A stretch of DNA of 64,000 nucleotides. Origin: Nodosilinea sp. FACHB-141 (GTDB taxonomy: Bacteria > Cyanobacteriota > Cyanobacteriia > Phormidesmidales > Phormidesmidaceae). The notes under the pieces are model-generated. The model was not told where the DNA came from and made no database searches. It was given only the letters and a program-made list of their open reading frames with translations. The stretch covers positions 62,001 to 126,000 of the forward strand of contig NZ_JACJPP010000012.1 in the NCBI RefSeq assembly GCF_014696135.1, in the 5' to 3' direction. The position numbers were made by a program, and so were the translations under genes. Shown piece by piece: positions 1 to 64,000 of the stretch; position 1 is the stretch's first letter, and every line of letters begins with the position of its first letter.

Positions 1-1111
1 AGAAGGCCCAGGCTCCTGGCGCTCCTTTGAGATCGTAAGCCGTCGCTACCGCCACCTGCATACCCAAGCGCATGAAGATCAAGACCATGTTCACGACGAG
101 CAAGATCTGTAGCGCCAAAGACCACGATACGGGTGCAAAGTGCTGAAGTATCCACAGCCCAGGTACGAGCACCCAGGGCAACCCCTGCACCAGGGCAAGA
201 AACATCCAATCCCACCAGACCTGAGCGGCTGGAGCTGCATCCTTGAGGTCGAGGGAGCGGCCCCACTCGCGCCAGGTTTCGGTCATGCCTTCGTACATGC
301 GCACTTTCAGCAGTCGAGTGCCATCCCAAAAGCCCACTTTGGCACCCTGGGCGGCAGCGTGGCGAGCTAAGGTCACATCGTCGCAAAAAGAGGTAGAGGC
401 GGACTGGTAGCCATTGAGTTTTTCGAGCAGCGATCGCCGCACCATAAAGCACTGGCCGTTAGCCATGACCCGCTGAGACGAGCCACTGGGGCTGCCCGCT
501 GGGCCAAATCGATACACCAGTGTCATTAGCAAAGCGGGCTGCAGCCAGAATTCGCCAGGGTGCTTCAGAATAAACCGGGGCGCGAGGGAGACTAGGTCAT
601 AGCCCTCGCTGTGCATCGCTCTAGCTAAAGCTGCCACTAGGCCGGGCTGAGGCTGGGTATCGGCGTCAATGCCCAACACCCAGGTGCTAGCGGTTGAGGT
701 CTGGCGAAAGCCGTAGTCCAAGGCCCAGGGACGCCCAACCCAACCCTGGGGCAAAGGGTCATCCTCTAGCAGCCGCAACCGTGGGTCGTGGGCCTGGTAA
801 GCCCTGACCACTGACTGGGTGTCGTCGGTTGATCGGCTGTCGACGACTAAAATTTCCCGCACTTCGTAGCCCTGACGGATCAGACCCTCTAGGCAGGGAC
901 GTATCCGATCCGCTTCGTTGAGCGTGGGCACCACCACCGAAACTGTGCCTAGCAGATCGAGGTCGGGGGTCGCTGGGGCTAGAGGTGGTCTGCGAAAGGG
1001 ACCCTGCATCAACCGTGACAGCAGTATCGCCGCCATCGGCAACTGCACCAACAGCAGCACGACCGCTACAAAACTTGGCCAGAGAAATAGGGCGGCCGCA
1101 TTAGTGGGCAA
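1..1111 (-). CDS. cruG: Family 2 glycosyltransferase, CruG type (3' end outside window)
   Basis: Probable 2'-O-glycosyltransferase that attaches a sugar to the 2'-hydroxyl of myxol-type carotenoids at the membrane. About 370 residues are visible; the C-terminus lies beyond the left edge. Read on the minus strand it has an N-terminal membrane segment, then the GT2 start VVVPTLNEADRI, the VDSRSTDDT strand, and a GIDADTQ segment supplying the DXD-type metal/UDP-sugar site, followed by hydrophobic C-terminal helices. The start is taken as TTG at 1111-1109: a stop lies just upstream and GAGGTG sits five bases before it, whereas the nearby ATG at 1133 hits a stop after ten codons. It lies downstream of cruF on the same strand, the order expected for cruF-cruG in cyanobacteria. 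The family assignment is firm; the CruG role rests largely on the neighbour. Confidence 0.82.
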   Translation of the reverse strand, partial: MPTNAAALFLWPSFVAVVLLLVQLPMAAILLSRLMQGPFRRPPLAPATPDLDLLGTVSVVVPTLNEADRIRPCLEGLIRQGYEVREILVVDSRSTDDTQSVVRAYQAHDPRLRLLEDDPLPQGWVGRPWALDYGFRQTSTASTWVLGIDADTQPQPGLVAALARAMHSEGYDLVSLAPRFILKHPGEFWLQPALLMTLVYRFGPAGSPSGSSQRVMANGQCFMVRRSLLEKLNGYQSASTSFCDDVTLARHAAAQGAKVGFWDGTRLLKVRMYEGMTETWREWGRSLDLKDAAPAAQVWWDWMFLALVQGLPWVLVPGLWILQHFAPVSWSLALQILLVVNMVLIFMRLGMQVAVATAYDLKGAPGAWAF

Positions 1112-1188
1112 GGGAACACCTCAAAACGGACATTACAACTATTGAATCTACTGACTGTAAGCTCACGAGCTCAATTTCAGAATATTTA

Positions 1189-1216
1189 GCCTCGGATAGT
1201 ATCTACCATCCGAGGC
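1189..1216 (-). other. Hairpin between cruF and cruG
   Basis: Perfect 9-bp inverted repeat GCCTCGGAT / ATCCGAGGC (1189-1197 and 1208-1216) around a 10-base loop, in the 150-bp gap between cruF and cruG. No clear U-run follows on either strand, so it may be a processing or attenuation stem rather than an intrinsic terminator. Confidence 0.4.
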
Positions 1217-1261
1217 CTAGAAGTTAATCCCGAAATTGGGCAGAAATGAGAGCTGTGTTAT

Positions 1262-2182
1262 TTAAGAACCCTTAGTCGCGGCTACCGGAGCCTCAATGAC
1301 CTGGGTAGGTTCGACTAATACACCTGACAGATCTTCTTGGGCGGTGGCACGCCAGCAGAGCACCGCAGGCAGGGCTCCGGTCAAAATTCCCAAAGCGATG
1401 GGGACGTAGAAGCCAGCCGCCAGGCTCATCACCAGGGCAAATCCGAAGTTAGCCAGGTATACGACGAGGGGTAGGGTGAGTTGCCCCTGGTCTAACTCAG
1501 GGGAAAACTTGAAGGTTTTCCATAAGCTTAGGGCTACACCCATAAATACGACCCCGGTGCCAAGCCAGCCTGCAAAATTCTGGTAGGGCATACCAAAAAA
1601 CGCGCCCGGCTCATGCCAGTACCAGAAGGGTAAAGCGGTCTGGCTCATGGCTGGATCGAGCACAAAATCCCAAGAGGTGAGGAGTATAGACCCTAGAAAT
1701 ACGGCAGCTAGCGATCGCGCCCAGTTATAGCGGCCGGCACCTCCCCCAGCAGCCAAACCGCTGCGAGCCAGCAAAAACGATGCCAGTCCCAGATAAAACC
1801 ACGATAGCGGAATGGTAAAAGGCACGAGACCAGCTACTTTGTAGCCCAACCCGTTGAGATAGGTGTAGTTGCCGAAGGGAAAACCAGTACGGGTGCCCAG
1901 CAGCTCACTCGTGAGCGAAACGCCGACTGCTGCGATCGCAAACGTAATCAAGCTACCCAGTCCTAGGGTGCGATAGGCATATAGAGCCACTGCCACGGTT
2001 CCCAGCAAAATGTAGCCAACGCCGCCCCCGGCCATGCTCCACTGGAAGAGGGTGGGCCCTGCTGGTAAGTATTCCACGATGCCAGGGTGAGGCACCACCC
2101 ACAGCAGCCCGGCCAGGCCAAAGGCCATGGAGACAACGTGACCGTATAGGCAAAACCGTTCGATGGCTAAAAGATTTCTCAT
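1262..2182 (-). CDS. cruF: Carotenoid biosynthesis protein CruF (gamma-carotene 1'-hydroxylase)
   Basis: 306-residue polytopic membrane protein of the CruF/DUF422 carotenoid hydratase family, which adds water across the C-1',2' bond of gamma-carotene-type ends in myxoxanthophyll synthesis. Around seven hydrophobic segments are visible, with family-like motifs TRTGFPFGNYTYL (residues ~97-109), TSWDFVLDPAMSQ (~168-180) and WYWHEPGAFFGMPYQNF (~187-203), rich in conserved Asp, His and Trp. The ATG at 2182 begins a sequence typical of the family. The next gene on the strand is the glycosyltransferase that acts after CruF, and the pair supports both calls. The 280 bases upstream contain a short GTATAA/TTATAC inverted repeat (2342-2359) that could belong to its promoter region. 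Confidence 0.88.
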   Translation of the reverse strand: MRNLLAIERFCLYGHVVSMAFGLAGLLWVVPHPGIVEYLPAGPTLFQWSMAGGGVGYILLGTVAVALYAYRTLGLGSLITFAIAAVGVSLTSELLGTRTGFPFGNYTYLNGLGYKVAGLVPFTIPLSWFYLGLASFLLARSGLAAGGGAGRYNWARSLAAVFLGSILLTSWDFVLDPAMSQTALPFWYWHEPGAFFGMPYQNFAGWLGTGVVFMGVALSLWKTFKFSPELDQGQLTLPLVVYLANFGFALVMSLAAGFYVPIALGILTGALPAVLCWRATAQEDLSGVLVEPTQVIEAPVAATKGS

Positions 2183-2464
2183 GGTAATTCCTAGATACCG
2201 CTGGTCGGGCTGTGTAGCTCGACCTCTAACTGTTCTTCATAAATGAGGGCTGAGCAACAGCCATAGTTGCAATCGTCGCTTAAATCATAAGTTTTGTAAA
2301 TGGTGAGTTTTGCAGCCTCTCCAACGCTGAATCCTTATTCTGTATAAAAGAAGTTATACCTGGCCAGAAGCTAGCTGACACGGCTCTCGCTTCGCCAAGG
2401 GGCGGTGTGGAAATCCGGAAAATCGGCTAGGATGACGGCATACAGGTCAGATCTCTGAGATCCC

Positions 2465-3691
2465 ATGGCACCTATGACGACCCCTGGCCATACCTTAACA
2501 GTAAGGCCGCTGCAATATCGCGATTTAGACGACCTAAAGCAGTGGCAGCCAGAGGATCTGGAAGCTGGCGGTGACCTTGACGCTGCCGAGGCCATTGTGA
2601 CATGGCTAGATCATCAGCGCCGCTGGTATGGTCCCCTTAAAGTTTTAAGCTGGCTGCCCCGCTCTGTGCAGCGGCAAAGTCAGACCACCTTCGTAGCCGA
2701 GCGCCAAAAAAGTTTGGTGGGGTTCATTCACGTGTCGCCGTTCAATCAAACTCGCAGCACTTGGCGAGTCGAGCAGGTGGTCATCAACCGCCGCGCTTTA
2801 GCCGATACGGCAACCTCTGGGTATGTGGCGGCCTCGGGCTATATGGATGTTGGTTCAAGACTGCTGCGTCACTGCTTTGAGGTACTTTGGGAAGCCAGAA
2901 CCTGGATGCTCGAAGTGGATGTCAACCACACCTCGGCTCTAGCGCTCTATCGCTTCAATGGGTTTCAGCCTCTAGCTCAGATGACCTATTGGGAAATGGC
3001 GGCTGAGCAGATCGAAGCCCTGGCCCAGCGTGAGCCTGATTTGCCGAATCTGCTGCCAATCAGCAACGCTGATTCTCAGCTTTTGTATCAGCTAGACACA
3101 GCTTCCATGCCACCGCTGGTCCGTCAGGTGTTTGATCACCAAATCCAAGATTTTAAGACCGGGCTGTTGGGCAGCGTTACCGCCACTGCTGATCGCCTGG
3201 TCAACCAGGTAGAAACCGTCAGCGCCTATGTGTTTGAGCAACAGCGCAAAGCGGCGATCGGCCAATTTAAGCTCGCTATTTCCCGCGATGGGCAGCAGCC
3301 CCACGAGGCAGGGTTAACAGTGCACCCGGCCTACACCTGGCTCTACCCCGAGCTGATGACGCAGATGGCTAAAATTCTGCAGCCCTTCCCGGCTCAGTCC
3401 CTACGACTGACCTCCCTCGACTATCAACCCGAGCGAGAGGAGTGCTTTACTCAAATTCAAGCGACTCCTGAGTCCCACGCGCTGCTGATGTCGCGATCGG
3501 TATGGCATAAAGTGCGCGAAGCTCGCCACCTTTCCCTAGAGGGGCTCCAGCTATCAGACGTGTTGACGGGACTACAGCCTGCAGGCAAGCCGGTGCCTGG
3601 ACGCATGACCTGGTCGGTAGAGCGTTGGCAGGCTGTGCTAGGACAAAAACCAGATGCCGATGTTGATGCGCCTTCAGAAGGCGATCGCTGA
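2465..3691 (+). CDS. GNAT-family N-acetyltransferase, long cyanobacterial type
   Basis: 408 residues. The N-terminal ~180 residues read as a GNAT domain (start TVRPLQYRDLDDLKQW, acetyl-CoA-fold segment GYMDVGSRLLRHCFE, and ALALYRFNGFQPL as the final strand). The C-terminal ~220 residues form a second, diverged acetyltransferase-like half (HEAGLTVHPAYTW, then LTSLDYQPEREECF). Substrate unknown. It is followed after 14 bases by ruvX, an order common in cyanobacteria, so co-transcription is likely. ATG 2465 sits inside a short inverted repeat (GATCTC-T-GAGATC at 2450-2462) that could cover its ribosome site; ATG 2474 is an alternative start. Confidence 0.75.
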   Translation: MAPMTTPGHTLTVRPLQYRDLDDLKQWQPEDLEAGGDLDAAEAIVTWLDHQRRWYGPLKVLSWLPRSVQRQSQTTFVAERQKSLVGFIHVSPFNQTRSTWRVEQVVINRRALADTATSGYVAASGYMDVGSRLLRHCFEVLWEARTWMLEVDVNHTSALALYRFNGFQPLAQMTYWEMAAEQIEALAQREPDLPNLLPISNADSQLLYQLDTASMPPLVRQVFDHQIQDFKTGLLGSVTATADRLVNQVETVSAYVFEQQRKAAIGQFKLAISRDGQQPHEAGLTVHPAYTWLYPELMTQMAKILQPFPAQSLRLTSLDYQPEREECFTQIQATPESHALLMSRSVWHKVREARHLSLEGLQLSDVLTGLQPAGKPVPGRMTWSVERWQAVLGQKPDADVDAPSEGDR

Positions 3692-3705
3692 GGTTCCGCA
3701 AGGCT

Positions 3706-4131
3706 ATGGCGCTGGTTTCAGCCTTGGGGTTAGATATTGGTCGGCGGCGGATTGGGGTTGCGGGTTGCGATGGCACGGGTCTGATTGCCACTGGGCTGAC
3801 GACGCTACAGCGGCGATCGTTTCAAGACCTGGTGGCCGATCTGCAGCACTTCGTCACAGCTCGACAGGCCCAGGTGTTGGTGGTGGGGTTGCCCCTAACT
3901 ATGGACGGGGAAGAAGGCTTTCAGGCTCGTCAAGTGCGCAAGGTGGCCGAGGGCCTCAGTCAGGCCCTGGCGCTGCCCGTGGTCTATGTCGATGAGCGGC
4001 TGAGTTCTGTGGAGGCCGAACATTTAATGCGTGCCGCGGGTCATTCGATAGTCCAGGAGAAAGCCCTGATTGACCGTAAAGCGGCGGCCATCATCCTGCA
4101 GCGCTGGCTAGATGAACGGCGCTCATCGTAA
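3706..4131 (+). CDS. ruvX: Holliday junction resolvase-like protein RuvX/YqgF
   Basis: 141-residue YqgF-family RNase H-fold nuclease, implicated in Holliday-junction resolution and 16S rRNA 5'-end maturation. Visible motifs are the first acidic strand GLDIGRRRIGVA (residues ~8-19), VVGLPLTMDGEEG, the second acidic strand VYVDERLSSVEA, and the C-terminal DRKAAAIILQ with its Asp. Length is normal for the family. It follows the GNAT gene closely and precedes a DUF3727 gene and mltG; the ruvX-DUF3727-mltG-yqeG arrangement recurs in cyanobacteria. No strong Shine-Dalgarno sequence is seen, consistent with translational linkage to the upstream gene. Confidence 0.92.
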   Translation: MALVSALGLDIGRRRIGVAGCDGTGLIATGLTTLQRRSFQDLVADLQHFVTARQAQVLVVGLPLTMDGEEGFQARQVRKVAEGLSQALALPVVYVDERLSSVEAEHLMRAAGHSIVQEKALIDRKAAAIILQRWLDERRSS

Positions 4132-4234
4132 TCAGACGTAACCGAATGGGATATTCTGATAACACCGTTCAGTATTCATACTGGGCTGCGGTGTTGACCC
4201 ACTGTGCCCGGTTACCGAGAGAAGAGTAGCCTCC

Positions 4235-4798
4235 ATGGCGGATAACACACAACCCATTGACGAGTCAGCCGTAGTGCTCACCGATGACGCCGGGCGGTTT
4301 TTGCCCTGTCAGGTAGAGCAGAGCTTTCAGCTCAACGATCGCGAATACCTGCTTTTGCTGCCCATTGATGCCCCCATCGAAATTTTTGTTTGGCAGCAAG
4401 ACGACAATGACGACGACGTCTTGATGGATGTGGAAGAAGAGGAGATCGATCAAGTCTTTCTTACCGCTAAGGCCGTGCTAGCTGAGCAAAATTTGACCCT
4501 CCAGCGTACCGCCATTACTCTGACGGCTTCGGGAGAGATTCCCGAGGCTGAGGAAGATAACTGCCTTACCCTGGAACTAGATGACCTCGATGACGCGGGT
4601 AACCCCGTCACTGAAGAATTTCAGATTTTGGCAACCTGCTTCTACGATGACGAAGAATATACTCTGTGCACTCCCCTCGACCCGCTGCTGATCTTTGCTC
4701 ACCGCACTAGCGATGGTTCTCTAGAAGTGGTGACCCCGGAAGAATTTCAAACCATTCGCGGCGGGCTAGAGGAAAAACTGTTTGATCTATTAGAGTAG
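4235..4798 (+). CDS. DUF3727 domain-containing protein
   Basis: 187-residue, very acidic, soluble protein. It contains two related halves, each resembling a DUF1292/DUF3727 beta unit: VLTDDAGRFLPCQVEQSF near residue 14 and a later DDLDDAGNPVTEEFQILATCF around residues 115-135. Runs of Asp and Glu (residues ~55-75) dominate the linker. There are no transmembrane segments or known catalytic motifs. DUF3727 proteins are widespread in cyanobacteria and chloroplasts and have no settled function. It lies 35 bp before mltG on the same strand. Confidence 0.8.
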   Translation: MADNTQPIDESAVVLTDDAGRFLPCQVEQSFQLNDREYLLLLPIDAPIEIFVWQQDDNDDDVLMDVEEEEIDQVFLTAKAVLAEQNLTLQRTAITLTASGEIPEAEEDNCLTLELDDLDDAGNPVTEEFQILATCFYDDEEYTLCTPLDPLLIFAHRTSDGSLEVVTPEEFQTIRGGLEEKLFDLLE

Positions 4799-4833
4799 GG
4801 ACGTCGGTAACGGCGATTATCGATAGTGCAATC

Positions 4834-5895
4834 ATGGCTAAAGGTTCACGCTGGGTTCGGTTGAGTTTTTTGGGATTATTGGTGCCTCTGGCTGCGGGGG
4901 TAGCGGCCTGGCAGGGTTGGGCCTGGTGGAGCTGGGCCAATCAACCGGTCAGCGAAACTCCTGCCGAAACTGCGCCTCAAACGGTGCAAATTCAAATTCC
5001 GCCGGGCACTCCAGGCCAGCAAATTGGCCAAGATCTGGAGGCGGCCGGTCTGATTCGTTCAGCCCTGGCTTGGAAGCTGTGGTCGCGTTGGCAAACTTGG
5101 CAAAATGCCGAGGGTGGGTTTCAGGCGGGCACCTATGCTTTGAACCCTGCTGATTCGATGACCGCGATCGCCGACGTGATTCGCAGTGGTCAGGTGGTGC
5201 AAACCTCGTTCACGGTGCCTGAGGGTTGGAACCGTCGCCAAATGGCAACTTATTTTCAGGAAGAGGGGTTTTTCTCTGCCGATGCCTTTCTATCGGCTAC
5301 TGAGCGAGTGTCAAAGGATGCGTACCCTTGGCTGCCGGATGGTATTCCCCACGTGGAAGGCTTTTTATTCCCCGATACCTATCAGCTTCCGGCTGAGGGG
5401 GTGACGCCGGAGGCGGTGGTCAATGCAATGCTGAGCCGTTTTGAGACAGTAGCGCTACCAGTGTACCAACAGGCAACGACCGACCTAACGTTGTTGCAGT
5501 GGGCTACCCTAGCCAGCATCGTCGAGAAAGAAGCCGTAATTGCCGATGAGCGCGGCACCATTGCCGGAGTTTTTACCAACCGGCTCAAGCAGAACATGCC
5601 TCTAGGGGCCGATCCTACAGTTGAATACGGGTTGGGCATTGTGCAGACACCGGAGCAGCCCCTCACATGGACTCAGGTGGGCACTCCTTCGCCCTACAAT
5701 ACCTACATCAACCCAGGGTTACCCCCAACTCCGATCGCTAGCGCGGGTAAGGCCAGTTTAGAAGCGGCCCTAGCCCCCGAGGCTACCGATTATCTATTTT
5801 TTGTGGCTCGCTATGACGGAACTCACGTGTTTAGCCGCACGTTAGCAGAGCACGAAGCCGCCCGCGACGCGATTCGCGCCACTATTGATAACTAG
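4834..5895 (+). CDS. mltG: Endolytic murein transglycosylase MltG
   Basis: 353-residue YceG-family lytic transglycosylase that cleaves nascent glycan strands and terminates peptidoglycan chain elongation. One N-terminal membrane anchor (residues ~9-33) is followed by a LysM-like region (VQIQIPPGTPGQQIG) and the YceG catalytic domain, with the hallmark segment ASIVEKEAV carrying the catalytic Glu, then PLGADPTVEYGLG and SPYNTYINPGLPPTPIASAG. The catalytic domain faces the periplasm. The ATG at 4834 gives a normal cytosolic N-terminus with positive charge before the anchor. The gene sits between DUF3727 and yqeG. Confidence 0.95.
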   Translation: MAKGSRWVRLSFLGLLVPLAAGVAAWQGWAWWSWANQPVSETPAETAPQTVQIQIPPGTPGQQIGQDLEAAGLIRSALAWKLWSRWQTWQNAEGGFQAGTYALNPADSMTAIADVIRSGQVVQTSFTVPEGWNRRQMATYFQEEGFFSADAFLSATERVSKDAYPWLPDGIPHVEGFLFPDTYQLPAEGVTPEAVVNAMLSRFETVALPVYQQATTDLTLLQWATLASIVEKEAVIADERGTIAGVFTNRLKQNMPLGADPTVEYGLGIVQTPEQPLTWTQVGTPSPYNTYINPGLPPTPIASAGKASLEAALAPEATDYLFFVARYDGTHVFSRTLAEHEAARDAIRATIDN

Positions 5896-6028
5896 CCCCC
5901 ATAGATGGGCTCTAACATCTTTGACCGATCGCCGTGGTTCAACCGCTGTGGATAGGTTGCTGCTGTCCTTTTAAGCAGCTTTAGGCCGTCGATCTAGACT
6001 ATGCTACGTTTGGGGCTATGGTTTTTTT

Positions 6029-6538
6029 ATGTCGTTTTCTCGCCTGCTGCAACCCGATCTAGTGCTGGACGGCAACGTCTTGGCAATTTCGCCTGAGCTG
6101 CTGGCTCAGCACAACCTGAAGGGGCTAATTCTGGATGTGGACGATACCCTAGTGCCTCTGCGTCAGGCTGAAACCAACCCTGACCTAGCCCACTGGATGC
6201 ATCAGATGAAGGCGATCGCGACGGTGTGGCTCGTGAGCAATAACGTCAACGCTCACCGCATCAGTCGGATTGCCTCGTTGTTTGATGTGCCTTACCTGAC
6301 CAGTGCTGGCAAGCCCTCAGGACGCAAGCTAAAGCTGGCTTTGGCGGCTATGGATCTTCCGGTAGATCAGGTGGCGATGGTAGGCGATCGCTTATTTACC
6401 GATGTTTTAGCTGGCAACCGAGTGGGGTTGTTTACTATTCTGGTCAACCCTATGCCGGGGCTCAACCAGGTAGCGCGCACTTCGCCCCTACGGACGATTG
6501 AGGTGATAATCTCCCAATATTTTGGAGTCACGTTTTAA
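6029..6538 (+). CDS. YqeG-family HAD IIIA-type phosphatase
   Basis: 169-residue HAD-superfamily protein of the YqeG subgroup, related to mitochondrial PGP phosphatase Gep4. The HAD motifs are visible: GLILDVDDTLVPL (nucleophile and acid/base Asp), TVWLVSNN (motif II), and SGRKLKLAL with VAMVGDRLFTDVLAGNRVG (motifs III and IV). A phosphatidylglycerophosphate phosphatase role is possible by analogy with Gep4 and would suit a phosphatidylglycerol-rich thylakoid membrane, but the substrate cannot be read from the sequence. It lies 133 bp after mltG and is followed by an intrinsic terminator about 190 bp downstream. Confidence 0.88.
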   Translation: MSFSRLLQPDLVLDGNVLAISPELLAQHNLKGLILDVDDTLVPLRQAETNPDLAHWMHQMKAIATVWLVSNNVNAHRISRIASLFDVPYLTSAGKPSGRKLKLALAAMDLPVDQVAMVGDRLFTDVLAGNRVGLFTILVNPMPGLNQVARTSPLRTIEVIISQYFGVTF

Positions 6539-6730
6539 GATTAGCGGCTCAAGTATTGACTTAACACAGCCAGGAAAAGTTTACACAGCGCAATCTTTGA
6601 TGCGAGAAACTTCGTAGGGCTAAATATAAAGAAAACATTAGAGTTAAGTTGAAACCTTAGGACCGCTGCGATAGTAGTAATACATAAACAGGGGCCAGTT
6701 TATATAGGCTCTTAAATTTAATAAGCCATT
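6539..6730. other. AT-rich spacer between yqeG and the terminator
   Basis: About 190 bases without a credible reading frame. It contains a TTGACT hexamer (6556-6561) and several AT-rich boxes such as TATATA near 6710. A short transcript ending at the terminator at 6731 is conceivable, but no RNA family was recognised. Confidence 0.3.
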
Positions 6731-6769
6731 TTTGGGTGTCGACTTTCGGGTTGGCACCCAAAGTTTTTT
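6731..6769 (+). terminator. Intrinsic terminator between yqeG and proB
   Basis: Stem TTTGGGTGTC (6731-6740) pairs with GGCACCCAAA (6753-6762), including one G-U pair, with a 12-base loop; it is followed by G and six T residues (6764-6769). This is a classical Rho-independent terminator separating the mltG-yqeG unit from proB. Confidence 0.8.
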
Positions 6770-6876
6770 GGGGACTTCACTGTCCATCTAGACCGCTCTT
6801 TAACCAACGCGACTGTGCTCTACGTCTAGGTCGGTTGTTATACTGCCAGGGCTATCTCTACTGATGCAGCCCGCCC

Positions 6877-8031
6877 GTGAGTTCAGTTCAAACCCTAGTG
6901 GTCAAAATCGGTACTTCCAGCCTGACCGGCACTAGCACCGGTCAGTTTGCCCTCTCCACCCTGGCTGCACTGGTTGAAACCCTCTGCACTCTGCGTCAGC
7001 AGGGGCATCAGGTCGTTTTGGTCTCCTCAGGGGCTGTAGGCATTGGCTGCCGCCGCCTCAACCTAGCTGAGCGTCCCAAAACTTTGGCGATGAAGCAGGC
7101 TGTAGCGGCGGTGGGGCAAGGACGCCTCATGCGCATCTATGACGACCTGTTTTCGGCCCTAAACCAGCCCATTGCCCAGGTACTGCTAACTCGCAGCGAC
7201 CTAGCCCAGCGATCGCGCTATGTCAACAGCTACCGCACCTTTCGTCAGCTGTTGCAGATGGGCGTGATCCCCATCGTCAACGAGAACGACACTGTTGCTG
7301 TGGAAGAACTCAAGTTCGGCGACAATGACACCCTCTCGGCCCTGGTCGCCAGCTTGATTGGTGCTCAGTGGCTGTTTTTACTGACCGATATCGATCGCCT
7401 GTATTCTGCTGATCCCCGCTCTAACCCCGAGGCTCAGCCGATTATTGCTATCGATCGGTTAGCAGACATTCAGGCGCTTAAAGCAGTAGCGGGTGGACAG
7501 GGATCGGCCTGGGGTACGGGCGGTATGCTAACTAAGCTAGAAGCTGCTCAAATCGCTACTACGGCAGGGGTGCGCACCGTCATAACCGATGGTCGTCAGC
7601 CCCAGAATGTGATCAAGGCGATCGCGGGAGAAGCAGTAGGCACTCAATTTGCCCCCTCGCCCCGACCTAGCCGTGCCCGCAAGCGCTGGATTGCTGCTGG
7701 CCTTGCTCCCTCGGGCCGCCTTTACCTAGACCAGGGTGCAACTCTAGCCATTCTGCAGGGGGGAAAGTCGCTCTTGGCCGCCGGTATTACTCGTTTAGAG
7801 GGAGACTTTGAAGCCCAGGATGCTGTCTTGATCTGTGCTGCCAGCGGCGAAGATATCGCCAGAGGCATTATCAACTACAGCGCCCGAGATCTCAGCCAGA
7901 TTCTGGGTCGCCGGTCAGAAGATATTCCCGCCATTCTAGGTTACGCCGGAGCAGATACGGTAATCCATCGCGATAACCTAGTTATTGCTACAGATACTGA
8001 GGCCGATGAGGGCATCGATCTGCAGGACTAG
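6877..8031 (+). CDS. proB: Glutamate 5-kinase
   Basis: 384 residues; catalyses ATP-dependent phosphorylation of glutamate, the first step of proline synthesis, in the cytosol. The amino-acid kinase domain occupies residues ~1-260: [51 protein letters not shown] in short overlapping motifs, [14 protein letters not shown] and [15 protein letters not shown]-terminal PUA domain (residues ~275-365) is present, as in full-length bacterial ProB. The start is GTG at 6877, which gives the conserved N-terminal strand. The other proline gene here is proC near 51 kb, so the pathway genes are dispersed. Confidence 0.95.
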
Positions 8032-8046
8032 TAACGATTAGTAACC

Positions 8047-8715
8047 TTAAAAGGCACCTTTGCGATCGAGCAGTACTGTGACCGTTTTGAGAATGACTTG
8101 AAGATCGTACCAGGGCGACCAAATGGCCTGATACTGCAAATCTAGGTGCACAATTTCCTCAAAGTCTTTGATGGCTGAGCGACCACTGATTTGCCACTGT
8201 CCTGTGATGCCAGGCTTAACATCGAGTCGCCGCCAATGGTGAGGGCTGTAGCGAGAGACCTCATCTTCGGTGGGAGGGCGAGTGCCAACCAGGCTCATGT
8301 CGCCTTTGAGTACATTCCAAAATTGTGGAAACTCATCTAGGCTCGTCTTTCGCAAAACACGGCCAACTCGGGTGATGCGGGGATCGTTTTCGTTCTTAAA
8401 AATTAGCCCCTGGGCCTGATTTGATACTGTTCTCTTAAGGGCATCAGCATTTTGCACCATGGAGCGAAATTTCCAGATGGTGAAAGGCTTACCTTTGAGA
8501 CCGTAGCGAGTTTGGGCGTAGAAAATAGGGCCAGGGCTATCTAACCTAATGGCCAGAGCAACTGGCAGCGCTACCAAAATCAGTATGGCCAATCCTACCA
8601 GGGCGCCCAAAATATCTATAGAGCGCTTAATTAGGCACCGGGCCGACGGATGAGCAATAGATATAGAAATCTCTGGAGGAGCACTTCCAGAGCTATCTGT
8701 CTGAAGGGATAACAT
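8047..8715 (-). CDS. Bacterial sugar transferase (polyprenyl-phosphate hexose-1-phosphate transferase)
   Basis: 222-residue sugar-transferase family protein (WbaP/CpsE C-terminal type), which loads the first sugar phosphate onto undecaprenyl phosphate for exopolysaccharide or O-antigen synthesis. One hydrophobic re-entrant or membrane segment lies at residues ~33-55 after a short polar N-terminus, followed by the family motifs [44 protein letters not shown] (read as separate short motifs) and [12 protein letters not shown]. It is convergent with proB. Upstream, 154 bp from its start, is a CRP-like palindrome, so cAMP control of polysaccharide initiation is a possibility. The substrate sugar is unknown. 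Confidence 0.9.
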
Positions 8716-8858
8716 GGTAGACCCTGTTGACGGAACGCGTGTGCTGAGATGCTTGAAAAATTTATACTAATCTATCCGTAGATACGCTTAAAAAACAAGT
8801 GAGTTTGTGCTTTTTTTTACGTAAATACTGCTTTAACCGAAATTGTACTGGAGCTGAG

Positions 8859-8896
8859 CGGTAATCCGTGTGACCTTTGTCACAGAGCGATTACCG
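8859..8896. promoter_or_regulatory. CRP/SyCRP1-like site nested in a larger palindrome
   Basis: TGTGA-N6-TCACA at 8869-8884 matches the CRP-family half-site pattern exactly. It is nested inside a second inverted repeat, CGGTAATC (8859-8866) and GATTACCG (8889-8896). It lies between the leftward sugar-transferase gene and the rightward HetZ-related gene. Cyanobacterial SyCRP1 is known to bind this pattern; binding here is inferred. Confidence 0.6.
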
Positions 8897-9053
8897 TATA
8901 AGTACATATGGGTTCATGTGCACACTATCAGCCTAGAAAGGGCAAATCTGGCCGCAGAGAACACCCTTCGCACAATCTTACTAGAGCGACAACAGACATA
9001 AATTTTGTGTAAAGCTTTTGACTCAGTGCTAGCTACCGCAGTCCGTGCAGGCT

Positions 9054-9075
9054 AAAAAACACGCTTTAGAGCGTG
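9054..9075 (-). terminator. Intrinsic terminator facing left
   Basis: On the minus strand the stem CACGCT / AGCGTG (arms 9070-9075 and 9060-9065, 4-base loop) is followed by six T residues. It would end leftward transcripts entering from the HetZ-related gene region. No leftward gene is seen immediately upstream of it, so it may stop an antisense RNA or insulate the sugar-transferase promoter. Confidence 0.55.
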
Positions 9076-9146
9076 AGTCTGAAGAGATCAGATACTAAGA
9101 TAAAGCCTACAGCCAGCTTGGGCACACCCGGAAAGGATTTGATTGC

Positions 9147-10283
9147 ATGGTCGCGGCAGACACTATAGCCGAGGTTTGGTTGTCCCGTTTGCGGGAGGAC
9201 TTTCCCAATCAGCCCCAGTCGGTTTGCCAAAGCGTTGTCAGCTGGCTGTTAGGAGAATCGCCAGAGCGGTTAGCTACCCTAGCTGATGCTGACCTCAAGA
9301 TCGCTCGTCAGGCGATTGAGTATCGCTACCGCATTCTGCAGCAGCGCTATTGGGATGTGAGCCCAGAGCAGGGCTATCAGCGGCTGATCAAGCGGCTCAG
9401 CAGCCTGTTCTTAATTCGCAACAAGATTAAAACTTGGATCTCGCTCAGCCGCGATCGCCGCCGCACCGTGGTTGATGTGATCCAGGAAGTGATTCAGGAG
9501 ATGATGCGCAGCGATCGCCACTTAGCCCAGCAGCTCAAGTGGATCTCAACCTGCACCCAAAACTCACGGCTGCGCAATCTGCTGATGTTGGCCAGCATTG
9601 AGGAATACTGCCTGCGCCCCATTCGCAACCAGCCCCTCATCATTTATCGCTTCGTTAACTATCTGCACCGCAGTCAAAAGGGCGGCATGACTCAGGTGCC
9701 CACTGGAGAACTAATTCGCCTAGTCTCTGACGAAATTGCCCCCAACGACAGTGAAGACTCGCTCAGCCTGCTCGATGTAGAGGCTTGGAACCAGTACCAG
9801 GACGAGCAAACCGAACTGGAGCAGCAGAGTATGCGCCAGCAGGTCAAAAACTCCTTTGTCAACTACCTCAGCCGTAACCTAGATGACACGGCGGCTCGAT
9901 GGCTAGAGCTACACCTCAACGGTCTTTCCCAAGAGCAGATTGCCCAGGCGCTCGGTATGCCTGTGCAGCAGGTCTATCGGCTGCGCGAAAAGATTAGTTA
10001 CCACGCAATTCGAATTTTCGCTCTACGAGAGCAGCCGGCCATGGTGCTCGGCTGGCTAAAAACCTCGCTGCAAGAGCATAACTTTGGTCTCACCCCGGCC
10101 CAATGGGAAGGCTTTTGGCAAGATCTCTCCCCAGAAGAACAGGCAATTTTGACAGCCTATAAATCTGAGCATCCCCCCGACGATTTAGCCCGCCGTCTAG
10201 GGCTCAAAAGTCGGCAAATTCAGGCTCAGTGGGTGCAGCTTTACCTGCGTGCCCAGGAGTTGCGCACCCAGACAGAAGGGTAG
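9147..10283 (+). CDS. HetZ-related protein (probable HetZ-related 2 family)
   Basis: 378 residues, soluble and mostly helical. It resembles conserved cyanobacterial proteins annotated as HetZ-related: RYRILQQRYW, an RNKIKTWISLSRDRRRTVVD stretch in the first third, NQPLIIYRFVNYL in the middle, and two helix-turn-helix-like segments, LSQEQIAQALGMPVQQVYRLREK (residues ~252-274) and LARRLGLKSRQIQAQW (~345-360), resembling sigma-70 region 4. A DNA-binding or transcriptional role is inferred. In heterocyst formers HetZ takes part in commitment to differentiation, but relatives occur in strains without heterocysts. A tight ribosome site (GGAAAGGA) precedes the ATG. The family call is from memory of sequence style, not a search. 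Confidence 0.55.
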   Translation: MVAADTIAEVWLSRLREDFPNQPQSVCQSVVSWLLGESPERLATLADADLKIARQAIEYRYRILQQRYWDVSPEQGYQRLIKRLSSLFLIRNKIKTWISLSRDRRRTVVDVIQEVIQEMMRSDRHLAQQLKWISTCTQNSRLRNLLMLASIEEYCLRPIRNQPLIIYRFVNYLHRSQKGGMTQVPTGELIRLVSDEIAPNDSEDSLSLLDVEAWNQYQDEQTELEQQSMRQQVKNSFVNYLSRNLDDTAARWLELHLNGLSQEQIAQALGMPVQQVYRLREKISYHAIRIFALREQPAMVLGWLKTSLQEHNFGLTPAQWEGFWQDLSPEEQAILTAYKSEHPPDDLARRLGLKSRQIQAQWVQLYLRAQELRTQTEG

Positions 10284-10309
10284 GATAGTTTTTCCTATAA
10301 CTGCGATGA

Positions 10310-11188
10310 TTAACGACTGACCCTAAAGGGCCATCGCTTTGGGCCCATCAGCACCCCATGACGGGGGCTAAACAAAAACGCTAAGGCAAACAACGTCGAT
10401 ACCACCATCACAATGGCCGGGCCGGAGGGCAGGTTGAGGTAATAGCTCAGGTACATGCCGCTGACGCTCGAAAATACCCCTACCCCTGCGCCCAGCAGCA
10501 TTACCTGGTGCAAACGGGGTACCAGCAGGTAGGCGGTGGCTCCTGGCGCAATCAGCAGCGAAAGCACCAGAATCACCCCCACCACCTTCATGCTAGCCAC
10601 AACGGTGAGGGCAATCAGCACCATTAGCCCGGCGTGGAGCAGCCCCGTAGGCAGGCCGCTGGCCTTGGCTCCGAGGGGGTCAAAGCTATAGAACAGTAGC
10701 TCTTTGTAGAGCAGAACCACGACCAGGAGCACTAAGGCGGCAATAATGGCCGTATCGCGCACTTCTCCGGCCGTTACGCCCAAAATGTTGCCAAAGAGAA
10801 AGTGGTTAAGGTCAATCTTGTTGTCTTTTTGGATAGTGGTGATTAGCGTTATGCCCAGGGCAAAAAAGGCCGAAAAGACAAGTCCCATAGCGGCGTCTTC
10901 TTTGATGGGCGATCGCGTGTGAATCCAGCCAATTATCACGGTGCTGAGTACCCCAGCGATAAAGGCACCGATAAAAATATTGACGCCTAGCAAGAATGCG
11001 ATCGCCAGCCCCGGCAGTACCGAGTGGCTAATGGCGTCGCCCAGCAGAGCCAATCGCTGCACCATCAGGTAGCTGCCTACCACTGAGCAAATGATCCCCA
11101 CCATGATCGCCACCGCTAGGGATCGCTGCATAAAGGCGTACTGCAATGGCTCAGTCAGCCCGTTCAGCAATGCCAGATCAGGCGACAT
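10310..11188 (-). CDS. Metal ABC transporter permease (Mn/Zn type)
   Basis: About 292 residues with eight or nine hydrophobic segments; ABC-3 family permease of manganese/zinc importers (MntB/ZnuB). The early segment GSYLMVQRLALLGDAISHSVLPG and the later motif LILSLLIAPGATAYLL-like region are typical, the cytoplasmic loop near GDAISH contacting the ATPase. The ATG at 11188 overlaps the end of the ATPase gene; a TTG two codons earlier is an alternative. Overlap and strand place it in one transcript with the ATPase gene, while the solute-binding protein gene is divergent. Confidence 0.9.
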   Translation of the reverse strand: MSPDLALLNGLTEPLQYAFMQRSLAVAIMVGIICSVVGSYLMVQRLALLGDAISHSVLPGLAIAFLLGVNIFIGAFIAGVLSTVIIGWIHTRSPIKEDAAMGLVFSAFFALGITLITTIQKDNKIDLNHFLFGNILGVTAGEVRDTAIIAALVLLVVVLLYKELLFYSFDPLGAKASGLPTGLLHAGLMVLIALTVVASMKVVGVILVLSLLIAPGATAYLLVPRLHQVMLLGAGVGVFSSVSGMYLSYYLNLPSGPAIVMVVSTLFALAFLFSPRHGVLMGPKRWPFRVSR

Positions 11189-11918
11189 GGCCAAAGAAGC
11201 CTACGTGGCCGCCATAGGCTCGGGTCATGTTGTCGCGGGTGAGTACCCAGTCACGGGGGCCAGTGGCAATTAGTTCTTTGTTCAAAAGAATGAGCTGGTC
11301 AAAGTTCATAATCGACTCGCCCAGGTCGTGGTTTACGACCAGAACGATTTTGCCTGCGGCGGCCAGCTCGCGGAAAATTTTGTAAATCACATCCTCAGTC
11401 TTTTGATCGACTCCGACAAAGGGCTCGTCAAAGCAGAAGATGTCGGCTTCCTGAGCCAGAGCGCGAGCCAAAAACACTCGCTGCTGCTGCCCGCCAGAAA
11501 GAGCTCCAATGGGGCGATCACAAAACTCAGCCATACCCACCCGTTCTAGGGCTTCTTTGGCAATTTGGTGGCTAATGGTCGAAAACCGCTTAAACCAGCC
11601 GGTTTTTTGCACCCGGCCCATCATCACTACGTCCCATACGGTGGCGGGAAACGTCCAGTCGATCTGCGATCGCTGGGGCACGTAAGCTACCCGATCGAGC
11701 TGGTGAGCCAAGGTGTCCTCGCCATAGGTGACGCGTCCAGTAACCAATGGCATCAGCCCTAGCATGGCTTTGATCAGTGTGCTTTTGCCCGCACCGTTGG
11801 GGCCAAAGACGCCCACCAGCTTGCCGGGGCGCAGGGTGAGGTTGATGTTGCGCAGGGCCTGCACATCGCGGTAGTTGACGCTTAGGTGATCGATGGTGAT
11901 GTAAGGAGCAGGAGCCAT
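11178..11918 (-). CDS. Metal ABC transporter ATP-binding protein (Mn/Zn type)
   Basis: 246 residues with all ABC ATPase motifs: Walker A GPNGAGKST, Q-loop YVPQRSQIDW, signature LSGGQQQRVFLARAL, Walker B DIFCFDEPF and the switch His in VVNHDLG. PQRSQIDWTFP after Walker A is typical of manganese/zinc/iron chelate importers. The ATG at 11918 is preferred: an upstream in-frame extension of 36 residues overlaps the divergent promoter repeats and reads like non-coding sequence. It overlaps the permease gene by about 11 bases (translational coupling). Likely controlled together with the divergent binding protein through the shared 102-bp spacer. Confidence 0.92.
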   Translation of the reverse strand: MAPAPYITIDHLSVNYRDVQALRNINLTLRPGKLVGVFGPNGAGKSTLIKAMLGLMPLVTGRVTYGEDTLAHQLDRVAYVPQRSQIDWTFPATVWDVVMMGRVQKTGWFKRFSTISHQIAKEALERVGMAEFCDRPIGALSGGQQQRVFLARALAQEADIFCFDEPFVGVDQKTEDVIYKIFRELAAAGKIVLVVNHDLGESIMNFDQLILLNKELIATGPRDWVLTRDNMTRAYGGHVGFFGHVA

Positions 11919-11958
11919 GATGGTATCTCTAACGCAGGGGTGAGGAGCTGCAATCTCA

Positions 11959-12012
11959 AAAATGAAATGATTATGAAATGTATTGTATCTTGAAAATGAA
12001 ATGATTATGAAA
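11959..12012. promoter_or_regulatory. Duplicated operator-like repeat in the metal transporter divergent promoter
   Basis: Two identical 20-base copies of AAAATGAAATGATTATGAAA (11959-11978 and 11993-12012), start-to-start spacing 34 bp, fill most of the spacer between the divergent transport genes. The core TGAAATGATTATGA resembles Fur-superfamily (Zur/Mur) boxes of the TGA-AAT-N-ATT-TCA type with mismatches. The second copy ends eight bases before the binding-protein ATG, a position suited to repression. Confidence 0.6.
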
Positions 12013-12020
12013 AGTAGCTT

Positions 12021-12992
12021 ATGCAACGCGTGAATCTGTATCCACGGTATGGAAGAACCGCTGCTGCGGTATTGCTCCTAGGGCTGGGATTGATAAGCTG
12101 TGACTCTGCTCAACAGTCAGAACTTGCATCCGGTGAAGCCGACGATTCGCGTCCTGCCGTGGTGGCTACCAGCACCCTGATTGCTGACTGGGTAGCCGAA
12201 GTGGGTGGCGATCAAGTTGCCCTGACCAGCATTTTGCAGCCTGGTGCTGACCCTCACGTCTATGAACCTGTACCTGCCGACACTATTGCCTTTGAAGATG
12301 CTGACCTAATTTTCTACAACGGCTATAACCTAGAGCCCAACCTGGTGCGACTGCTCAATGCGGCCGGAGTAGATGCCCAGCGAGTAGCCGTAGGTGAGGT
12401 GGTACCGCCCCTAGATTTGCAAAAAGGGACGACCACCGTACCCGATCCCCATGTGTGGGGCGATGTGAGCAACGTGGTGCCTATGGTCGAAACAATTCGG
12501 GATCAGCTGATTGAGCTAGCCCCCAACCAGGCAGAATTGTTTACTGCTAACGCCGCTGCATACATTGCTGAACTTGAGCAGCTCCACGGCTGGGTCAAGA
12601 TTCAAACGGCTACCATTCCCCCAACGCAGCGGCAATTGGTCACGACCCACGATGCTTTTCAGTACTATGCCAACGCCTACGGTCTCACGGTAGCGGGCAC
12701 CCTAATTGGTCTTAGTACCGAGGAGCAACCCAGCGCTCGCACCGTGCAGCAGCTGGTTGCGTCCATCCAGGGGTTGGGAGTACCCGCTATCTTTGCCGAA
12801 ACCACCATTAACCCCCAGCTCATTACCACCGTGGCCAACGAATCTAGGGTAGACCTGGCACCCCAACCTCTCTACTCCGACTCTATTGGTGCTCCTGGTA
12901 GCGACGGGGATAGCTACCTCAAAATGGTGGTGGCCAATACGCGATCGATCGTTGAAAACCTAGGCGGCACAGTGACAGAAGCTCCCTTTTGA
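12021..12992 (+). CDS. Metal ABC transporter substrate-binding lipoprotein (cluster A-I)
   Basis: 323 residues. A signal peptide ends in the lipobox LISC with Cys27, so the mature protein is a periplasmic lipoprotein. Likely metal ligands are His in GADPHVYEP, His in PDPHVWGDV, Glu in IFAETTINPQ and Asp in YSDSIGAPGSDGDSYL. A His-His-Glu-Asp set is the PsaA/MntC pattern and argues for manganese (or iron) over zinc; the long His-rich loop of ZnuA proteins is absent. The gene is divergent from its ATPase and permease, unlike the single mntCAB operon of Synechocystis. ATG 12021 has no clear Shine-Dalgarno sequence. The metal is inferred. Confidence 0.85.
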   Translation: MQRVNLYPRYGRTAAAVLLLGLGLISCDSAQQSELASGEADDSRPAVVATSTLIADWVAEVGGDQVALTSILQPGADPHVYEPVPADTIAFEDADLIFYNGYNLEPNLVRLLNAAGVDAQRVAVGEVVPPLDLQKGTTTVPDPHVWGDVSNVVPMVETIRDQLIELAPNQAELFTANAAAYIAELEQLHGWVKIQTATIPPTQRQLVTTHDAFQYYANAYGLTVAGTLIGLSTEEQPSARTVQQLVASIQGLGVPAIFAETTINPQLITTVANESRVDLAPQPLYSDSIGAPGSDGDSYLKMVVANTRSIVENLGGTVTEAPF

Positions 12993-13004
12993 GAAATCGC
13001 CCTG

Positions 13005-14867
13005 CTATGGCGTAGCAGCGGCACTGGGTGGTACCCCTTCAAGCACCACCAGCGCTTCGATTACCTTCTTAACCAGAGGAGCAGCGACCGTTGAGCCATA
13101 GGCATCGTCTCCCTGGGGTTCGTCGATAACGGCCAGCACCACGTATTGGGGTGACTCGATGGGCAAAATGCCTACAAAGCTGGTGACTCGGCCTCGGCCA
13201 TAGCCCCCCGATACGGTCGCCTTTTGGGCCGTACCGGTTTTGCCCCCGATGCGGTAGCCAGATAACTTGGCGGCATCGCCAGTGCCTTCGCTGACGACGG
13301 CCTCCATCATGGTGAGCACCTGCTGGGTGGTTTGGGGCGAAAAGACGGTCTCAGGCTGGGGACGATCTGGCGTCCATACCTCGTTGTCACCTTCAGTAAC
13401 CATACCGCTGACTACGTGGGGGGTAACCAGTTTACCGCCGTTGGCCAGGGTGCCAAGCAGTTGCACCATCTTGATAGGTGACAGCGAAAAGCCTTGGCCA
13501 AAGGCCGTGGTGGCTGACTCGACTCGACTGCGAACAAACTGCTCGCGGTCTTTCATCTGAGCAGTGGCTTCTGCGGGTAAATCTATGCCGGTGGGTTGGT
13601 CGAGGCTGAGTCGCTGCAGCCAGGTAAAGTAGTCGGCGGCGGGCATCTTCTGCATGATTCGCACCATGCCCACGTTGCTGGAGTACTTCAGCACGTCAGT
13701 GATGGAAATCGGCCCGCGACCACCAGCGGTGGCGTAGTCGTGGTTTCTGATCTTCCATTCGCCAAACTGCATTTGACCACTGTCGTTAACGAATTCGTCG
13801 GGGCTGATTAGTCCAGCTTCTAAAGCGATCGCAATGTTGATTGGTTTGAAGGTAGAGCCGGGTTCATAGAGATCGCTCACAGCCCAGGTCTTGAGAGCTT
13901 CGGGGTCGGTTTTGAAATACTGGTTGGGGTCGTAGGTAGGCACACTTGCCAGGGCAAGCATTTCACCTGTTTGGGCCTCCATGACCATGACCGTGCCGCG
14001 TTTGGCGTTATGGCGATCGACCACCGCCTGTAGCTCCTGCTGGGCAGTCCGTTGCAGCCGACTGTCGAGGGTAAGACGCAGGCTGGCAGTGCTGTCTAGC
14101 TCCGAGTCAACGGTGCTGCTTTCAGTATCAAGCTGATCTGCAGGGCTAGCAGCGGTAACCTCTGCGGTGGCACCAGGCGCTGGCGGCCCATAGATTTCTA
14201 ACGGAGTTTCTGTCTCAGCTGGAGATTCCTTTTCAGTCGGTGTCAGAGCCAGCTGATCCTGATAGGCAATTTCTAAACCCGCCTGGGGCTGTCCGTCAAA
14301 ATTGACAAAGCCAACGATGGGGGCAAACAGTTGCTGCTGCGGATAAAAGCGCTGCTGCTGCGGATTAAATTCGAGACCGTCAAGGCGCAGGGCGCGCAGG
14401 CGATCGACCGTCGCTTCGGGTAATCCGTCGGCTAGCCGAATGCCGGTAGGCTGCTGGCTAAACTGATTAATTAGATCAGATTCTGGGCTTTCTAGCAGCG
14501 GGCTTAGGGTCGCTGCCATCTCTGGAATCGATAGATCAAAAAGCTGAGGATGGGCATAGAGCGTATAGACCACGCGATCGACGGCGATCACATTGCCCTG
14601 CCGATCGACAATGGAGTGTCGCACCTGCCGCTGCACTGGCGATGTGAGGCGCTGCTGCTGGGCCAAACTAGATAGGCTGTCGCCCTGGACTAACTGTAGC
14701 CAGGCTAATCGCCCGGCGATCGCGACCAGCGACAGCACCAGCAACCCCCACACCAGCAGGATTCTGACCCGGTTAGCTGCTGGGTTGAAGGGAACCACCG
14801 CCGGTGGGCGAGGCTGAGGCTGTTTGCGGCGACGGCGACGACGGGTAGAGTAGGCAGAGCTAGCCAT
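13005..14867 (-). CDS. Class B penicillin-binding protein (FtsI/PBP2 type transpeptidase)
   Basis: 620-residue division- or elongation-type peptidoglycan transpeptidase. A basic cytosolic tail (residues 1-33) is followed by one membrane anchor (~34-54), a PBP dimer domain containing RQVRHSIVDRQGNVIA, a low-complexity Thr/Ser/Glu-rich insert (~205-262), and the transpeptidase domain with active-site S337-T-F-K, SSN at ~395-397 and KTGTAQ. All three penicillin-binding motifs are intact. It is convergent with the metal-binding protein gene and lies 33 bp downstream of an FtsL-like gene on the same strand, which favours the septal (FtsI) role. Confidence 0.92.
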   Translation of the reverse strand: MASSAYSTRRRRRRKQPQPRPPAVVPFNPAANRVRILLVWGLLVLSLVAIAGRLAWLQLVQGDSLSSLAQQQRLTSPVQRQVRHSIVDRQGNVIAVDRVVYTLYAHPQLFDLSIPEMAATLSPLLESPESDLINQFSQQPTGIRLADGLPEATVDRLRALRLDGLEFNPQQQRFYPQQQLFAPIVGFVNFDGQPQAGLEIAYQDQLALTPTEKESPAETETPLEIYGPPAPGATAEVTAASPADQLDTESSTVDSELDSTASLRLTLDSRLQRTAQQELQAVVDRHNAKRGTVMVMEAQTGEMLALASVPTYDPNQYFKTDPEALKTWAVSDLYEPGSTFKPINIAIALEAGLISPDEFVNDSGQMQFGEWKIRNHDYATAGGRGPISITDVLKYSSNVGMVRIMQKMPAADYFTWLQRLSLDQPTGIDLPAEATAQMKDREQFVRSRVESATTAFGQGFSLSPIKMVQLLGTLANGGKLVTPHVVSGMVTEGDNEVWTPDRPQPETVFSPQTTQQVLTMMEAVVSEGTGDAAKLSGYRIGGKTGTAQKATVSGGYGRGRVTSFVGILPIESPQYVVLAVIDEPQGDDAYGSTVAAPLVKKVIEALVVLEGVPPSAAATP

Positions 14868-14900
14868 GGGTGCAACGCGGGTAAACGGTGAGGCTAGGGC

Positions 14901-15428
14901 CTAGTAACCTAAAGGGACATCCACCTTGGGTAACGCCAATCGTCCCATCAGCGATGTTGGTACGGGAGCCGGCATCGCCACAGCAGCCTGTGACGCCGGC
15001 TTGAGAAAGATGACGCTGCCCGGCTGAGGTGGCTGAAACCCCATTTCACTCCCCTCTACCTGCTGGGCTAAATGATTTTTAAGCACCTCATTGGCGGTGG
15101 TGAGCTGCTGCTCGTTGCGCTGCAGGCGATTGAGCTGCTGACTGGCCTGATTGAGCTGGCGATTGACATAAACTGACGTGCCATAGCTCACCAAAGTCAG
15201 CGCTACTAAAGACGCGGTCAGCGCTGACGATACCAAGTGCAGCTGGGCCAATCGCCGCACCGCTGGGCTCGGAGAATTTAAGCCTGGGGCCTGGGGCAGA
15301 ACTACGGGCGCAGAAACCCCTGGCCTAATTTCTGCTGGTCGAGTGGCGGAGCCTTGGACATGTGCTGTCGCTGCCCTAGGCCGAGACGGCACCGGACGGG
15401 GCACATAGGATTTCAGCGCAGCGGACAT
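14901..15428 (-). CDS. FtsL-like bitopic membrane protein
   Basis: 175 residues with an FtsL-like layout: a Pro-rich cytosolic N-terminus (residues 1-65), one transmembrane helix (~70-90), then a periplasmic Gln/Leu/Asn heptad region (RQLNQASQQLNRLQRNEQQL in ~95-125) typical of a short coiled coil, and a Pro-rich tail. Sequence identity to FtsL cannot be judged by eye, but FtsL is known mainly by topology and by its position before ftsI. Here it immediately precedes the penicillin-binding protein on the same strand. A divisome scaffold role is an inference. Confidence 0.6.
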   Translation of the reverse strand: MSAALKSYVPRPVPSRPRAATAHVQGSATRPAEIRPGVSAPVVLPQAPGLNSPSPAVRRLAQLHLVSSALTASLVALTLVSYGTSVYVNRQLNQASQQLNRLQRNEQQLTTANEVLKNHLAQQVEGSEMGFQPPQPGSVIFLKPASQAAVAMPAPVPTSLMGRLALPKVDVPLGY

Positions 15429-15512
15429 AGATGACCCACACCAGTAATGAAACTGAAGTCAGGATACTGCATTCTGAAAAATTTGATCTATTAACCAGCA
15501 AAATGAATGAGT

Positions 15513-15588
15513 CATTTAAGGGCTGGAGTTTAAGGTCCAAAAAGTAGGATCGTTCTCTAAATCTTGACCCTTTCTACAGCCCTAAATG
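15513..15588. other. Long-armed inverted repeat downstream of ilvB
   Basis: CATTTAAGGGCT (15513-15524) pairs with AGCCCTAAATG (15578-15588) with one bulged A. An internal AAGGTC / GACCCTT pairing is also possible. It lies between the end of ilvB and the FtsL-like gene; five T residues follow on the plus strand. It could be a terminator-like or structured 3' element. Confidence 0.4.
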
Positions 15589-15601
15589 ATGTTTTTATGC
15601 T

Positions 15602-17491
15602 CTATAGCTTTGTGCCGCACTCCGAGCAGAAGTTGCTGGTTGAGACATTTTGGTGCCCACAGCTAACACAGGGTGTCAGACCTGTACTACTGCCAGTGCC
15701 ATGTACCTCAGGTAGACCGATCATTTGGTGATTGCCTTTGCCAGGGGCCACCATGGGGTAGCAGTTTTCGTTGCGGCGCACGCGCACGTCAAGCAGTACG
15801 GGGCCGTCGTGGGCCAGCATCGCCGCCACGGTTGGGGTGAGCTGGTCGCGATCGCGCACCACCATGCCCTTGATGCCATAGGCTTGGGCTAGCACCTCAA
15901 AGTTGGGCATGCCCACTTCCATATTAGAAGAGGAGTAACGCTCGCCGTGGAAGGCCTGCTGCCACTGGCGCACCATGCCCTGCCAGCCGTTGTTCACAAT
16001 CACCGTTTTGACTGGAATGTTGTACTGAGCCAGGGTACCTAGCTCTTGCAAGTTCATCTGGAAGCTGGCGTCGCCGCTGATGCAGATCACCGTTTCGTTG
16101 GGCAGCGCCACCTGTACTCCCATGGCGGCGGGCATGCCGAAGCCCATGGTGCCTAGTCCCGCGCTTGACACCCACTGGCGGGGGCCATTCTTGAGGAACT
16201 GAGCTGACCACATCTGGTGCTGCCCGACATCGGTGGTGAAGTAGGCGTGGGGAGCCTGAATGGCCAGCTCGTGGATCACTTCCTGGGGAGACAGCTCGTC
16301 GGGATAGGTGGGTACGACCAAGGGATAGTCGCGCTTCCAACGATCGATGCGATCGCGCCAGGCCGCCGTTTGGTTGGGGGGCGGCAGCTGATTCTCTTCC
16401 TCTAGACGGCTGAGCATGGTGGTCAGTACGTGCTTCACATCGCCCACGATAGGCACCTGGGGAGCGCGATTTTTGCCCACCTCAGCTGGGTCAATATCAA
16501 TATGGATGACCTGGGCGCGGGAGGCAAACTCGTCTAGCTTGCCGGTAACACGATCGTCAAAGCGAGCGCCAACGGCAATCAGCAGATCGCATTCGCTGAC
16601 GGCAAAGTTGGCGTAGGCAGTGCCGTGCATGCCAAGCATGCCAAGGGCTAAGGGGTGATGCTCATCAAAGGCGCCCTTGCCCATCAGCGTAGTAGTCACG
16701 GGAATTTGAAAATATTCTGCCAGGCGGCGAATTTCGGCATGGGCGCCAGCAGTAATGGCACCACCGCCCACGTAGAGCAGGGGGCGCTCACTCTGGCGCA
16801 GGAGGCGCAAAGCCGGATTGACCTGGCGGGGGTTGCCCCTAACGGTAGGTTTGTAACCGGGCAGACTCACCTGGCCGGGCTCCACAGGCACGTAGTCGAA
16901 TTCTGCTAGACCGATATCTTTAGGAATGTCGATCAGTACCGGACCGGGGCGACCGGTCTGGGCAATGTAAAAGGCCTCCGCCACCATGCGCGGAATCTGC
17001 TCAGGGGTGCGAGCGACGTAGGAATGCTTGACCAAGGGCAGCGTAATGCCGAAGATATCGGTCTCTTGAAAGGCGTCGCTGCCGATCGCATGGCTGGGCA
17101 CCTGTCCCGTAATTACCACCATGGGAATCGAGTCCATTTGGGCGGTGGCAATGCCGGTCACCAGGTTGGTGGCTCCAGGGCCAGAGGTGCCAAAGCAAAC
17201 GCCCACTTTCCCCGTGGCGCGGGCATAGCCATCAGCGGCATGGGCTCCGCCCTGCTCATGGCGCACTAAAATATGACTGATCCCCCCGGCGGCTTCGGCG
17301 CGGTACAGCTCGTCATAGATTGGCAAGATAGCCCCACCCGGATAGCCAAAAATATGTTCTACCCCGTGCCGTCTGAGACTATCGATCAGGGCAAAAGCGC
17401 CAGAAGCGCGGCGCACAAGAACACTATTAGGAGCGGCAATGGGAGTTGTCATAGCGGCGGGTGCTTGAGTTGGGCTAGGGCTAGGTTGCAT
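15602..17491 (-). CDS. ilvB: Acetolactate synthase large subunit with C-terminal zinc ribbon
   Basis: 629-residue thiamine-diphosphate enzyme condensing two pyruvates (or pyruvate with 2-ketobutyrate) in branched-chain amino-acid synthesis. It has the N-terminal PYR domain with [13 protein letters not shown] and the catalytic Glu in VRHEQGG, a central FAD/transhydrogenase-like domain, and a C-terminal PP domain with [12 protein letters not shown] and [13 protein letters not shown]. Unusually, after the normal end (~residue 595) a tail carries C608-x2-C611-x10-C622-x2-C625, a zinc-ribbon signature. The first ATG has no obvious ribosome site; ATG at 17452 is an alternative. The small subunit gene is not nearby. 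Confidence 0.93.
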
Positions 17492-17642
17492 TAGTTAAGA
17501 AGAAAATAAAGTCAGAACATTTTCTCCCTCAGGCCACACGGGCAGTGAATAGGCTCACCGCCGCTGCTTTACAGGAATTGTGGTGCTAAATGCTGTTAAA
17601 TGAAGAACATTTCCTCATTATCCTCATCATATTAGCAGCAGA

Positions 17643-17661
17643 GGCTAGGGTCATCCTAGCC
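17643..17661. other. Short perfect hairpin upstream of ilvB
   Basis: GGCTAGG (17643-17649) and CCTAGCC (17655-17661) with a five-base loop, lying between the end of the leftward 17687 gene and ilvB. No U-run follows, so it is at best a weak terminator or mRNA-processing stem. Confidence 0.35.
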
Positions 17662-17686
17662 GCAGGGCTTAGTTTGGGCCGTCTGG

Positions 17687-18355
17687 TTATGGGGTGTTGA
17701 TATTCAACAGTGAACCGGCGGTGTAGCGAGCAATGGCGTGGCGCGATCGCAGGCAGAGAAAATCGGCGGCGGTTAAGCTTTCCTTAGCTTTCCCTGGCGC
17801 CGTGGCCCAACCCACTACCGACTGAGGATGCTGCCAGAGGTGGAGATGCGGCACGGCCGGATCGGCGTAAAAATCGACATCTCCTGCTCCCAAACAGCGA
17901 GAGGTGTTGTGGGTGGTGCGATCGTGGCTGAGTCGATAGGTTGGCACCTTGGGGTCGCGGGGCACGCCCCAGCCGTCTGCCATCAAGAGGGCCAGCACTG
18001 GCCCTTGGTAACGGTGCCAGTGAGTAGCCAGGGCCGCTGCCCCTACACAGCCCGCGCTAAATGCCCAAATCACAAGTGCTGGCGGTGCACCTTCAGGGAG
18101 GGTGTGGTCTAGGTTATTTCTCGGAGTTGTGAGGCTTGACGCTCCTGTTAGCTCGTTGCTTAACTCAACCCTAGCCTCAAGAGCTTGGCGCAGGGCAAAA
18201 GGTGAGAGCACGCCCAGAGTGGAACGAGGCGCATAAACAACCTGGCTGTATTGGCTCAGGGCCTCATCTTTGGCGATCGTAGCCAAAATCTGCCCTGTGT
18301 AGCTAGGCGGGTGTATGCCGCCACAGATCAATAAAACAATTTGCCGCAGTGCCAC
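17687..18355 (-). CDS. Conserved hypothetical protein, alpha/beta-hydrolase-like
   Basis: 222 residues. The N-terminal strand IVLLICGGIHPPSYT and the mid-protein segment LVIWAFSAGCVGAAALATHW resemble an alpha/beta-hydrolase core, with Ser in FSAGC as a possible nucleophile elbow; LLMADGWGVP could supply an acidic residue and HLHLWQHPQSVVGW a His. The match is structural impression only. No signal peptide or membrane anchor is evident. It lies upstream of ilvB on the same strand with a 195-bp gap, so a shared transcript is uncertain. Confidence 0.55.
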   Translation of the reverse strand: MALRQIVLLICGGIHPPSYTGQILATIAKDEALSQYSQVVYAPRSTLGVLSPFALRQALEARVELSNELTGASSLTTPRNNLDHTLPEGAPPALVIWAFSAGCVGAAALATHWHRYQGPVLALLMADGWGVPRDPKVPTYRLSHDRTTHNTSRCLGAGDVDFYADPAVPHLHLWQHPQSVVGWATAPGKAKESLTAADFLCLRSRHAIARYTAGSLLNINTP

Positions 18356-18798
18356 CGCTTACCACATTCTTTGTTGATTGGGTCGAGATTTGCTCAACAG
18401 ACACGCATCGTAATAGCTAGGAGAATAACACTCCTGCTAGAAACAACAACGATTGAGAAACGAGTCAGTTTACGTAGTTTTTATAATCGTTCGAAAGAGA
18501 AAAATGATTTTTTCCTAAAACTTAGGTAAGGGGATCGCCATCGGCGCACATATATAGGGAATATCTAAGGTCAGTTGGGAGGTGCTTCACTGCAAAGCTT
18601 TAGAACATTTCTATTGACCGGCTTTAGCCGTCGCTTCAAATCAATCCCTAAGCTGAGCTGGTCTATTCGGTGAACCAGTTTTTCAACTATTTAACATTGC
18701 TCACAGGCTTTTCTTAGCTTGTTTAGACTGATCCCCAGTTCGTGAGTGAAGTATCTACTCCTGATCTTGCCGCTTAATACTCCTGGAGTTTAATTCAA
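18356..18798. other. 443-bp intergenic region, mostly featureless
   Basis: No coding region recognised. It contains a consensus-like TATAAT (18482-18487) and an imperfect AGGAG/CTCCT inverted repeat near 18420-18436 that could belong to divergent promoters for the flanking genes. A TCCTGGAG ribosome site precedes the gene at 18799. Confidence 0.3.
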
Positions 18799-19155
18799 AT
18801 GGCTCAAACCATTGTCAACCTAACTTTACCGATCGTAACAGATAAGATTGACGCTATTTTGGCAGCCTATCCGCTCTACGAATATCGCCAGGTTTTTGCG
18901 GTTCCTGAACTGCGGCAAAAACTGACCGCCTACGTTCTAGCTCGGCTGCCCGTTGTCTACGTCACGATGGACAGCAGAACTGCCGGCGATATGGCACCGA
19001 CAGGGCACTGCTACTCCTCTGAACAGCACAATCAGATCAATCAGCTGATTCATCAAGGAATTGAGGCTTTGCTGGGTCGGCCTGAGATTGAGCAGCGTCG
19101 CCCTAGCGCTGAGCGGGTTGAGGCTGAGCCCATTCCATCAAGCTGGTTCGGATAG
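18799..19155 (+). CDS. Small conserved protein, possible ComFB-like
   Basis: 118-residue soluble protein. The segment LTAYVLARLPVVYVT (residues ~47-61) resembles the AYALNRLPPLYAT core of cyanobacterial ComFB-family proteins, which bind cyclic dinucleotides and are linked to motility and competence. The rest (TLPIVTDKIDAIL at the start, EQHNQINQLIHQGIEALLG later) is helical and the tail is Glu/Pro-rich and probably disordered. The ComFB assignment is tentative. It precedes a degenerate histidine kinase on the same strand by 147 bp, which would suit a signalling role. Confidence 0.5.
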   Translation: MAQTIVNLTLPIVTDKIDAILAAYPLYEYRQVFAVPELRQKLTAYVLARLPVVYVTMDSRTAGDMAPTGHCYSSEQHNQINQLIHQGIEALLGRPEIEQRRPSAERVEAEPIPSSWFG

Positions 19156-19302
19156 ATTGGCCGGGTTTCCGTTCGGTTCTACCCATAGCTCAATCATGAT
19201 TAAGGGCGTAGTCTCGTAATAGACGGTGGGTTGTCTGAGTGGGCAACCTGCTGACTGTGGCCTAAATGCCGTAGTTGGCCGATCGCAGAGACAGGTGACG
19301 CC

Positions 19303-20886
19303 TTGGTGCAGCAGTTTCTACCCCTTAGTCCATTGCTCAGTGAGCAGCAGCTTCCCTCTGGCCCTCGGCCAGAGGCGGCCCATTGGCAGCCTGGAGCTGG
19401 TGCTAGCGCACCCCAGGCCCATATTCAGGCTGAGCAGGAGTGGCTGAGCGGCCTTACAGCCCTGATCCGACTGCTACTCGAGTTTCCTCCCAACTCTGCT
19501 GAGTCAGAGGTGGGGGGGCTGATGCCGCTGATGGGAGGTGTGCTGTCGGGGCCATTCCCGGTGCTGCCCGATCGCCTCAATGGGCAGCGGTTGAATCACT
19601 GGCTTTTGGTGCCCGAACAACTGGAGCAGATTCTGGCCGTAACCCGCCCGCTGCTGCCAGGCCAAGGCAAGGGAGTGGCAGCCGCTCCCGCCTGTGATCT
19701 ACAGATGGTGCCCCTAACCAGCAGTGATCCGCTGGTGGGAGAACGGTTTTGTCTGCTGCTGACCCAGCACCTCAGCCTGCTGCTGGTGTTGGGCTACGAT
19801 GCCCATGGCCTCCCCCAGTTTCAGTTTTCCTTTGCTCCTGAGGTGGTGGAGCAGGGCTGGCAACGCTTGCGCGATCGCGTTGTGGCTACCCGTCCCCCCC
19901 TGGTGCAGGCCCTCGATCGCCTGATCGAACAGTTTCCTCCAGTCGAGCCCAACTATCGTTTGGTGACTCGCTACAGCCATTTGCTCATGGCACAACTGCG
20001 CCATCTGCCTCATGGGGCAGCAGAGGCTGAGGTCCATGGATCGGCTGTGACTATGCCGGCTTTGGCGCTGCCTGCTCGTCCTACCGTGGCAGCCTTTCAG
20101 ACTGACTCGCCCCCTCATTTTGAACCTGTACTCGGCAGTGCTGCTGAGGCAAACCCTGAGCCCGCTGCGGAGAGTAGCCCCGACACCGAGCTGCTCAAGG
20201 CGATGGCCCACGAAATTCGCACGCCTTTGACAACGATTCGCACGCTGACGCGATCGCTGCTCAAGCGCAAAGATATCAGCGATGAAGTGGGTAAGCGTCT
20301 GCGGCTGATCGATCGCGAATGCACCCAGCAAATCGATCGCTTTAGCCTGATTTTTCGGGCCGTAGAGCTAGAGACTGATCGGACGGCTAGGCCGCGATCG
20401 CCCCTGTCGGCAATTTCTCTCAACCAGCTGTTTGACGATGCCATTCCTCGCTGGCAGCAGCAGGCCAGTCGCCGCAACCTCAGTTTGACGGTGAATGTAC
20501 CCCCCTGTCTGCCCATGGTAAATAGCGATCCAGCCATGTTGACCCAGGTGCTGACTGGGTTAATCGATCGCTTTACCCACAGCTTGCCCCCTTACAGCCA
20601 CATTGAGCTGGCGGTCACCCTGGCTGGGCACCAGCTCAAGCTACAGTTTCAGTCGCTGCCTCCCACAGGCAGTGATGATCAGCTCAAGCATGATCCCTTC
20701 TCATCGCCCTTTAAAGCTTTGGGGCAGCTGCTGATGTTTCAGCCTGAAACCGGCGGCCTCAGCCTTAACCTCAACGCCACTAAGAATTTGTTTCAGGCCT
20801 TGGGCGGCAAACTCATCGTGCGGCAGCGTCCTCAGGCTGGCGAAGTGCTGACGGTATTTTTGCCCTTGGAGACTAAAACACTGTAG
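19303..20886 (+). CDS. Histidine kinase-like protein with degenerate ATPase
   Basis: About 527 residues, soluble. The N-terminal ~280 residues form a cyanobacterial sensor region without recognisable PAS, GAF or membrane segments. The HisKA box is intact (KAMAHEIRTPLTTI, phospho-acceptor H303). The C-terminal GHKL domain appears degenerate: where the N-box should read like LxxNAxK it has LIDRFTHS, and no DxGxG G1 box is visible, although TGGLSLNL resembles a G2 box. It may therefore be a phospho-acceptor that depends on another kinase. The start is uncertain: TTG 19303 or GTG 19306 follow an AGGTG. It ends at a strong terminator. Confidence 0.75.
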   Translation: MVQQFLPLSPLLSEQQLPSGPRPEAAHWQPGAGASAPQAHIQAEQEWLSGLTALIRLLLEFPPNSAESEVGGLMPLMGGVLSGPFPVLPDRLNGQRLNHWLLVPEQLEQILAVTRPLLPGQGKGVAAAPACDLQMVPLTSSDPLVGERFCLLLTQHLSLLLVLGYDAHGLPQFQFSFAPEVVEQGWQRLRDRVVATRPPLVQALDRLIEQFPPVEPNYRLVTRYSHLLMAQLRHLPHGAAEAEVHGSAVTMPALALPARPTVAAFQTDSPPHFEPVLGSAAEANPEPAAESSPDTELLKAMAHEIRTPLTTIRTLTRSLLKRKDISDEVGKRLRLIDRECTQQIDRFSLIFRAVELETDRTARPRSPLSAISLNQLFDDAIPRWQQQASRRNLSLTVNVPPCLPMVNSDPAMLTQVLTGLIDRFTHSLPPYSHIELAVTLAGHQLKLQFQSLPPTGSDDQLKHDPFSSPFKALGQLLMFQPETGGLSLNLNATKNLFQALGGKLIVRQRPQAGEVLTVFLPLETKTL

Positions 20887-20910
20887 GCCGCTGTGGATTT
20901 TGGACTTGAT

Positions 20911-20939
20911 AGGGATCTTCTGTGGAGGGTCCCTTTTTT
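20911..20939 (+). terminator. Intrinsic terminator after the 19303 kinase-like gene
   Basis: AGGGATC (20911-20917) pairs with GGTCCCT (20928-20934), one G-U pair, ten-base loop, followed directly by a six-T run (20934-20939). Confidence 0.8.
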
Positions 20940-21093
20940 GATGTTTGAGTAATTACCCCGAGAAAACAAACCAGTTTTCTAAGCTGGTGGTCAAAACTTA
21001 CGGGTTCTTAGCTAAATAGCTAAATTCTGAGCTTTATCACTGCTATTCGTTTAACCCTCTTGGGTAATCTCAGGCAGAGCTTTTGTGTCGAGG

Positions 21094-21300
21094 CCAGCGA
21101 TCGATGAATAAGCGTGGCATTAGCTGAGCCCTTCGGTCGGTGTCTGGGGCTAGTACCCGCCCTCCTGAACCCTGTGCTCGTAGCAGACGCGCATGTTTCC
21201 CTTCTAAGTGAGGGCATTCCTTGGTGATAGCGGTGGGGTAAGACTTAGCCGACTAGCTAGTTGCTTTTAGCTAGGGAACGCAGCTCTCAAAGGTCGCTGG
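21094..21300 (+). ncRNA. Structured RNA candidate, 6S RNA-like
   Basis: A ~207-base non-coding stretch folds on paper into a long rod. The ends pair over nine positions (CCAGCGATC 21094-21102 with GGTCGCTGG 21292-21300, one G-U). Inside, GGCTA and TACCC pair with GGGTA and TAGCC, and GCCCTC pairs with GAGGGC to close a long irregular apical arm (GAAC/GTTTC, TGTGC/GCGCA). On the 3' side CTAGCT/AGCTAG forms a small hairpin. Closed ends, an asymmetric internal bubble, an apical rod and the size resemble 6S RNA. Strand and exact ends are assumed from position. No family search was possible. Confidence 0.5.
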
Positions 21301-21337
21301 ATTCTGTTGCTGACTTCAGATTCATCTAAGGATCTCC

Positions 21338-22126
21338 ATGACTGCGCCGCTACTCTCCCAGAATCAACAAGTCGCTGTTCCAGGGATCTTAGGCGGCCTT
21401 GGCCCCATGGCCCATGTGCAGTTTGAGCAGCGGCTAATTCAGCGCAATGTGAGCCGAGGTGCCACCGGCGATCAAGATCATCCCGTGTGGCTCCTGGTCA
21501 ACGGCACCACAATCCCTAACCGCACGGCAAGCTTGCAGGGCACTGGTCCAGACTGCGTGCCGGATCTGGTGCGCTACGGTCAGCTGCTAGAGCGAGCCGG
21601 GGCTAACTTTTTAATCGTCACCTGTAACACGGCCCACGGCGTCTACGACCAGGTGCAGGCTCAGCTTGGCATTCCCTGGATTCACCTCATGGCCTGCACC
21701 ACGAGTTACATTCGCCAGACCCATCCCAGAATGCAGCGGATTGGAGTGCTAGCCACTGACGGTACCCTACAGTGCGGTTTGTATAGCCGCAGCTTGAGTC
21801 AGGTGGGACTCATCCCTATGGGCTTTGAGCAGCAGTCTCCTTGGCAAGATTTGGTGATGCAGTCGATCTACCACCCCGATTGGGGCATAAAGACCACAGG
21901 GACTCAGGTATCTACTAAAGCACTGACCGTATTGGAGCAGGCGACGAGCTGGCTTAAAACCCAAGGGGCTGAGGTAGTAATAGCGGGTTGCACAGAATTG
22001 TCTGTGGCTTTTGCCCAAATGCCATCGCTTCCCCTGCCCTGGGTGGATCCGTTAGAGGTGGTGGCCGACATCACTTTGGATTTAGCTTGGGGGGTTCGGT
22101 CTCTGCCGCTCTGGCAAGCTGCTTAG
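21338..22126 (+). CDS. Aspartate/glutamate racemase family protein
   Basis: 262 residues, cofactor-independent Asp/Glu racemase superfamily. Opening GGLGPMAHVQFEQ and the two catalytic-cysteine motifs VTCNTAHG (residues ~92-99) and AGCTELS (~215-221) are intact, so an active two-base racemase is expected. Substrate specificity (Asp, Glu or other) cannot be read. It has a ribosome-site-like GGATCTCC before ATG and is followed after 7 bp by a binding-protein gene, with a symporter and sensor beyond, all tightly spaced. The context suggests it works on the amino acid that these neighbours capture and import. Confidence 0.85.
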   Translation: MTAPLLSQNQQVAVPGILGGLGPMAHVQFEQRLIQRNVSRGATGDQDHPVWLLVNGTTIPNRTASLQGTGPDCVPDLVRYGQLLERAGANFLIVTCNTAHGVYDQVQAQLGIPWIHLMACTTSYIRQTHPRMQRIGVLATDGTLQCGLYSRSLSQVGLIPMGFEQQSPWQDLVMQSIYHPDWGIKTTGTQVSTKALTVLEQATSWLKTQGAEVVIAGCTELSVAFAQMPSLPLPWVDPLEVVADITLDLAWGVRSLPLWQAA

Positions 22127-22133
22127 GAGAAAG

Positions 22134-23162
22134 ATGGCGCAGAAATTGATGGCAATTCCAGATCCTTATTCTCCGAAAGCATGGCTCAGATTGAGGAGAG
22201 CGAGAACCAGCGAGTGGCTAAGTAATCTGGCGCTTGGATTCGTGCTGCCTTTCTGTTTAGTCTTGACTCTTGGATTGAGCGATGTCGCCCAAGCGGCTCC
22301 TAAGGTGGCTACTAGCGTCAATGCCACAGCGGCTCGTGCTACTGGATCTTCCCAGTCTCGACCACCGGCTTCTGCCCCAACCCCAGCGCAGCTGCCAGCG
22401 ATGCCGCCAGATATTCAAGGCATTTTGCAGCGAGGCAAGCTGACGGTGGCGGTGCTGGCCAAAGACAATGCGCCTTTTTTTATGCAGACGGAGGCACAGC
22501 TCAGTGGGTTAGACATTCAACTGGCTCGCGCCCTGGCTGATCAGTTAGGGGTGAGTCTCGACATTACCCGCTCGGCTCAAACCTTTGATCAGGTGGTAGA
22601 TACGGTCTATGGGCAAAAGGCCGATCTGGCAATTTCTAAAATTAGCCGCACCCTCAAGCGGGCGCAGCGGGTGCGCTTTTCGCAGCCTTACCTGCGCATG
22701 CGCCAGGGGCTGCTAGTGAACCGTCTGCAAATGGCGGAGCAAACCCAGGGGCGATCGATAGTTGAAACCATTCGCGATCTGCGAGGCCAGGTGGGGGTGA
22801 TCAAGGGATCATCCTACGTGGGGTTTTTGAAGCAGAAGTTTCCCCAGGCCACCATCGTGGAATATCCCACCTGGGAAGACGTTGTGGAAGCGGTGGTGCG
22901 GGGCGATATTCTAGCCGCCTACCGGGATGAGCTGGAAGTGAAGAAGGTGGTCCGCACCCGACCTGATGCGGCGCTACAGCTGCAAACTATTGCCCTGACC
23001 GACACCCAAGACTCTTTGGCCGTGGTGCTGCCCTGGAGCAGTGCCCATCTGCTCGCCTTTGTCGATCAGTATCTGGATACTCTGACGGCCCAATACACCG
23101 TAGATACGGTGCTGGATGAATATGCCGCCTACTGGGCTGCCCAAAGCCCGCCGCAACCGTAG
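22134..23162 (+). CDS. Amino-acid type periplasmic substrate-binding protein
   Basis: 342 residues. A long N-region is followed by a hydrophobic signal helix (~33-50) ending AQA-AP, then an Ala/Pro-rich spacer and an SBP-bac-3 fold: ILQRGKLTVAVLAKDNAPFF, SGLDIQLARALADQLGVSL, KADLAISKISRTLKRAQRVRFS as separate stretches, and GVIKGSSYVGFL. These are hallmarks of polar amino-acid binding proteins of ABC systems. Oddly, no ABC permease or ATPase is present; the next gene is a secondary symporter. The start has an excellent AGGAG ribosome site and lies 7 bp after the racemase. It may deliver ligand to the symporter or act in sensing. Confidence 0.85.
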   Translation: MAQKLMAIPDPYSPKAWLRLRRARTSEWLSNLALGFVLPFCLVLTLGLSDVAQAAPKVATSVNATAARATGSSQSRPPASAPTPAQLPAMPPDIQGILQRGKLTVAVLAKDNAPFFMQTEAQLSGLDIQLARALADQLGVSLDITRSAQTFDQVVDTVYGQKADLAISKISRTLKRAQRVRFSQPYLRMRQGLLVNRLQMAEQTQGRSIVETIRDLRGQVGVIKGSSYVGFLKQKFPQATIVEYPTWEDVVEAVVRGDILAAYRDELEVKKVVRTRPDAALQLQTIALTDTQDSLAVVLPWSSAHLLAFVDQYLDTLTAQYTVDTVLDEYAAYWAAQSPPQP

Positions 23163-23177
23163 TTTTTGACAACACCC

Positions 23178-24461
23178 ATGGTCCCTTTGAAAGCTTATCT
23201 TCCCCGTCGGGTTTCTGTTGAATGGTTACGCAGCCCCTGGGCAATTTTGATCAGCGGTGGCTTGGGCGTATTGATTGGTACCACCCAACCCCAGGTGGCG
23301 TTGTGGATTGCTCCCTTTGGCACCCTTTACTTAGGGTTGCTGAAGATGTGCGTGCTGCCGATTTTGCTGGCGGCCATTACTAACAGCTTGGGGCGACTGA
23401 TGCAGAGCCACGATGCTCGGCAGTATGTGCAGCGCATTGTGGTGGTGTTTCCGCTGAGCCTGCTGGGAGTGAGCGCGATCGCCGCGGCGATCGCCGCCCT
23501 CGCTGGCCCTGGGCGCAACCTCACCACAGATACCCTGCAAACGCTGGGGGTGCTGGTCAACCAGTCGGGTGTGGATCTGGAAATGGCCCTAAGCGGACCC
23601 CTGCCGGAAGCCTCAGGGAGCGATGTTAACGCCCTGGTCAACAGTATGGTGCCCGACAATATCTTTGCTGCCCTTAGCGAAGGCCAAACCCTGAAGGTGC
23701 TGCTGTTTGCGATGATTTTTGGGGTTTCGCTGGGCTTGGTCAAAGCTTCGACCACGGCTGCCCTATTCGACACCCTCGACAGCCTCTACCAAGCATTTAA
23801 CAAAGTAATTTATGGGTTGACCTATCTGCTGCCCTTTGGCCTTTGCAGCCTGCTGGCCTACCAACTGTCTCAGGTGGGGATAGAGGTGCTGCTGTCGATG
23901 GTCGATTTTGTGGTGGTGGCGATCGCCACTTTTGCCCTGATCTACCTGATCAGCACCTTGGTGATCTGGCGGCGATCGGGGGCTGGGCTATGGCCCACTC
24001 TGCTAGCCCTTAAAGATCCCACCATTCTGTCTCTAGCCACCTCTAGCAGCTTAGTTTGCTTGCCAGCAGCAATCACTAGCCTCAGCGATCACCTCAGATT
24101 TAACTCGCAAACCACAAATTTAGTAACGCCCCTGGCTATTACCCTGTGTCGCTTTGGCTCAGTGGTGTATTTTGCCTCCGCCACATTATTTGTGGTGCAG
24201 CTCTATCAGCGCGATTTAGGACTAGCCGGTCTGGGCATAGTAATTGTGGGCTCTATTCTCGCGGGGATGGCCACCTCTGGGGTGACAGGCATTCTTACTC
24301 TGACCATGCTAGGGCTGGTGCTGGATCCTCTCAAGCTTCCTTTAGAAGCGGTGCTCGTTCTATTTATTGCCATTGACCCGTTGATGGACCCCTTCCGCAC
24401 CCTGGGCATTGTGCACACGGGAATGGCGGCTACGGCCCTGGTGGCGGAGCGCGAAAGGTAG
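23178..24461 (+). CDS. Dicarboxylate/amino acid:cation symporter (DAACS family)
   Basis: About 427 residues, polytopic. Family features include GLLKMCVLPILLAAITNSLGRL near the N-terminus, SGVTGILTLTMLGLVL (hairpin 2 region) and a final IDPLMDPFRTLGIVHTGMAATAL segment with the conserved Asp/Asn-Arg substrate site. Na+- or H+-driven uptake of glutamate, aspartate or C4-dicarboxylates is expected. Hairpin 1 sequence ATSSSLVCLPAAI replaces the usual Ser-rich SSSAATLP, a typical variation. ATG 23178 is chosen; TTG 23166 is also in frame, three bases after the upstream stop. Tight linkage to the binding-protein gene suggests a joint uptake unit. Confidence 0.88.
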   Translation: MVPLKAYLPRRVSVEWLRSPWAILISGGLGVLIGTTQPQVALWIAPFGTLYLGLLKMCVLPILLAAITNSLGRLMQSHDARQYVQRIVVVFPLSLLGVSAIAAAIAALAGPGRNLTTDTLQTLGVLVNQSGVDLEMALSGPLPEASGSDVNALVNSMVPDNIFAALSEGQTLKVLLFAMIFGVSLGLVKASTTAALFDTLDSLYQAFNKVIYGLTYLLPFGLCSLLAYQLSQVGIEVLLSMVDFVVVAIATFALIYLISTLVIWRRSGAGLWPTLLALKDPTILSLATSSSLVCLPAAITSLSDHLRFNSQTTNLVTPLAITLCRFGSVVYFASATLFVVQLYQRDLGLAGLGIVIVGSILAGMATSGVTGILTLTMLGLVLDPLKLPLEAVLVLFIAIDPLMDPFRTLGIVHTGMAATALVAERER

Positions 24462-24545
24462 AGAGATAAGGGGGTTGGCACCTGTCTCCTTTGCTTCTTG
24501 CCCTCAAACACCCGTTTATTCTCTGCCTTCTACCTCCTCCTTCCC

Positions 24546-26036
24546 ATGCCCCTTCGCTTTCCTAAACCGCCCGGTCTTAAAGCCACCCTTGTGGGAGCCA
24601 TGCTGCTGACGGTGGGGACGACGGCAGCGATCGTCTATGTGCCTTGGTCGCTGGTGTCAAAGCGCAACATTGACACCATTGTTGATCAGGTGAACCAGGA
24701 GATTACCCTAGGTACCTCTCAGGAGGTGGAGAAGCTGTTTAATAATGCCGACTCGGCGCAGTCGCTCTTAAACAGCAGCCTGGGACAGAATTTGATCGAT
24801 CTCACGAATCCTAAGGACCGAGAGCTGTTTTTGCTCAGCGTGCTGCGGGCCAACCCCAACTTTACCTGGGTGCAGTACGGCGAAGCCAACGGCGATTTTT
24901 TCGGCGCTCAGCGCACTCCTGATGGCCAGATGCACTTTCACCTGCGCGATTGGGATGAGAAAAGCCAAAGTACTACCGCTACGGTCAACACCTACAACGC
25001 CGAAGCTGAAGGGTTCATACCAGTGGGTACTGAGACCTACAAAATGGAGCCGTCGTTCTTTGCCCCCGATCGCCCCTGGTATCGGAGCGCCCTAGAATCT
25101 CCTCAAAAACGGGCCTGGACGGTATACGTTTACCGCACGACCAAAAGCCCAGGGTTAGATGCCACTACGGCTTTGGTCAATGCCCAGGGAGACGTATGGG
25201 GGGTGATTGGAGTCGGTATTGAGCTGACTCAGCTCTCGCACTATTTGCAGCAGTTAAAGGGTAGCCATGGGGGCGAGGCCTTTATCGTCAACGCTCAGCA
25301 AGAGTTGATTGCCTCTACCGACGTGGCCGAAGTGATGCCCGCCCAAGGACAAGATGCCGCTGACCCTCACCTCCAGCAGCTTGAGACCGTAGAAAACTCG
25401 TTGCTGAAAATTGCCAGCCAGACCCTGCGGGAGCAGGGGGTTGACTTGGAGGGGTTAAACGAATTACAGCGGTTTTCCTTTAAAGACCCCGCTACAGGGG
25501 AGCGCTACTCGATCTCGTTTACCCCCTTAGAACAGCTGGACTGGGTGGTAGGCACGGTCATCCCCGAGTCGAGCTACCTAGTAGAGGTCAACCGCAACAA
25601 GCGCACGCTGCTGGGTGTGATCGCTGTTTTTACAGGGCTAACGGCAGGGGCGGCGGTGCTGATGGCCGATCGCCTGATTGCCCGCCCGGTGCTCGGCATT
25701 GCTCGAACGGCGGCCGCCATTGAGGCTGAGAAGTTTGATCTGGGCCAGCTCGGGGCGATCGCCCGCCGCACTGACGAAATTGGCCAACTCGCTCGCGTGT
25801 TTGACCGCATGGCTCAGCAGGTCTACAGCCGCGAACAAAAGCTGAAGCAGCAGGTGCGCGACCTCCGGATCGAAATCGATGAAACCAAGCGCCAAAAACA
25901 GGTGCAAGAAATTGTCGAAACTGACTTTTTCCAAGATTTGGTGGCTAAAGCTCAAGTGCTACGCGATCGCAACAGCAGCAAAGCGATCGCTGCATCTGAA
26001 AGCAATAGAGCTGAAACGGCCAAATCCAGAATTTAG
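24546..26036 (+). CDS. Cache-HAMP membrane sensor without output domain
   Basis: About 496 residues. One N-terminal membrane helix (~12-35), a large periplasmic double-Cache region (motifs PSFFAPDRPWYRSA, WGVIGVGIELTQLS, VNAQQELIAS), a second membrane helix (~345-365), then HAMP (MADRLIARPVLGIARTA) and a terminal coiled coil with FFQDLVAKAQVL. No kinase, cyclase, phosphatase or methyl-accepting domain follows. The FFQ-L-AKA segment is usually seen before output domains in cyanobacterial sensors. Cache domains often bind amino acids, fitting the racemase, binding-protein and symporter genes just upstream. ATG 24546 gives a natural membrane-protein N-terminus; TTG 24498 is an alternative. Confidence 0.8.
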   Translation: MPLRFPKPPGLKATLVGAMLLTVGTTAAIVYVPWSLVSKRNIDTIVDQVNQEITLGTSQEVEKLFNNADSAQSLLNSSLGQNLIDLTNPKDRELFLLSVLRANPNFTWVQYGEANGDFFGAQRTPDGQMHFHLRDWDEKSQSTTATVNTYNAEAEGFIPVGTETYKMEPSFFAPDRPWYRSALESPQKRAWTVYVYRTTKSPGLDATTALVNAQGDVWGVIGVGIELTQLSHYLQQLKGSHGGEAFIVNAQQELIASTDVAEVMPAQGQDAADPHLQQLETVENSLLKIASQTLREQGVDLEGLNELQRFSFKDPATGERYSISFTPLEQLDWVVGTVIPESSYLVEVNRNKRTLLGVIAVFTGLTAGAAVLMADRLIARPVLGIARTAAAIEAEKFDLGQLGAIARRTDEIGQLARVFDRMAQQVYSREQKLKQQVRDLRIEIDETKRQKQVQEIVETDFFQDLVAKAQVLRDRNSSKAIAASESNRAETAKSRI

Positions 26037-26725
26037 ATCAGAGAATTAAACGCCGCTGACAAAAATAGTCCTCCCTGGCGCGTTGGTAAAGTTTGCTCGC
26101 TGCTACTTGGTGATGGCGAGCAAGTGAGTCTTGCAACAGAACGTTTGTCGGCTCAGGAATCGGCGGATTGGAGCTTTTATCTTTGAAGTAATCGGGGATG
26201 CGAAGGTAGAGCAGCATGATTTTTCTCGACTGGGTGTTAGCGCTCGGTGGTTAAGACTAAAAATACAGTTGTTCTGGTGATGAGCAACCCGCGAGGGTTT
26301 TTGCCCGCAGAACAACACCAGCCCGCTGCGCTTTTCAGCACCAACAGACTGCCAAAGCTTGTCATTAGCCTGAGCAACTATTTCTGCGTAACTTTGGAGA
26401 CGCACAAGCATCGCGCCTCAGTATGCTACAGCGTACTACAAAATACTGCAAGCAGGCAAGGCGCGATCGCCCTTAGGACTACAACCTGCAACTCCGGCGA
26501 TCGGACATGCCCTTAAGGCCTTGTTCTCTGATGCTTTCAGCCTCTCAGTCAAACTCTGATCGAGCGATCGCCCTACGGCGTCAATAACGATAGAGTCTGT
26601 TGTCCTTGACTATGAGGTACGGCCACAACATCCTATCGAGCAGGATATTGTAGCTGTGACAATGTTGAAGGCTCTAAATTTTACACAGCTTAGGTATGAA
26701 TGGCTGAGAAATTGTGGAGGGGTTA
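26037..26725. other. 689-bp intergenic region without a recognised gene
   Basis: Open frames up to ~100 codons exist on both strands, but their translations look random (high Cys, no motif) and overlap one another. A small terminator-like stem AACCC-GCGA-GGGTT followed by TTT lies at 26286-26302. HIP1-type octamers occur near 26463 and 26563. It may hold gene remnants; none could be identified. Confidence 0.3.
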
Positions 26726-27130
26726 CTACCTGATTGACATGACAGGATAGTTGTAGCTCTCTTTGACAACCAATCCATCTTTCCAAAAGCCAATTGAAAG
26801 CTGGTTGCTTTTGTTTTCGATTAACTGATCACCAACTTTTACAGTGAAATCGTTATACCAATTAGAGACAACGACAAAGTCATAATCTTGATCTGCCGAA
26901 ACAGCAACATCTTGGCTAATTAACCGTGACTGTCTAAACTCGACCAGCATGTCTCTAAAAAAGACTTCTCTACCCTGGCGACAAGCTTCTTTACCTGAAG
27001 TCACTGTGCCATCTCCCTCAATCATGACTATGTTCTCGGCATAGTATTTCTCCAAAACCACTGATGTTTGCAAATTAGACACCAAGTGGTTGATCTCGGC
27101 GAGTTCAGTTTGTAGCTCTTCAAGGGTCAT
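26726..27130 (-). CDS. NTF2-like (SnoaL-type) protein
   Basis: 134-residue soluble protein with the alpha+beta cone pattern of NTF2-like folds: an N-terminal helix, EKYYAENIVMIEGDGTVTSGKEA with the typical Y-A-x-x-V-x-I-x-G-x-G pattern, and a C-terminal FWKDGLVVKESYNYPV strand pair. Such proteins serve as small polyketide cyclases, isomerases or stress proteins; no specific function is supported. It heads a group of leftward accessory genes. Codon use looks more AT-rich than its neighbours, a possible sign of recent transfer. Confidence 0.65.
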   Translation of the reverse strand: MTLEELQTELAEINHLVSNLQTSVVLEKYYAENIVMIEGDGTVTSGKEACRQGREVFFRDMLVEFRQSRLISQDVAVSADQDYDFVVVSNWYNDFTVKVGDQLIENKSNQLSIGFWKDGLVVKESYNYPVMSIR

Positions 27131-27202
27131 AAAGCTTTAGCCTGACGGGTCTAGATAAAAGCAGTTTGCTTGGGTCAAACTAGTTCAGAAGGGGTAGAAC
27201 CA

Positions 27203-27763
27203 TTAGGTTAACTGCGGTTGATCATCATTTGCTACGCTCTCCAGAGCAGGTGTTGCATTGGCCCAATCGGTGCGATCGAGGCGATAAACCGAGCAGTCGT
27301 CGTCGCCAAATCGACGGTGTTCCACAAATTTGAACCCCAGGCGCTCATAGAAGCGGTGGGCGCGGGTGTTGCTGGTTAGCGGATCAATCAGCACCGCTGT
27401 CACTAGGGGATCAGCAAAACAGCGAGCTAGGGCCAACCGCATCATGGTGGTGCCGTAGCCTTTGCCCAACTCATCAGCTTCGCCAATCCAAATGTCGATC
27501 GCCCGCAAGTTGTCTGGTACGTCGCCCCAGTAGTGGCTGTCTTCCTGGGCGGGATCAATGATTTGAATAAAGCCAATGGGGCGATCGCCAAGCTCGGCTA
27601 CGAGCTGTTCGCGCCAAGTGGGGGTGCGGGCTAGCTCTACCTCCCAACCCCAGTCGTCGTTGGGGTCGGCGGCGATCACCTGAGGTTGCTCATCCCAGTG
27701 GTGGAGTAGGTCTACATCGCTTAGGGTAGCGGGCCGCAGGGTAATGGTGCTTGACTCAGGCAT
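27203..27763 (-). CDS. GNAT acetyltransferase, AAC(6')-like
   Basis: 186 residues. The whole chain is one GNAT domain: TLRPATLSDVDLLHHWDEQP, then a strand with IGFIQIIDP, the acetyl-CoA loop ELGKGYGTTMMRLAL, and DPLTSNTRAHRFYERLGFKF. The pattern LGKGYGT...FADPLVT...DP...N.RA..FYE..GF parallels aminoglycoside 6'-N-acetyltransferases of the AAC(6')-Ib type and siderophore acyltransferases. Drug modification is possible but not shown. ATG 27763 is preferred over TTG 27784. A DHFR-like gene and a class D beta-lactamase gene lie upstream on the same strand. Confidence 0.75.
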   Translation of the reverse strand: MPESSTITLRPATLSDVDLLHHWDEQPQVIAADPNDDWGWEVELARTPTWREQLVAELGDRPIGFIQIIDPAQEDSHYWGDVPDNLRAIDIWIGEADELGKGYGTTMMRLALARCFADPLVTAVLIDPLTSNTRAHRFYERLGFKFVEHRRFGDDDCSVYRLDRTDWANATPALESVANDDQPQLT

Positions 27764-27893
27764 GGTCGTTACCTGCTGATTCAATGTTGGCTAGCCGCCC
27801 AACCACTATAGTTTTTGCATGCTATTTCGTCAGAAGGCGAAATCAATCTTCAAGGGCGTCAATGCAGGCGGCCGCGAAATTGCCTGATCTGTA

Positions 27894-28445
27894 TTACTGG
27901 CGCGGAACCTGGTAGTGCAATTCCACAAAGTTGTGGCCATAGGTTTTGGCTGACAACAGCTTGAGGGGCGGATCGACCCGCAGCGGAAACAGGGGAGCGC
28001 CGCCCCCCAGGGTGACCGAGGCAATTTGCACCACGATTTCATCCAGCAGCCCGGCGTCGTAGAACTGACCCGCTAAATCGCCGCCGCCGACAATCCACAC
28101 ATTTTTGTCGCCAGCGGCGATCGCCATCTCCTCGTGAAAGGGCTTGACATCGCCGCTGACAAAGCGAACATCGGCATTCTCAATCGTCGGCAGCTGGCGC
28201 GAGCTGAAGACCCAGGACGGTACTTTGTAGGGCCAGGGCTGGGGGGTCTCTGCCTCAGCAGAAAAATCATGGTCGTAGATCCACTGGTAGGTGGTGGAAC
28301 CCATGGCGATCGCGCCCACCCCAGCCAGAAAATCGTCAAATGTGTTGGGCTCTAGCTCCCCAAACTGAAATAGCCAGTCGAGGGAATTGTTTGGGTCGGC
28401 GATAAAGCCATCTAAGCTGGTAGCCGTGTAGTAAATGGTGGCCAT
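27894..28445 (-). CDS. Dihydrofolate reductase-family protein (RibD C-terminal type)
   Basis: 183 residues. N-terminal ATSLDGFIADPNNSLDWLF and internal GVGAIAMGSTTYQW, KNVWIVGGGDLAGQFYDAGLLDEI are characteristic of the RibD-C/DHFR-like reductase family. These NADPH-dependent enzymes act on pteridine or deaminated pyrimidine substrates; true folate activity is unlikely to be its main role. Length is typical for stand-alone members. It lies between the AAC(6')-like and beta-lactamase genes; spacing (130 bp and 53 bp) allows but does not prove co-transcription. Confidence 0.85.
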   Translation of the reverse strand: MATIYYTATSLDGFIADPNNSLDWLFQFGELEPNTFDDFLAGVGAIAMGSTTYQWIYDHDFSAEAETPQPWPYKVPSWVFSSRQLPTIENADVRFVSGDVKPFHEEMAIAAGDKNVWIVGGGDLAGQFYDAGLLDEIVVQIASVTLGGGAPLFPLRVDPPLKLLSAKTYGHNFVELHYQVPRQ

Positions 28446-28498
28446 ATCCGATCTCTTGCTCCCGGTATGAAGTCAGGTTTTCGGCGGTCTGAACTACG

Positions 28499-29359
28499 CT
28501 ACAAAAGATTTAGGCTGGCAAAGCAGCGGCGGGTCAGCTCAAGCCTAGCTGGACCGTCAGAGTCTTGACGCATGTCAATATTGGTGGCAAACAGGTAAAC
28601 GTTGTCCCCCCGTTCTAGATAGCCGACATACCAGCCAATTTGAGGCTGATCGGCTTCCCCCAAACCTGCCCAGCCGGTCTTGGCCCGTAGCGTGTAGTCG
28701 GGGGTGCGCTCGGCGATCATAATGTCTTTTACCGTAGCTATTGTCGCTTCAGAAAAAGGCAATTCGTTGCGGTGCAGACGTTGCAAGAACTCGATCTGCT
28801 GCTGGGGCGTAATGCGCAGGTCGCCCTCTAGCCAGAAGCTGTCGATCGCATCGGGGCTGCCGATGGTTTGGTTGCCGTAGCCCACCTCGCTGACCCACTG
28901 CTGCATGCGATCGTGCCCAACTCGCCGCGCCAGCACCTGGTAAAACCAAACGGCGGACAGGCTAAACGCTGTTCGCATGTTTTGATCTTGATTCCAGGCG
29001 GGCACCATGCGCTCAACGCCATCCCAGGTCAAGATAGCCAGATCGTTGGGGATGACCCCAGTTTCAAGCGCAATCAGCGAATTGAGAATTTTGAAGGTGG
29101 AGGCGGGCAGAAAGGCTTGGCGGTTGCGCTCGCGATTGTGCTCATAGGTCACATTCTGGTTCACATCGTGGATGATGATCGCCCCTTCCACCCCCAGAGC
29201 TTGAAAATGTTGGGCAAATTGAGCTTCTAAACTGGCCGTTTGCTGGGCGATCGTCGGTGCGATCGGCTCCACGCTGGACTGAGCAGCGGTAGGCAGCATC
29301 GGCATAGCAACCAAGCCGCTGACGGCTAACCCAAAGAACCATCGATAGGCACGATCCAC
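28499..29359 (-). CDS. Class D beta-lactamase (OXA-type)
   Basis: 286 residues with a signal peptide (~1-27, ending TAAQS). All class D motifs are present: S87-T-F-K90 with the Lys that is carbamylated in this class, S135-A-V137, Y161-G-N163, a FWLEGDLRI segment with conserved W176, and K227-T-G229. An active periplasmic serine beta-lactamase is expected. It may act as an intrinsic resistance enzyme or in wall metabolism. An AGTACC-TG-GGTACT inverted repeat (29411-29424), about 50 bp upstream of the start, could be a regulator site. No blaR/blaI pair is nearby. Confidence 0.93.
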   Translation of the reverse strand: MDRAYRWFFGLAVSGLVAMPMLPTAAQSSVEPIAPTIAQQTASLEAQFAQHFQALGVEGAIIIHDVNQNVTYEHNRERNRQAFLPASTFKILNSLIALETGVIPNDLAILTWDGVERMVPAWNQDQNMRTAFSLSAVWFYQVLARRVGHDRMQQWVSEVGYGNQTIGSPDAIDSFWLEGDLRITPQQQIEFLQRLHRNELPFSEATIATVKDIMIAERTPDYTLRAKTGWAGLGEADQPQIGWYVGYLERGDNVYLFATNIDMRQDSDGPARLELTRRCFASLNLL

Positions 29360-29672
29360 AATATTGATCTCCTAAAAGGGCAATTTTTTGGCGCGGAATC
29401 AACTGTACATAGTACCTGGGTACTTGTCTAGCCTATGCAGGGTTGAAGACGGCTAGATCTATCAGCGCTACGACGCCAGTCAACCGAATTCCCAGGTTGC
29501 TCAACTGCCCGTTTGAGTAGCAAACCCACCGTGGGGTAGCTGGAGTGCAAAAGGACCAGTCAGTGGGTGGGCCGGTGGCATGCAGTTATATTTAACCGCG
29601 TTGATCAATGTGCTGGATGGATTCAGTGGTTGTGCGATCGCACAAACCGTTACATTCCCAAAACTTACCACC
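29360..29672. other. Intergenic region upstream of the beta-lactamase gene
   Basis: 313 bp with no gene seen. Notable is the AGTACC-TG-GGTACT palindrome at 29411-29424, near where the promoter of the leftward beta-lactamase gene should be. The rest holds no recognised element. Confidence 0.35.
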
Positions 29673-30155
29673 CTACAGACGGAGGGAGAGCGTAAGCAAT
29701 GCTGCCGCCGCCAGGGCTGCTACGGTGCGAACGTGGTTCCACAGCGTCCAGTTGATCAAATATTTGGCCCAGAGACTGGCTCCCTCGGCACTGTCTGGGT
29801 TTACCCTCGCCAGCGCATCGTTGAGCGGTACGTTGAAGGCGATGGTGACGAGAATGGTGCCGAGCAGGTAGAGCAGACTGCCGATGAGCAGATACTTAGC
29901 GCCAGGCAATCCCTTGGTGAGCGAAGCAGCGATTAGGCCAAGGCAGCCTGCCGCTGTGCCAAACAACACGCCCATAAACCACGGGTTGATCGCCGTGATG
30001 TTGATTGACTGCATGGTGGCGATGCCTTGGGCAGGCGGTTGCTGGCCCAAGGCTTGCATCACAAAGGTAGAAAAGGCAAAGAAGACGCCTGCAACTAGCC
30101 CGCAACCCAGAGCGGTGCAGAGTCTGAGGGTGAATCCAGCATCAATAGAGGGCAT
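29673..30155 (-). CDS. DUF1772 (anthrone oxygenase-like) membrane protein
   Basis: 160-residue protein with four hydrophobic helices: LCTALGCGLVAGVFFAFSTFVM, NPWFMGVLFGTAAGCLGLIAA, YLLIGSLLYLLGTILVTI and a C-terminal TVAALAAAALLTLSL, in line with DUF1772. Internal NVPLNDAL and a later W-x-x-WNHVRT are typical of the family, which includes fungal anthrone oxygenases. The ATG at 30155 follows a GGAGCC ribosome site; a longer frame upstream overlaps the azoreductase gene and is unlikely. It lies just downstream of the azoreductase gene, a pairing suggesting quinone or aromatic compound handling. Confidence 0.8.
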   Translation of the reverse strand: MPSIDAGFTLRLCTALGCGLVAGVFFAFSTFVMQALGQQPPAQGIATMQSINITAINPWFMGVLFGTAAGCLGLIAASLTKGLPGAKYLLIGSLLYLLGTILVTIAFNVPLNDALARVNPDSAEGASLWAKYLINWTLWNHVRTVAALAAAALLTLSLRL

Positions 30156-30240
30156 AGTGGCTCCTGATGGGGAATAGGGTGTGATGGTGACGAAGGCTTG
30201 CTCTTTGAAATCACACCCGCTATTTGAGACAAAGGTTTTA

Positions 30241-30873
30241 TCAAGCGGCAACCAGTTCTGCCACCTGGGCCTGGGCCGCCGCAATCGAGGCGGCTAAGCT
30301 TTCGCTGCTGTGCTCGTCATTTTCGATATGAACAAAGGTGATATCGGTGATGCCAATGAAGCCAAACGCTACCCGCAGGTAAGGATCTTGATGATTCATG
30401 TGGCCGTAACGTTCGCCGGGGCCAAACCCTGACGCTCCCCGAGCGGTGATGACAAACATTTTTTTGCCATGGAGCAGCGGTTTGTAGGGGTCTGCTTCGT
30501 TCTCATAGTCGATCGCAAAGGTGCGGCCCAGGCGAACAATTTGGTCGATATAGGCTTTGAAGGTGCTGGGCACGCTGAAGTTGTACATGGGCACGCCAAC
30601 CACCAAAACATCGGCGGCGATTAGTTCGTCGATGAGCTGGTCACTCACCCGGATCGCCTCCCATAGCTCGGGTGTCCGTTGGTCGTCGGGGGTATAAGCG
30701 GCGGCAATCCAGGGCTCATCCACATGGGGTACGGGTTGGCGACCGACATCGCGGTAGGTGACGGTGTCGTTGGGGTGGGTCTGTTGCCAGGCTGCGACAA
30801 ATTCGCGGGTCATGCGGCGAGAGTGGGAGCGATCGCCCCGCGGGCTTGAGTCAATATGCAAAAGGTGCGCCAT
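30241..30873 (-). CDS. FMN-dependent NADH-azoreductase
   Basis: 210-residue flavodoxin-fold quinone/azo reductase (AzoR/AcpD family). The phosphate-binding N-terminus HIDSSPRGDRSHSRRM, the FMN-contact motif VPMYNFSVPSTFKAYIDQIVR and a later VITARGASGFGPGERYGHMN are typical. It reduces quinones and azo compounds with NADH in the cytosol and protects against electrophile stress. ATG 30873 follows a strong GGAGG ribosome site; a longer upstream frame lacks family similarity. Divergent from an AraC-type regulator gene 263 bp away, a likely control arrangement. Confidence 0.9.
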   Translation of the reverse strand: MAHLLHIDSSPRGDRSHSRRMTREFVAAWQQTHPNDTVTYRDVGRQPVPHVDEPWIAAAYTPDDQRTPELWEAIRVSDQLIDELIAADVLVVGVPMYNFSVPSTFKAYIDQIVRLGRTFAIDYENEADPYKPLLHGKKMFVITARGASGFGPGERYGHMNHQDPYLRVAFGFIGITDITFVHIENDEHSSESLAASIAAAQAQVAELVAA

Positions 30874-31136
30874 AGGGCCTCCAAGTCGGTACCCGTTTAG
30901 CCTAGAAAACCTGGTTGGCTGGGCGCTATTTGATTCTTGGGAAGCTGTCAAAATCTTGCGGTGAACTGGTGGTTAACCTAGCAAGCGGTTCATTTTGCGA
31001 TCGCAACGTTGGGGGTCATCGCTTTTATCTACCGCTATGAGAGTGAGAACTCGCCTATTGTTCCATTCTGCCAGATAGACTTGAGGGGCTGGGCAGACGG
31101 GCCTGGCGTCACCTGTCGCCAACAGAGAATTTAGCT

Positions 31137-32051
31137 ATGAACGCAGCTAAAACCAGGCATGCTCAGGGTTTGCAAAACCGCCTAGGGACGGATAGCGCTG
31201 AATTCACCTGTCTACCCAAGCTATCAAGTCGGGAATTGGGTTGGGATCATGTTCAGGTGGAGCAGTTCCAGCACCCGCCGGGGGAATGTCGGATCGCCTC
31301 AGAAGCGGAGCATACGGTTTGCCTGTCGTTGGCGACCCGTCCGGTACGATTTTTGCAGATCAAAGACGGCAAGACCCACAGCAGCCTCTACGGCAAAGGC
31401 GACATCTCCATTACGCCGGCCCAGACGTCGTTTTTTGCCCGTTGGCAGGATGACGATCACTACGTTGAGCTGCGGCTTGACTCCGGCTTTATGGCCACCA
31501 TCGCCCAAGAATCCCTGGGGCTAAACCCCAACCGCATCGAGCTAATTCCAGAATTTCGCCTGCGCGATGGGCGCTTGGAGGCGATCGCCCTGATGCTGCT
31601 CGACGAACTCAACCAGGCAAACCCTGGCGGCAAACTCTACGTCGAGTCGTTAACTAACCTGCTGGCGGTGCATTTGCTGCGGCAGTACGCTGTCGCTAGA
31701 CCACCATTGCCCATTCACCCCAGCGGATTGCCCCAGCGCCAGCTGTTGCCTGTGTTAGATCACATTCACGAAGCCCTAGATGCCGACCTTAAGCTGGCGG
31801 ATTTGGCGGCGATCGCAGGTCTCAGCCCCTTCCATTTCAGCCATCAGTTCAAACAGGCGATGGGGATGGCTCCCTACCAGTACGTGCTGCAACAGCGGGT
31901 CGAGCGGGCCAAGCAGTTGTTGAAACAAACCAACCACTCTATTGTGGAAATCGCCCTGCTGTGTGGGTTCAACAGCCATAGCCACCTGAGCAAGCAGTTT
32001 CGCCAGACCACCGGCACCACCCCCAGCGCCTACCGAGCGATCGTGCAGTAA
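31137..32051 (+). CDS. AraC-family transcriptional regulator
   Basis: 304 residues. An N-terminal ~190-residue cupin-like ligand region is followed by the two-HTH AraC domain: LKLADLAAIAGLSPFHFSHQFKQ and IVEIALLCGFNSHSHLSKQFRQTTGTTPSAYR (quoted in part), with the second helix pattern intact. It probably controls the divergent azoreductase-DUF1772 unit in response to an aromatic or quinone inducer; that is inferred from orientation. ATG 31137 has no strong ribosome site. Confidence 0.9.
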   Translation: MNAAKTRHAQGLQNRLGTDSAEFTCLPKLSSRELGWDHVQVEQFQHPPGECRIASEAEHTVCLSLATRPVRFLQIKDGKTHSSLYGKGDISITPAQTSFFARWQDDDHYVELRLDSGFMATIAQESLGLNPNRIELIPEFRLRDGRLEAIALMLLDELNQANPGGKLYVESLTNLLAVHLLRQYAVARPPLPIHPSGLPQRQLLPVLDHIHEALDADLKLADLAAIAGLSPFHFSHQFKQAMGMAPYQYVLQQRVERAKQLLKQTNHSIVEIALLCGFNSHSHLSKQFRQTTGTTPSAYRAIVQ

Positions 32052-32062
32052 CCGCCCTTCCC

Positions 32063-32362
32063 GTGACTGACCCCGTGACCAAATTTGTGCTCTACAGCAA
32101 GCCCGGCTGCCACCTGTGCGAAGGGCTCGAAGAAAAACTGGCTGCCGCCGCTCACCTGCCCTTTGAGCTAGAAGTGCGCGACATCACTACCCGCGACGAC
32201 TGGTTTCAGCGCTACCAGTACGAGATTCCGGTGCTGTGCTGCGTACGCGAGGGTGTCTCTGGCCCTCAAGAAATTCCCCTGCCACGTCTGTCGCCCAGGG
32301 CACCTCAGGCCAAGGTGGAGCAATTGATACAGACTTATGTGGGTCAGAGTAAGGCAGAATAG
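32063..32362 (+). CDS. Glutaredoxin-family protein (DUF836)
   Basis: 99-residue thioredoxin-fold protein with an N-terminal redox motif CHLCE in LYSKPGCHLCEGLEEKL, and the cis-Pro segment YEIPVLCCVREG. It belongs to the glutaredoxin-like DUF836 group, likely a thiol-disulfide exchange protein of unknown partner. GTG start, 11 bases after the AraC gene. It is followed by murE in 31 bp. Confidence 0.82.
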   Translation: MTDPVTKFVLYSKPGCHLCEGLEEKLAAAAHLPFELEVRDITTRDDWFQRYQYEIPVLCCVREGVSGPQEIPLPRLSPRAPQAKVEQLIQTYVGQSKAE

Positions 32363-32363
32363 G

Positions 32364-32389
32364 GCAACTTCAATGATGTGAGGAGTTGC
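32364..32389 (+). promoter_or_regulatory. Hairpin overlapping the murE ribosome site
   Basis: GCAACT (32364-32369) pairs with AGTTGC (32384-32389); the GAGGAG ribosome site of murE lies at the 3' arm of this stem. It could lower murE translation or couple it to the upstream gene. Confidence 0.35.
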
Positions 32390-32393
32390 TGAC

Positions 32394-33902
32394 ATGAAGC
32401 TGCGCCAACTGCTTGAGAACCTTCCCGGTAGGCTGATCGAGACTGGGTTTTCGCTGCCGCAGGGGATGGGCGACCCTGACATCAAAGGCATCTGCACCAA
32501 TTCCCACGCTTGCCAGCCGGGGGATGTGTTCATTGGCATGCCGGGTACGCGGGTCGATGGCGGCGAATTTTGGCCCAGCGCGATGGAGTCTGGGGCAGCA
32601 GCGGCGCTGGTGTCTACCCAGGCCTTACAGGCTCGCCCTGCCGAAAGCGATGCTTGCGTGGTGCCCATGACCGATATGGCGGTAGCCTGTGCTGAAGTGG
32701 CCGCCCGGTTCTACAACTACCCGGCCCGACAGATGGGGCTGGTGGGGGTGACAGGCACCAACGGCAAGACGACAACGACCCACCTGATTGAGCATTTGTT
32801 GAATGCGGCAGAGCAACCCACGGCGCTGTTGGGAACGCTCTACACCCGCTGGCCGGGGCATCAGAAAACCGCTCTCTATACCACGCCCTTTGCGGTCGAG
32901 CTTCAGGCTGAGTTGGCCACGGCAAGGGATGCGGACTGTCGCTACGCGGTGTTAGAAGTCAGCTCCCACGCCCTGGCTCAAAAGCGGGTTTGGGGCTGTC
33001 CCTTTGAGGTGGCGGTCTTCACCAACCTGACCCAGGACCACCTCGACTACCACCGCGACATGGAGGATTACTTCAACGCTAAGGCGCTGCTGTTTAGCGA
33101 GGCCTACCTGGCGGGTCGCGCGGTGGTGAACATCGATACGCCCTACGGAGAGAGACTGGTCGCCCAGCTGCCCCGCGATCGCGTCTGGACCTACAGCACC
33201 CAAAATCCTGATGCTGACCTGTATACCGGGGACCTCACCTATCAGGCCAACGGCGTCACAGGCACGCTCAAGACTCCAGCGGGCACCGTGCCCTTTAGCT
33301 CGCCGCTGGTGGGGCAGTTTAACCTAGAGAATTTGCTGGCAGCGGTGGGGGCGGCCCTGCACCTGGGCGTGGCCCTCGACACGATCGCAGCCGCTCTGCC
33401 GGGCTTTGGCGGCGTGCCGGGGCGCATGGAGCAGGTGAAGATTTCCGAGAGCCAGGACATCAGCGTGATTGTGGACTATGCCCATACACCGGACAGTTTG
33501 AAGAACTCCCTTCAGGCGGCGCGGCCGTTTGTACCGGGGCGACTGATCTGTGTGTTTGGCTGCGGAGGCGATCGCGATCGCACTAAGCGCCCCCAGATGG
33601 GCCGCATTGCCTATGAGCTGGCCGACGTGGTGGTCGTCACCTCCGACAACCCCCGCACCGAAGACCCCGAGCAGATTTTGCAGGATGTGGTGGCTGGCAT
33701 CCCGGCGGAGCTAGGGGAAGATCAGGTGGTGGGCGATCGCGCCACCGCCATCCAGTTGGCGATCAACTTGGCCCAGCCGGGGGATGGCATTCTCATCGCG
33801 GGCAAGGGGCACGAAGACTATCAGATTCTCGGCACCGAAAAAATTCACTTTGACGATCGCGAGCAGGCCCGCTATTTTCTTGAAAAACGGTATTCAGGCT
33901 AA
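32394..33902 (+). CDS. murE: UDP-MurNAc-L-Ala-D-Glu:meso-diaminopimelate ligase
   Basis: 502 residues; cytosolic ATP-dependent Mur ligase adding the third peptide residue to the peptidoglycan precursor. The N-terminal UMAG-binding domain is followed by the ATP site GVTGTNGKTTTTHL, a carbamylated-Lys region, HTPDSLKN, and the signature DNPRTEDP that marks specificity for meso-diaminopimelate rather than lysine, then GKGHEDYQI. Start ATG 32394 has GAGGAG nearby. A strong terminator follows. It is followed by a His-less kinase-like gene. Confidence 0.97.
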   Translation: MKLRQLLENLPGRLIETGFSLPQGMGDPDIKGICTNSHACQPGDVFIGMPGTRVDGGEFWPSAMESGAAAALVSTQALQARPAESDACVVPMTDMAVACAEVAARFYNYPARQMGLVGVTGTNGKTTTTHLIEHLLNAAEQPTALLGTLYTRWPGHQKTALYTTPFAVELQAELATARDADCRYAVLEVSSHALAQKRVWGCPFEVAVFTNLTQDHLDYHRDMEDYFNAKALLFSEAYLAGRAVVNIDTPYGERLVAQLPRDRVWTYSTQNPDADLYTGDLTYQANGVTGTLKTPAGTVPFSSPLVGQFNLENLLAAVGAALHLGVALDTIAAALPGFGGVPGRMEQVKISESQDISVIVDYAHTPDSLKNSLQAARPFVPGRLICVFGCGGDRDRTKRPQMGRIAYELADVVVVTSDNPRTEDPEQILQDVVAGIPAELGEDQVVGDRATAIQLAINLAQPGDGILIAGKGHEDYQILGTEKIHFDDREQARYFLEKRYSG

Positions 33903-33917
33903 CATTTCAGGGGCGAC

Positions 33918-33963
33918 ATGGCGGCGTTATGTGAATACACGCAACATTCTCGCCGCCATTTTT
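33918..33963 (+). terminator. Intrinsic terminator after murE
   Basis: Nine-base stem ATGGCGGCG (33918-33926) with CGCCGCCAT (33951-33959), 24-base loop, followed by a run of five T residues (33959-33963). Confidence 0.75.
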
Positions 33964-34046
33964 AGTGGTTAAAGATACCCTAATAAGTGTTAGTGCTGAC
34001 CTCGTTTTGGGTAGGCGCTAGCCTGGCCCCGGCCCGTTGGAGCACT

Positions 34047-35555
34047 ATGCAGTCTTACCAAGAACAAGAGGTGTCGCTGCACCGGCTTCTACAGCTGACT
34101 GCGGCAGCCCCAGACTATGTCCAGGTAAAACCTAAGGGGTTTAAGGCGATTCTACAATCGACTGTAGAGTTCCTTGAAGCCCACGACATTCAAGCCCACC
34201 TGCTGGTAAAGCTGCCAGTGGGCGATCCGTGGAATGAGGATGTGCTGCGCTACGGTCAAGGGCTGGAGCTGCCCTATCGAGTGCTGCGGTTTGCGCGCCC
34301 TGATGCAGAGCCCTCGCCCAACTTGGGCAACGAGGTAGTGGTGCCCTTGCCAGAGAGCCACACCTGGCGAGGTGACTACTTTGTGGTGGTGCAATCTGAG
34401 TCCTTTGCGGCCATGCTGATCGCCCATCGGCTGCAGCCGCTGTCGGCTACTCCCACAGGGCAGAGTCAACGACTGACCCCTGAGGGCCAACATGACCCCG
34501 AGGATGACGAAGAGGCCTCACCGCTCTTAGAAGAAGCGACGGCGGCGCGATCGTCGTATCTATCAGTGTGCTGTTCTATCAATCCTGACCTGGTGGCGAC
34601 AGTGGTAAGCGCCATTCGCCGCCAGATTGATCAAGGTCTGGGCACCGCCGATGTCGGGCTCGATCTGGCCGCCCTGACCCAGCAGTGGCCCCAGCTGAGA
34701 CCCACCCATTCACTCACCCCGACCTACCTCACCCTGGTCGATCGCTGGCTCAACTGGCAGCTCAAGCGTCAGGAGCACCTGCGCCAGTCGGCCTCGACCT
34801 ACCGCCGACAGGCGTTGAATATGTCGAGCCTGTCATCCCAAAACGAGGTGTTAATCAATACTCTCCGCCTCAAGGATGATTTTCTCAACACGGTGGGCCA
34901 GGAACTACGCACTCCTCTGACCACCATCAAAACCGCCCTGACCCTGCTTGACTCGCCCCACCTTAAGCCTCCCCAGCGGCAGCGGTATATGGAGATGATT
35001 AGCCATGAGTGCGATCGCCAGAGTGCTTTGATTAGCGGCGTTCTCAACCTGCTACAGATGGAGACCAGCGTTAGCCAAGCCCAGCTTGACCCGCTAAATT
35101 TGTCGGAAACCGTGCCCCCAGTAGTCAGCACCTATCAGCCCCTGGCTGAAGAAAAGGGCATTATGCTGGCTTACACCATCCCTAGCCAGTTGCCGCCGGT
35201 GCTTTGCCCCGACAGCTGGCTGCGACAGGTGATGATTCATCTGCTGAACAACAGCCTGAAATACACCCCCAGCGGCGGTCAGGTTTGGGTGACGGCTTCT
35301 AGCACCGCAGACCACGCCGAGATCGAAGTGCGTGATACTGGTATCGGCATTTCGGCTGGCGATCTGCCCCACATTTTTGAGCACTTCTATCGGGGCCGCA
35401 ACCTGCCGCCTGCTGAAACCGAGGGGGCCGGTTTGGGGCTATCGATTGTGCAGCAGCTGCTGTTGTACTGTGGCGGCACTGTAGTAACCCGCAGCCAGCC
35501 CGGCGAAGGGACAACGATGGTGGTGCGGCTGCCCATTCACCATCGTCGTTCCTGA
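34047..35555 (+). CDS. Histidine kinase-like protein lacking the phospho-acceptor His
   Basis: About 502 residues. An N-terminal sensor region of ~260 residues without membrane helices is followed by a HisKA-like segment and an intact GHKL ATPase: N-box LLNNSLKYTPSG, G1 VRDTGIGIS, F-box HIFEHFYRG and G2 GAGLGLSIV. In the H-box the usual S-H-E-L-R-T-P reads G-Q-E-L-R-T-P: codon CAG (34899-34901, Q285) replaces His. Autophosphorylation by the standard route is thus not expected. ATG 34047, with GGAG upstream, is chosen; GTG 33987 is in frame. It may have another output or act on a partner. Confidence 0.8.
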   Translation: MQSYQEQEVSLHRLLQLTAAAPDYVQVKPKGFKAILQSTVEFLEAHDIQAHLLVKLPVGDPWNEDVLRYGQGLELPYRVLRFARPDAEPSPNLGNEVVVPLPESHTWRGDYFVVVQSESFAAMLIAHRLQPLSATPTGQSQRLTPEGQHDPEDDEEASPLLEEATAARSSYLSVCCSINPDLVATVVSAIRRQIDQGLGTADVGLDLAALTQQWPQLRPTHSLTPTYLTLVDRWLNWQLKRQEHLRQSASTYRRQALNMSSLSSQNEVLINTLRLKDDFLNTVGQELRTPLTTIKTALTLLDSPHLKPPQRQRYMEMISHECDRQSALISGVLNLLQMETSVSQAQLDPLNLSETVPPVVSTYQPLAEEKGIMLAYTIPSQLPPVLCPDSWLRQVMIHLLNNSLKYTPSGGQVWVTASSTADHAEIEVRDTGIGISAGDLPHIFEHFYRGRNLPPAETEGAGLGLSIVQQLLLYCGGTVVTRSQPGEGTTMVVRLPIHHRRS

Positions 35556-35591
35556 CCGTTAGAATGTGTGCTTTGATCGGCAATTTGTTCT

Positions 35592-36515
35592 TTGACCTCA
35601 CCTAAATCTGCGCCGGCTGCCCCGGGCGATCGCTCCGATGCCAAGACGGGGGCGATTTATGCTCTGTTGGCTTACAGCACCTGGGGGCTGCTGCCCATCT
35701 ACTGGAAGCTGTTGGGCACTGCCTCTGCCGTAGAGGTGCTCAGCCACCGCATGATTTGGTCAGCGGTATTTTTAGTCGGCATTTTGCTGGTGCAGCGGCG
35801 GCTGGAGGATTTGCAAACGCTACTGCGATCGCCCCGCAAAGTACTAGTGCTGCTGCTCACCGCCAGTCTGCTGACCTTCAACTGGGGGTTGTATATCTAT
35901 GGGGTGAATAGCGATCGCGTTGTCGAAGCCAGCCTGGGTTACTACATTAACCCATTGGTGACTGTGCTGCTGGGGTTTATCTTTCTCAAAGAGCGCCTGT
36001 ACCGAGGTCAACAGGTGGCCGTAGCGCTGGCGGTGGTGGGTGTGGGCTACTTCATTTGGCAGTTGGGCACCGTGCCGTGGATTGCCCTGGCGCTGGCGGT
36101 TTCCTTTGCGTTTTACGGCTTGCTCCGCAAGGTAGTGGCGGTGGCCCCGCTGGTGGGCCTGGCAGTCGAAACCCTGCTGATTACCCCCCTGGTGCTGCTA
36201 GTTGTGAGCTGGCTCGCGGCCAGCGGCCAGGGGCACTTTGGGGAAGGCCTGCCGATCACTCTGCTGTTTATCGGGGCTGGGGTGGCGACGTCGATGCCAC
36301 TGCTGTGGTTCAACAAAGCGGCCAAACGGCTGACTTTGGCTACCCTCGGCTTCTTTCAGTACCTGGCTCCGTCGCTATCGCTGCTGCTGGGGGTGTTTGT
36401 CTACGACGAGCCGTTCACTCCAGTTCACGTGGTCACCTTTGGCTGTATTTGGACGGCGCTGCTGCTATATTCCGTCACGGCGCTGCGGGCTCGAGGGAGC
36501 GATCGCAGCCTATGA
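35592..36515 (+). CDS. rarD: EamA-family transporter RarD
   Basis: 307-residue ten-helix drug/metabolite transporter, RarD subgroup. Typical features include AYSTWGLLPIYWKLL at the N-terminus, SHRMIWSAVFL, NWGLYIYGVNSDRVVEASLGYYINPL (in part) and SMPLLWFNKAAKRLTLATLGFFQYLAPS (in part). Substrate not known; the family exports or imports small metabolites. The start codon is TTG at 35592. It is convergent with an SH3-like secreted protein gene. Confidence 0.92.
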   Translation: MTSPKSAPAAPGDRSDAKTGAIYALLAYSTWGLLPIYWKLLGTASAVEVLSHRMIWSAVFLVGILLVQRRLEDLQTLLRSPRKVLVLLLTASLLTFNWGLYIYGVNSDRVVEASLGYYINPLVTVLLGFIFLKERLYRGQQVAVALAVVGVGYFIWQLGTVPWIALALAVSFAFYGLLRKVVAVAPLVGLAVETLLITPLVLLVVSWLAASGQGHFGEGLPITLLFIGAGVATSMPLLWFNKAAKRLTLATLGFFQYLAPSLSLLLGVFVYDEPFTPVHVVTFGCIWTALLLYSVTALRARGSDRSL

Positions 36516-36550
36516 CGAAAGCTTGCCAACGGTTAGTGCCCTGGCGCCAT

Positions 36551-37168
36551 CTAGGGACAGGGCACAGCGCTGGCACCGATCACTTGGCCGTTGGCGCTGG
36601 TTTCCACCACCCAGCCGGTGCTGCCGTCAAAGATAGTCACCTCTAGCCAGGTGCTACCATCGCCAGGTGCCCGGCGCCGGGGCGGATTGGCAGATGTGTA
36701 GATTGTGTCTCCAGCGTTGTAGTTGGCCAAGATAGCGGCATTGTTGGTGGTTGTGGCCCTCACCGGCAGCCGCACATTGGCTCGAAAGCAGGCTCGCACC
36801 GCTTGCGGTGGGCTGCCGCAGGGGCCTAAAAATGAGGCACTAATCCAGCCCATAGGCTGTACAGACGACAGGCCGTTAAAGTTATTGCCTAAAAAGATCT
36901 GGGCGCGGCCTTGGGCCAGCACCCCGGTTAAGCGCACTTGGGTACCCCCTGGCAGGGTGCCCAGGCGATTAGTGACTGGCCCGAGGCTGGTGTTGTCAAA
37001 CACCTCAGCGGCCTGGTTGAGCTGGCGGCACTGGCGAATTAAACCTTGATTTTCTTGCAGGCCTTGAATGATGGCCCTGGGGATTTGGGCCAGGGCAGTA
37101 GGGCTTAAGCCGCAAGCGATCGCCGCCGTTACCAGCACAACGGCTAGGGGTCTCAAGGGTTTCGTCAT
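36551..37168 (-). CDS. Secreted SH3-like domain protein
   Basis: 205 residues. A signal peptide (~1-27, ending ALAQI) is followed by two bacterial-SH3-like units, one around residues 60-120 (GGTQVRLTGVLAQGRAQIFL, GWISASFLGPCG) and one around 125-195 (CFRANVRLPVRATTTNNAAI, TWLEVTIFDGSTGWV). Four Cys residues could form disulfides. Probably binds the cell wall or another periplasmic ligand; no catalytic domain is present. Confidence 0.75.
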   Translation of the reverse strand: MTKPLRPLAVVLVTAAIACGLSPTALAQIPRAIIQGLQENQGLIRQCRQLNQAAEVFDNTSLGPVTNRLGTLPGGTQVRLTGVLAQGRAQIFLGNNFNGLSSVQPMGWISASFLGPCGSPPQAVRACFRANVRLPVRATTTNNAAILANYNAGDTIYTSANPPRRRAPGDGSTWLEVTIFDGSTGWVVETSANGQVIGASAVPCP

Positions 37169-37258
37169 GGCAGATCTCCTATCCTCAACATAGATTTGCT
37201 GCCCAGGCTAGGGTCAGCTTGGGACTGATAGTATCTCGAGAGGTATTTTGATGGGGCG

Positions 37259-38152
37259 CTAGCGCCAGTTTTCGCGGCGCAGCAGGGGGTTCATAAACTC
37301 ATTTAGCCCCTCACCCACCAGGGATAGCCCCGTCACCATCAGGGTCAGGGCCAACCCGGGAAATAATGCCGTCCACCAGATGCCCGTAGGCAGTGCATCG
37401 AGTGCCTGGCGAATGTCGGCCCCCCACTCGGGTACCTGCTCGGGCAGACCTAATCCCAAAAAGCCCAGACCCCCCAGCACCAGAATGGCGTCGGCGGCGT
37501 TGAGGGTAAATAGCACCGGCACGCTTTGAATCACGTTGAGAAACAGATAGCGGGACAGCACTGTCCAGGTCGAAGCCCCCATGGCCTGGGCGGCTTCGAT
37601 AAATAGCTCGGTCTTAACGCTGACGGTGTGGTTGCGCACCACTCGGTAATATTGAGGAATGTAGGCAATGCTGAGGGCGATCGCGGCATTCACCACTCCT
37701 CGACCCACCACAAAGGCCAGGGTGACCGAGAGCAGCAGCCCCGGCAGGGTGTAGATCGTATCCATAAAGAACAGCAAAGCGCGATCGAGCCAGCCGCCCA
37801 GGTAGCCGCTGACCATACCCAGAGGCACCCCAATCGCTACGCTGAGCAGCGTGGCCAGCAGCACCACCTGCCAGGCAGCGCGGGTGCCAAATAGCGTGCG
37901 CGAAAATACGTCATAACCCTGTCGCGTGGTGCCAAACCAGTGGGCACCCCCAGGGGGCTCGTGGATGGGATTCTGTAGGGCGGTGGTGGGGTCAATCAGC
38001 CAGCCCCAGCTCGCCATTAGCGGCGCTAGCAGGGCAATCAGAATGAACGCCAGGGTGATGGCCAAGCCCACCCCCATCAGCACCATAGATACGTTGGTGG
38101 CCGGTTTGGCGGCTGGGTTGCGCAGCAGGGGCAATCGCGGAGTGGTAGCCAT
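37259..38152 (-). CDS. ABC transporter permease, DppC/OppC type
   Basis: 297-residue inner-membrane permease of peptide/nickel importers. An N-terminal OppC-N region (LMGVGLAITLAFILIALLAP, HWFGTTRQGYDVFSRTLFGTR) is followed by five more helices and the EAA loop EAAQAMGASTWTVLSRYLF that docks the ATPase. No partner permease, ATPase or binding protein is nearby, so it is an orphan component; cyanobacteria often scatter such genes. Substrate unknown. Confidence 0.9.
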   Translation of the reverse strand: MATTPRLPLLRNPAAKPATNVSMVLMGVGLAITLAFILIALLAPLMASWGWLIDPTTALQNPIHEPPGGAHWFGTTRQGYDVFSRTLFGTRAAWQVVLLATLLSVAIGVPLGMVSGYLGGWLDRALLFFMDTIYTLPGLLLSVTLAFVVGRGVVNAAIALSIAYIPQYYRVVRNHTVSVKTELFIEAAQAMGASTWTVLSRYLFLNVIQSVPVLFTLNAADAILVLGGLGFLGLGLPEQVPEWGADIRQALDALPTGIWWTALFPGLALTLMVTGLSLVGEGLNEFMNPLLRRENWR

Positions 38153-38348
38153 AGCAGCGCACCGGGCAGTAGTGAATAGGCTCTTATTATGCCAGAGGCA
38201 GGGTCAAAGACTGGGGCTAAAGGCGATCGCCCAGTTCACTGGCTGGCATTGTCATAATAAATTTAGCTAGACCTTAGCCTAGTGTCTGGCCAAATTTTGG
38301 CAAGCACGGCGAGACCGCGATCGCCCTACCGATCTTTCTGGAGCCCTC

Positions 38349-38927
38349 ATGACCGTCACCAATAGCGCCACTGTTACACCGCAGGTTCTGGAGGCCGCTG
38401 CCTCTGGGGCAAAACGTAGTGCTCAGCAAGTAACGGCCGCCCTGCTAGACGCCGAGCGGCAAACCAAGGTAGAGCGGCGGCAGTTTTCCCCCGAGGCGCT
38501 GTTGGGCAACTGGCGGCTGCGGTTTACGGCCCCTAAAAAGCCTACCTACAAAGCGGGAAAACCCCAGGGGAGTGGATTTTATATGCCGGGATTGGCGATC
38601 GCCTCTCTCTGCTTCAGTCGAGACGACAATGACCAGCTGACGATTCAAAACCAGCTTCAGGTGGGGCCGGTCAAACTGCGGTTTACGGGGCCAGCCAAGT
38701 TTTTGCCTAAGAAGAACCTACTGGCCTTTGACTTCGTTCGCCTTCAGGTGTTGGTGGGTAGTTTAACGCTGATCAATCTACCCCTACGCAGCAAAGCCGC
38801 TAAAGCAGGCGATTTTGTGGCTACTTCGGTGGCTAAGCTGCCGTTTTTCTCCTTCTTTATGGCCGAGGAAGGCTATGTTGCCGCTCGGGGGCGCAGCGGG
38901 GGGCTGGCCCTTTGGGTCAAAAAATAG
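38349..38927 (+). CDS. PAP/fibrillin-like (plastid lipid-associated) protein
   Basis: 192-residue protein with the fibrillin pattern: LLGNWRLRFTAPKKP near residues 56-70 and a terminal GYVAARGRSGGLALWVKK resembling the fibrillin C-terminal strand. No signal peptide. Fibrillin-like proteins bind lipids or prenylquinones at thylakoids and plastoglobule-like bodies; the role here is inferred from the fold. Confidence 0.7.
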   Translation: MTVTNSATVTPQVLEAAASGAKRSAQQVTAALLDAERQTKVERRQFSPEALLGNWRLRFTAPKKPTYKAGKPQGSGFYMPGLAIASLCFSRDDNDQLTIQNQLQVGPVKLRFTGPAKFLPKKNLLAFDFVRLQVLVGSLTLINLPLRSKAAKAGDFVATSVAKLPFFSFFMAEEGYVAARGRSGGLALWVKK

Positions 38928-38948
38928 GGGCGGGGTCAACCCAGCCCC
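38919..38948 (-). terminator. Intrinsic terminator for the 39008-39397 gene
   Basis: On the minus strand, stem GGGGC-x-GGGT / ACCC-x-GCCCC (38927-38948) is followed by TATTTTTTG. It overlaps the 3' end of the convergent fibrillin-like gene and lies about 60 bp downstream of the leftward gene. Confidence 0.7.
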
Positions 38949-39007
38949 GAAGGGACATGTCTTGAGATGATCAGAGGCCAACGGTAGGGATGCCCCTGCA
39001 AAGCCGC

Positions 39008-39397
39008 TTAGGCTAAGGTTTCGGGGCAGTAGCCCAGGCCCATCACAAACTGACGGCGAAAAGCTTCAATCTCTTCGCGATCGGGCTTGCCGTGGGACAC
39101 GATCGCTACTTGGTAGCGGCGCATGACATCAATAGGTGACTGCCCAGTTTCTAGGCCCCACAGAGCCATGCGGACTCGAATGCCGGGGTCGTAGGCTACG
39201 CCCAGTTCATTCATGTAAGCGCGAAAATCTTCGGCGTCGGGAACGCCAATGTTGTCGTTCATTTTGACGCGGACGACCCACCCATCGATCTGATGGATCA
39301 CCGTCATAAACTCCAGAGGCAATCTCGGGGTGCCCAGCAGGTGTTCGACTACGCGGAGGGTCAAACTGGCATTGGCGAGATAGTAGGTGTATTCCAT
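39008..39397 (-). CDS. Conserved hypothetical protein
   Basis: 129-residue soluble protein, not recognised. N-terminal EYTYYLANASLTLRVVEHLL is helical; the middle VIHQIDGWVVRVKMNDN and IRVRMALWGLETGQSPIDVMRRY are regular alpha/beta; the C-terminal half has an EEIEAFRRQFVMGLGYCP segment. No signal peptide, membrane segment or metal motif. It has normal codon use and an intrinsic terminator, so it is likely a real, expressed gene. Confidence 0.65.
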   Translation of the reverse strand: MEYTYYLANASLTLRVVEHLLGTPRLPLEFMTVIHQIDGWVVRVKMNDNIGVPDAEDFRAYMNELGVAYDPGIRVRMALWGLETGQSPIDVMRRYQVAIVSHGKPDREEIEAFRRQFVMGLGYCPETLA

Positions 39398-39516
39398 CGT
39401 TGACCTTTAGGCAGGTGCTAGAGTTCTTATGTCCTTATTGTCTGGGATCAGCTCTCAGGTTGTTAGGGTTAAGTCCCCCTACTCGACCTGGGTGTATCCA
39501 CCCAACCTGCTAGGCG

Positions 39517-40650
39517 ATGTGCAATAGTTCAAACCTTGCTCCAGAGACGGATCCGAGGGCTCAAAGCCCTTCTGATGAGTATTCCCTGGCGGCCTATCAA
39601 TATTCTCTCCCACCAGAAATAATTGCTCAAACTCCCGTCACACCAAGGGATTCGTCTCGTTTGCTGGTGGTCGATAGCCCCACTACCCACCGTCATCACC
39701 ACTTCCGCGACCTACCTACGCTGCTGCAGCCGGGCGACTTACTTGTCCTCAACGACACCCGGGTGATTCCGGCCCGGCTACCTGGGTATAAACCCAGTGG
39801 TGCCCAAGTGGAGGTGTTTTTGCTGGAAGACCAGGGCGATAACCAGTGGCTGGCTCTAGTGCGCCCCGGCCGCCGTTTGAAGCCAGGAGCCACAGTGCAT
39901 TTTGGCCCCAATCCCAACCAGCCTGACCTAATAGCCCAGGTGCTGGCTACCGACCCTGAGACCAACGGTCGCTTGCTGAAGTTTGAGCCCCAGGGAAATG
40001 AGTCCCTATTAGACCTGTTTGAGCGGCTGGGGGAAGTCCCCCTACCGCCCTACATCACCGATAGGGCGGCTTCCCCTGAGCAATACCAGACGGTTTATGC
40101 TGAGGCTCCGGGGGCGGTGGCGGCTCCGACGGCGGGGCTACACTTTACGCCAGAGTTGTTTGAGCGGCTAGAAGAGAAGGGGGTGGGGCGATCGCACATC
40201 ACCCTCCACGTCGGCGTGGGCACCTTTCGCCCGGTGGAGGCCGACAACATTCTCGACCACAAAATGCACGGCGAATGGATTGATGTTTCGCCAGAAACCG
40301 TAGCGCAGATCAACGCCACCAAAGCCCGAGGCGGGCGCGTGATTGCCGTCGGTACGACGGTGGTGCGTGCCCTAGAAGGGGCTGCCCAAGGCGGCGAGCT
40401 GCAACCCTACCAGGGCAAAGTAAACCTGTTTATTTACCCCGGTTACAGGTACCGAGCGATCGATGGGTTGATCACCAACTTTCACCTGCCGGGCTCTAGT
40501 CTGCTGATGCTGGTCAGCGCGTTGATAGGCCGAGAGCGATTGCTGGGGCTGTACGAAACCGCTATTCAGCACGACTATCGCTTCTATTCCTTTGGCGATG
40601 CCATGCTAGTTTTGCCAGAGGCAGTCCAAGGTGAAAACGTTGAGCGGTAG
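39517..40650 (+). CDS. queA: tRNA preQ1(34) S-adenosylmethionine ribosyltransferase-isomerase
   Basis: 377 residues; transfers and isomerises the ribosyl group of S-adenosylmethionine onto 7-aminomethyl-7-deazaguanine in tRNA, giving epoxyqueuosine. Diagnostic segments include [24 protein letters not shown] (in part), [43 protein letters not shown] and [19 protein letters not shown] (in part). A short Ser/Pro-rich N-terminal extension (~25 residues) precedes the catalytic core; the true start could be internal. Confidence 0.95.
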
Positions 40651-40742
40651 GGGATTGCTCAGGCTAGTGGCCTGGCGATCGCGCTCAGATACCCTACCCA
40701 AGTGGCAACCCTGCCTGTTCTCCGGCAGAGGCTAATAGAACG

Positions 40743-41579
40743 ATGTCTCCTGTTCGCCACACGTTATCTAGCGCGTCTGTGCCTCTGACCTACCGGCAGT
40801 GGGGAGACGGAGAACCACTGATGCTGCTCCACGGGCTGGCCGACCACGGGTTAGTGTGGCAGAGCTTGGCCGAAACCTTGAGGACGCGCTATCGCTGTCT
40901 GGCTCCCGACCTACGCGGTCATGGCGACAGCGGCAAGCCCGACAATGTTGCCGTTTACGATGCGCTTGAACTGGTTGACGATTTAGAAGCTCTGGCGATC
41001 GCCTGTCACGCTGAGCAGCTCACCGTCGTGGCCCATTCTTGGGCCGCCAAACTAGCGCTGCTGTGGGCCAAGCGGCAACCCCAGCGCGTTCGTCTTTTGG
41101 TACTGGTGGATCCGTTTTTTGTGAATCAGCTGCCAAGGTGGTTGCAGCCCACGTTCCCCTTGTTCTATCGCACTCTGCCCTTTTTGAAGGTGATGGGGCC
41201 ATTTGAGAGCTGTGAGGCAGCAGAATCTGTTGCTCGCACCCTGAAGCAGTACCGGGGCTGGAGCCCCCTGCAAGCGGCAGTGTTTAAGGCCGGCATAGAG
41301 CAGAAGCCTGATGGCCGCTGGGGGAGCAAGTTTGCGATCGCTGCCCGCAACGGCGTGTTTCGCGACACTCTGCATCGGGCAGGGTTCACCACAGAGCTGG
41401 CGGTGCCGACCCTGTTGCTGCTGCCCCAAGCCGGGCTCAACCGCAAGGCCTGGCAGCTCAAACCCTACTGCACCCACCTACCCAATCTGAAAATACAGAC
41501 CATCCCTGGCAACCACTAGCCTCACCTGGTGGAACCTGAGGGGTTTAATCAAAGCGTGGCCGACTACCTGGGACGGTGA
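40743..41579 (+). pseudogene. Alpha/beta hydrolase interrupted by an in-frame amber codon
   Basis: The open frame 40743-41519 encodes 258 residues of an alpha/beta hydrolase: HG oxyanion loop MLLHGLADHG, DLRGHGDSGKP, and nucleophile elbow VVAHSWAAK with Ser. At 41517-41519 a TAG stops translation after IPGNH. The same frame continues for 19 codons (PHLVEPEGFNQS...) to a TGA at 41577-41579 and matches the family's C-terminus, where the catalytic His lies in a GNHxxH segment. A single base change (for example CAG to TAG) explains the break. The product is probably inactive unless the stop is read through. Confidence 0.7.
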
Positions 41580-41669
41580 TTGGGGACGGGAGTATATGGT
41601 TTAAGGCAGCGTTCTGATCCCTGAACCCTATACCTTGTACCCTGAACCTTAATTCCAACCCATCACAAA

Positions 41670-42815
41670 TCAATCGTGAATAGAGCCATCGGGCATGATC
41701 GCCCCGGTGAGAATGGCGCCGGTGAGCTTGACCATGGTGCGACCCCCAACTGCCACCTTTGCGCCGCTGAGGTCGGCCCCGCTGAGGTCGGCCCCGCTAA
41801 AGTCAGCCCCAATCAAGTCGGCCTCGCGCAGGTTGGCGTGGCTGAGGTCGGCCTGAAGCAGGTTGGCGCGAAACAGCTTGGCCTTGCTGAGGTTGGCCCG
41901 ATTGAGGTTGACCTTGTGCAAAAAGGCATCGCTAAGGTCGGCTCCGCTGAGGTTGGCCTCGCTGAGGTTGCGTCCCCCGAAGTCTTTTTCGCGCAGGTTG
42001 GCCCCGCTCATGTCGGTGCCACTGAGGTCGGGGCTTTGGCGCGATCGCGCGGCTCCGCTACGGGTGTGGGCGTTGTAGCTGTTGTAGGAGTCGTTGGCGG
42101 GTTTGGAGCTGGCCTGGCTGCTGGGGGGAGAGCTAGGTGCTTTGCCGTTGGTAGAGCTGGCCTTGCTCTGGGTGTCCGAACTGCCTTTGGCGCTGGCGGT
42201 ATCGCCCCCTACCCCCGCCGCTGCATCGCGCCGCTGGCGGTAGGTTTGCGACTGGCCGGTGCTAGAGCTTGAGGAAGAGGTGCCGTTGCCGGAGGTGCTG
42301 GAATTTGAAGAGGGCCCACCGTTAGATGTGCTAGAGCCTGAGGATGGGTTGCCGTCGCTCTGGCTGGCCCCGTAGTAGCTGCTGCCGTAGGTGCTGCGCT
42401 GATAGCGGTAATAGCGATTGTGGGAGCCCGATCGCTGCTCCTCTTCGCTGTCGTCATCTCGGGACTGGGCACTGCCGTAGCCCTTGCTACTATAGCCGTT
42501 GCTGTAGGACGAGCGATAGTCGCTGGTGCCGTAGCCGCTGGCGGACGAGGGGCGATAGCCGCTGGCGGTGCCATAGCGACTGCTGGCCGAGCTGGCGCTG
42601 CTGCGACTGTTGCGGTTGTGCGATCGCAGCAAATCTCGAGCGTGGTTCAGCGCTTTAATCTTGTCTTGGGCCTTTTGATACAGTCGCTCGTTGTCTTGGG
42701 GAATGCGATCGGGGTGCCAGACAAACACTAGATCTTTATACGCCTGGTTGACATCCTCGATCGAGGCACCGGGCTCTAGCTCCAAAAGTCTATAGGCGTT
42801 GTCCAGCTCTCGCAT
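41670..42815 (-). CDS. J-domain and pentapeptide-repeat protein
   Basis: 381 residues. An N-terminal DnaJ domain (residues ~1-65) has YRLLELEPGASIEDVNQAYK and the essential HPD in WHPDRIP. A long Ser/Gly/Tyr/Thr-rich linker (~66-262) is likely disordered. The C-terminal ~115 residues are pentapeptide repeats of A(N/D)Lxx type (SGANLREKDFGGRNLSEANL and onward), folding as a right-handed beta-helix. It could recruit Hsp70 to a partner bound by the beta-helix. Composition of the linker is extreme, giving long shadow frames on the other strand. Confidence 0.88.
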   Translation of the reverse strand: MRELDNAYRLLELEPGASIEDVNQAYKDLVFVWHPDRIPQDNERLYQKAQDKIKALNHARDLLRSHNRNSRSSASSASSRYGTASGYRPSSASGYGTSDYRSSYSNGYSSKGYGSAQSRDDDSEEEQRSGSHNRYYRYQRSTYGSSYYGASQSDGNPSSGSSTSNGGPSSNSSTSGNGTSSSSSSTGQSQTYRQRRDAAAGVGGDTASAKGSSDTQSKASSTNGKAPSSPPSSQASSKPANDSYNSYNAHTRSGAARSRQSPDLSGTDMSGANLREKDFGGRNLSEANLSGADLSDAFLHKVNLNRANLSKAKLFRANLLQADLSHANLREADLIGADFSGADLSGADLSGAKVAVGGRTMVKLTGAILTGAIMPDGSIHD

Positions 42816-43071
42816 GTAGAGACAATCTCGCGCTTAGGGTGTTAAGGCCAGTGCTCAACTCATAACATTTTAGGCGGGTTCCCGCCGCTAGCGTAAGACC
42901 TGGGCCGTTATCTACTGGTTTGCTTAACGGGTTTGAACCTAAATCCCTTGATTCTTCGAAAGAATTTGGGGGATCGACGCAGCTTAATATACATACATTA
43001 AGTTCAGTGCGTCTTCCAGCATGTTGCTTTCAGCATGTTCTAGGCGGCTGGTTAGCAGGAAGGAGAGGGCA

Positions 43072-44004
43072 ATGCGTGTACTGGTCATGGGTGGCACCCG
43101 GTTTATTGGGGTGTATCTAACCAAACTGTTGATTGAGCAGGGCCACGAGGTGGTGTTGTTTAACCGGGGCAACCATCCCGCGCCGGTGGAGGGGGTGCCG
43201 ACCATTGTGGGCGATCGCACCGACCCAAACAACCTCAAAACCCAGCTGGCGGGCGAAACCTTTGACGCCATCTTCGACAACAACGGGCGCGAGCTGAGCG
43301 ATACCCAGCCGCTGGTAGAACTGTTTGGCGACAAGCTTCAGCACTTTGTCTACGTCAGCTCTGCTGGAGTCTATCTCAAGTCTGACCAAATGCCCCACAT
43401 TGAAGGCGATGCGGTGGATCCTAAGAGCCGCCACAAGGGCAAGTTTGAAACCGAAGCCTACCTGCAAGCCCAAGGGGTGCCCTTTACCTCGGTGCGCCCG
43501 GTCTACATCTATGGTCCACAGAACTACAACCCCTTAGAGGCCTGGTTCTTTGATCGGGTGGTGCGCGATCGCCCCATTCCCATCCCCGGCAACGGCATGC
43601 ACCTCACCCAATTGGGCCACGTGCAAGACCTGGCGGCAGCAATGGCGGCAGTGCTGGGCAACGAGACGGCGATCGGCCAAATCTACAACATCTCCGGCGA
43701 AAAAGCCGTTACCTTCGACGGTTTAGCCCGCGCCTGTGCGCTGGCAGCTGGCAAGGATGCCGACGCCCTCAAGATTGTCCACTACGACCCCAAAGCCTTT
43801 GACTTTGGCAAAGCCAAGGCTTTCCCCATGCGGGTGCAGCACTTCTTTACTGCCATTGATAAGGCTCAGGCAGAACTGGGTTGGGCACCCACCTACGACC
43901 TAGTTGCGGGTCTAAAAGATTCGTTCCAGAACGACTATCTTGCCTCTGGCGCAGACAAAATTGAGGTCGATTTTGCCCTAGACGACAAAATTCTAGCGGC
44001 GTAA
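43072..44004 (+). CDS. NAD-dependent epimerase family protein, CSP41b-like
   Basis: 310-residue atypical short-chain dehydrogenase. Rossmann motif MGGTRFIGVYL (residues ~4-14), DRTDPNNLKTQL, FVYVSSAGVYLKSD and YIYGPQNYNP are typical of the cyanobacterial ancestors of chloroplast stem-loop RNA-binding protein CSP41b. An RNA or ribosome-associated role is suggested by that relation. ATG 43072 follows AGGAGAGGG, a strong ribosome site; an upstream in-frame ATG at 43021 lacks one. Confidence 0.85.
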   Translation: MRVLVMGGTRFIGVYLTKLLIEQGHEVVLFNRGNHPAPVEGVPTIVGDRTDPNNLKTQLAGETFDAIFDNNGRELSDTQPLVELFGDKLQHFVYVSSAGVYLKSDQMPHIEGDAVDPKSRHKGKFETEAYLQAQGVPFTSVRPVYIYGPQNYNPLEAWFFDRVVRDRPIPIPGNGMHLTQLGHVQDLAAAMAAVLGNETAIGQIYNISGEKAVTFDGLARACALAAGKDADALKIVHYDPKAFDFGKAKAFPMRVQHFFTAIDKAQAELGWAPTYDLVAGLKDSFQNDYLASGADKIEVDFALDDKILAA

Positions 44005-44025
44005 AAGCCCTCGCAATGAGTGGGC

Positions 44026-44046
44026 AGGGTGGGCATAGCCCACCCT
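44026..44046. repeat. REP-like palindrome, copy 1
   Basis: AGGGTGGGC-ATA-GCCCACCCT, a perfect 9-bp stem with a 3-base loop, 22 bp after the epimerase gene. A related copy occurs at 54406-54425. Such TAGGGTGGGC palindromes are dispersed in many cyanobacterial genomes. It may also act in 3'-end formation. Confidence 0.65.
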
Positions 44047-44086
44047 ATGTCTGAGTAATCATGGCGGGGTGGCTATCTCCCGTGCT

Positions 44087-44307
44087 ATGACCACCAGCAA
44101 TGATCACCTCGAAGCTTTGATCGAAAAGAATGCCGCAGCGATTGACAAGTGACTGATGATATCGGGCGGTTGAACGGGCAGCTGGATACCTATAAAACCG
44201 GTATGCGTTGGGTGGTGCAACTCGCCTTTGCGCTACTGATTTCGGCCACGGTGGCCTTGATTATCGATGCGGCGGCATTTTTGGTAAAGCTGTTGTTGCC
44301 GAGCTGA
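44087..44307 (+). pseudogene. Small membrane protein gene broken by a -1 frameshift (or overlapping pair)
   Basis: ATG 44087 opens a 21-codon frame (MTTSNDHLEALIEKNAAAIDK) ending at TGA 44150-44152. Overlapping it by two bases, GTG 44149 opens a 52-codon frame in the -1 phase, beginning VTDDIGRLNGQLDTYKTG and ending in one hydrophobic helix (WVVQLAFALLISATVALII). Joined by a -1 shift at AAG-TGA, the two read as one ~73-residue protein: a helical coiled-coil N-terminus and a C-terminal membrane anchor. Either a mutation, a programmed shift, or two coupled small genes. No homopolymer slip site is evident. Confidence 0.55.
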
Positions 44308-44540
44308 GAGTGGTTGTTGTGGCGATCGCAACCCAAGGCTTTACTCAATTTGATAGATAGTGTCAAAGTCTCTTCATCAGTAGAACTCTTAGCTCCTATT
44401 AATTGCCTAACTTCCCCAGACAGTGATCTCTTGACTACAATGGAAAGATTGAGAAGATTTTCTCATTGATGATCTGGGCGTCTAGCAATGTGTGGCTTCC
44501 AGGTCTACTGAACCATTCATCTGCCTAAAAGGCCCAATCT

Positions 44541-45905
44541 ATGCCACTGCCTGTTGTTGCGGTTATCGGACGCCCAAATGTGGGCAAATCTACCTTAGTG
44601 AACCGCCTGGCCGGGGCTCAAGACGCCATTGTCTACGACCAGCCAGGAGTGACGCGCGATCGCACCTACCAGCCTGCCTTTTGGCGCGATCGCGACTACC
44701 TGGTGGTTGATACCGGCGGCCTAGTATTTGACGACGACACCGAATTTTTACCATACATTCGCGAACAGGCCCAACTCGCTCTTACTGAAGCTAGCGCTGC
44801 GGTGTTTGTCGTCGATGGGAAAGTTGGCCCTACCGAGTCAGATCGTGAAATTGCCTCCTGGCTGCGGCAGCAGTCGGTGCCGGTGCTGCTGGCAGTCAAC
44901 AAATGCGAATCGCTGGATAACGGCTTAGTGCAGGCGGCGCAGTTTTGGGAACTGGGGCTGGGTGAGCCCTACGCCGTCTCCGGCATCCACGGCAACGGCA
45001 CGGGGGAACTGCTGGATGCCCTAGTAGAGTTCCTACCCGAAACCGTAGAAGAAGCGGCCGAAGAGGAAGTCAAAGTCGCCATTGTGGGGCGGCCCAACGT
45101 AGGCAAATCGAGCCTGCTGAACGCTTTTGTGGGGGAAACTCGCGCCATTGTTAGCCCGATCTCGGGGACGACTAGGGATGCGATCGACATGCAGGTGCAG
45201 CACGGCGACAAAATCTATCGCCTGATCGACACCGCCGGCATTCGCAAGAAAAAGAGTGTGGAATACGGGCCAGAGTTTTTTGGTATTAACCGCGCCTTCA
45301 AGGCCATTCGCCGCGCCGATGTGGTGCTGCTGGTGATTGACGCCCTCGACGGCGTTACCGAGCAAGACCAAAAGCTGGCGGGCCGCATTGAAGAAGACGG
45401 CCGCGCCTGCATCATCGTCGTCAACAAGTGGGATGCGGTGGAAAAAGACAGCCATACCATCTACGATTTTGACCACCAAATCTCTGCTCGCCTCAACTTT
45501 CTCGATTGGGCCAAGCGCATCTTTGTCAGCGCCAAGACTGGCCAGCGGGTGCCCAAAATTCTAGAACTGGTGGATCACGCGGTGGAGCAGCACCGTCGTC
45601 GGGTCAGCACCTCAGTCGTTAACGAAGTGCTGGAAGATGCGGTGAAATGGCACACGCCGCCCACCACCCGCCAGGGTCGCCAAGGCCGCATCTACTACGG
45701 CACTCAGGTCACCGTGCGGCCACCGTCCTTCACCCTGTTTGTCAATGATCCCCACCTTCTGAAGGACAACTACCGTCGCTACGTGGAGCGGCAGTTCCGC
45801 GAGAACCTGGGTTTTGAGGGCACGCCGATTCGTATCTTCTGGCGGGGCAAGGCGATGCGTGACTTAGAGCGCAACAACCCCAACCGAGCGACGAAGGTGA
45901 AGTGA
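44541..45905 (+). CDS. der: Ribosome biogenesis GTPase Der
   Basis: 454 residues with two tandem Era-like GTPase domains and a KH-like C-terminus. First G domain: [10 protein letters not shown], then DTGG and NKCE. Second: [14 protein letters not shown] and NKWD. Between them is a short acidic linker ([12 protein letters not shown]). It acts in 50S assembly. A ribosome site AAAGG precedes ATG 44541. It is followed by ecfT. Confidence 0.97.
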
Positions 45906-46053
45906 AGTTTGGATTTAGGATTAGTTAGGCGTGTTGGTTAAAATCTTTGCGACTTGAGTTCACAAGCTTTCTCTGACGAGATAGCCGCAACCCAAAACCG
46001 CAAATTCAAAATCCGAAATCGGTAAAGGTAGTCAGAGACCAACCCACAACTCC

Positions 46054-46968
46054 ATGGATCTTCTTCGCTCTCTTCCCATTGGCCTTTATCTGGAGCAGCC
46101 GGTAACCTGGCTGCACCGGCTTGATCCTAGGGTCAAGATGGCCTGGCTGATGAGCATTTTGGTGACGCCCATTTTGGCCAATGCCTACTGGCGATTTGGG
46201 CTGGTGGCGCTGCTAGTGCTGCTGACCCTGGTGGCGCTAATTCCGCTGCGGGTGTGGCGACAGCAGATGGGCTGGCTGGTGGCGCTCAGCGGCATCGTGA
46301 TGTTGCTGACCTTTGTGATGCCCGACGGGCTTCAGGTGGCGCAGACGCCTCGGCTGCCTACTCCAGCTGACATGGTTACCCTGGAAAATCCGCCGGAGGT
46401 GCTGCCAGAGTTACCTCAGCCCACGTCGTATCGCTATGTGATGTTTGACTGGGGGCCGATCAACGTAACGCGGCGATCGCTCGATCTGGGCATTCGCATT
46501 GGCACCCTGCTGTTCACGCTGATCTACGGCACCAACCTTTACCTGCTCACTACTGCGCCCGAAGAAATCACCGTAGCCCTAGAGGCGTTGATGGCCCCGC
46601 TGCGCTGGTTTCGCCTGCCGGTGACGGAGATTGCCCTTACGGTGACGCTCTCCCTGCGGTTCATTCCCCTGGTGCTGGAGGAAGTGCAGAATTTAGTGCG
46701 ATCGGTGCAGACCCGCGCCATCAACTGGAAGAAGCTGGGCTTTCGCGGCTCGGCCCAGGTGTGGCTATCGGTGATGGAACGCCTGCTGCAAAATCTGCTG
46801 CTGCGGGCTGAACAGATTGCAGCAGCGATGGAGGTGCGCGGCTTCACCAGCCCCAATGAGCACCGAGTGCGCTGGTACCAGATGGTGCTCCGGTCGTGGG
46901 ACTGGTTTGCCCTGGGGCTGCTGGTGGTGTTTTGGTGGGCGCGGTGGGTCTGGGGAGGCGAGATTTGA
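46054..46968 (+). CDS. Energy-coupling factor transporter transmembrane protein EcfT
   Basis: 304-residue CbiQ/EcfT family membrane protein, the scaffold of ECF-type vitamin or metal importers. HRLDPRVKMAWLMSIL at the N-terminus is the family hallmark (P-R-x-K), and AAAMEVRGFTSP supplies the Ala-Arg-Gly-like coupling motif as V-R-G. Around six hydrophobic segments. The ATPase and S components are not nearby, as is usual in cyanobacteria. Its stop overlaps the start of the following gene. Confidence 0.88.
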   Translation: MDLLRSLPIGLYLEQPVTWLHRLDPRVKMAWLMSILVTPILANAYWRFGLVALLVLLTLVALIPLRVWRQQMGWLVALSGIVMLLTFVMPDGLQVAQTPRLPTPADMVTLENPPEVLPELPQPTSYRYVMFDWGPINVTRRSLDLGIRIGTLLFTLIYGTNLYLLTTAPEEITVALEALMAPLRWFRLPVTEIALTVTLSLRFIPLVLEEVQNLVRSVQTRAINWKKLGFRGSAQVWLSVMERLLQNLLLRAEQIAAAMEVRGFTSPNEHRVRWYQMVLRSWDWFALGLLVVFWWARWVWGGEI

Positions 46969-48416
46969 ACTGGTGGGTGCGATCGCAGCCCCTAGCGCAC
47001 CGCACCGGCAGCGACATCTTCCAGGCCCTCTATGGCGATCTGTTGCGGCAGCCCCCTACCTCTGCCACCCTGGTTGCCCTGCTAGAGAGTCCTTACCCTT
47101 TAACCGCTGCGGCCCAGCCCCACGCTCTTCACAGCCGCTACTCCATCTGTGCTGGGCCACCTTGCCCCACCGGAGCGCCCCAGGTATGGACGCCAGCGGT
47201 GGGAAGCATTCTGCCCATGCTGAGCGAACGTCTAGCCGAGGGAGCACAGCTCCAGCTCTTAGGTGATGAAGCTGAGACTGCCGAGCAAACGCTGCCGTTT
47301 ACGGGGGGCTGGCTAGGTTGGCTAGGCTACGATCTGGCGTGGGAAATCGAGCGGCTGCCCACAGTAAATAGTGATCTCTTACCCTTTCCGGTAGCTCTGT
47401 GGTACGAGCCAGCTACCTTTGCCGTCCTCGACCACCAGAATCAGCGCCTGTGGCTAGCGGCCCCCTCTCCCATAGGGCTAGATGCTATGGAGAAGCAGTT
47501 AGAACTGCCTGCCCCAGAGACCTGCTCTGCCCTGCCAGAGGGCGATCCCCGTTCTGTGACCCTGGGCATGGCGGCGGCAGAATACCAGCAGGCCGTCCTT
47601 CGGGCGAAGCAGCATATTCAAGCGGGGGATGTGTTTCAGGTCAATCTTTCCCTCCGCTTTTCGACGGTCACCACGGCCCACAGCTGGGCTCTATACCGCC
47701 AGCTGCACCGCATCAACCCGTCGCCCTTTGCCTGCTACTGGCGCACTCCCTGGGGCGATGTAATTAGCTGCTCGCCTGAGCGGCTGGTGAAACTGCAGGA
47801 TGGTATTGCTCAGACTCGCCCCATCGCCGGTACCCGGCCTCGGGGATCATCCCCAGAACAGGATGCAGAGCTGGCCCAAACCTTGCTCAGCAACCCCAAA
47901 GAGCGAGCCGAACACATTATGCTGGTGGATTTGGAGCGCAACGACCTGGGGCGGGTGTGCCAGTGGGGCACTGTGCAGGTGGATGAGCTGCTGACGGTAG
48001 AATACTACAGTCATGTCATGCATCTGGTAAGCAACGTGGTGGGGAAGCTCGGCAGCGATTCTCGCTTCGGGAAGCTGCGCCAACAGACCGCCATCGACTT
48101 GATCCGCGCCGTCTTTCCTGGTGGCACCATCACCGGCTGCCCCAAGGTGCGCTGCATGGAAATTATCGAAACCCTAGAGCCCGTCCGTCGCAGCTTGTTC
48201 TACGGCTCCTGTGGCTATCTCGATCGCCGCGGCCACCTCGACCTAAATATTCTGATCCGCACGCTATTGTTTGGGCATACTGATAGCTTATCGACGGCAT
48301 CTACTGTGTGGGGGCAAGTCGGCGCTGGCATCGTGGCCGACAGCGATCCCGCGAAAGAGTGGCAAGAATCACTGCAAAAAGCCAGGGCACAACTGCTGGC
48401 ATTGGGGTTGGGGTAG
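46965..48416 (+). CDS. Anthranilate synthase component I / PabB-family enzyme
   Basis: About 483 residues, chorismate-binding enzyme. The N-terminal half is diverged; the catalytic half has SPERLVKL, RPIAGTRPRG, ERAEHIMLVDLERNDLGRVC (in part), FPGGTITGCPKVRCMEIIE (in part) and GSCGYLD. PIAGT, with Ala where many PabB enzymes have Lys, is TrpE-like, but cyanobacterial PabB proteins can also carry it, so the product (anthranilate or aminodeoxychorismate) is open. TTG 46965 overlaps the ecfT stop and follows GGGGAGG, which decides the start over an upstream in-frame GTG. Confidence 0.85.
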   Translation: MNWWVRSQPLAHRTGSDIFQALYGDLLRQPPTSATLVALLESPYPLTAAAQPHALHSRYSICAGPPCPTGAPQVWTPAVGSILPMLSERLAEGAQLQLLGDEAETAEQTLPFTGGWLGWLGYDLAWEIERLPTVNSDLLPFPVALWYEPATFAVLDHQNQRLWLAAPSPIGLDAMEKQLELPAPETCSALPEGDPRSVTLGMAAAEYQQAVLRAKQHIQAGDVFQVNLSLRFSTVTTAHSWALYRQLHRINPSPFACYWRTPWGDVISCSPERLVKLQDGIAQTRPIAGTRPRGSSPEQDAELAQTLLSNPKERAEHIMLVDLERNDLGRVCQWGTVQVDELLTVEYYSHVMHLVSNVVGKLGSDSRFGKLRQQTAIDLIRAVFPGGTITGCPKVRCMEIIETLEPVRRSLFYGSCGYLDRRGHLDLNILIRTLLFGHTDSLSTASTVWGQVGAGIVADSDPAKEWQESLQKARAQLLALGLG

Positions 48417-48454
48417 TTTCGCCATTCCCCGTGAATAACGGTTGATCTGCTTGA

Positions 48455-48493
48455 GAATGCATGCAGACAGCGCACCAGGTTCTAGAATGCATG
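48455..48493. promoter_or_regulatory. Direct repeat upstream of pipX
   Basis: GAATGCATG occurs twice, at 48455-48463 and 48485-48493, exactly 30 bp apart (about three helical turns), 60-100 bp before pipX. Helical phasing suits a protein-binding pair. No known regulator is matched. Confidence 0.35.
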
Positions 48494-48554
48494 TGGCGAA
48501 TTGAACAGACACAACCATCGTCCTACCGTAAGGAAGAGCCTCTCTCATACCTGA

Positions 48555-48827
48555 ATGAGCACAGAAACCTATCTAAATCACCCAAATTTTGGCCTGCTCT
48601 TTAGAGTGTGTATAGTAGACGACGGTCAAGAACTGTACGCTACGCTATATGCCCAGCGGTTGTTTTTTTTGGTCACCAATTCCCCCGCTGAGGGGTTGGT
48701 GTTTCAACCCCTAGGTCGGAGTAACGCTCGTATGATGCTAGAAAGTCGCCTGCGTATTTTGCGGCGGGCAGGTCAGCAAGCCGACTTTGATCGCCTTCAG
48801 CACACCTACAAGCAAACTTTTCAATGA
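48555..48827 (+). CDS. pipX: PII-interacting protein PipX
   Basis: 90-residue coactivator that bridges NtcA and PII. The Tudor-like N-terminal domain (YLNHPNFGLLFRVCIVDDGQEL, in part) and C-terminal helices (RMMLESRLRILRRAGQ) match PipX, and length is exact. When 2-oxoglutarate is high it stabilises active NtcA; when low it is held by PII. Here its own coding region overlaps pipY by four bases. It is relevant to the NtcA site in front of the Nit1C genes of this window. Confidence 0.95.
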   Translation: MSTETYLNHPNFGLLFRVCIVDDGQELYATLYAQRLFFLVTNSPAEGLVFQPLGRSNARMMLESRLRILRRAGQQADFDRLQHTYKQTFQ

Positions 48828-49519
48828 CCGCTGCCCCCGGTGCTCTACCTGAGCAATTTGATCGGATTCAGCAAAGCATTCCCCCCACGGTAACCCTGAT
48901 TGCGGTCACTAAGTTTTTGCCGGTAGAAACAATCCGCTCTGCCTACGACAGAGGAATCCGCCATTTTGGCGAGAGCCGGGTGCAGGAGGCGATCGCCAAA
49001 CAAGCCGACCTCAGCGACCTGCCCGACATCACCTGGCACCTGATCGGTCGCCTGCAAACCAACAAAGCTCGCAAAGCCGTCGAACACTTCGACTGGATTC
49101 ACTCAGTAGACAGCCTGAATCTAGCCCAGCGGCTCGATCAAGCGGCTCAAGAATTGGAGAAAGTGCCCCAGTGTTGCCTTCAGGTCAAGCTGGTACCCGA
49201 CCCGCCTAAGGCTGGCCTTGATGCCGCCGAACTGCCTGGGCTACTGCCCCAGTTTGATCAGCTCGCCCACCTCAAAGTTCGCGGGCTGATGACCATTCCT
49301 CCCCAGGGCTCGAGCGAAGCTACGGCACGAGAGGTGTTTGCGAGGGCCAAATCCTTGGCTGACACTATCAACCAAACCAGTTTTAACCGATTGCATATCG
49401 ACCAACTTTCTATGGGCATGTCAGGGGATTATGAGGCTGCGATCGCCTGTGGAGCTACTATGGTCCGCCTAGGCACCATACTGTTTGGCTCTCGACCGCC
49501 ATCTCCCCAAATTAGCTAG
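48824..49519 (+). CDS. pipY: YggS/PLPBP-family pyridoxal phosphate-binding protein (PipY)
   Basis: 231 residues, single-domain alanine-racemase-like TIM barrel that binds PLP and maintains vitamin B6 and amino-acid balance. The PLP Lys lies in TLIAVTKFLPVETIR, and the phosphate-binding segments LSMGMSGDYEAAIACGATMVRLGTILFG (in part) and HFGESRVQEA are typical. ATG 48824 overlaps the pipX stop (ATGA), showing coupling. The pipX-pipY pair is a hallmark of cyanobacteria. Confidence 0.95.
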   Translation: MTAAPGALPEQFDRIQQSIPPTVTLIAVTKFLPVETIRSAYDRGIRHFGESRVQEAIAKQADLSDLPDITWHLIGRLQTNKARKAVEHFDWIHSVDSLNLAQRLDQAAQELEKVPQCCLQVKLVPDPPKAGLDAAELPGLLPQFDQLAHLKVRGLMTIPPQGSSEATAREVFARAKSLADTINQTSFNRLHIDQLSMGMSGDYEAAIACGATMVRLGTILFGSRPPSPQIS

Positions 49520-50042
49520 GACAGGATCCGGCTATTTTCGCCCTGGGTTCCTAACTTGAACCGGGAGCAGAGACAGCGGTAGGGTAACGGGTTGGGGCGA
49601 TCGCTAGCGGCCACTGATACCGGTTATTCTTCCAGTCAAAAATCTGTGTTCTGACGCACAACTGAAACGAGATTGAGAAAACCTTAACTAATTGTGAATC
49701 GGCTTTTCCTTTTTTTGATTTCGTGTATACTGTGGACTCAATATTCTATGTACAGGATATTAAGGCAAAACCCTAAGTCTTCCCTAGCTCAGAGAGAAGC
49801 GTCACTGATAGTGTTGTTTTTATCGCTGGGTTTTTAAGATTAGGTTTAGGCAGTCAGCAACCCTTCTAAAGGGCCTGGCTAACCCATAACCCCAGGCTAG
49901 CCCCACTAATTTTCAAAACAGCCGTTGCAAATGGAAAATTGGCGCTATCATGGCCCTCGGATAACCGGAGCATGATGTGCCCCATTGGTCGAAGGCCACG
50001 GGGTTGGTCTACCAGAGTGATAGTCATCGTGGAGTGTAAGTT
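49520..50042 (+). promoter_or_regulatory. Long leader and promoter region of sepF
   Basis: 523 bp without a gene. It includes a consensus-like -10 box TATACT (49726-49731) in an AT-rich stretch, which would give a leader near 300 bases before sepF, and a GCCTGG/CCAGGC pairing around 49878-49904. Whether the leader is regulatory is unknown. A 242-codon frame on the minus strand is only a shadow of sepF. Confidence 0.4.
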
Positions 50043-50645
50043 GTGAGCAACATGTTTTCTAAACTGCGGGACTTCGTTGGCCTCAACGACCCAGCAGATT
50101 ACGATTACGAATACGAAGAAATGGATGGAGAGGAGTACCAGAACCTCTACCAAGAAGAGAACACCCAGCCCATTGTGCAGCAGCCCCAGCCCGAAGAAAT
50201 TCGCCGGAGCCGCCCCCGCCGCGAACGAATGATGCCCACTGATGCAGGAATGACCCCAATGGCCAGCAACGTAATTGGTATGCCCGGTGCCATGAACGGC
50301 ACCTCCGAAGTGGTGGTGATGGAACCCCGCTCCTTTGAGGAAATGCCCCAGGCCATTCAGGCCCTGCGGGAGCGGAAATCGGTTGTCCTCAACCTCACCA
50401 TTATGGATCCTGATCAGGCTCAGCGCGCCGTTGACTTCGTGGCAGGCGGCACCTATGCCATCGACGGGCACCAAGAGCGCATTGGCGAAAGCATCTTCCT
50501 GTTTACGCCCAACTGCGTGCAGGTGAGCACCCCCACCGAATATGAAGAAGAAGTCTTCATGGGTCAGCCTCAAGGTATGCCCATGCCTGGCCAAATGCCC
50601 CCCGCTCCAGCCTGGGGTGCCGAGGCTATGGCCCGCATGGCCTAG
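50043..50645 (+). CDS. sepF: Cell division protein SepF
   Basis: 200 residues. An N-terminal membrane-binding helix ([13 protein letters not shown]) is followed by an acidic, Tyr-rich linker and the SepF domain: [25 protein letters not shown] (in part), [20 protein letters not shown] and [15 protein letters not shown]. It tethers FtsZ to the membrane and helps Z-ring assembly in cyanobacteria, where it replaces ZipA-like factors. GTG 50043 is the likely start. The Met/Pro-rich tail is probably disordered. Confidence 0.95.
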
Positions 50646-50680
50646 CGTTATCCACGCTTAAGTAACACGTGACTATCACT

Positions 50681-50703
50681 GCCCCCGGTCTAGTGCCGGG
50701 GGC
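50681..50703 (+). terminator. GC-rich hairpin between sepF and proC
   Basis: GCCCCCGG (50681-50688) and CCGGGGGC (50696-50703), 8-bp perfect stem with a 7-base loop, 36 bp after the sepF stop. The T-run is weak (TACCTTAGGTT), so termination may be partial. Confidence 0.55.
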
Positions 50704-50764
50704 TACCTTAGGTTATTGTCTTCACTAGCGATCGCAAATAATCGAGTCGTCGGTGAGGATGGTT

Positions 50765-51577
50765 ATGCCTGAGGCAACATTTGGGGTTATCGGTGGCGGG
50801 ATGATGGGAGAAGCTCTCATCGCCCGCCTTCTTGATCAAGGGATTTTTGAGCCTGGGGCGGTAGTGGTGAGCGACCCCCAGGCAGCGCGACGAGAGGTCT
50901 TGCACCACACCTACGGTGTGCAGACTACTAGCGATAACCAGGCGGTTGTCGATGCGGCTGAAACAGTTTTGCTAGCAATTAAGCCCCAGATGCTGTCGGC
51001 GGTAGCGGCAGATTTAGAAACCCCAGCGCGCGAGCAACCGCCGCTGCTGCTGTCTATCCTGGCCGGGGTGCCCCTGGCTCGGCTAGAAAAAGAGTTCTCG
51101 GGCTGGGCAGTGGTGCGAGCGATGCCAAATACTCCCGCTACGGTGGGGGCCGGGGTAACGGCCCTGGCCGTCGGAGAGACTGTAAGCGCTACCCAACGAG
51201 AACAAGCTCGCGCTATTTTTGCCAGTGTGGGCACCGTAGTCGAGGTGCCCGAATCGCAGATGGATGCGGTGACCGCGCTCTCAGGGTCTGGGCCAGGCTA
51301 CATTGCGCTGGTGGTAGAGGCCCTGGCCGACGGCGGCGTGGCGGTGGGGCTGCCTCGGGCAACGGCACTGGAGCTGGCGATCGCCACCGTACGCGGCACT
51401 GGTGAGCTGCTACACCAGGGCGACCTCCATCCCGCTGTGCTCAAAGACCGGGTTACCAGCCCCGGCGGCACAACCATTGCAGGAATTGCGGCCCTAGAGG
51501 CAGGTGGGCTGCGATCGGCCCTGATCGAAGCAGTGCGATCGGCCTATGTGCGGTCTAAGGAACTAGGGCAGTCCTGA
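50765..51577 (+). CDS. proC: Pyrroline-5-carboxylate reductase
   Basis: About 270 residues; last step of proline synthesis, using NAD(P)H in the cytosol. N-terminal Rossmann FGVIGGGMMGEALIARL, RAMPNTPATVGAG, and the C-terminal signature TALSGSGPGYIALVVEALADGGV (in part) with DRVTSPGGTTIAGI are intact. ATG 50765 preceded by GAGG is preferred over GTG 50753. Position after pipX-pipY-sepF is conserved. Confidence 0.96.
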   Translation: MPEATFGVIGGGMMGEALIARLLDQGIFEPGAVVVSDPQAARREVLHHTYGVQTTSDNQAVVDAAETVLLAIKPQMLSAVAADLETPAREQPPLLLSILAGVPLARLEKEFSGWAVVRAMPNTPATVGAGVTALAVGETVSATQREQARAIFASVGTVVEVPESQMDAVTALSGSGPGYIALVVEALADGGVAVGLPRATALELAIATVRGTGELLHQGDLHPAVLKDRVTSPGGTTIAGIAALEAGGLRSALIEAVRSAYVRSKELGQS

Positions 51578-51635
51578 TTAACCTTCAGACGATGCAGACA
51601 TACAATTGAAGTGTTTGGGAGCGTATATAGCCACG

Positions 51636-51871
51636 ATGCCCACGTTACTTCGCGTTGTCCCTACCGTTTCTTCTGTTACGCGGGCGAGCGCGATGAGCCA
51701 GCCCACGTTCATATTGAGCGTGACAGTAGTGAGGCCAAATTTTGGCTGACTCCAGTCAGGCTTCAGTTCAACAAGGGGTTTTCGTCTAACGAGATAAATT
51801 GCCTTCAAGCGTTGACCAAGGACAATCAGCAGCAGTTATTGGAGGCTTGGCATGACTTCTTCAATGGTTGA
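51636..51871 (+). pseudogene. DUF4160 protein, frameshifted near its N-terminus
   Basis: The body reads in one frame: CPYRFFCYAGERDEPAHVHIERD (in part), AKFWLTPVRLQFNKGF, and a C-terminal QQQLLEAWHDFF, typical of DUF4160. The natural start ATG 51636 (MPTLLRV) is in another frame: family members read M-P-T-x-x-R-x-G-P-Y-R-F-F, so a base is missing between 51656 and 51658 (GTTGTCCC where GTTGGTCCC is expected). A long in-frame upstream extension exists but does not look coding. DUF4160 is usually paired with DUF2442, as here; the pair resembles toxin-antitoxin modules. Confidence 0.65.
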
Positions 51872-52178
51872 AATCCTCAACATCCCTGAGATTAAACAGG
51901 TTTCCATTTCTGCCGACCTGCTCACGGTTGATCTATCTGATGGGCGCGTTATCGCTGTACCGCTGGCCTGGTACCCTCGACTGCTCCACGGCACCTCGGC
52001 AGAACGTGACAACTGGCAAGTAATGGGTAGTCAAGCAGGTATCCACTGGCCAGAACTTGATGGAGACATTAGCTTGAAGAATATTTTGCTGGGGCAACCT
52101 TCGGCAGAAAGTCAAACCTCGCTGCAACGGTGGCTCGAAAACCGAACTCCTCAAGCACGAAGCTCGCAGCACGCCTAG
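51852..52178 (+). CDS. DUF2442 domain-containing protein
   Basis: 108 residues. The core VSISADLLTVDLSDGRVIAVPLAWYPRLLHG (in part) and the terminal HWPELDGDISLKNIL are typical of DUF2442, small DNA-binding-like or antitoxin-like proteins. ATG 51852 has a strong GGAGG ribosome site inside the end of the DUF4160 frame, which it overlaps by 20 bases. With its partner frameshifted, this gene may persist alone. Confidence 0.8.
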   Translation: MTSSMVEILNIPEIKQVSISADLLTVDLSDGRVIAVPLAWYPRLLHGTSAERDNWQVMGSQAGIHWPELDGDISLKNILLGQPSAESQTSLQRWLENRTPQARSSQHA

Positions 52179-52255
52179 TGCTGAAGTGTGGCTGAGGAAA
52201 GAGTATTCTTGCCACGAACGCTAAACGCTCAGCAATGCACTATCTCGGAGATTTT

Positions 52256-53536
52256 CTATGAACCCATTGCCACTTCATTGACGGTCTGCAGGGCGCGAAG
52301 CGGGCTGATCCCAGCTCGAGCGGCAACCTGCTCCGCCAAATACTCCGCGTCGCGGGCAATGCCGGAGAACCGGGCAGAACCCCAGGTGTAGAGCCACGGC
52401 AGGCCAAGGAAATATAGCCCCGGCACGGTAGTAACTCCTCGGCGGTGGCCAGGATAGCCCTGACCGTCAAACACGGGTAGCTCGATCCAGCGAAAGTCGA
52501 GACCGTAGCCGATGCACCAAATCACCGAGGTGATGTTGGCCTCCCGATAGTCGATTTCGGTATCAACAATCTCCGGTTCCCACACCGGTTGATAGGGCGG
52601 GTCTATGGGCGCGTCAATGCCGTTCTTCTCAAGGTAGGTGTCGATGGTGCGCTTGATGCTTTCGGCGACGGCATCGGCTTTGTCGAGATTTTCCTTCAGG
52701 TCGTCGCTAAAGGTGAGCTGGGTGCCCTGAATATCTGTAAGTCGCCCATGCAGCCCCATGCCCTGTAAGGCAAAGTGGCGCAGGTCAATTTCGCGCCCGC
52801 CGCCGCGCCCGGTGACGTAATGGTTGGTCTTGTAGCGCACGGTCTCTTTTTGCGGGTGGTCGTCGATCGCCAGGTCGTAGTAGCCCATTTGGTCGAGCCA
52901 TTCCACCACGTCTTTGCCTCGGTAGCGGCGGGGCGATCGCGGCGCACCCCCCACGCATAGATGTACCTTGCGGCCTGCCAGATGCAGGTCTTCGGCAATC
53001 TGACAGCCCGACTGCCCGGTGCCCACTACCAGCACAGCTCCCTCAGGCAACGACTCAGGGTTGCGATATTCTGCCGAGTGCAGTTGGACAATATCGGGTG
53101 CCAAACGCTCCGCTAGTCGGGGAATTTTGGGTGTGTGGTAGCCGCCTGTGGCTACCACTACCTGATCAGCAGTAAAGATGCCCTGGTTGGTCACCACTTC
53201 AAAACCGACGCCCTCGGGCTGGCGCACCCGTTCTACCTTAATCCCTGTTTTGAGCGGCAGGTCGAAGTGGTTGGCGTAGCGCTCGATGTACTCAACAATG
53301 GCGTCGCGGCCCATGAAGCCCTCGGGATCGTCGCCAGGGTAGGGAAAGCCAGGCAGTTGGCACTGCCAGTTAGGAGTGACCAAGCAGAACGAATCCCACC
53401 GCTTGGTGCGCCAGGAGTGGGCAACCTGGTGCTGTTCAAAAATGATGTGGTCGATGCCTAAGCGACTTAAGCAGTAGCTAATCGACAGCCCTGCCTGGCC
53501 GCCGCCAATCACAATTACGCCGTAGTGCATAGTCAT
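52256..53536 (-). CDS. MSMEG_0569-family flavin-dependent oxidoreductase (Nit1C)
   Basis: 426-residue FMO-like enzyme with two Rossmann sites: FAD-binding VIGGGQAGLSISY (residues ~8-20) and NADPH-binding VVGTGQSGCQIAED (~165-178). Further family segments include LVTPNWQCQLPGFPYPGDDPEGFM (in part) and VIWCIGYGLDFRWIELP. It is the oxidoreductase member of the Nit1C nitrilase cluster and is divergent from the other six genes. It may oxygenate or oxidise a nitrogenous or nitrile precursor; the substrate is not known. ATG 53536 or 53530 are both plausible. Confidence 0.85.
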   Translation of the reverse strand: MTMHYGVIVIGGGQAGLSISYCLSRLGIDHIIFEQHQVAHSWRTKRWDSFCLVTPNWQCQLPGFPYPGDDPEGFMGRDAIVEYIERYANHFDLPLKTGIKVERVRQPEGVGFEVVTNQGIFTADQVVVATGGYHTPKIPRLAERLAPDIVQLHSAEYRNPESLPEGAVLVVGTGQSGCQIAEDLHLAGRKVHLCVGGAPRSPRRYRGKDVVEWLDQMGYYDLAIDDHPQKETVRYKTNHYVTGRGGGREIDLRHFALQGMGLHGRLTDIQGTQLTFSDDLKENLDKADAVAESIKRTIDTYLEKNGIDAPIDPPYQPVWEPEIVDTEIDYREANITSVIWCIGYGLDFRWIELPVFDGQGYPGHRRGVTTVPGLYFLGLPWLYTWGSARFSGIARDAEYLAEQVAARAGISPLRALQTVNEVAMGS

Positions 53537-53710
53537 ACCGCAGGTCCTGCAAGTGGTGTGGGATGGGTCGTTCTTTTTCGTACCCTAGGCCGTTGCTCAG
53601 GGGATGCTTGTAACCCCGGCTACCGAAAGTCTTGATCTAGCGCTAGTGGCAGGGAGGGTAGGTGCGATCGCCCTGACCTTCCCTCGTTGAGCGTGAATTT
53701 GACCAGCCTA

Positions 53711-53737
53711 CCTATCGAAAGTGATAGGGGTATCCCC
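53711..53737. promoter_or_regulatory. Paired inverted repeats in the Nit1C divergent promoter
   Basis: CCTATC (53711-53716) with GATAGG (53723-53728), then GGGG-TAT-CCCC (53727-53737). They lie between the divergent oxidoreductase and the NtcA site and could be an operator for a local regulator. Confidence 0.4.
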
Positions 53738-53805
53738 GAGCCCAAACCCCCAAACTAGCGATTTGCCCCCGCGCCCCTGTTGATTAGGTCAGACCACCAA
53801 AGTTT

Positions 53806-53847
53806 GTAGTTGCTGATACGGGAGCCTCCTGCGATCGCCCGTAAGGT
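53806..53847 (+). promoter_or_regulatory. NtcA-activated (class II) promoter of the Nit1C genes
   Basis: GTA-GTTGCTGA-TAC (53806-53819) is a perfect NtcA box, GTAN8TAC. After exactly 22 bases comes TAAGGT (53842-53847), matching the TAN3T -10 element of NtcA class II promoters. A start site near 53855 would leave a ~50-base leader before the first gene. The signature is as clear as known NtcA promoters. Confidence 0.8.
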
Positions 53848-53905
53848 GCTGAGACATGCAGCCAGACATCCGGCGCTGCCAGCAACTTTGCAAGGAACTG
53901 AATTT

Positions 53906-54388
53906 ATGCCTGAAGTAACTTTGCCAGCCCACCAAGCTGGGGATTTTTTGGTTGACTACGAAGAGAAAGTATTTCCCGATGTGCAGGCCGAACCCGGCGA
54001 AAAAGCCCTGATCACCTTCCACACGGTGGCCTTTGAAGGATCCATCGGTCTGGTGAACCTGCTTCAAGCCACTCGCTTAATCCGTAAGGGCTTTGAGACC
54101 ACGGTACTGCTCTACGGCCCTGGCGTCACCCTAGGTGTGCAGCGCGGCTTCCCCAAGCTGGGCGATGAAGCATTCCCCGGCCACATGGCGATGAACAACC
54201 AACTCGTCAAGGTGATGGAGCTGGGCGGTAAGGTCTACGCCTGCCGCTTTGCCCTCCAGGCCCTCTACGGCCATGGTGAGCCTTCTCTGATCCCCGGCAT
54301 TCGCCCCATCAACCCCCTCGACGTGCTCGACCTCGTGCTAATGCACCGCAAAGAAGGTGCCTTCATTCTCGACACCTGGACCATGTAG
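53906..54388 (+). CDS. MSMEG_0572/Sll0783-family nitrogen-starvation protein (Nit1C)
   Basis: 160-residue DsrE/TusD-like fold protein. Visible features: [21 protein letters not shown] at the start, then [22 protein letters not shown] and [21 protein letters not shown] (in parts), and a Cys in [15 protein letters not shown]. The Synechocystis member Sll0783 is induced by nitrogen starvation and its loss impairs polyhydroxybutyrate accumulation. ATG 53906 with AAGGA upstream is used; the longer frame from 53810 overlaps the NtcA promoter. First gene of the rightward Nit1C unit. Confidence 0.9.
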
Positions 54389-54405
54389 AGACTCGTCAGC
54401 CTGCG

Positions 54406-54425
54406 TAGGGTGGGCAGTGCCCACC
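54406..54425. repeat. REP-like palindrome, copy 2
   Basis: TAGGGTGGGCA then G and TGCCCACC: an 8-bp perfect palindrome (54409-54416 and 54418-54425) with a one-base centre, in the 61-bp gap between the first Nit1C gene and the nitrilase gene. Related to the copy at 44026. It may modulate the relative expression of the two genes. Confidence 0.6.
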
Positions 54426-54449
54426 ACCCCTCCTCCCACCCCCAAATCC

Positions 54450-55496
54450 ATGGATTACACCAAAACCATTCGAGCTGCTGCTGCGCAGATTAGCCCTGTG
54501 CTGTTTAGCTGCGACGGCACCACCGAGAAGGTGCTGGAGACGATCGCCCAGGCGGCCCAGGCCGGGGTGAAGCTAATCGTCTTTCCAGAAACCTTTATTC
54601 CCTACTACCCCTACTTCTCGTTTGTGCAGCCGCCCGTTCTCATGGGTAAAGAGCACATGCGGCTGTACGAGGAGGCCGTGGTAGTGCCGGGACCGGTGAC
54701 CGATGCGGTGGGCCGGGCGGCGCGCTCCTACGGCATGGTGGTGGTGCTGGGGGTGAACGAGCGGGAGGCTGGCTCGATTTACAACACCCAGCTAATCTTT
54801 GACGCTGACGGCACCCTGGTGCTGAAACGGCGCAAAATCACCCCCACTTACCATGAACGCATGGTCTGGGGGCAAGGGGATGGGGCCGGGCTGAAGGTGG
54901 TGGAAACAGCGGTGGGGCGCGTCGGGGCGCTGGCCTGCTGGGAGCACTACAACCCTCTCGCCCGCTATGCGCTGATGACTCAGAACGAGCAGGTTCACTG
55001 CGGTCAGTTTCCGGGGTCGATGGTGGGGCAGATTTTTGGCGACCAAATGGAGGTCACCATGCGCCATCACGCTCTAGAGTCGGGCTGCTTTGTGGTCAAC
55101 GCCACCGGCTGGCTCACGCCAGAGCAAAAGCAGCAGATTACTGCTGATGAGGGGATGCAGCGAGTGCTGTCGGGGGGGTGCTACACCGCCATTATTAGCC
55201 CCGAGGGAGTGCCCCTGACAGAGCCGATTAGCGAGGGGGAGGGGCTGGCGATCGCCGATCTCGACTTCTCCCTAATCACCAAACGCAAGCGCATGATGGA
55301 CTCGGTAGGGCACTATGCCCGCCCCGACCTGCTGCGCCTGCGGTTAAATGCTGAACCCTGGTCTGTGGTAGAAACGCCCGCCCAAGCGGCCCAAATTTCC
55401 TCCGGCATGAACGGAGCCTCGCAGACTGCCCCAGCGTTAGTAGACGAAGCAGCCGTTGGCCTACCCCCCAACAGCCTTGGTCTGCCAACCTCCTAG
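54450..55496 (+). CDS. Nit6803-family nitrilase (Nit1C)
   Basis: 348-residue carbon-nitrogen hydrolase, nitrilase branch 1C. The catalytic triad is E47 (in [13 protein letters not shown]), K129 (in [11 protein letters not shown]) and C163 (in [12 protein letters not shown]); each lies six positions earlier than E53, K135 and C169 of Nit6803. It should convert a nitrile to a carboxylate plus ammonia; the natural substrate in this cluster is unknown. Nit6803 prefers fumaronitrile among tested compounds. A variable 40-residue tail follows the catalytic domain. ATG 54450. Confidence 0.93.
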
Positions 55497-55596
55497 GTCA
55501 AAGTTTTCGTAGCTCAATAGGTATGTGTGTGCTCGCTATCCAGTCGTTAGCGGCAGTGATTGACGCAGGTTTTTATCGGGTATTGAATATCAGGCC

Positions 55597-56685
55597 ATGA
55601 ACAAGCAGCGGTTAATTACAGAGTTACAAACCCACGGGCTGCGGCTGGTGGAATCCACCCCTGGAGCAGCGGGGCGGCGAGGCGGGGCAGGCCCCTCTGA
55701 CCACCGCGCCATCACCATCGACGGCACTACCGTCATGGTGCCGGTCTACAACGATAGCGCCGCCCACTCTCCTTACACCCTCAGAGCTACCGCCGCCAGC
55801 CCCCTGCATATAGAGGCCTCGGGAGAAGCCATCACCCCCATCGACGTGCCCAATGCCCCCAGATTCTACGGTCTGACCACCGCCGATGGTATTCCCTACT
55901 CGAAGATTGCCCTTCTCCACGGGCGCGATGTGCTGGCTACCACGGTGCAGCAGACCTGCATGCGCTATCGCGACCCGGCCACAGCCTGCCAATTCTGCGC
56001 CATCGAAAAGTCCTTAGACGCGGGTCGCACCATTGCCCGCAAAACGCCGCAACAACTGGCGGAGGTAGCCGAAGCCGCCGTGCGGCTAGATGGGATAACC
56101 AACATGATCATGACGACGGGGACGCCGAATACGAGCGATCGCGGTGCTGCCTACTTGACCGAATGTGCCACCGCCATTCGCCAGCGGGTACCCAACCTGC
56201 CCATTCAGGCCCAGTGTGAGCCCCCTGACGACTTCGCCTGGTTTGAGCGCATGAAGGCGGCAGGCGTCGACAGCCTGGGCATGCACCTTGAAGCGGTGGA
56301 TCCTGACGTGCGAGCCAGAATTATGCCCGGCAAGGCGGAGGTTCCTCTCATCGTCTACTTTGCGGCCTTTGAGGCGGCGGTGAACGTGTTTGGTTGGGGC
56401 CAGGTGAGCACCTACCTGCTGGCGGGTCTGGGCGACAGCTTAGAAACCCTGGTGGAAGCGAGCGATCGCCTCATCCAGCTCGGCGTGTACCCCTTCGTGG
56501 TGCCCTTTGTGCCCATCGGCGAAACGCCACTGGCCCATCATCCTTCCCCCAGCAGCGAGTTTATGTTCACGCTCTACCAGCGGGTGGGGGCGCTGCTGAA
56601 GCAGTCGGGCATGGCCTCGGCAGATATAAAGGCAGGCTGCGCTAAATGCGGCGCTTGTTCGGCTCTGTCTACGTTTGAGGGTTAA
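55597..56685 (+). CDS. MSMEG_0568-family radical SAM protein (Nit1C)
   Basis: 362 residues. The N-terminal ~115 residues lack motifs. A Cys set C121-x9-C131-x2-C134 (in TCMRYRDPATACQFC) replaces the canonical CX3CX2C, which is characteristic of this family, followed by TTGTPNTSDRG and QAQCEPPDDFAWFERMKAAGVDS (in part), GMHLEAVD, and a radical-SAM-like barrel. A second Cys group C348-x2-C351-x2-C354 ends the chain and may hold an auxiliary Fe-S cluster. Reaction unknown. Five bases separate it from the next gene, so they are likely coupled. Confidence 0.88.
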   Translation: MNKQRLITELQTHGLRLVESTPGAAGRRGGAGPSDHRAITIDGTTVMVPVYNDSAAHSPYTLRATAASPLHIEASGEAITPIDVPNAPRFYGLTTADGIPYSKIALLHGRDVLATTVQQTCMRYRDPATACQFCAIEKSLDAGRTIARKTPQQLAEVAEAAVRLDGITNMIMTTGTPNTSDRGAAYLTECATAIRQRVPNLPIQAQCEPPDDFAWFERMKAAGVDSLGMHLEAVDPDVRARIMPGKAEVPLIVYFAAFEAAVNVFGWGQVSTYLLAGLGDSLETLVEASDRLIQLGVYPFVVPFVPIGETPLAHHPSPSSEFMFTLYQRVGALLKQSGMASADIKAGCAKCGACSALSTFEG

Positions 56686-56690
56686 TCACT

Positions 56691-57209
56691 ATGGCTCTCC
56701 ATCGCTACAGCTTTGAACTAGCGACGTCGCCCTACGATCTAGAAGGCTATTTTGCCCTGCGTCAGGCCATTTTCTGCGAAGAACAGGGGCTGTTTGACCA
56801 CGACGACGCCGACAGCTTGGATGGCGTCGCCTACCCCATCGTCGCCATTGACCACGAAGCCCTCCCAGAAAACCGCGTCGTAGGCGTGGTGCGCATTTAC
56901 GAAAAATCGCCCCGGCTCTGGTACGGCGGACGCCTGGGGGTTCATCCCAACTATCGCCGGGTGGGGCGCATCGGCAAAGGACTGATTCACAAAGCAGTGA
57001 CGACGGCCAATACCTGGGGCTGCGATCGCTTCCTCGCCACCGTTCAAGAGCAAAACGTCCGCTTCTTTCAGCGCCTCCACTGGGACTCGTTAGAGGAGAT
57101 GGTGCTCTGCGATCGCAACCATCACCTGATGGAGGCCGATCTGGCCCACTATCCCCCCGGTGACGAGGTGCGGCCTGGGCTGGCGGGGCTGCTGCGGCAG
57201 GTGTCTTGA
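56691..57209 (+). CDS. MSMEG_0567/Sll0786-family GNAT acetyltransferase (Nit1C)
   Basis: 172 residues, one GNAT domain: YFALRQAIFCEEQGLF at the start, IVAIDHEALPENRVVGVVRI, acetyl-CoA loop GVHPNYRRVGRIGKGLIHKA, and a final VQEQNVRFFQRLHWDS strand. It acetylates an unknown amine in the Nit1C pathway. Its start lies five bases after the radical SAM gene. A 315-bp gap with a G-rich tract follows. Confidence 0.87.
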   Translation: MALHRYSFELATSPYDLEGYFALRQAIFCEEQGLFDHDDADSLDGVAYPIVAIDHEALPENRVVGVVRIYEKSPRLWYGGRLGVHPNYRRVGRIGKGLIHKAVTTANTWGCDRFLATVQEQNVRFFQRLHWDSLEEMVLCDRNHHLMEADLAHYPPGDEVRPGLAGLLRQVS

Positions 57210-57218
57210 GGAGTGGAT

Positions 57219-57254
57219 GGGTTAGGGGGAGAGGGGTGGATGGGTGAAGGGGGG
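57219..57254 (+). other. G-quadruplex-type tract in the Nit1C operon
   Basis: On the coding strand G-tracts of 3, 5, 4, 3 and 6 bases are separated by TTA, AGA, TGGAT and TGAA (57219-57254), fitting the G3+N1-7 four-repeat rule. The surrounding 57212-57286 region is purine-rich. It lies in the gap between the GNAT and AIR-synthase-like genes and could form a G4 in mRNA. Confidence 0.55.
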
Positions 57255-57411
57255 ATGGAGCTACGGGGTGATGGAGGGGTGAGGCGAGAATGGTTGCTAC
57301 CTCGGGGTCTAGATTGCCACCCATCAGTTCGCAAAACATAGGTTTAAACCGATGACCAGCTAATCCTTTCCGTGGGGTGAAGGGCGGCGGAACGCTCTTC
57401 GAGACGGGGGT

Positions 57412-57435
57412 CTGGGGCCAGCGAAATGGCCCCAG
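57412..57435. other. Strong hairpin before the AIR-synthase-like gene
   Basis: CTGGGGCCA (57412-57420) and TGGCCCCAG (57427-57435), 9-bp perfect stem with loop GCGAAA, about 90 bp before the next Nit1C gene. A perfect palindrome GGTTTAAACC lies at 57341-57350. No T-run follows, so it is not a normal terminator. Confidence 0.5.
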
Positions 57436-57524
57436 CGGCAAATCTGGCTCTCCTACACTCGCCTTCGCTAGCCATACATTCCATGCATCACCAGGTAACC
57501 TCTCCAAGCATCCCTCAAGTATTT

Positions 57525-58517
57525 ATGTCAGACGAGCTAAAGCTATCTGAACTGGCTGCCGAACTGCGGCGATCGCTCGGCATCCTCCACAAACAAGACA
57601 TTCAAACAGCGGCAGACCGCCTGGGCACCTACGTGCGTTCTACCACCCAGCAACCCATTCTGCTAGGAGATGACTGCGCCGCCATCCCCGACGGCGAGGG
57701 CTACCTGCTGCTAGCCGTGGAGGGCATGTGGCCTACCCTGGTGGAGACTGATCCCTGGTTTGCCGGGTGGTGTGCTGTAATGGTCAACGTCAGCGATATC
57801 TATGCAATGGGAGGCCGCCCGATCGCCGTAGTCGATACCATCTGGAGCCCATCCGCCACATCAGTGGATCCCCTATGGCAGGGCATGGTGGCCGCATCTC
57901 AAGCCTTCAACGTGCCGATTGTGGGTGGGCACACCAGCTGCCATAGCCCTTACACGGCTCTATCAGTCGCCATTCTAGGTCGGGCCAACCGCCTGATCAC
58001 CAGCTTCAGCGCTCAACCGGGGGATGTGCTGCTCCACATTACCGACATGCAGGGGCACATGCACCCCCAATACCCGTTTTGGAACGCAGCGACAGAGTGT
58101 GAGCGCGATCGCCTACAAGCCAACCTAAATCTGCTGCCTGCCCTGGCCGAATTGGGCCTCTGCGACACCGGTAAAGACATCAGCATGGGCGGCATTGTGG
58201 GCACCACACTGATGTTGCTGGAGACATCAAACTGTGGGGCGGTGCTGAATTTAGGGGCGATCGCCCCACCCCCTCAAGTAGACTTGCTGCCGTGGCTGCT
58301 CAGCTTTCCCAGCTACGGCTATCTGCTCAGCGTGCGCCCCGAAGCCGTAGAACAAATACAACCCCCGTTCCACGACCGAGGGTTGGTGTGTGAACCCGTG
58401 GGCAAAATTACTGAAGGTCAAACGCTCACCCTGAAGCTCGGTGAAGTCTCCCTTTGCTTTTGGGACTTCGCCACCGAAGCCCTGACCGGATTTGGTGACA
58501 AGGTCCACGAGGTCTAA
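57525..58517 (+). CDS. Sll0787-family AIR synthase-like protein (Nit1C)
   Basis: 330 residues, PurM/SelD/HypE-like ATP-binding fold. Visible: LGDDCAAIPDGEGYLLLAVEGMW (in part), a glycine-rich VNVSDIYAMGGRPIAVVDTIW (in part), GGHTSCHSPY and GKDISMGGIVGTTLMLLE. Family members activate an oxygen or acyl group with ATP; the specific reaction in Nit1C is not known. ATG 57525 is chosen because the first 33 codons of the longer frame fall in the hairpin-rich gap. It ends one base before the glycosyltransferase start, showing tight coupling. Confidence 0.88.
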   Translation: MSDELKLSELAAELRRSLGILHKQDIQTAADRLGTYVRSTTQQPILLGDDCAAIPDGEGYLLLAVEGMWPTLVETDPWFAGWCAVMVNVSDIYAMGGRPIAVVDTIWSPSATSVDPLWQGMVAASQAFNVPIVGGHTSCHSPYTALSVAILGRANRLITSFSAQPGDVLLHITDMQGHMHPQYPFWNAATECERDRLQANLNLLPALAELGLCDTGKDISMGGIVGTTLMLLETSNCGAVLNLGAIAPPPQVDLLPWLLSFPSYGYLLSVRPEAVEQIQPPFHDRGLVCEPVGKITEGQTLTLKLGEVSLCFWDFATEALTGFGDKVHEV

Positions 58518-58518
58518 T

Positions 58519-59691
58519 ATGGCTCAACCCCTCAAAATTGCGCTGCTTACCTACTCCACCAAGCTAAGGGGTAGCGTTGTGCATACTCTAGAGCTGGCGA
58601 CGGCGCTTACAGAACTGGGGCATCAAGTCTGCATCTATGTCCTCGATAAAGACGGCCAAGGCTTCGATCGAACGATTCCAGCCAAGGTTCAGTTAGTACT
58701 TGCTAAACCGCCCTCGGCTGGCCTATCCCCTGATCAAGCTATCGACGTGCTGATTCGCCGGCGTATTCAAGAATTTGTCGATTACTTTTTGGCTTGTCCC
58801 GATCGCCACGATATCTACCACGCCCAAGACTGCATTGGGGCCAATGCCCTGGTGCAGCTGCGGCAGCAGGGCCGAGTGCCCAACGTAGTGCGTACTGTTC
58901 ACCACATCGAAGACTACGCCAGCGTTTACCTGCAACGGTGTCAGGATAAATCGATTCGGGATCCTGATCTGTGTTTGTGCGTGAGCGATCGCTGGCACCA
59001 AGCCCTCCGCGACGAGTACGGTATTGAAGCCCCCCGAGTGCTCAACGGCGTGGATCTACGGCGATTCTCTCCAACTCCCTCTGGCCAAGAAGAGGCTCGC
59101 AAAGCTCGCTACGGCCTGACCGGATCACCTATTTTTCTCACCGTAGGTGGTATTGAGCCGCGCAAGAATTCTATTCGTTTGCTAGAAGCGTTTGCCCAGG
59201 TGCTCACCACCTATCCCCAGGCGCAGCTCGTCATTGCGGGCGGGGCCACCCTATTTGACTACGAACCCTATCGGCAGAGATTCTTTGCCCGAGCGAAGGA
59301 TCTAGAGCAGCAGCACGGCCCATTGATGGGTCAATCCGTCCTGCTCCCAGGGGTGATTGCCGATGAGGATTTACCTGCGCTTTACCGCGCCGCCGATGTG
59401 TTTTGCTTTCCATCGACCAAAGAGGGCTGGGGGCTGGTGGTGCTGGAGGCGATCGCCTCAGGCTTACCCGTCATCACCGCTGACCAGCCCCCGTTTACCG
59501 AATTTCTTAGCTCAAATCAGGCTTTATTAGTCAATCCTGATTTGCCCTCTGCCATTGCTGCCGCCATGGTTGCGGCGCTAGACCCTAGGACAGCAGATCA
59601 GCTCGTTCAGCATAGTCAGACGGTGCTGCTCAACTACACTTGGGAAAAATCGGCCAGCCTGCACGTAACTCACTACCAAACCCTAATATAG
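58519..59691 (+). CDS. MSMEG_0565-family glycosyltransferase (Nit1C)
   Basis: 390-residue GT-B (GT4-like) glycosyltransferase. N-terminal LLTYSTKLRGSVVHTLELATAL, mid FLTVGGIEPRKNSIRLLEAF, and C-terminal donor site FPSTKEGWGLVVLEAIASGLPVI (in part) with the E-x7-E pattern. It would transfer a sugar to the Nit1C product or intermediate, suggesting a glycosylated nitrogen-containing metabolite. Last gene of the rightward unit. Confidence 0.9.
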   Translation: MAQPLKIALLTYSTKLRGSVVHTLELATALTELGHQVCIYVLDKDGQGFDRTIPAKVQLVLAKPPSAGLSPDQAIDVLIRRRIQEFVDYFLACPDRHDIYHAQDCIGANALVQLRQQGRVPNVVRTVHHIEDYASVYLQRCQDKSIRDPDLCLCVSDRWHQALRDEYGIEAPRVLNGVDLRRFSPTPSGQEEARKARYGLTGSPIFLTVGGIEPRKNSIRLLEAFAQVLTTYPQAQLVIAGGATLFDYEPYRQRFFARAKDLEQQHGPLMGQSVLLPGVIADEDLPALYRAADVFCFPSTKEGWGLVVLEAIASGLPVITADQPPFTEFLSSNQALLVNPDLPSAIAAAMVAALDPRTADQLVQHSQTVLLNYTWEKSASLHVTHYQTLI

Positions 59692-59860
59692 CGGCGAATT
59701 TGCCACTCAAACCCCGCTCAGCAGAGAGAATTCTGACTACCATAGATGCAGGGCAGCCGCCGTTAATTAGAGCACGGCCGCCGGTCAAATTTTGCAAAAC
59801 CGAGTTTCTGGAACCTGTCAGGATTCCAATCTATCTGTTCACCTCAAGAGGGTCGTCTGA

Positions 59861-60478
59861 GTGGCTGCTGCCATGGTCAATGCTGTTTCTACCCCTGCCC
59901 CTGCCGATACACTGCCTCTAGTCGATGCTCCACCCGATGAGGTGCAGCTCAGTTTGCCCGTCGAAGAGCCAGCCCCCGAGCCGTTGACCATTCCCCCGGC
60001 GACGCTGGCTCTAGCGGCTCAAGACGTGCGTATGGTGCTGCGCGAGCAAAATGAGCAAAGCCAAATTTTGACCACCAAGCTTAATATCTTGTTTGTGGCC
60101 AACGGGGCGCTGCTAACGAGCCTCAGCATTTCGCGGTTGCTGGTAAGCGGTAGCGTGTTTAGCATCGCCGAAATTGTTGGGTTTTTGGCCAGCTTCTCGC
60201 TGCTGATGGGGGCGTTTTTGCCCCGTCAGGTGGCCGTTACTCCTAATCTAGAAGATCGTAAATTTTTAGAAACCTATCTGGCCTTGTCTGAGCAAGATTA
60301 CCAGCTGCAAATGCTGGTCAATCTGTCTGAAACCTACAATGCCAACAAGCAACGGCTTGAAGATACTTCGCAAAGCCTTAAATATGCGGCTTACACCATC
60401 TGGAGCACAACTGTTATCATGCTGGTACATATCCTGGTAATTTACGTGGCTACCGGGTCATCTTCTGGGTTAATCTAG
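59861..60478 (+). CDS. Conserved hypothetical membrane protein, three predicted helices
   Basis: 205 residues. A Pro-rich cytosolic N-terminus (~1-60) and a helix with LREQNEQSQILTTKLNILF lead to two adjacent membrane helices (~67-88 and ~93-114), a long polar helical region (LEDRKFLETYLALSEQDYQLQ and onward), then a third membrane helix (~180-198). This layout resembles membrane effector proteins (SLATT or Pycsar-TM types) but no such family can be asserted. The start is GTG. Likely unrelated to Nit1C. Confidence 0.6.
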   Translation: MAAAMVNAVSTPAPADTLPLVDAPPDEVQLSLPVEEPAPEPLTIPPATLALAAQDVRMVLREQNEQSQILTTKLNILFVANGALLTSLSISRLLVSGSVFSIAEIVGFLASFSLLMGAFLPRQVAVTPNLEDRKFLETYLALSEQDYQLQMLVNLSETYNANKQRLEDTSQSLKYAAYTIWSTTVIMLVHILVIYVATGSSSGLI

Positions 60479-60546
60479 CGCCAGTCTAGAGACTCTGCTA
60501 GAAGCTCTGGCTCTAACGTTTTTGACCGCATTTAGCGGGAACCAGT

Positions 60547-60852
60547 ATGAGTGATGGACAGCAAGAAACGACTCTAGAGCGGCGCGTGGCGTTGCCCGAG
60601 CCCGATGCGAGCAACATTACCGTGCTCACTGAGAGTTTGCCCAACGAGCCTGTGCTCCCCTGGCACCACTTCGATTCGCCCTGGTTAGAGCGCGATGAAG
60701 CAGCGACATCGGCTGAGAGTGATTCTGAGGCTCCTTCGGAAGATAGCGCTGATTCTGAACCCACTGAGCAGCTTACGCTGGATCTAGAGACGCTGGTAAG
60801 TGTCCTAGACAATAAGCTCAACGACGATGAGCCCAAAGACGCTGCCGCTTAG
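60547..60852 (+). CDS. Hypothetical acidic protein
   Basis: 101-residue, strongly acidic, Ser/Glu-rich protein probably disordered apart from a C-terminal helix (LTLDLETLVSVLDNKLN). No motif recognised. It follows the three-helix membrane protein by 68 bp on the same strand and may be co-transcribed with it. Coding status is supported by codon pattern and a clear ATG only. Confidence 0.45.
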   Translation: MSDGQQETTLERRVALPEPDASNITVLTESLPNEPVLPWHHFDSPWLERDEAATSAESDSEAPSEDSADSEPTEQLTLDLETLVSVLDNKLNDDEPKDAAA

Positions 60853-61059
60853 AACAAGGTACAGCCACCCTCACGTTGGTTAAGTGCTCCAAGGCAGCTA
60901 GGGTATTCAAAGGGCTCCGAGCGATCGCTATGGGCGATTGTTGAAGATTGGACAGCCGAGACGGCTATTCCACAAGAATTTCCCAGAGAATCCCAAGACG
61001 CAAATGACCAACTTTTGTGAGATGGGCCTCTGGCCTGTCATGGTTGGCACTCTTTTGGT

Positions 61060-61509
61060 TTACATCAGACCCAGCTGGGGTTTTTCGTTATAGGTAATCC
61101 AGTGGAGATTTAGCGTTTTAAGGATATCGACTAGCTGATCAAAGTCGGGCGGTTTAGCAATGTAGGCGTTGGCACCCAAGTCGTAGAGGCGATTGACATC
61201 GGTATATTCTCTGGATGAGGTGAGCGCCACCACGGGCAAGCGCCGGAGTTGGGGCTGTTGGCGAATCCAGGCTAATACTTCGGCCCCCGATCGCCGCGGT
61301 AGCTTGAGATCGAGCAGTACAAATACAGGCAATGGATAGGTGGCGCGATCGCTGTAGGGCGCTTCTCCGTTGAGGTACTGAAGTGCTGCATCACCGTCGC
61401 TGACCACCTGTACCAAGGTGGTGATATTAGCTTTGCGAAAGGCCCGCTGCACTAAAAAAACATCCTTAGGATTGTCTTCGACCAGTAATATGGTGTGTTC
61501 TGTGCTCAT
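61060..61509 (-). CDS. Response regulator, Rcp1-like
   Basis: 149-residue single-domain receiver: acidic pair in LVEDNPKDVFL, phospho-acceptor D67 in VLLDLKLP, Thr in VVALTSS and Lys in AYIAKPPDF. The spacing and length match Rcp1, the partner of cyanobacterial phytochrome Cph1. Downstream of two multidomain histidine kinases on the same strand. Confidence 0.9.
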   Translation of the reverse strand: MSTEHTILLVEDNPKDVFLVQRAFRKANITTLVQVVSDGDAALQYLNGEAPYSDRATYPLPVFVLLDLKLPRRSGAEVLAWIRQQPQLRRLPVVALTSSREYTDVNRLYDLGANAYIAKPPDFDQLVDILKTLNLHWITYNEKPQLGLM

Positions 61510-61648
61510 GGGAGAGGGGCAACCGGGGGGAGTGATGATTAGTTTGATTCAGGAAGAACTGGAGAAATTATTCACGCTATTCAGTATGGCAACTCAAGGC
61601 TACTAATTTAGAGATGGATCAGACCTTGCAACCAAAATCGGGCGCGCC

Positions 61649-63166
61649 TTACGGCTTTCCAGCAGGTAACTCTATCCAAAATCGGCTGCCCTGCCCGAGT
61701 TGGGATTCAACGCCTATTTGCCCACCCATGCGCTCTATGCCTTTGCGGGCGATCGCTAGCCCAATTCCAGTCCCTGGATAGTCTGCTTCGCTGTGTAGCC
61801 GAGCAAAGGGGCTAAAGATTTGCTGCTGGTGCTCTGACGCAATACCAATGCCATTGTCCTCCAGGTATAAACGAATGGTTGATGGCTCCCCGGTTGCTTC
61901 GTTCGGCCGGTTTTCAACCGCCCAGACTCGTACCTGGGGCTGCACACCATTGGCCACAAACTTAACCGCATTTAAAAGTAAGTTGATCAACACCTGATTG
62001 AGCATGGGGGCATTGGCTCGAACCATCGGCAGCGGTTCTTCAAGAGTAATTTGGGCTTGGCGTTCTTGCAGCTCCGGCTTCAAGGTCGCTAATACGTCTG
62101 TTAAGGCGACGGATAGATTGACCGACTCCAGAGCGACTTCAACCCGCCTCATGCGGCTGTAGGCCAGTAGGTCGGTAATCAGGGTATTTAGCTGCTTGGT
62201 GTTGGCCAAAATGCGATGCAAGCATTCTGAGTTGCTCGCATCTAAGGAAGGCCCAATGTCTTCTAACAAAATTTGAGCAAACCCCTGAATGGCGCGCAGG
62301 GGAGCACGCAAATCATGGGAGATGGAATAGGTGAACTCTTCAAGATCCTGATTTACCGCTTCCAGTTCGGCCGTTCGTTTTTGCACCCGTGCTTCTAAGG
62401 TGGCGTTGAGTTCTTGCAGGGCTACTTCACCTTGCTTACGCTCTGTAATGTCTTCGAGCAGGCCATCGATAACGGTAATTCCCTCAACAGTATTCAACGT
62501 TGTGGTTAAAAGGGCCCAAAATTCAGTTCCATCGCTTCTGTGCAGCTGCACTTCCTGCTCCTGCTGCTGGGGGGGTGGTAAATCGATTAAAAGACTGTAG
62601 TAATGGCGAGTATCAATTAAATTGAGTTCGCTCGCTTGAGCCAGTGACTCTGCGCCCAATAATTCTAGAAAAGCACGATTTGCTTCCAGCAGGATGCCCT
62701 CTGAACTAGAGCGAAAAATGCCGATTTTGACCTGATTCAGCAACCCCTGTAGGCGGATTTCTAACAGGGCAGCTCGTTGTTGTACTTGCCGCCGTTCTAG
62801 CGCAATTCGAACGGCAGTCGGTACACGGATGTAGCGATTGGGTTCTTTAAGAATGTAGTCATCGAGGCCTAGCTTCATTGCTTCGACGGCAACTTCCTCG
62901 GTGCCGGTATTGGTAAACATCACTACCGGGCAGCGGGGATAATGTTGTCTCACCGTTTCTAGAATGTCTAGTCCGGTGGTCCAGCGCAGTTGAAAGTCGG
63001 TCACCACGGCGTCGAAGTTGCCTGCTCTGATGGCCCGACTAAATTCACCGGAGCTGTTAATTTGCTGAACGTCTAGCTGGTCAAATTCACGCTTTAATTC
63101 CCGCAGCACTAGGAGGCGATCGCTGCGGTTGTCGTCAATGAGAAGAATTCGGAGGGGTTGGGTCAT
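61649..63166 (-). CDS. Receiver-PAS-histidine kinase
   Basis: 505 residues. N-terminal receiver domain (LLIDDNRSDRLLV, phospho-acceptor in VVTDFQLR, Lys in YILKEPN), a PAS-like sensor (~130-250, ending TVIDGLLEDITERKQGE), then HisKA with YSISHDLRAPLRAI and a complete GHKL ATPase (LLLNAVKFV, DNGIGI, GTGIGLAI). It reads as a receiver-controlled kinase, relaying between the kinase upstream and a response regulator downstream. Its start overlaps the preceding gene by 32 bases. Confidence 0.92.
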   Translation of the reverse strand: MTQPLRILLIDDNRSDRLLVLRELKREFDQLDVQQINSSGEFSRAIRAGNFDAVVTDFQLRWTTGLDILETVRQHYPRCPVVMFTNTGTEEVAVEAMKLGLDDYILKEPNRYIRVPTAVRIALERRQVQQRAALLEIRLQGLLNQVKIGIFRSSSEGILLEANRAFLELLGAESLAQASELNLIDTRHYYSLLIDLPPPQQQEQEVQLHRSDGTEFWALLTTTLNTVEGITVIDGLLEDITERKQGEVALQELNATLEARVQKRTAELEAVNQDLEEFTYSISHDLRAPLRAIQGFAQILLEDIGPSLDASNSECLHRILANTKQLNTLITDLLAYSRMRRVEVALESVNLSVALTDVLATLKPELQERQAQITLEEPLPMVRANAPMLNQVLINLLLNAVKFVANGVQPQVRVWAVENRPNEATGEPSTIRLYLEDNGIGIASEHQQQIFSPFARLHSEADYPGTGIGLAIARKGIERMGGQIGVESQLGQGSRFWIELPAGKP

Positions 63167-64000
63167 GGGTCAAATTATGGGATGGGGGAACAGCCATTGG
63201 TAACGCAATCCAGAACCGACTGCCGCGGCCCAGTTGCGATTCCACTCCGACTTGCCCGCCCATCCGCTCTAGCCCTTTGCGCACAATGGCTAGGCCAATG
63301 CCCGTGCCAGGATAGCTCTCGGCCCCATGCAGGCGCTCAAAGACGCGGAAGACTCGCTCTTGGTGTTCGGGTGCAATGCCAATGCCGTTGTCTACGATCC
63401 ACATTCGTATCCAGCGGCGCCCATTGTGATACGTTTCTTCGGCAAAAATATCTATCTGTGGTTGGGTAGTGGGTTCAACAAACTTGATGGCATTGCCGAT
63501 GAGGTTGGTCACGGCTTGAATGAGGGTTGAGCGGTGGGCCATGACCCCAGGCAAGGCCGCCGCAACCTCAATCTGAGCCTGCCTTTCCTGAATTTGAGCC
63601 GTTAGCTGCTTCAAAGCGTCTTCTACGACTTCAGCTAGTTTTGTGGGCTGTAGACTAATTTGAGTGCGAGTGAGACGGCTGTAGTTCAGCAAATCGCTGA
63701 TTAGTCCATTCATCTGCGCCGCATCTTCCATGATGGAAGCGATATAGTTGCGGCCTAGGTCGTCTAGTTGCTCACCACAGTCTTCAAGCAGGGCATTGGC
63801 AAACCCATGAATGGTGCGCAGCGGCGCGCGCAAATCGTGGGAAACCGAGTAGGTAAACGCTTCTAGCTCCTGGTTGGTTTCTTCTAGCTGAGCGGTGCGA
63901 TCGCTAACCCGTTGCTCTAGTAGCGCCGCATAGTTTTGGAGCTGGGTGCGAAGCCGGGTCTGCTCTAGGGCGATCGCCAGCTGGTTGGCCACCTCAAAGG
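63135..64000 (-). CDS. Histidine kinase, phytochrome-like C-terminal half (5' end outside window)
   Basis: About 288 residues of the C-terminus are visible. The chain enters with FEVANQLAIALEQTRLRTQL, the usual end of a GAF domain, followed by a coiled coil, HisKA with YSVSHDLRAPLRTI, and a complete ATPase (N-box LIGNAIKFVE, DNGIGI, GTGIGLAI). The frame is open through the window edge, so the start lies outside. Similar to cyanobacterial GAF/phytochrome kinases; with the hybrid kinase and Rcp1-like regulator it forms a three-gene relay. Confidence 0.9.
   Translation of the reverse strand, partial: FEVANQLAIALEQTRLRTQLQNYAALLEQRVSDRTAQLEETNQELEAFTYSVSHDLRAPLRTIHGFANALLEDCGEQLDDLGRNYIASIMEDAAQMNGLISDLLNYSRLTRTQISLQPTKLAEVVEDALKQLTAQIQERQAQIEVAAALPGVMAHRSTLIQAVTNLIGNAIKFVEPTTQPQIDIFAEETYHNGRRWIRMWIVDNGIGIAPEHQERVFRVFERLHGAESYPGTGIGLAIVRKGLERMGGQVGVESQLGRGSRFWIALPMAVPPSHNLTHDPTPPNSSH

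Follow-up and report, generated by a model that had tools for sequence, protein, structure and literature searches.

The window analysed here, a stretch of 64,000 nucleotides from a contig of the cyanobacterium Nodosilinea sp. FACHB-141, carries a Nit1C gene cluster, and all seven of the genes scanned in it match Nit1C-type NCBIfam models above cut-off. On the minus strand lies the gene of an MSMEG_0569-family flavin-dependent oxidoreductase (nitH-type; 52256-53536; TIGR04046, 682 bits). Divergent from this flavoprotein gene, and separated from it by an intergenic region of 369 nt, the nitB-G operon occupies the plus strand, comprising genes for an MSMEG_0572/Sll0783-family nitrogen starvation response protein (nitB-type; 53906-54388; TIGR04044, 288 bits), a Nit6803-family nitrilase (nitC-type; 54450-55496; TIGR04048), an MSMEG_0568-family radical SAM protein (55597-56685; TIGR04043), an MSMEG_0567/Sll0786-family N-acetyltransferase (56691-57209; TIGR04045), an sll0787-family AIR-synthase-like protein (57426-58517; TIGR04049) and an MSMEG_0565-family glycosyltransferase (58492-59691; TIGR04047), the start codons of the last two being uncertain. 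Nitrilase, radical SAM, GNAT, AIR-synthase-like, Sll0783-type and flavoprotein genes are thus found together, which places the cluster in Nit1C. Only in seven close relatives are its SepF/ProC neighbours retained, and the DUF2442 gene that separates proC from the flavoprotein gene (51852-52178) is unrelated to the promoter question considered below.

NtcA class II promoters are described as combining a GTAN8TAC core with a TAN3T -10 box, the centre of the core being expected at -41.5 (PMC3898017). Upstream of nitB, on the plus strand, an exact GTA-N8-TAC core (GTAGTTGCTGATAC, 53806-53819) is followed 22 bases on by the -10 box TAAGGT (53842-53847), precisely where the earlier note had located them. 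A second exact core (GTAGCCGGGGTTAC, 53610-53623, minus strand) faces the divergent flavoprotein gene, again with a -10 box 22 bases beyond it (TAGGGT, 53582-53587, minus strand). From the geometry of these sites (for nitB, a site centre at 53812.5 plus 41.5) transcription is predicted to start near 53854 for nitB and near 53575 on the minus strand for the flavoprotein gene. No sigma-70-type promoter was found in the region, a weak negative since only 0.2 would be expected there by chance.

The GTA-N8-TAC core alone is not unusual, occurring 8 times in the 64 kb against 5.06 expected, and the same holds for the bare complete pattern at the scale of the 5.9 Mb genome, where 15 matches with a 22-base spacing (N22) compare with 13 for a reversed control, and 24 matches at N23 with 21. 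We therefore discarded genome-wide enrichment as a line of evidence, given that these counts are at chance level, and consider that position and conservation are what count instead. The N22 tally is also what would speak for reading the motif at 53806-53847 as a chance match. Against that reading, the complete motif occurs only twice in the window when spacings of 18 to 26 are tested (53806-53847 on the plus strand and 53582-53623 on the minus strand), and both occurrences have the N22 spacing and fall within the one 369-nt intergenic region; together with the sharp peak in spacing at N22/N23 and the conservation among orthologous promoters described below, this leaves a chance match in practice refuted. 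Two of the 15 N22 matches lie upstream of glnA (TIGR00653) and urtA (TIGR03407), both identified above cut-off. These genes are canonical NtcA targets (PMC3898017), and their sites consequently serve as internal positive controls for the pattern.

Conservation was assessed over 80 loci in named genomes and 27 in further cyanobacterial genomes, from which three duplicates (L104, L110 and L113) and the window itself (L111) were then left out. An exact N22/N23 site is present in 38 of 57 non-picocyanobacterial nitB promoters, rising to 44 if one mismatch is allowed, and in 31 of the 36 scannable flavoprotein promoters (35 with one mismatch), a count that omits co-directional flavoprotein genes running off the stretch. 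Shuffled controls gave means of only 0.09 (nitB) and 0.07 (flavoprotein) exact sites, with maxima of 2 and 1. Among the 19 nitB promoters that do not have an exact site, six have one with a single mismatch and another nine are preceded by a co-directional flavoprotein gene. Exact N22/N23 sites are absent from all 25 proteobacterial nitB loci. The spacing itself is sharply peaked: of 103 core-orientations, divergent regions being read in both, 38 have a -10 box at N22 and 32 at N23, and no other spacing in the range 5-45 accounts for more than four. The site-bearing promoters fall into 9 (nitB) and 13 (flavoprotein) groups between which the upstream DNA is unalignable. Within the order to which the window's genome belongs, 27 loci (out of 48 matching, and partly overlapping the named set, with L181 identical to L035) all have the site within one mismatch, 22 of them exactly. 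We set aside the invariance of the two motifs in an alignment of eight sequences (18/18 positions, against 98/285 elsewhere) as circular, the seven other loci having been chosen for possessing both sites. Because of its conservation at orthologous promoters, the NtcA site appears to be more than a chance occurrence, and activation of both transcription units from class II sites of the NtcA type can be regarded as well supported at the level of sequence comparison.

The earlier note had described a textbook NtcA class II promoter in front of the Nit1C genes. This description gains support from the conservation outlined above, from the presence in the genome of one NtcA gene over the family cut-off (385.5 bits), and from the published induction of sll0783 and its neighbours by nitrogen starvation in Synechocystis (PMC3901256), where they are also ammonium repressed (PMC10094980). 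The sll0783-sll0787 operon of Synechocystis consists of gene families orthologous to those of the present cluster, and sll0782, adjacent in number, is likewise ammonium repressed (log2 -1.58; PMC10094980), its product appearing in a further source as a helix-turn-helix protein without known function (PMC5318462); sll0782 is a candidate for the Synechocystis counterpart of the GAF-LuxR regulator introduced below. NtcA control of the cluster is thus largely expected from the Synechocystis work, and a report of an NtcA site at sll0783 is likely to exist already. The description was nonetheless incomplete, having missed the divergent NtcA promoter and the conserved boxes to which we turn below, such that the textbook promoter probably represents no more than one half of the switch. 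The note had further drawn on the nearness of the gene for PipX, the NtcA coactivator (NF045912; 48555-48827). Its position, some 5 kb from the NtcA site, is correct, but PipX acts in trans and in the 15 other Nit1C genomes compared its gene is 0.7 Mb or more away from the cluster (nine genomes) or on another contig (six), so that its nearness here carries no weight.

Conserved blocks other than the NtcA sites first became visible on aligning the window with seven relatives. Midway between the two promoters lies a central dyad (CCTATCGAAAGTGATAGG, 53711-53728, of the form CCTATC-GAAAGT-GATAGG and assigned to neither strand), 93 bp from the NtcA centre of nitB and 103 bp from that of the flavoprotein gene, the latter distance varying across other lineages. 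In addition, a weaker, proximal box lies upstream of each NtcA site, its centre in both cases exactly 28 bp from the NtcA centre (CCTGTTGATTAGGTCAGA, 53776-53793, plus strand, for nitB; CCTGCCACTAGCGCTAGA, 53636-53653, minus strand, for the flavoprotein gene). The weaker boxes follow a consensus of roughly CCTRTC-N2-TA-N2-G-N-TAGAC and were identified by their position and this family consensus; those of the window are poor palindromes, that of nitB (identical in L001) having 5/12 mismatches. A presumed resemblance of the dyad to tetO was considered, and this reading was dropped.

For the boxes, 41 nitB promoters were scanned further upstream (480 nt), which adds L112 and L115; the set also retains L050, a locus labelled Tatlockia that was left out of the NtcA count. 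With up to two mismatches, 29 of these promoters have the dyad upstream of the NtcA centre at a distance of 90-94 bp (shuffle mean 0.02), leaving 12 that do not have it there, and 32 have it within 20-250 bp (shuffle mean 0.34). Six of the nine nitB lineage groups have it at 90-94 bp, while three never have it within two mismatches; among the 27 loci of the window's own order, 19 have a dyad, 17 of these at 90-93 bp. Proximal boxes (up to three mismatches) occur at exactly 28 bp in 15 of the 41 nitB promoters (shuffle mean 0.02) and in 12 of 31 flavoprotein promoters (0.03). The window's dyad is the only perfect copy of CCTATC-N6-GATAGG in its genome, where one mismatch yields nine places against five for the control. 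That genome has 39 matches to the class II pattern, and only the two of Nit1C are accompanied by boxes: these deviate from the 13 consensus positions by 3 and 2 mismatches, compared with 7-12 at the others, and the best dyad within 250 bp upstream of the other 37 matches has at least three mismatches, against a perfect one at Nit1C. On this sequence evidence we consider the second boxes well supported as real elements.

Several further features of the boxes were observed. Six loci (L039, L040, L041, L043, L045 and L052) have two dyads within two mismatches upstream of nitB, one at 28 bp and the other at 91-92 bp from the NtcA core, spaced 63-64 bp apart. The helical phasing of the variant spacings gives p = 0.08 at a period of 10.5 bp and 0.007 at 11 bp, these being the two periods tried. 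Among the 25 proteobacterial loci, a dyad with a single mismatch occurs in one (L079), which has no NtcA site. The asymmetric spacer of the dyad occurs in both orientations, as GAAAGT in loci of the window type and as ACTTTC in others (e.g. L004:3758-3775 and L014:2295-2312), which is what a binding site with two-fold symmetry would allow.

It might be argued that the central dyad acts as an RNA hairpin or terminator instead of as a DNA-binding site, given that its arms (6 bp here and 8 bp in some relatives) could fold, and that at co-directional loci it is situated between the flavoprotein stop codon and the nitB promoter. Yet in the window it lies upstream of both predicted starts, it also occurs at loci with a divergent flavoprotein gene or with none nearby, and its asymmetric spacer is found in both orientations; moreover, the region yielded no terminator-like site, and Rfam returned no match in 52000-54500. 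A role as RNA is consequently very improbable.

The picocyanobacteria present a different picture. In their Nit1C loci (L036, L038, L060, L069, L070, L073, L076, L080 and L117-L128) the divergent intergenic region measures 188-430 nt and contains neither a class II site (0 of 20 nitB loci) nor a dyad; it contains other conserved blocks (GTAGNGA-type, GGTYGCATCGGCGACA) with the look of a degenerate GT-N10-AC. The GAF-LuxR regulator introduced below is also absent from all 12 whole picocyanobacterial genomes that carry the cluster, and control of Nit1C must differ in this group. Two odd loci may be mentioned here. The contig bearing L050, filed under a Tatlockia metagenome-assembled genome, has a cyanobacterial-type Nit1C promoter (NtcA core, N23) and is probably misbinned. 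Locus L129 (genome G159) has an in-frame TGA in nitB, an NtcA core with no -10 box at N22/N23, and no dyad, and looks like a decaying cluster.

A candidate for the protein that recognises the boxes comes from gene neighbourhoods. A GAF protein with a LuxR-type helix-turn-helix (HTH) is the commonest family adjoining the cluster, occurring at 9 of 47 non-picocyanobacterial loci (three of these nine neighbour copies are cut at the edge of the stretch). Using a profile of this regulator, we searched 386 genomes from the phylum, with four candidates scored per genome (profile row L039 corresponding to genome G289). Matches at E = 1.6e-118 or better occur in 14 genomes, which are 14 of the 15 non-picocyanobacterial Nit1C carriers, G159 being the exception, and in none of the 359 genomes that do not have the cluster, where G008 has a partial match only, to a GAF domain that forms part of a larger protein. 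Rescoring with up to 26 candidates likewise found no orthologue in 54 of the 359 cluster-less genomes (17 of the window's own class and 37 of others; G008 again partial only), or in G159 and five picocyanobacteria, making 60 genomes in all. The Fisher probability for the association of regulator and cluster (p = 1.6e-24) is flattering, since the 359 genomes include other classes and are not independent. In 8 of the 14 genomes, that of the window included, the regulator is on another contig or more than 500 kb from the cluster (in G133 the two occupy separate contigs, both short), so that the match is not explained by neighbourhood alone. With up to two mismatches, 11 of the 14 regulator-bearing genomes have the dyad, the exceptions being G058, G121 and G346.

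A second draw of 63 genomes from the window's own order contained 44 with both regulator and cluster, 4 with the cluster only, 4 with the regulator only and 11 with neither; three genomes are shared with the first draw, the value for the association being 3.9e-6 without them. Of those with the cluster only, G423 is the genome of locus L035 (100% over 3477 bases), in which the end of the regulator is present and the rest is cut by the contig start, and the other three (G396, G401 and G444) are fragmented drafts; two of the four, G423 among them, still have the dyad. Four genomes (G389, G394, G432 and G441) have the regulator and no nitB match, possible explanations being that the cluster was lost, that the assembly has a gap or that the regulator has a different target. 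A further four (G387, G399, G404 and G442) have two regulator copies, one of a long and one of a short form. The association between regulator and cluster is therefore strong, not perfect.

In light of this co-occurrence, the most economical reading is that the GAF-LuxR protein binds the boxes. A more modest explanation would be that plain NtcA class II promoters operate on both sides, with the boxes binding an unrelated or general factor, such as a response regulator or nucleoid protein, and the GAF-LuxR protein regulating something else. The link between boxes and regulator is indeed one of co-occurrence, the regulator is unlinked to the cluster here, and the own-order draw includes the four genomes with only the regulator and the four with only the cluster. 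On the other hand, the presence of the regulator tracks that of the cluster, and a perfect dyad that is unique in the genome, with none of two or fewer mismatches in the 250 bp upstream of the other 37 class II matches, argues against a general factor. We thus consider this more modest explanation unlikely.

The window genome's own regulator, L172, is encoded on contig 4, and no dyad or class II site was found upstream of its gene, such that there is no sign of autoregulation. L172 matches PF13185 (GAF) and, at its C-terminus, PF00196 (GerE HTH) above Pfam cut-offs. In its predicted model (pLDDT 83.5, pTM 0.41) a GAF fold spans approximately residues 24-190 (best Z 21.1 in a fold search, with the GAF domain of NifA among the matches at Z 16.6), and the HTH helices are placed at the C-terminal end. 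The middle of the protein, judged from sequence and predicted secondary structure, looks like a degenerate kinase ATPase domain followed by a degenerate receiver; the fold search, with GAF-containing chains among the matches listed, did not confirm this kinase-like and receiver-like middle. Five short forms among 13 regulator sequences seem to be without the receiver-like part. A Pfam scan of eight regulator proteins returned only GAF and HTH families, apart from weak unrelated matches, and detected no AAA+ sigma-54 interaction domain, Fis HTH or autoinducer-binding domain.

From the NtcA-type sites, the boxes of both kinds and the distances between these elements, together with the co-occurrence of regulator and cluster, all of which are read from the sequences, we propose that the 369-nt region may function as a bidirectional promoter with two inputs. 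Under nitrogen shortage, NtcA activated by 2-oxoglutarate would occupy both class II sites, bringing RNA polymerase to the two flanking -10 boxes. The central palindromic box common to both promoters (at about -134 for nitB), and also the weaker box just upstream of each NtcA site (at about -69.5), would be bound by a second regulator, for which the GAF-LuxR protein L172 is the likeliest candidate. Its GAF domain might sense a signal specific to the cluster, perhaps a nitrile or a compound derived from cyanide, and by analogy with NtcA and NtcB at nirA we infer that the protein would serve as a co-activator. Taken as a whole, we regard this two-input promoter, with NtcA and a GAF-LuxR co-activator, as probable.

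A related possibility is that the GAF-LuxR protein binds the boxes and represses transcription until a nitrile or cyanide signal arrives, leaving NtcA as the sole activator. A dyad common to two divergent promoters would suit a repressor that makes a loop, and the proximal box adjoins the NtcA site, their centres being 28 bp apart. The boxes nonetheless fall outside the core promoter, on the upstream side of the activator (at about -134 and -69.5), which is the usual position for a co-activator, and we view repression as doubtful, if a serious contender. A broader generalisation is that a dedicated one-component regulator, a collapsed two-component system made up of a GAF domain, kinase-ATPase-like and receiver-like remnants and a LuxR-type HTH, runs the non-picocyanobacterial Nit1C cluster by binding CCTATC-N6-GATAGG at a set spacing from NtcA, making nitrile or cyanide use dependent on both nitrogen hunger and substrate. 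Our opinion of this generalisation is finely balanced, leaning slightly in its favour.

Cyanobacterial Nit1C has been described in terms of cyanide or nitrile assimilation (PMC9716671, PMC10119275), and the authors of PMC3901256 did not succeed in establishing the function of Sll0783; despite nitrogen-starvation induction in Synechocystis, the purpose of the cluster in cyanobacteria is unsettled. The conserved composite promoter, with its apparently dedicated second regulator, would represent a new variant of control by NtcA plus a partner. That regulator itself is apparently undescribed and seems to be largely confined to cyanobacteria that carry the cluster. Neither it nor the dyad is described in the titles and abstract openings that our searches of the Sll0783, Nit1C and NtcA literature listed. 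If our interpretation is correct, a dedicated sensor-regulator with its target box would offer a direct handle on the purpose of Nit1C, since the inducing compound would be expected to be its natural substrate or product.

Comparison with known systems places the candidate in context. In Pseudomonas, the putative Nit1C regulator NitA belongs to the Fis family of sigma-54-dependent regulators (PMC11049912); the enzyme clusters are alike, each with its own putative regulator, whereas the candidate in cyanobacteria combines GAF with LuxR-type domains, Pfam detecting neither an AAA+ nor a Fis domain in it. With respect to regulators of the LuxR type that recognise lux boxes, the candidate has a GAF domain in place of the autoinducer-binding domain. 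Lux boxes take the form CT-N12-AG, which the dyad fits when one flanking base is included on each side, giving 20 bp. This is also the length of the lux box, described as a 20-bp inverted repeat (PMC7683790). Relative to other NtcA class II promoters (glnA, urtA, nirA and ntcB), the core and -10 box are alike, whereas here two divergent promoters share extra boxes that glnA and urtA of the same genome do not have. A precedent is offered by nirA, at which the global regulator NtcA is joined by a pathway-specific activator, the LysR-type protein NtcB. A title cited in PMC3898017 presents nirA as needing both NtcA and NtcB. In contrast to NtcB, a LysR protein, the candidate partner at Nit1C is a GAF-LuxR protein with a CCTATC-N6-GATAGG dyad and, if confirmed, the cluster would provide a second example, beside NtcB at nirA, of NtcA acting together with a partner specific to the pathway, one for which boxes and spacings are exactly defined.
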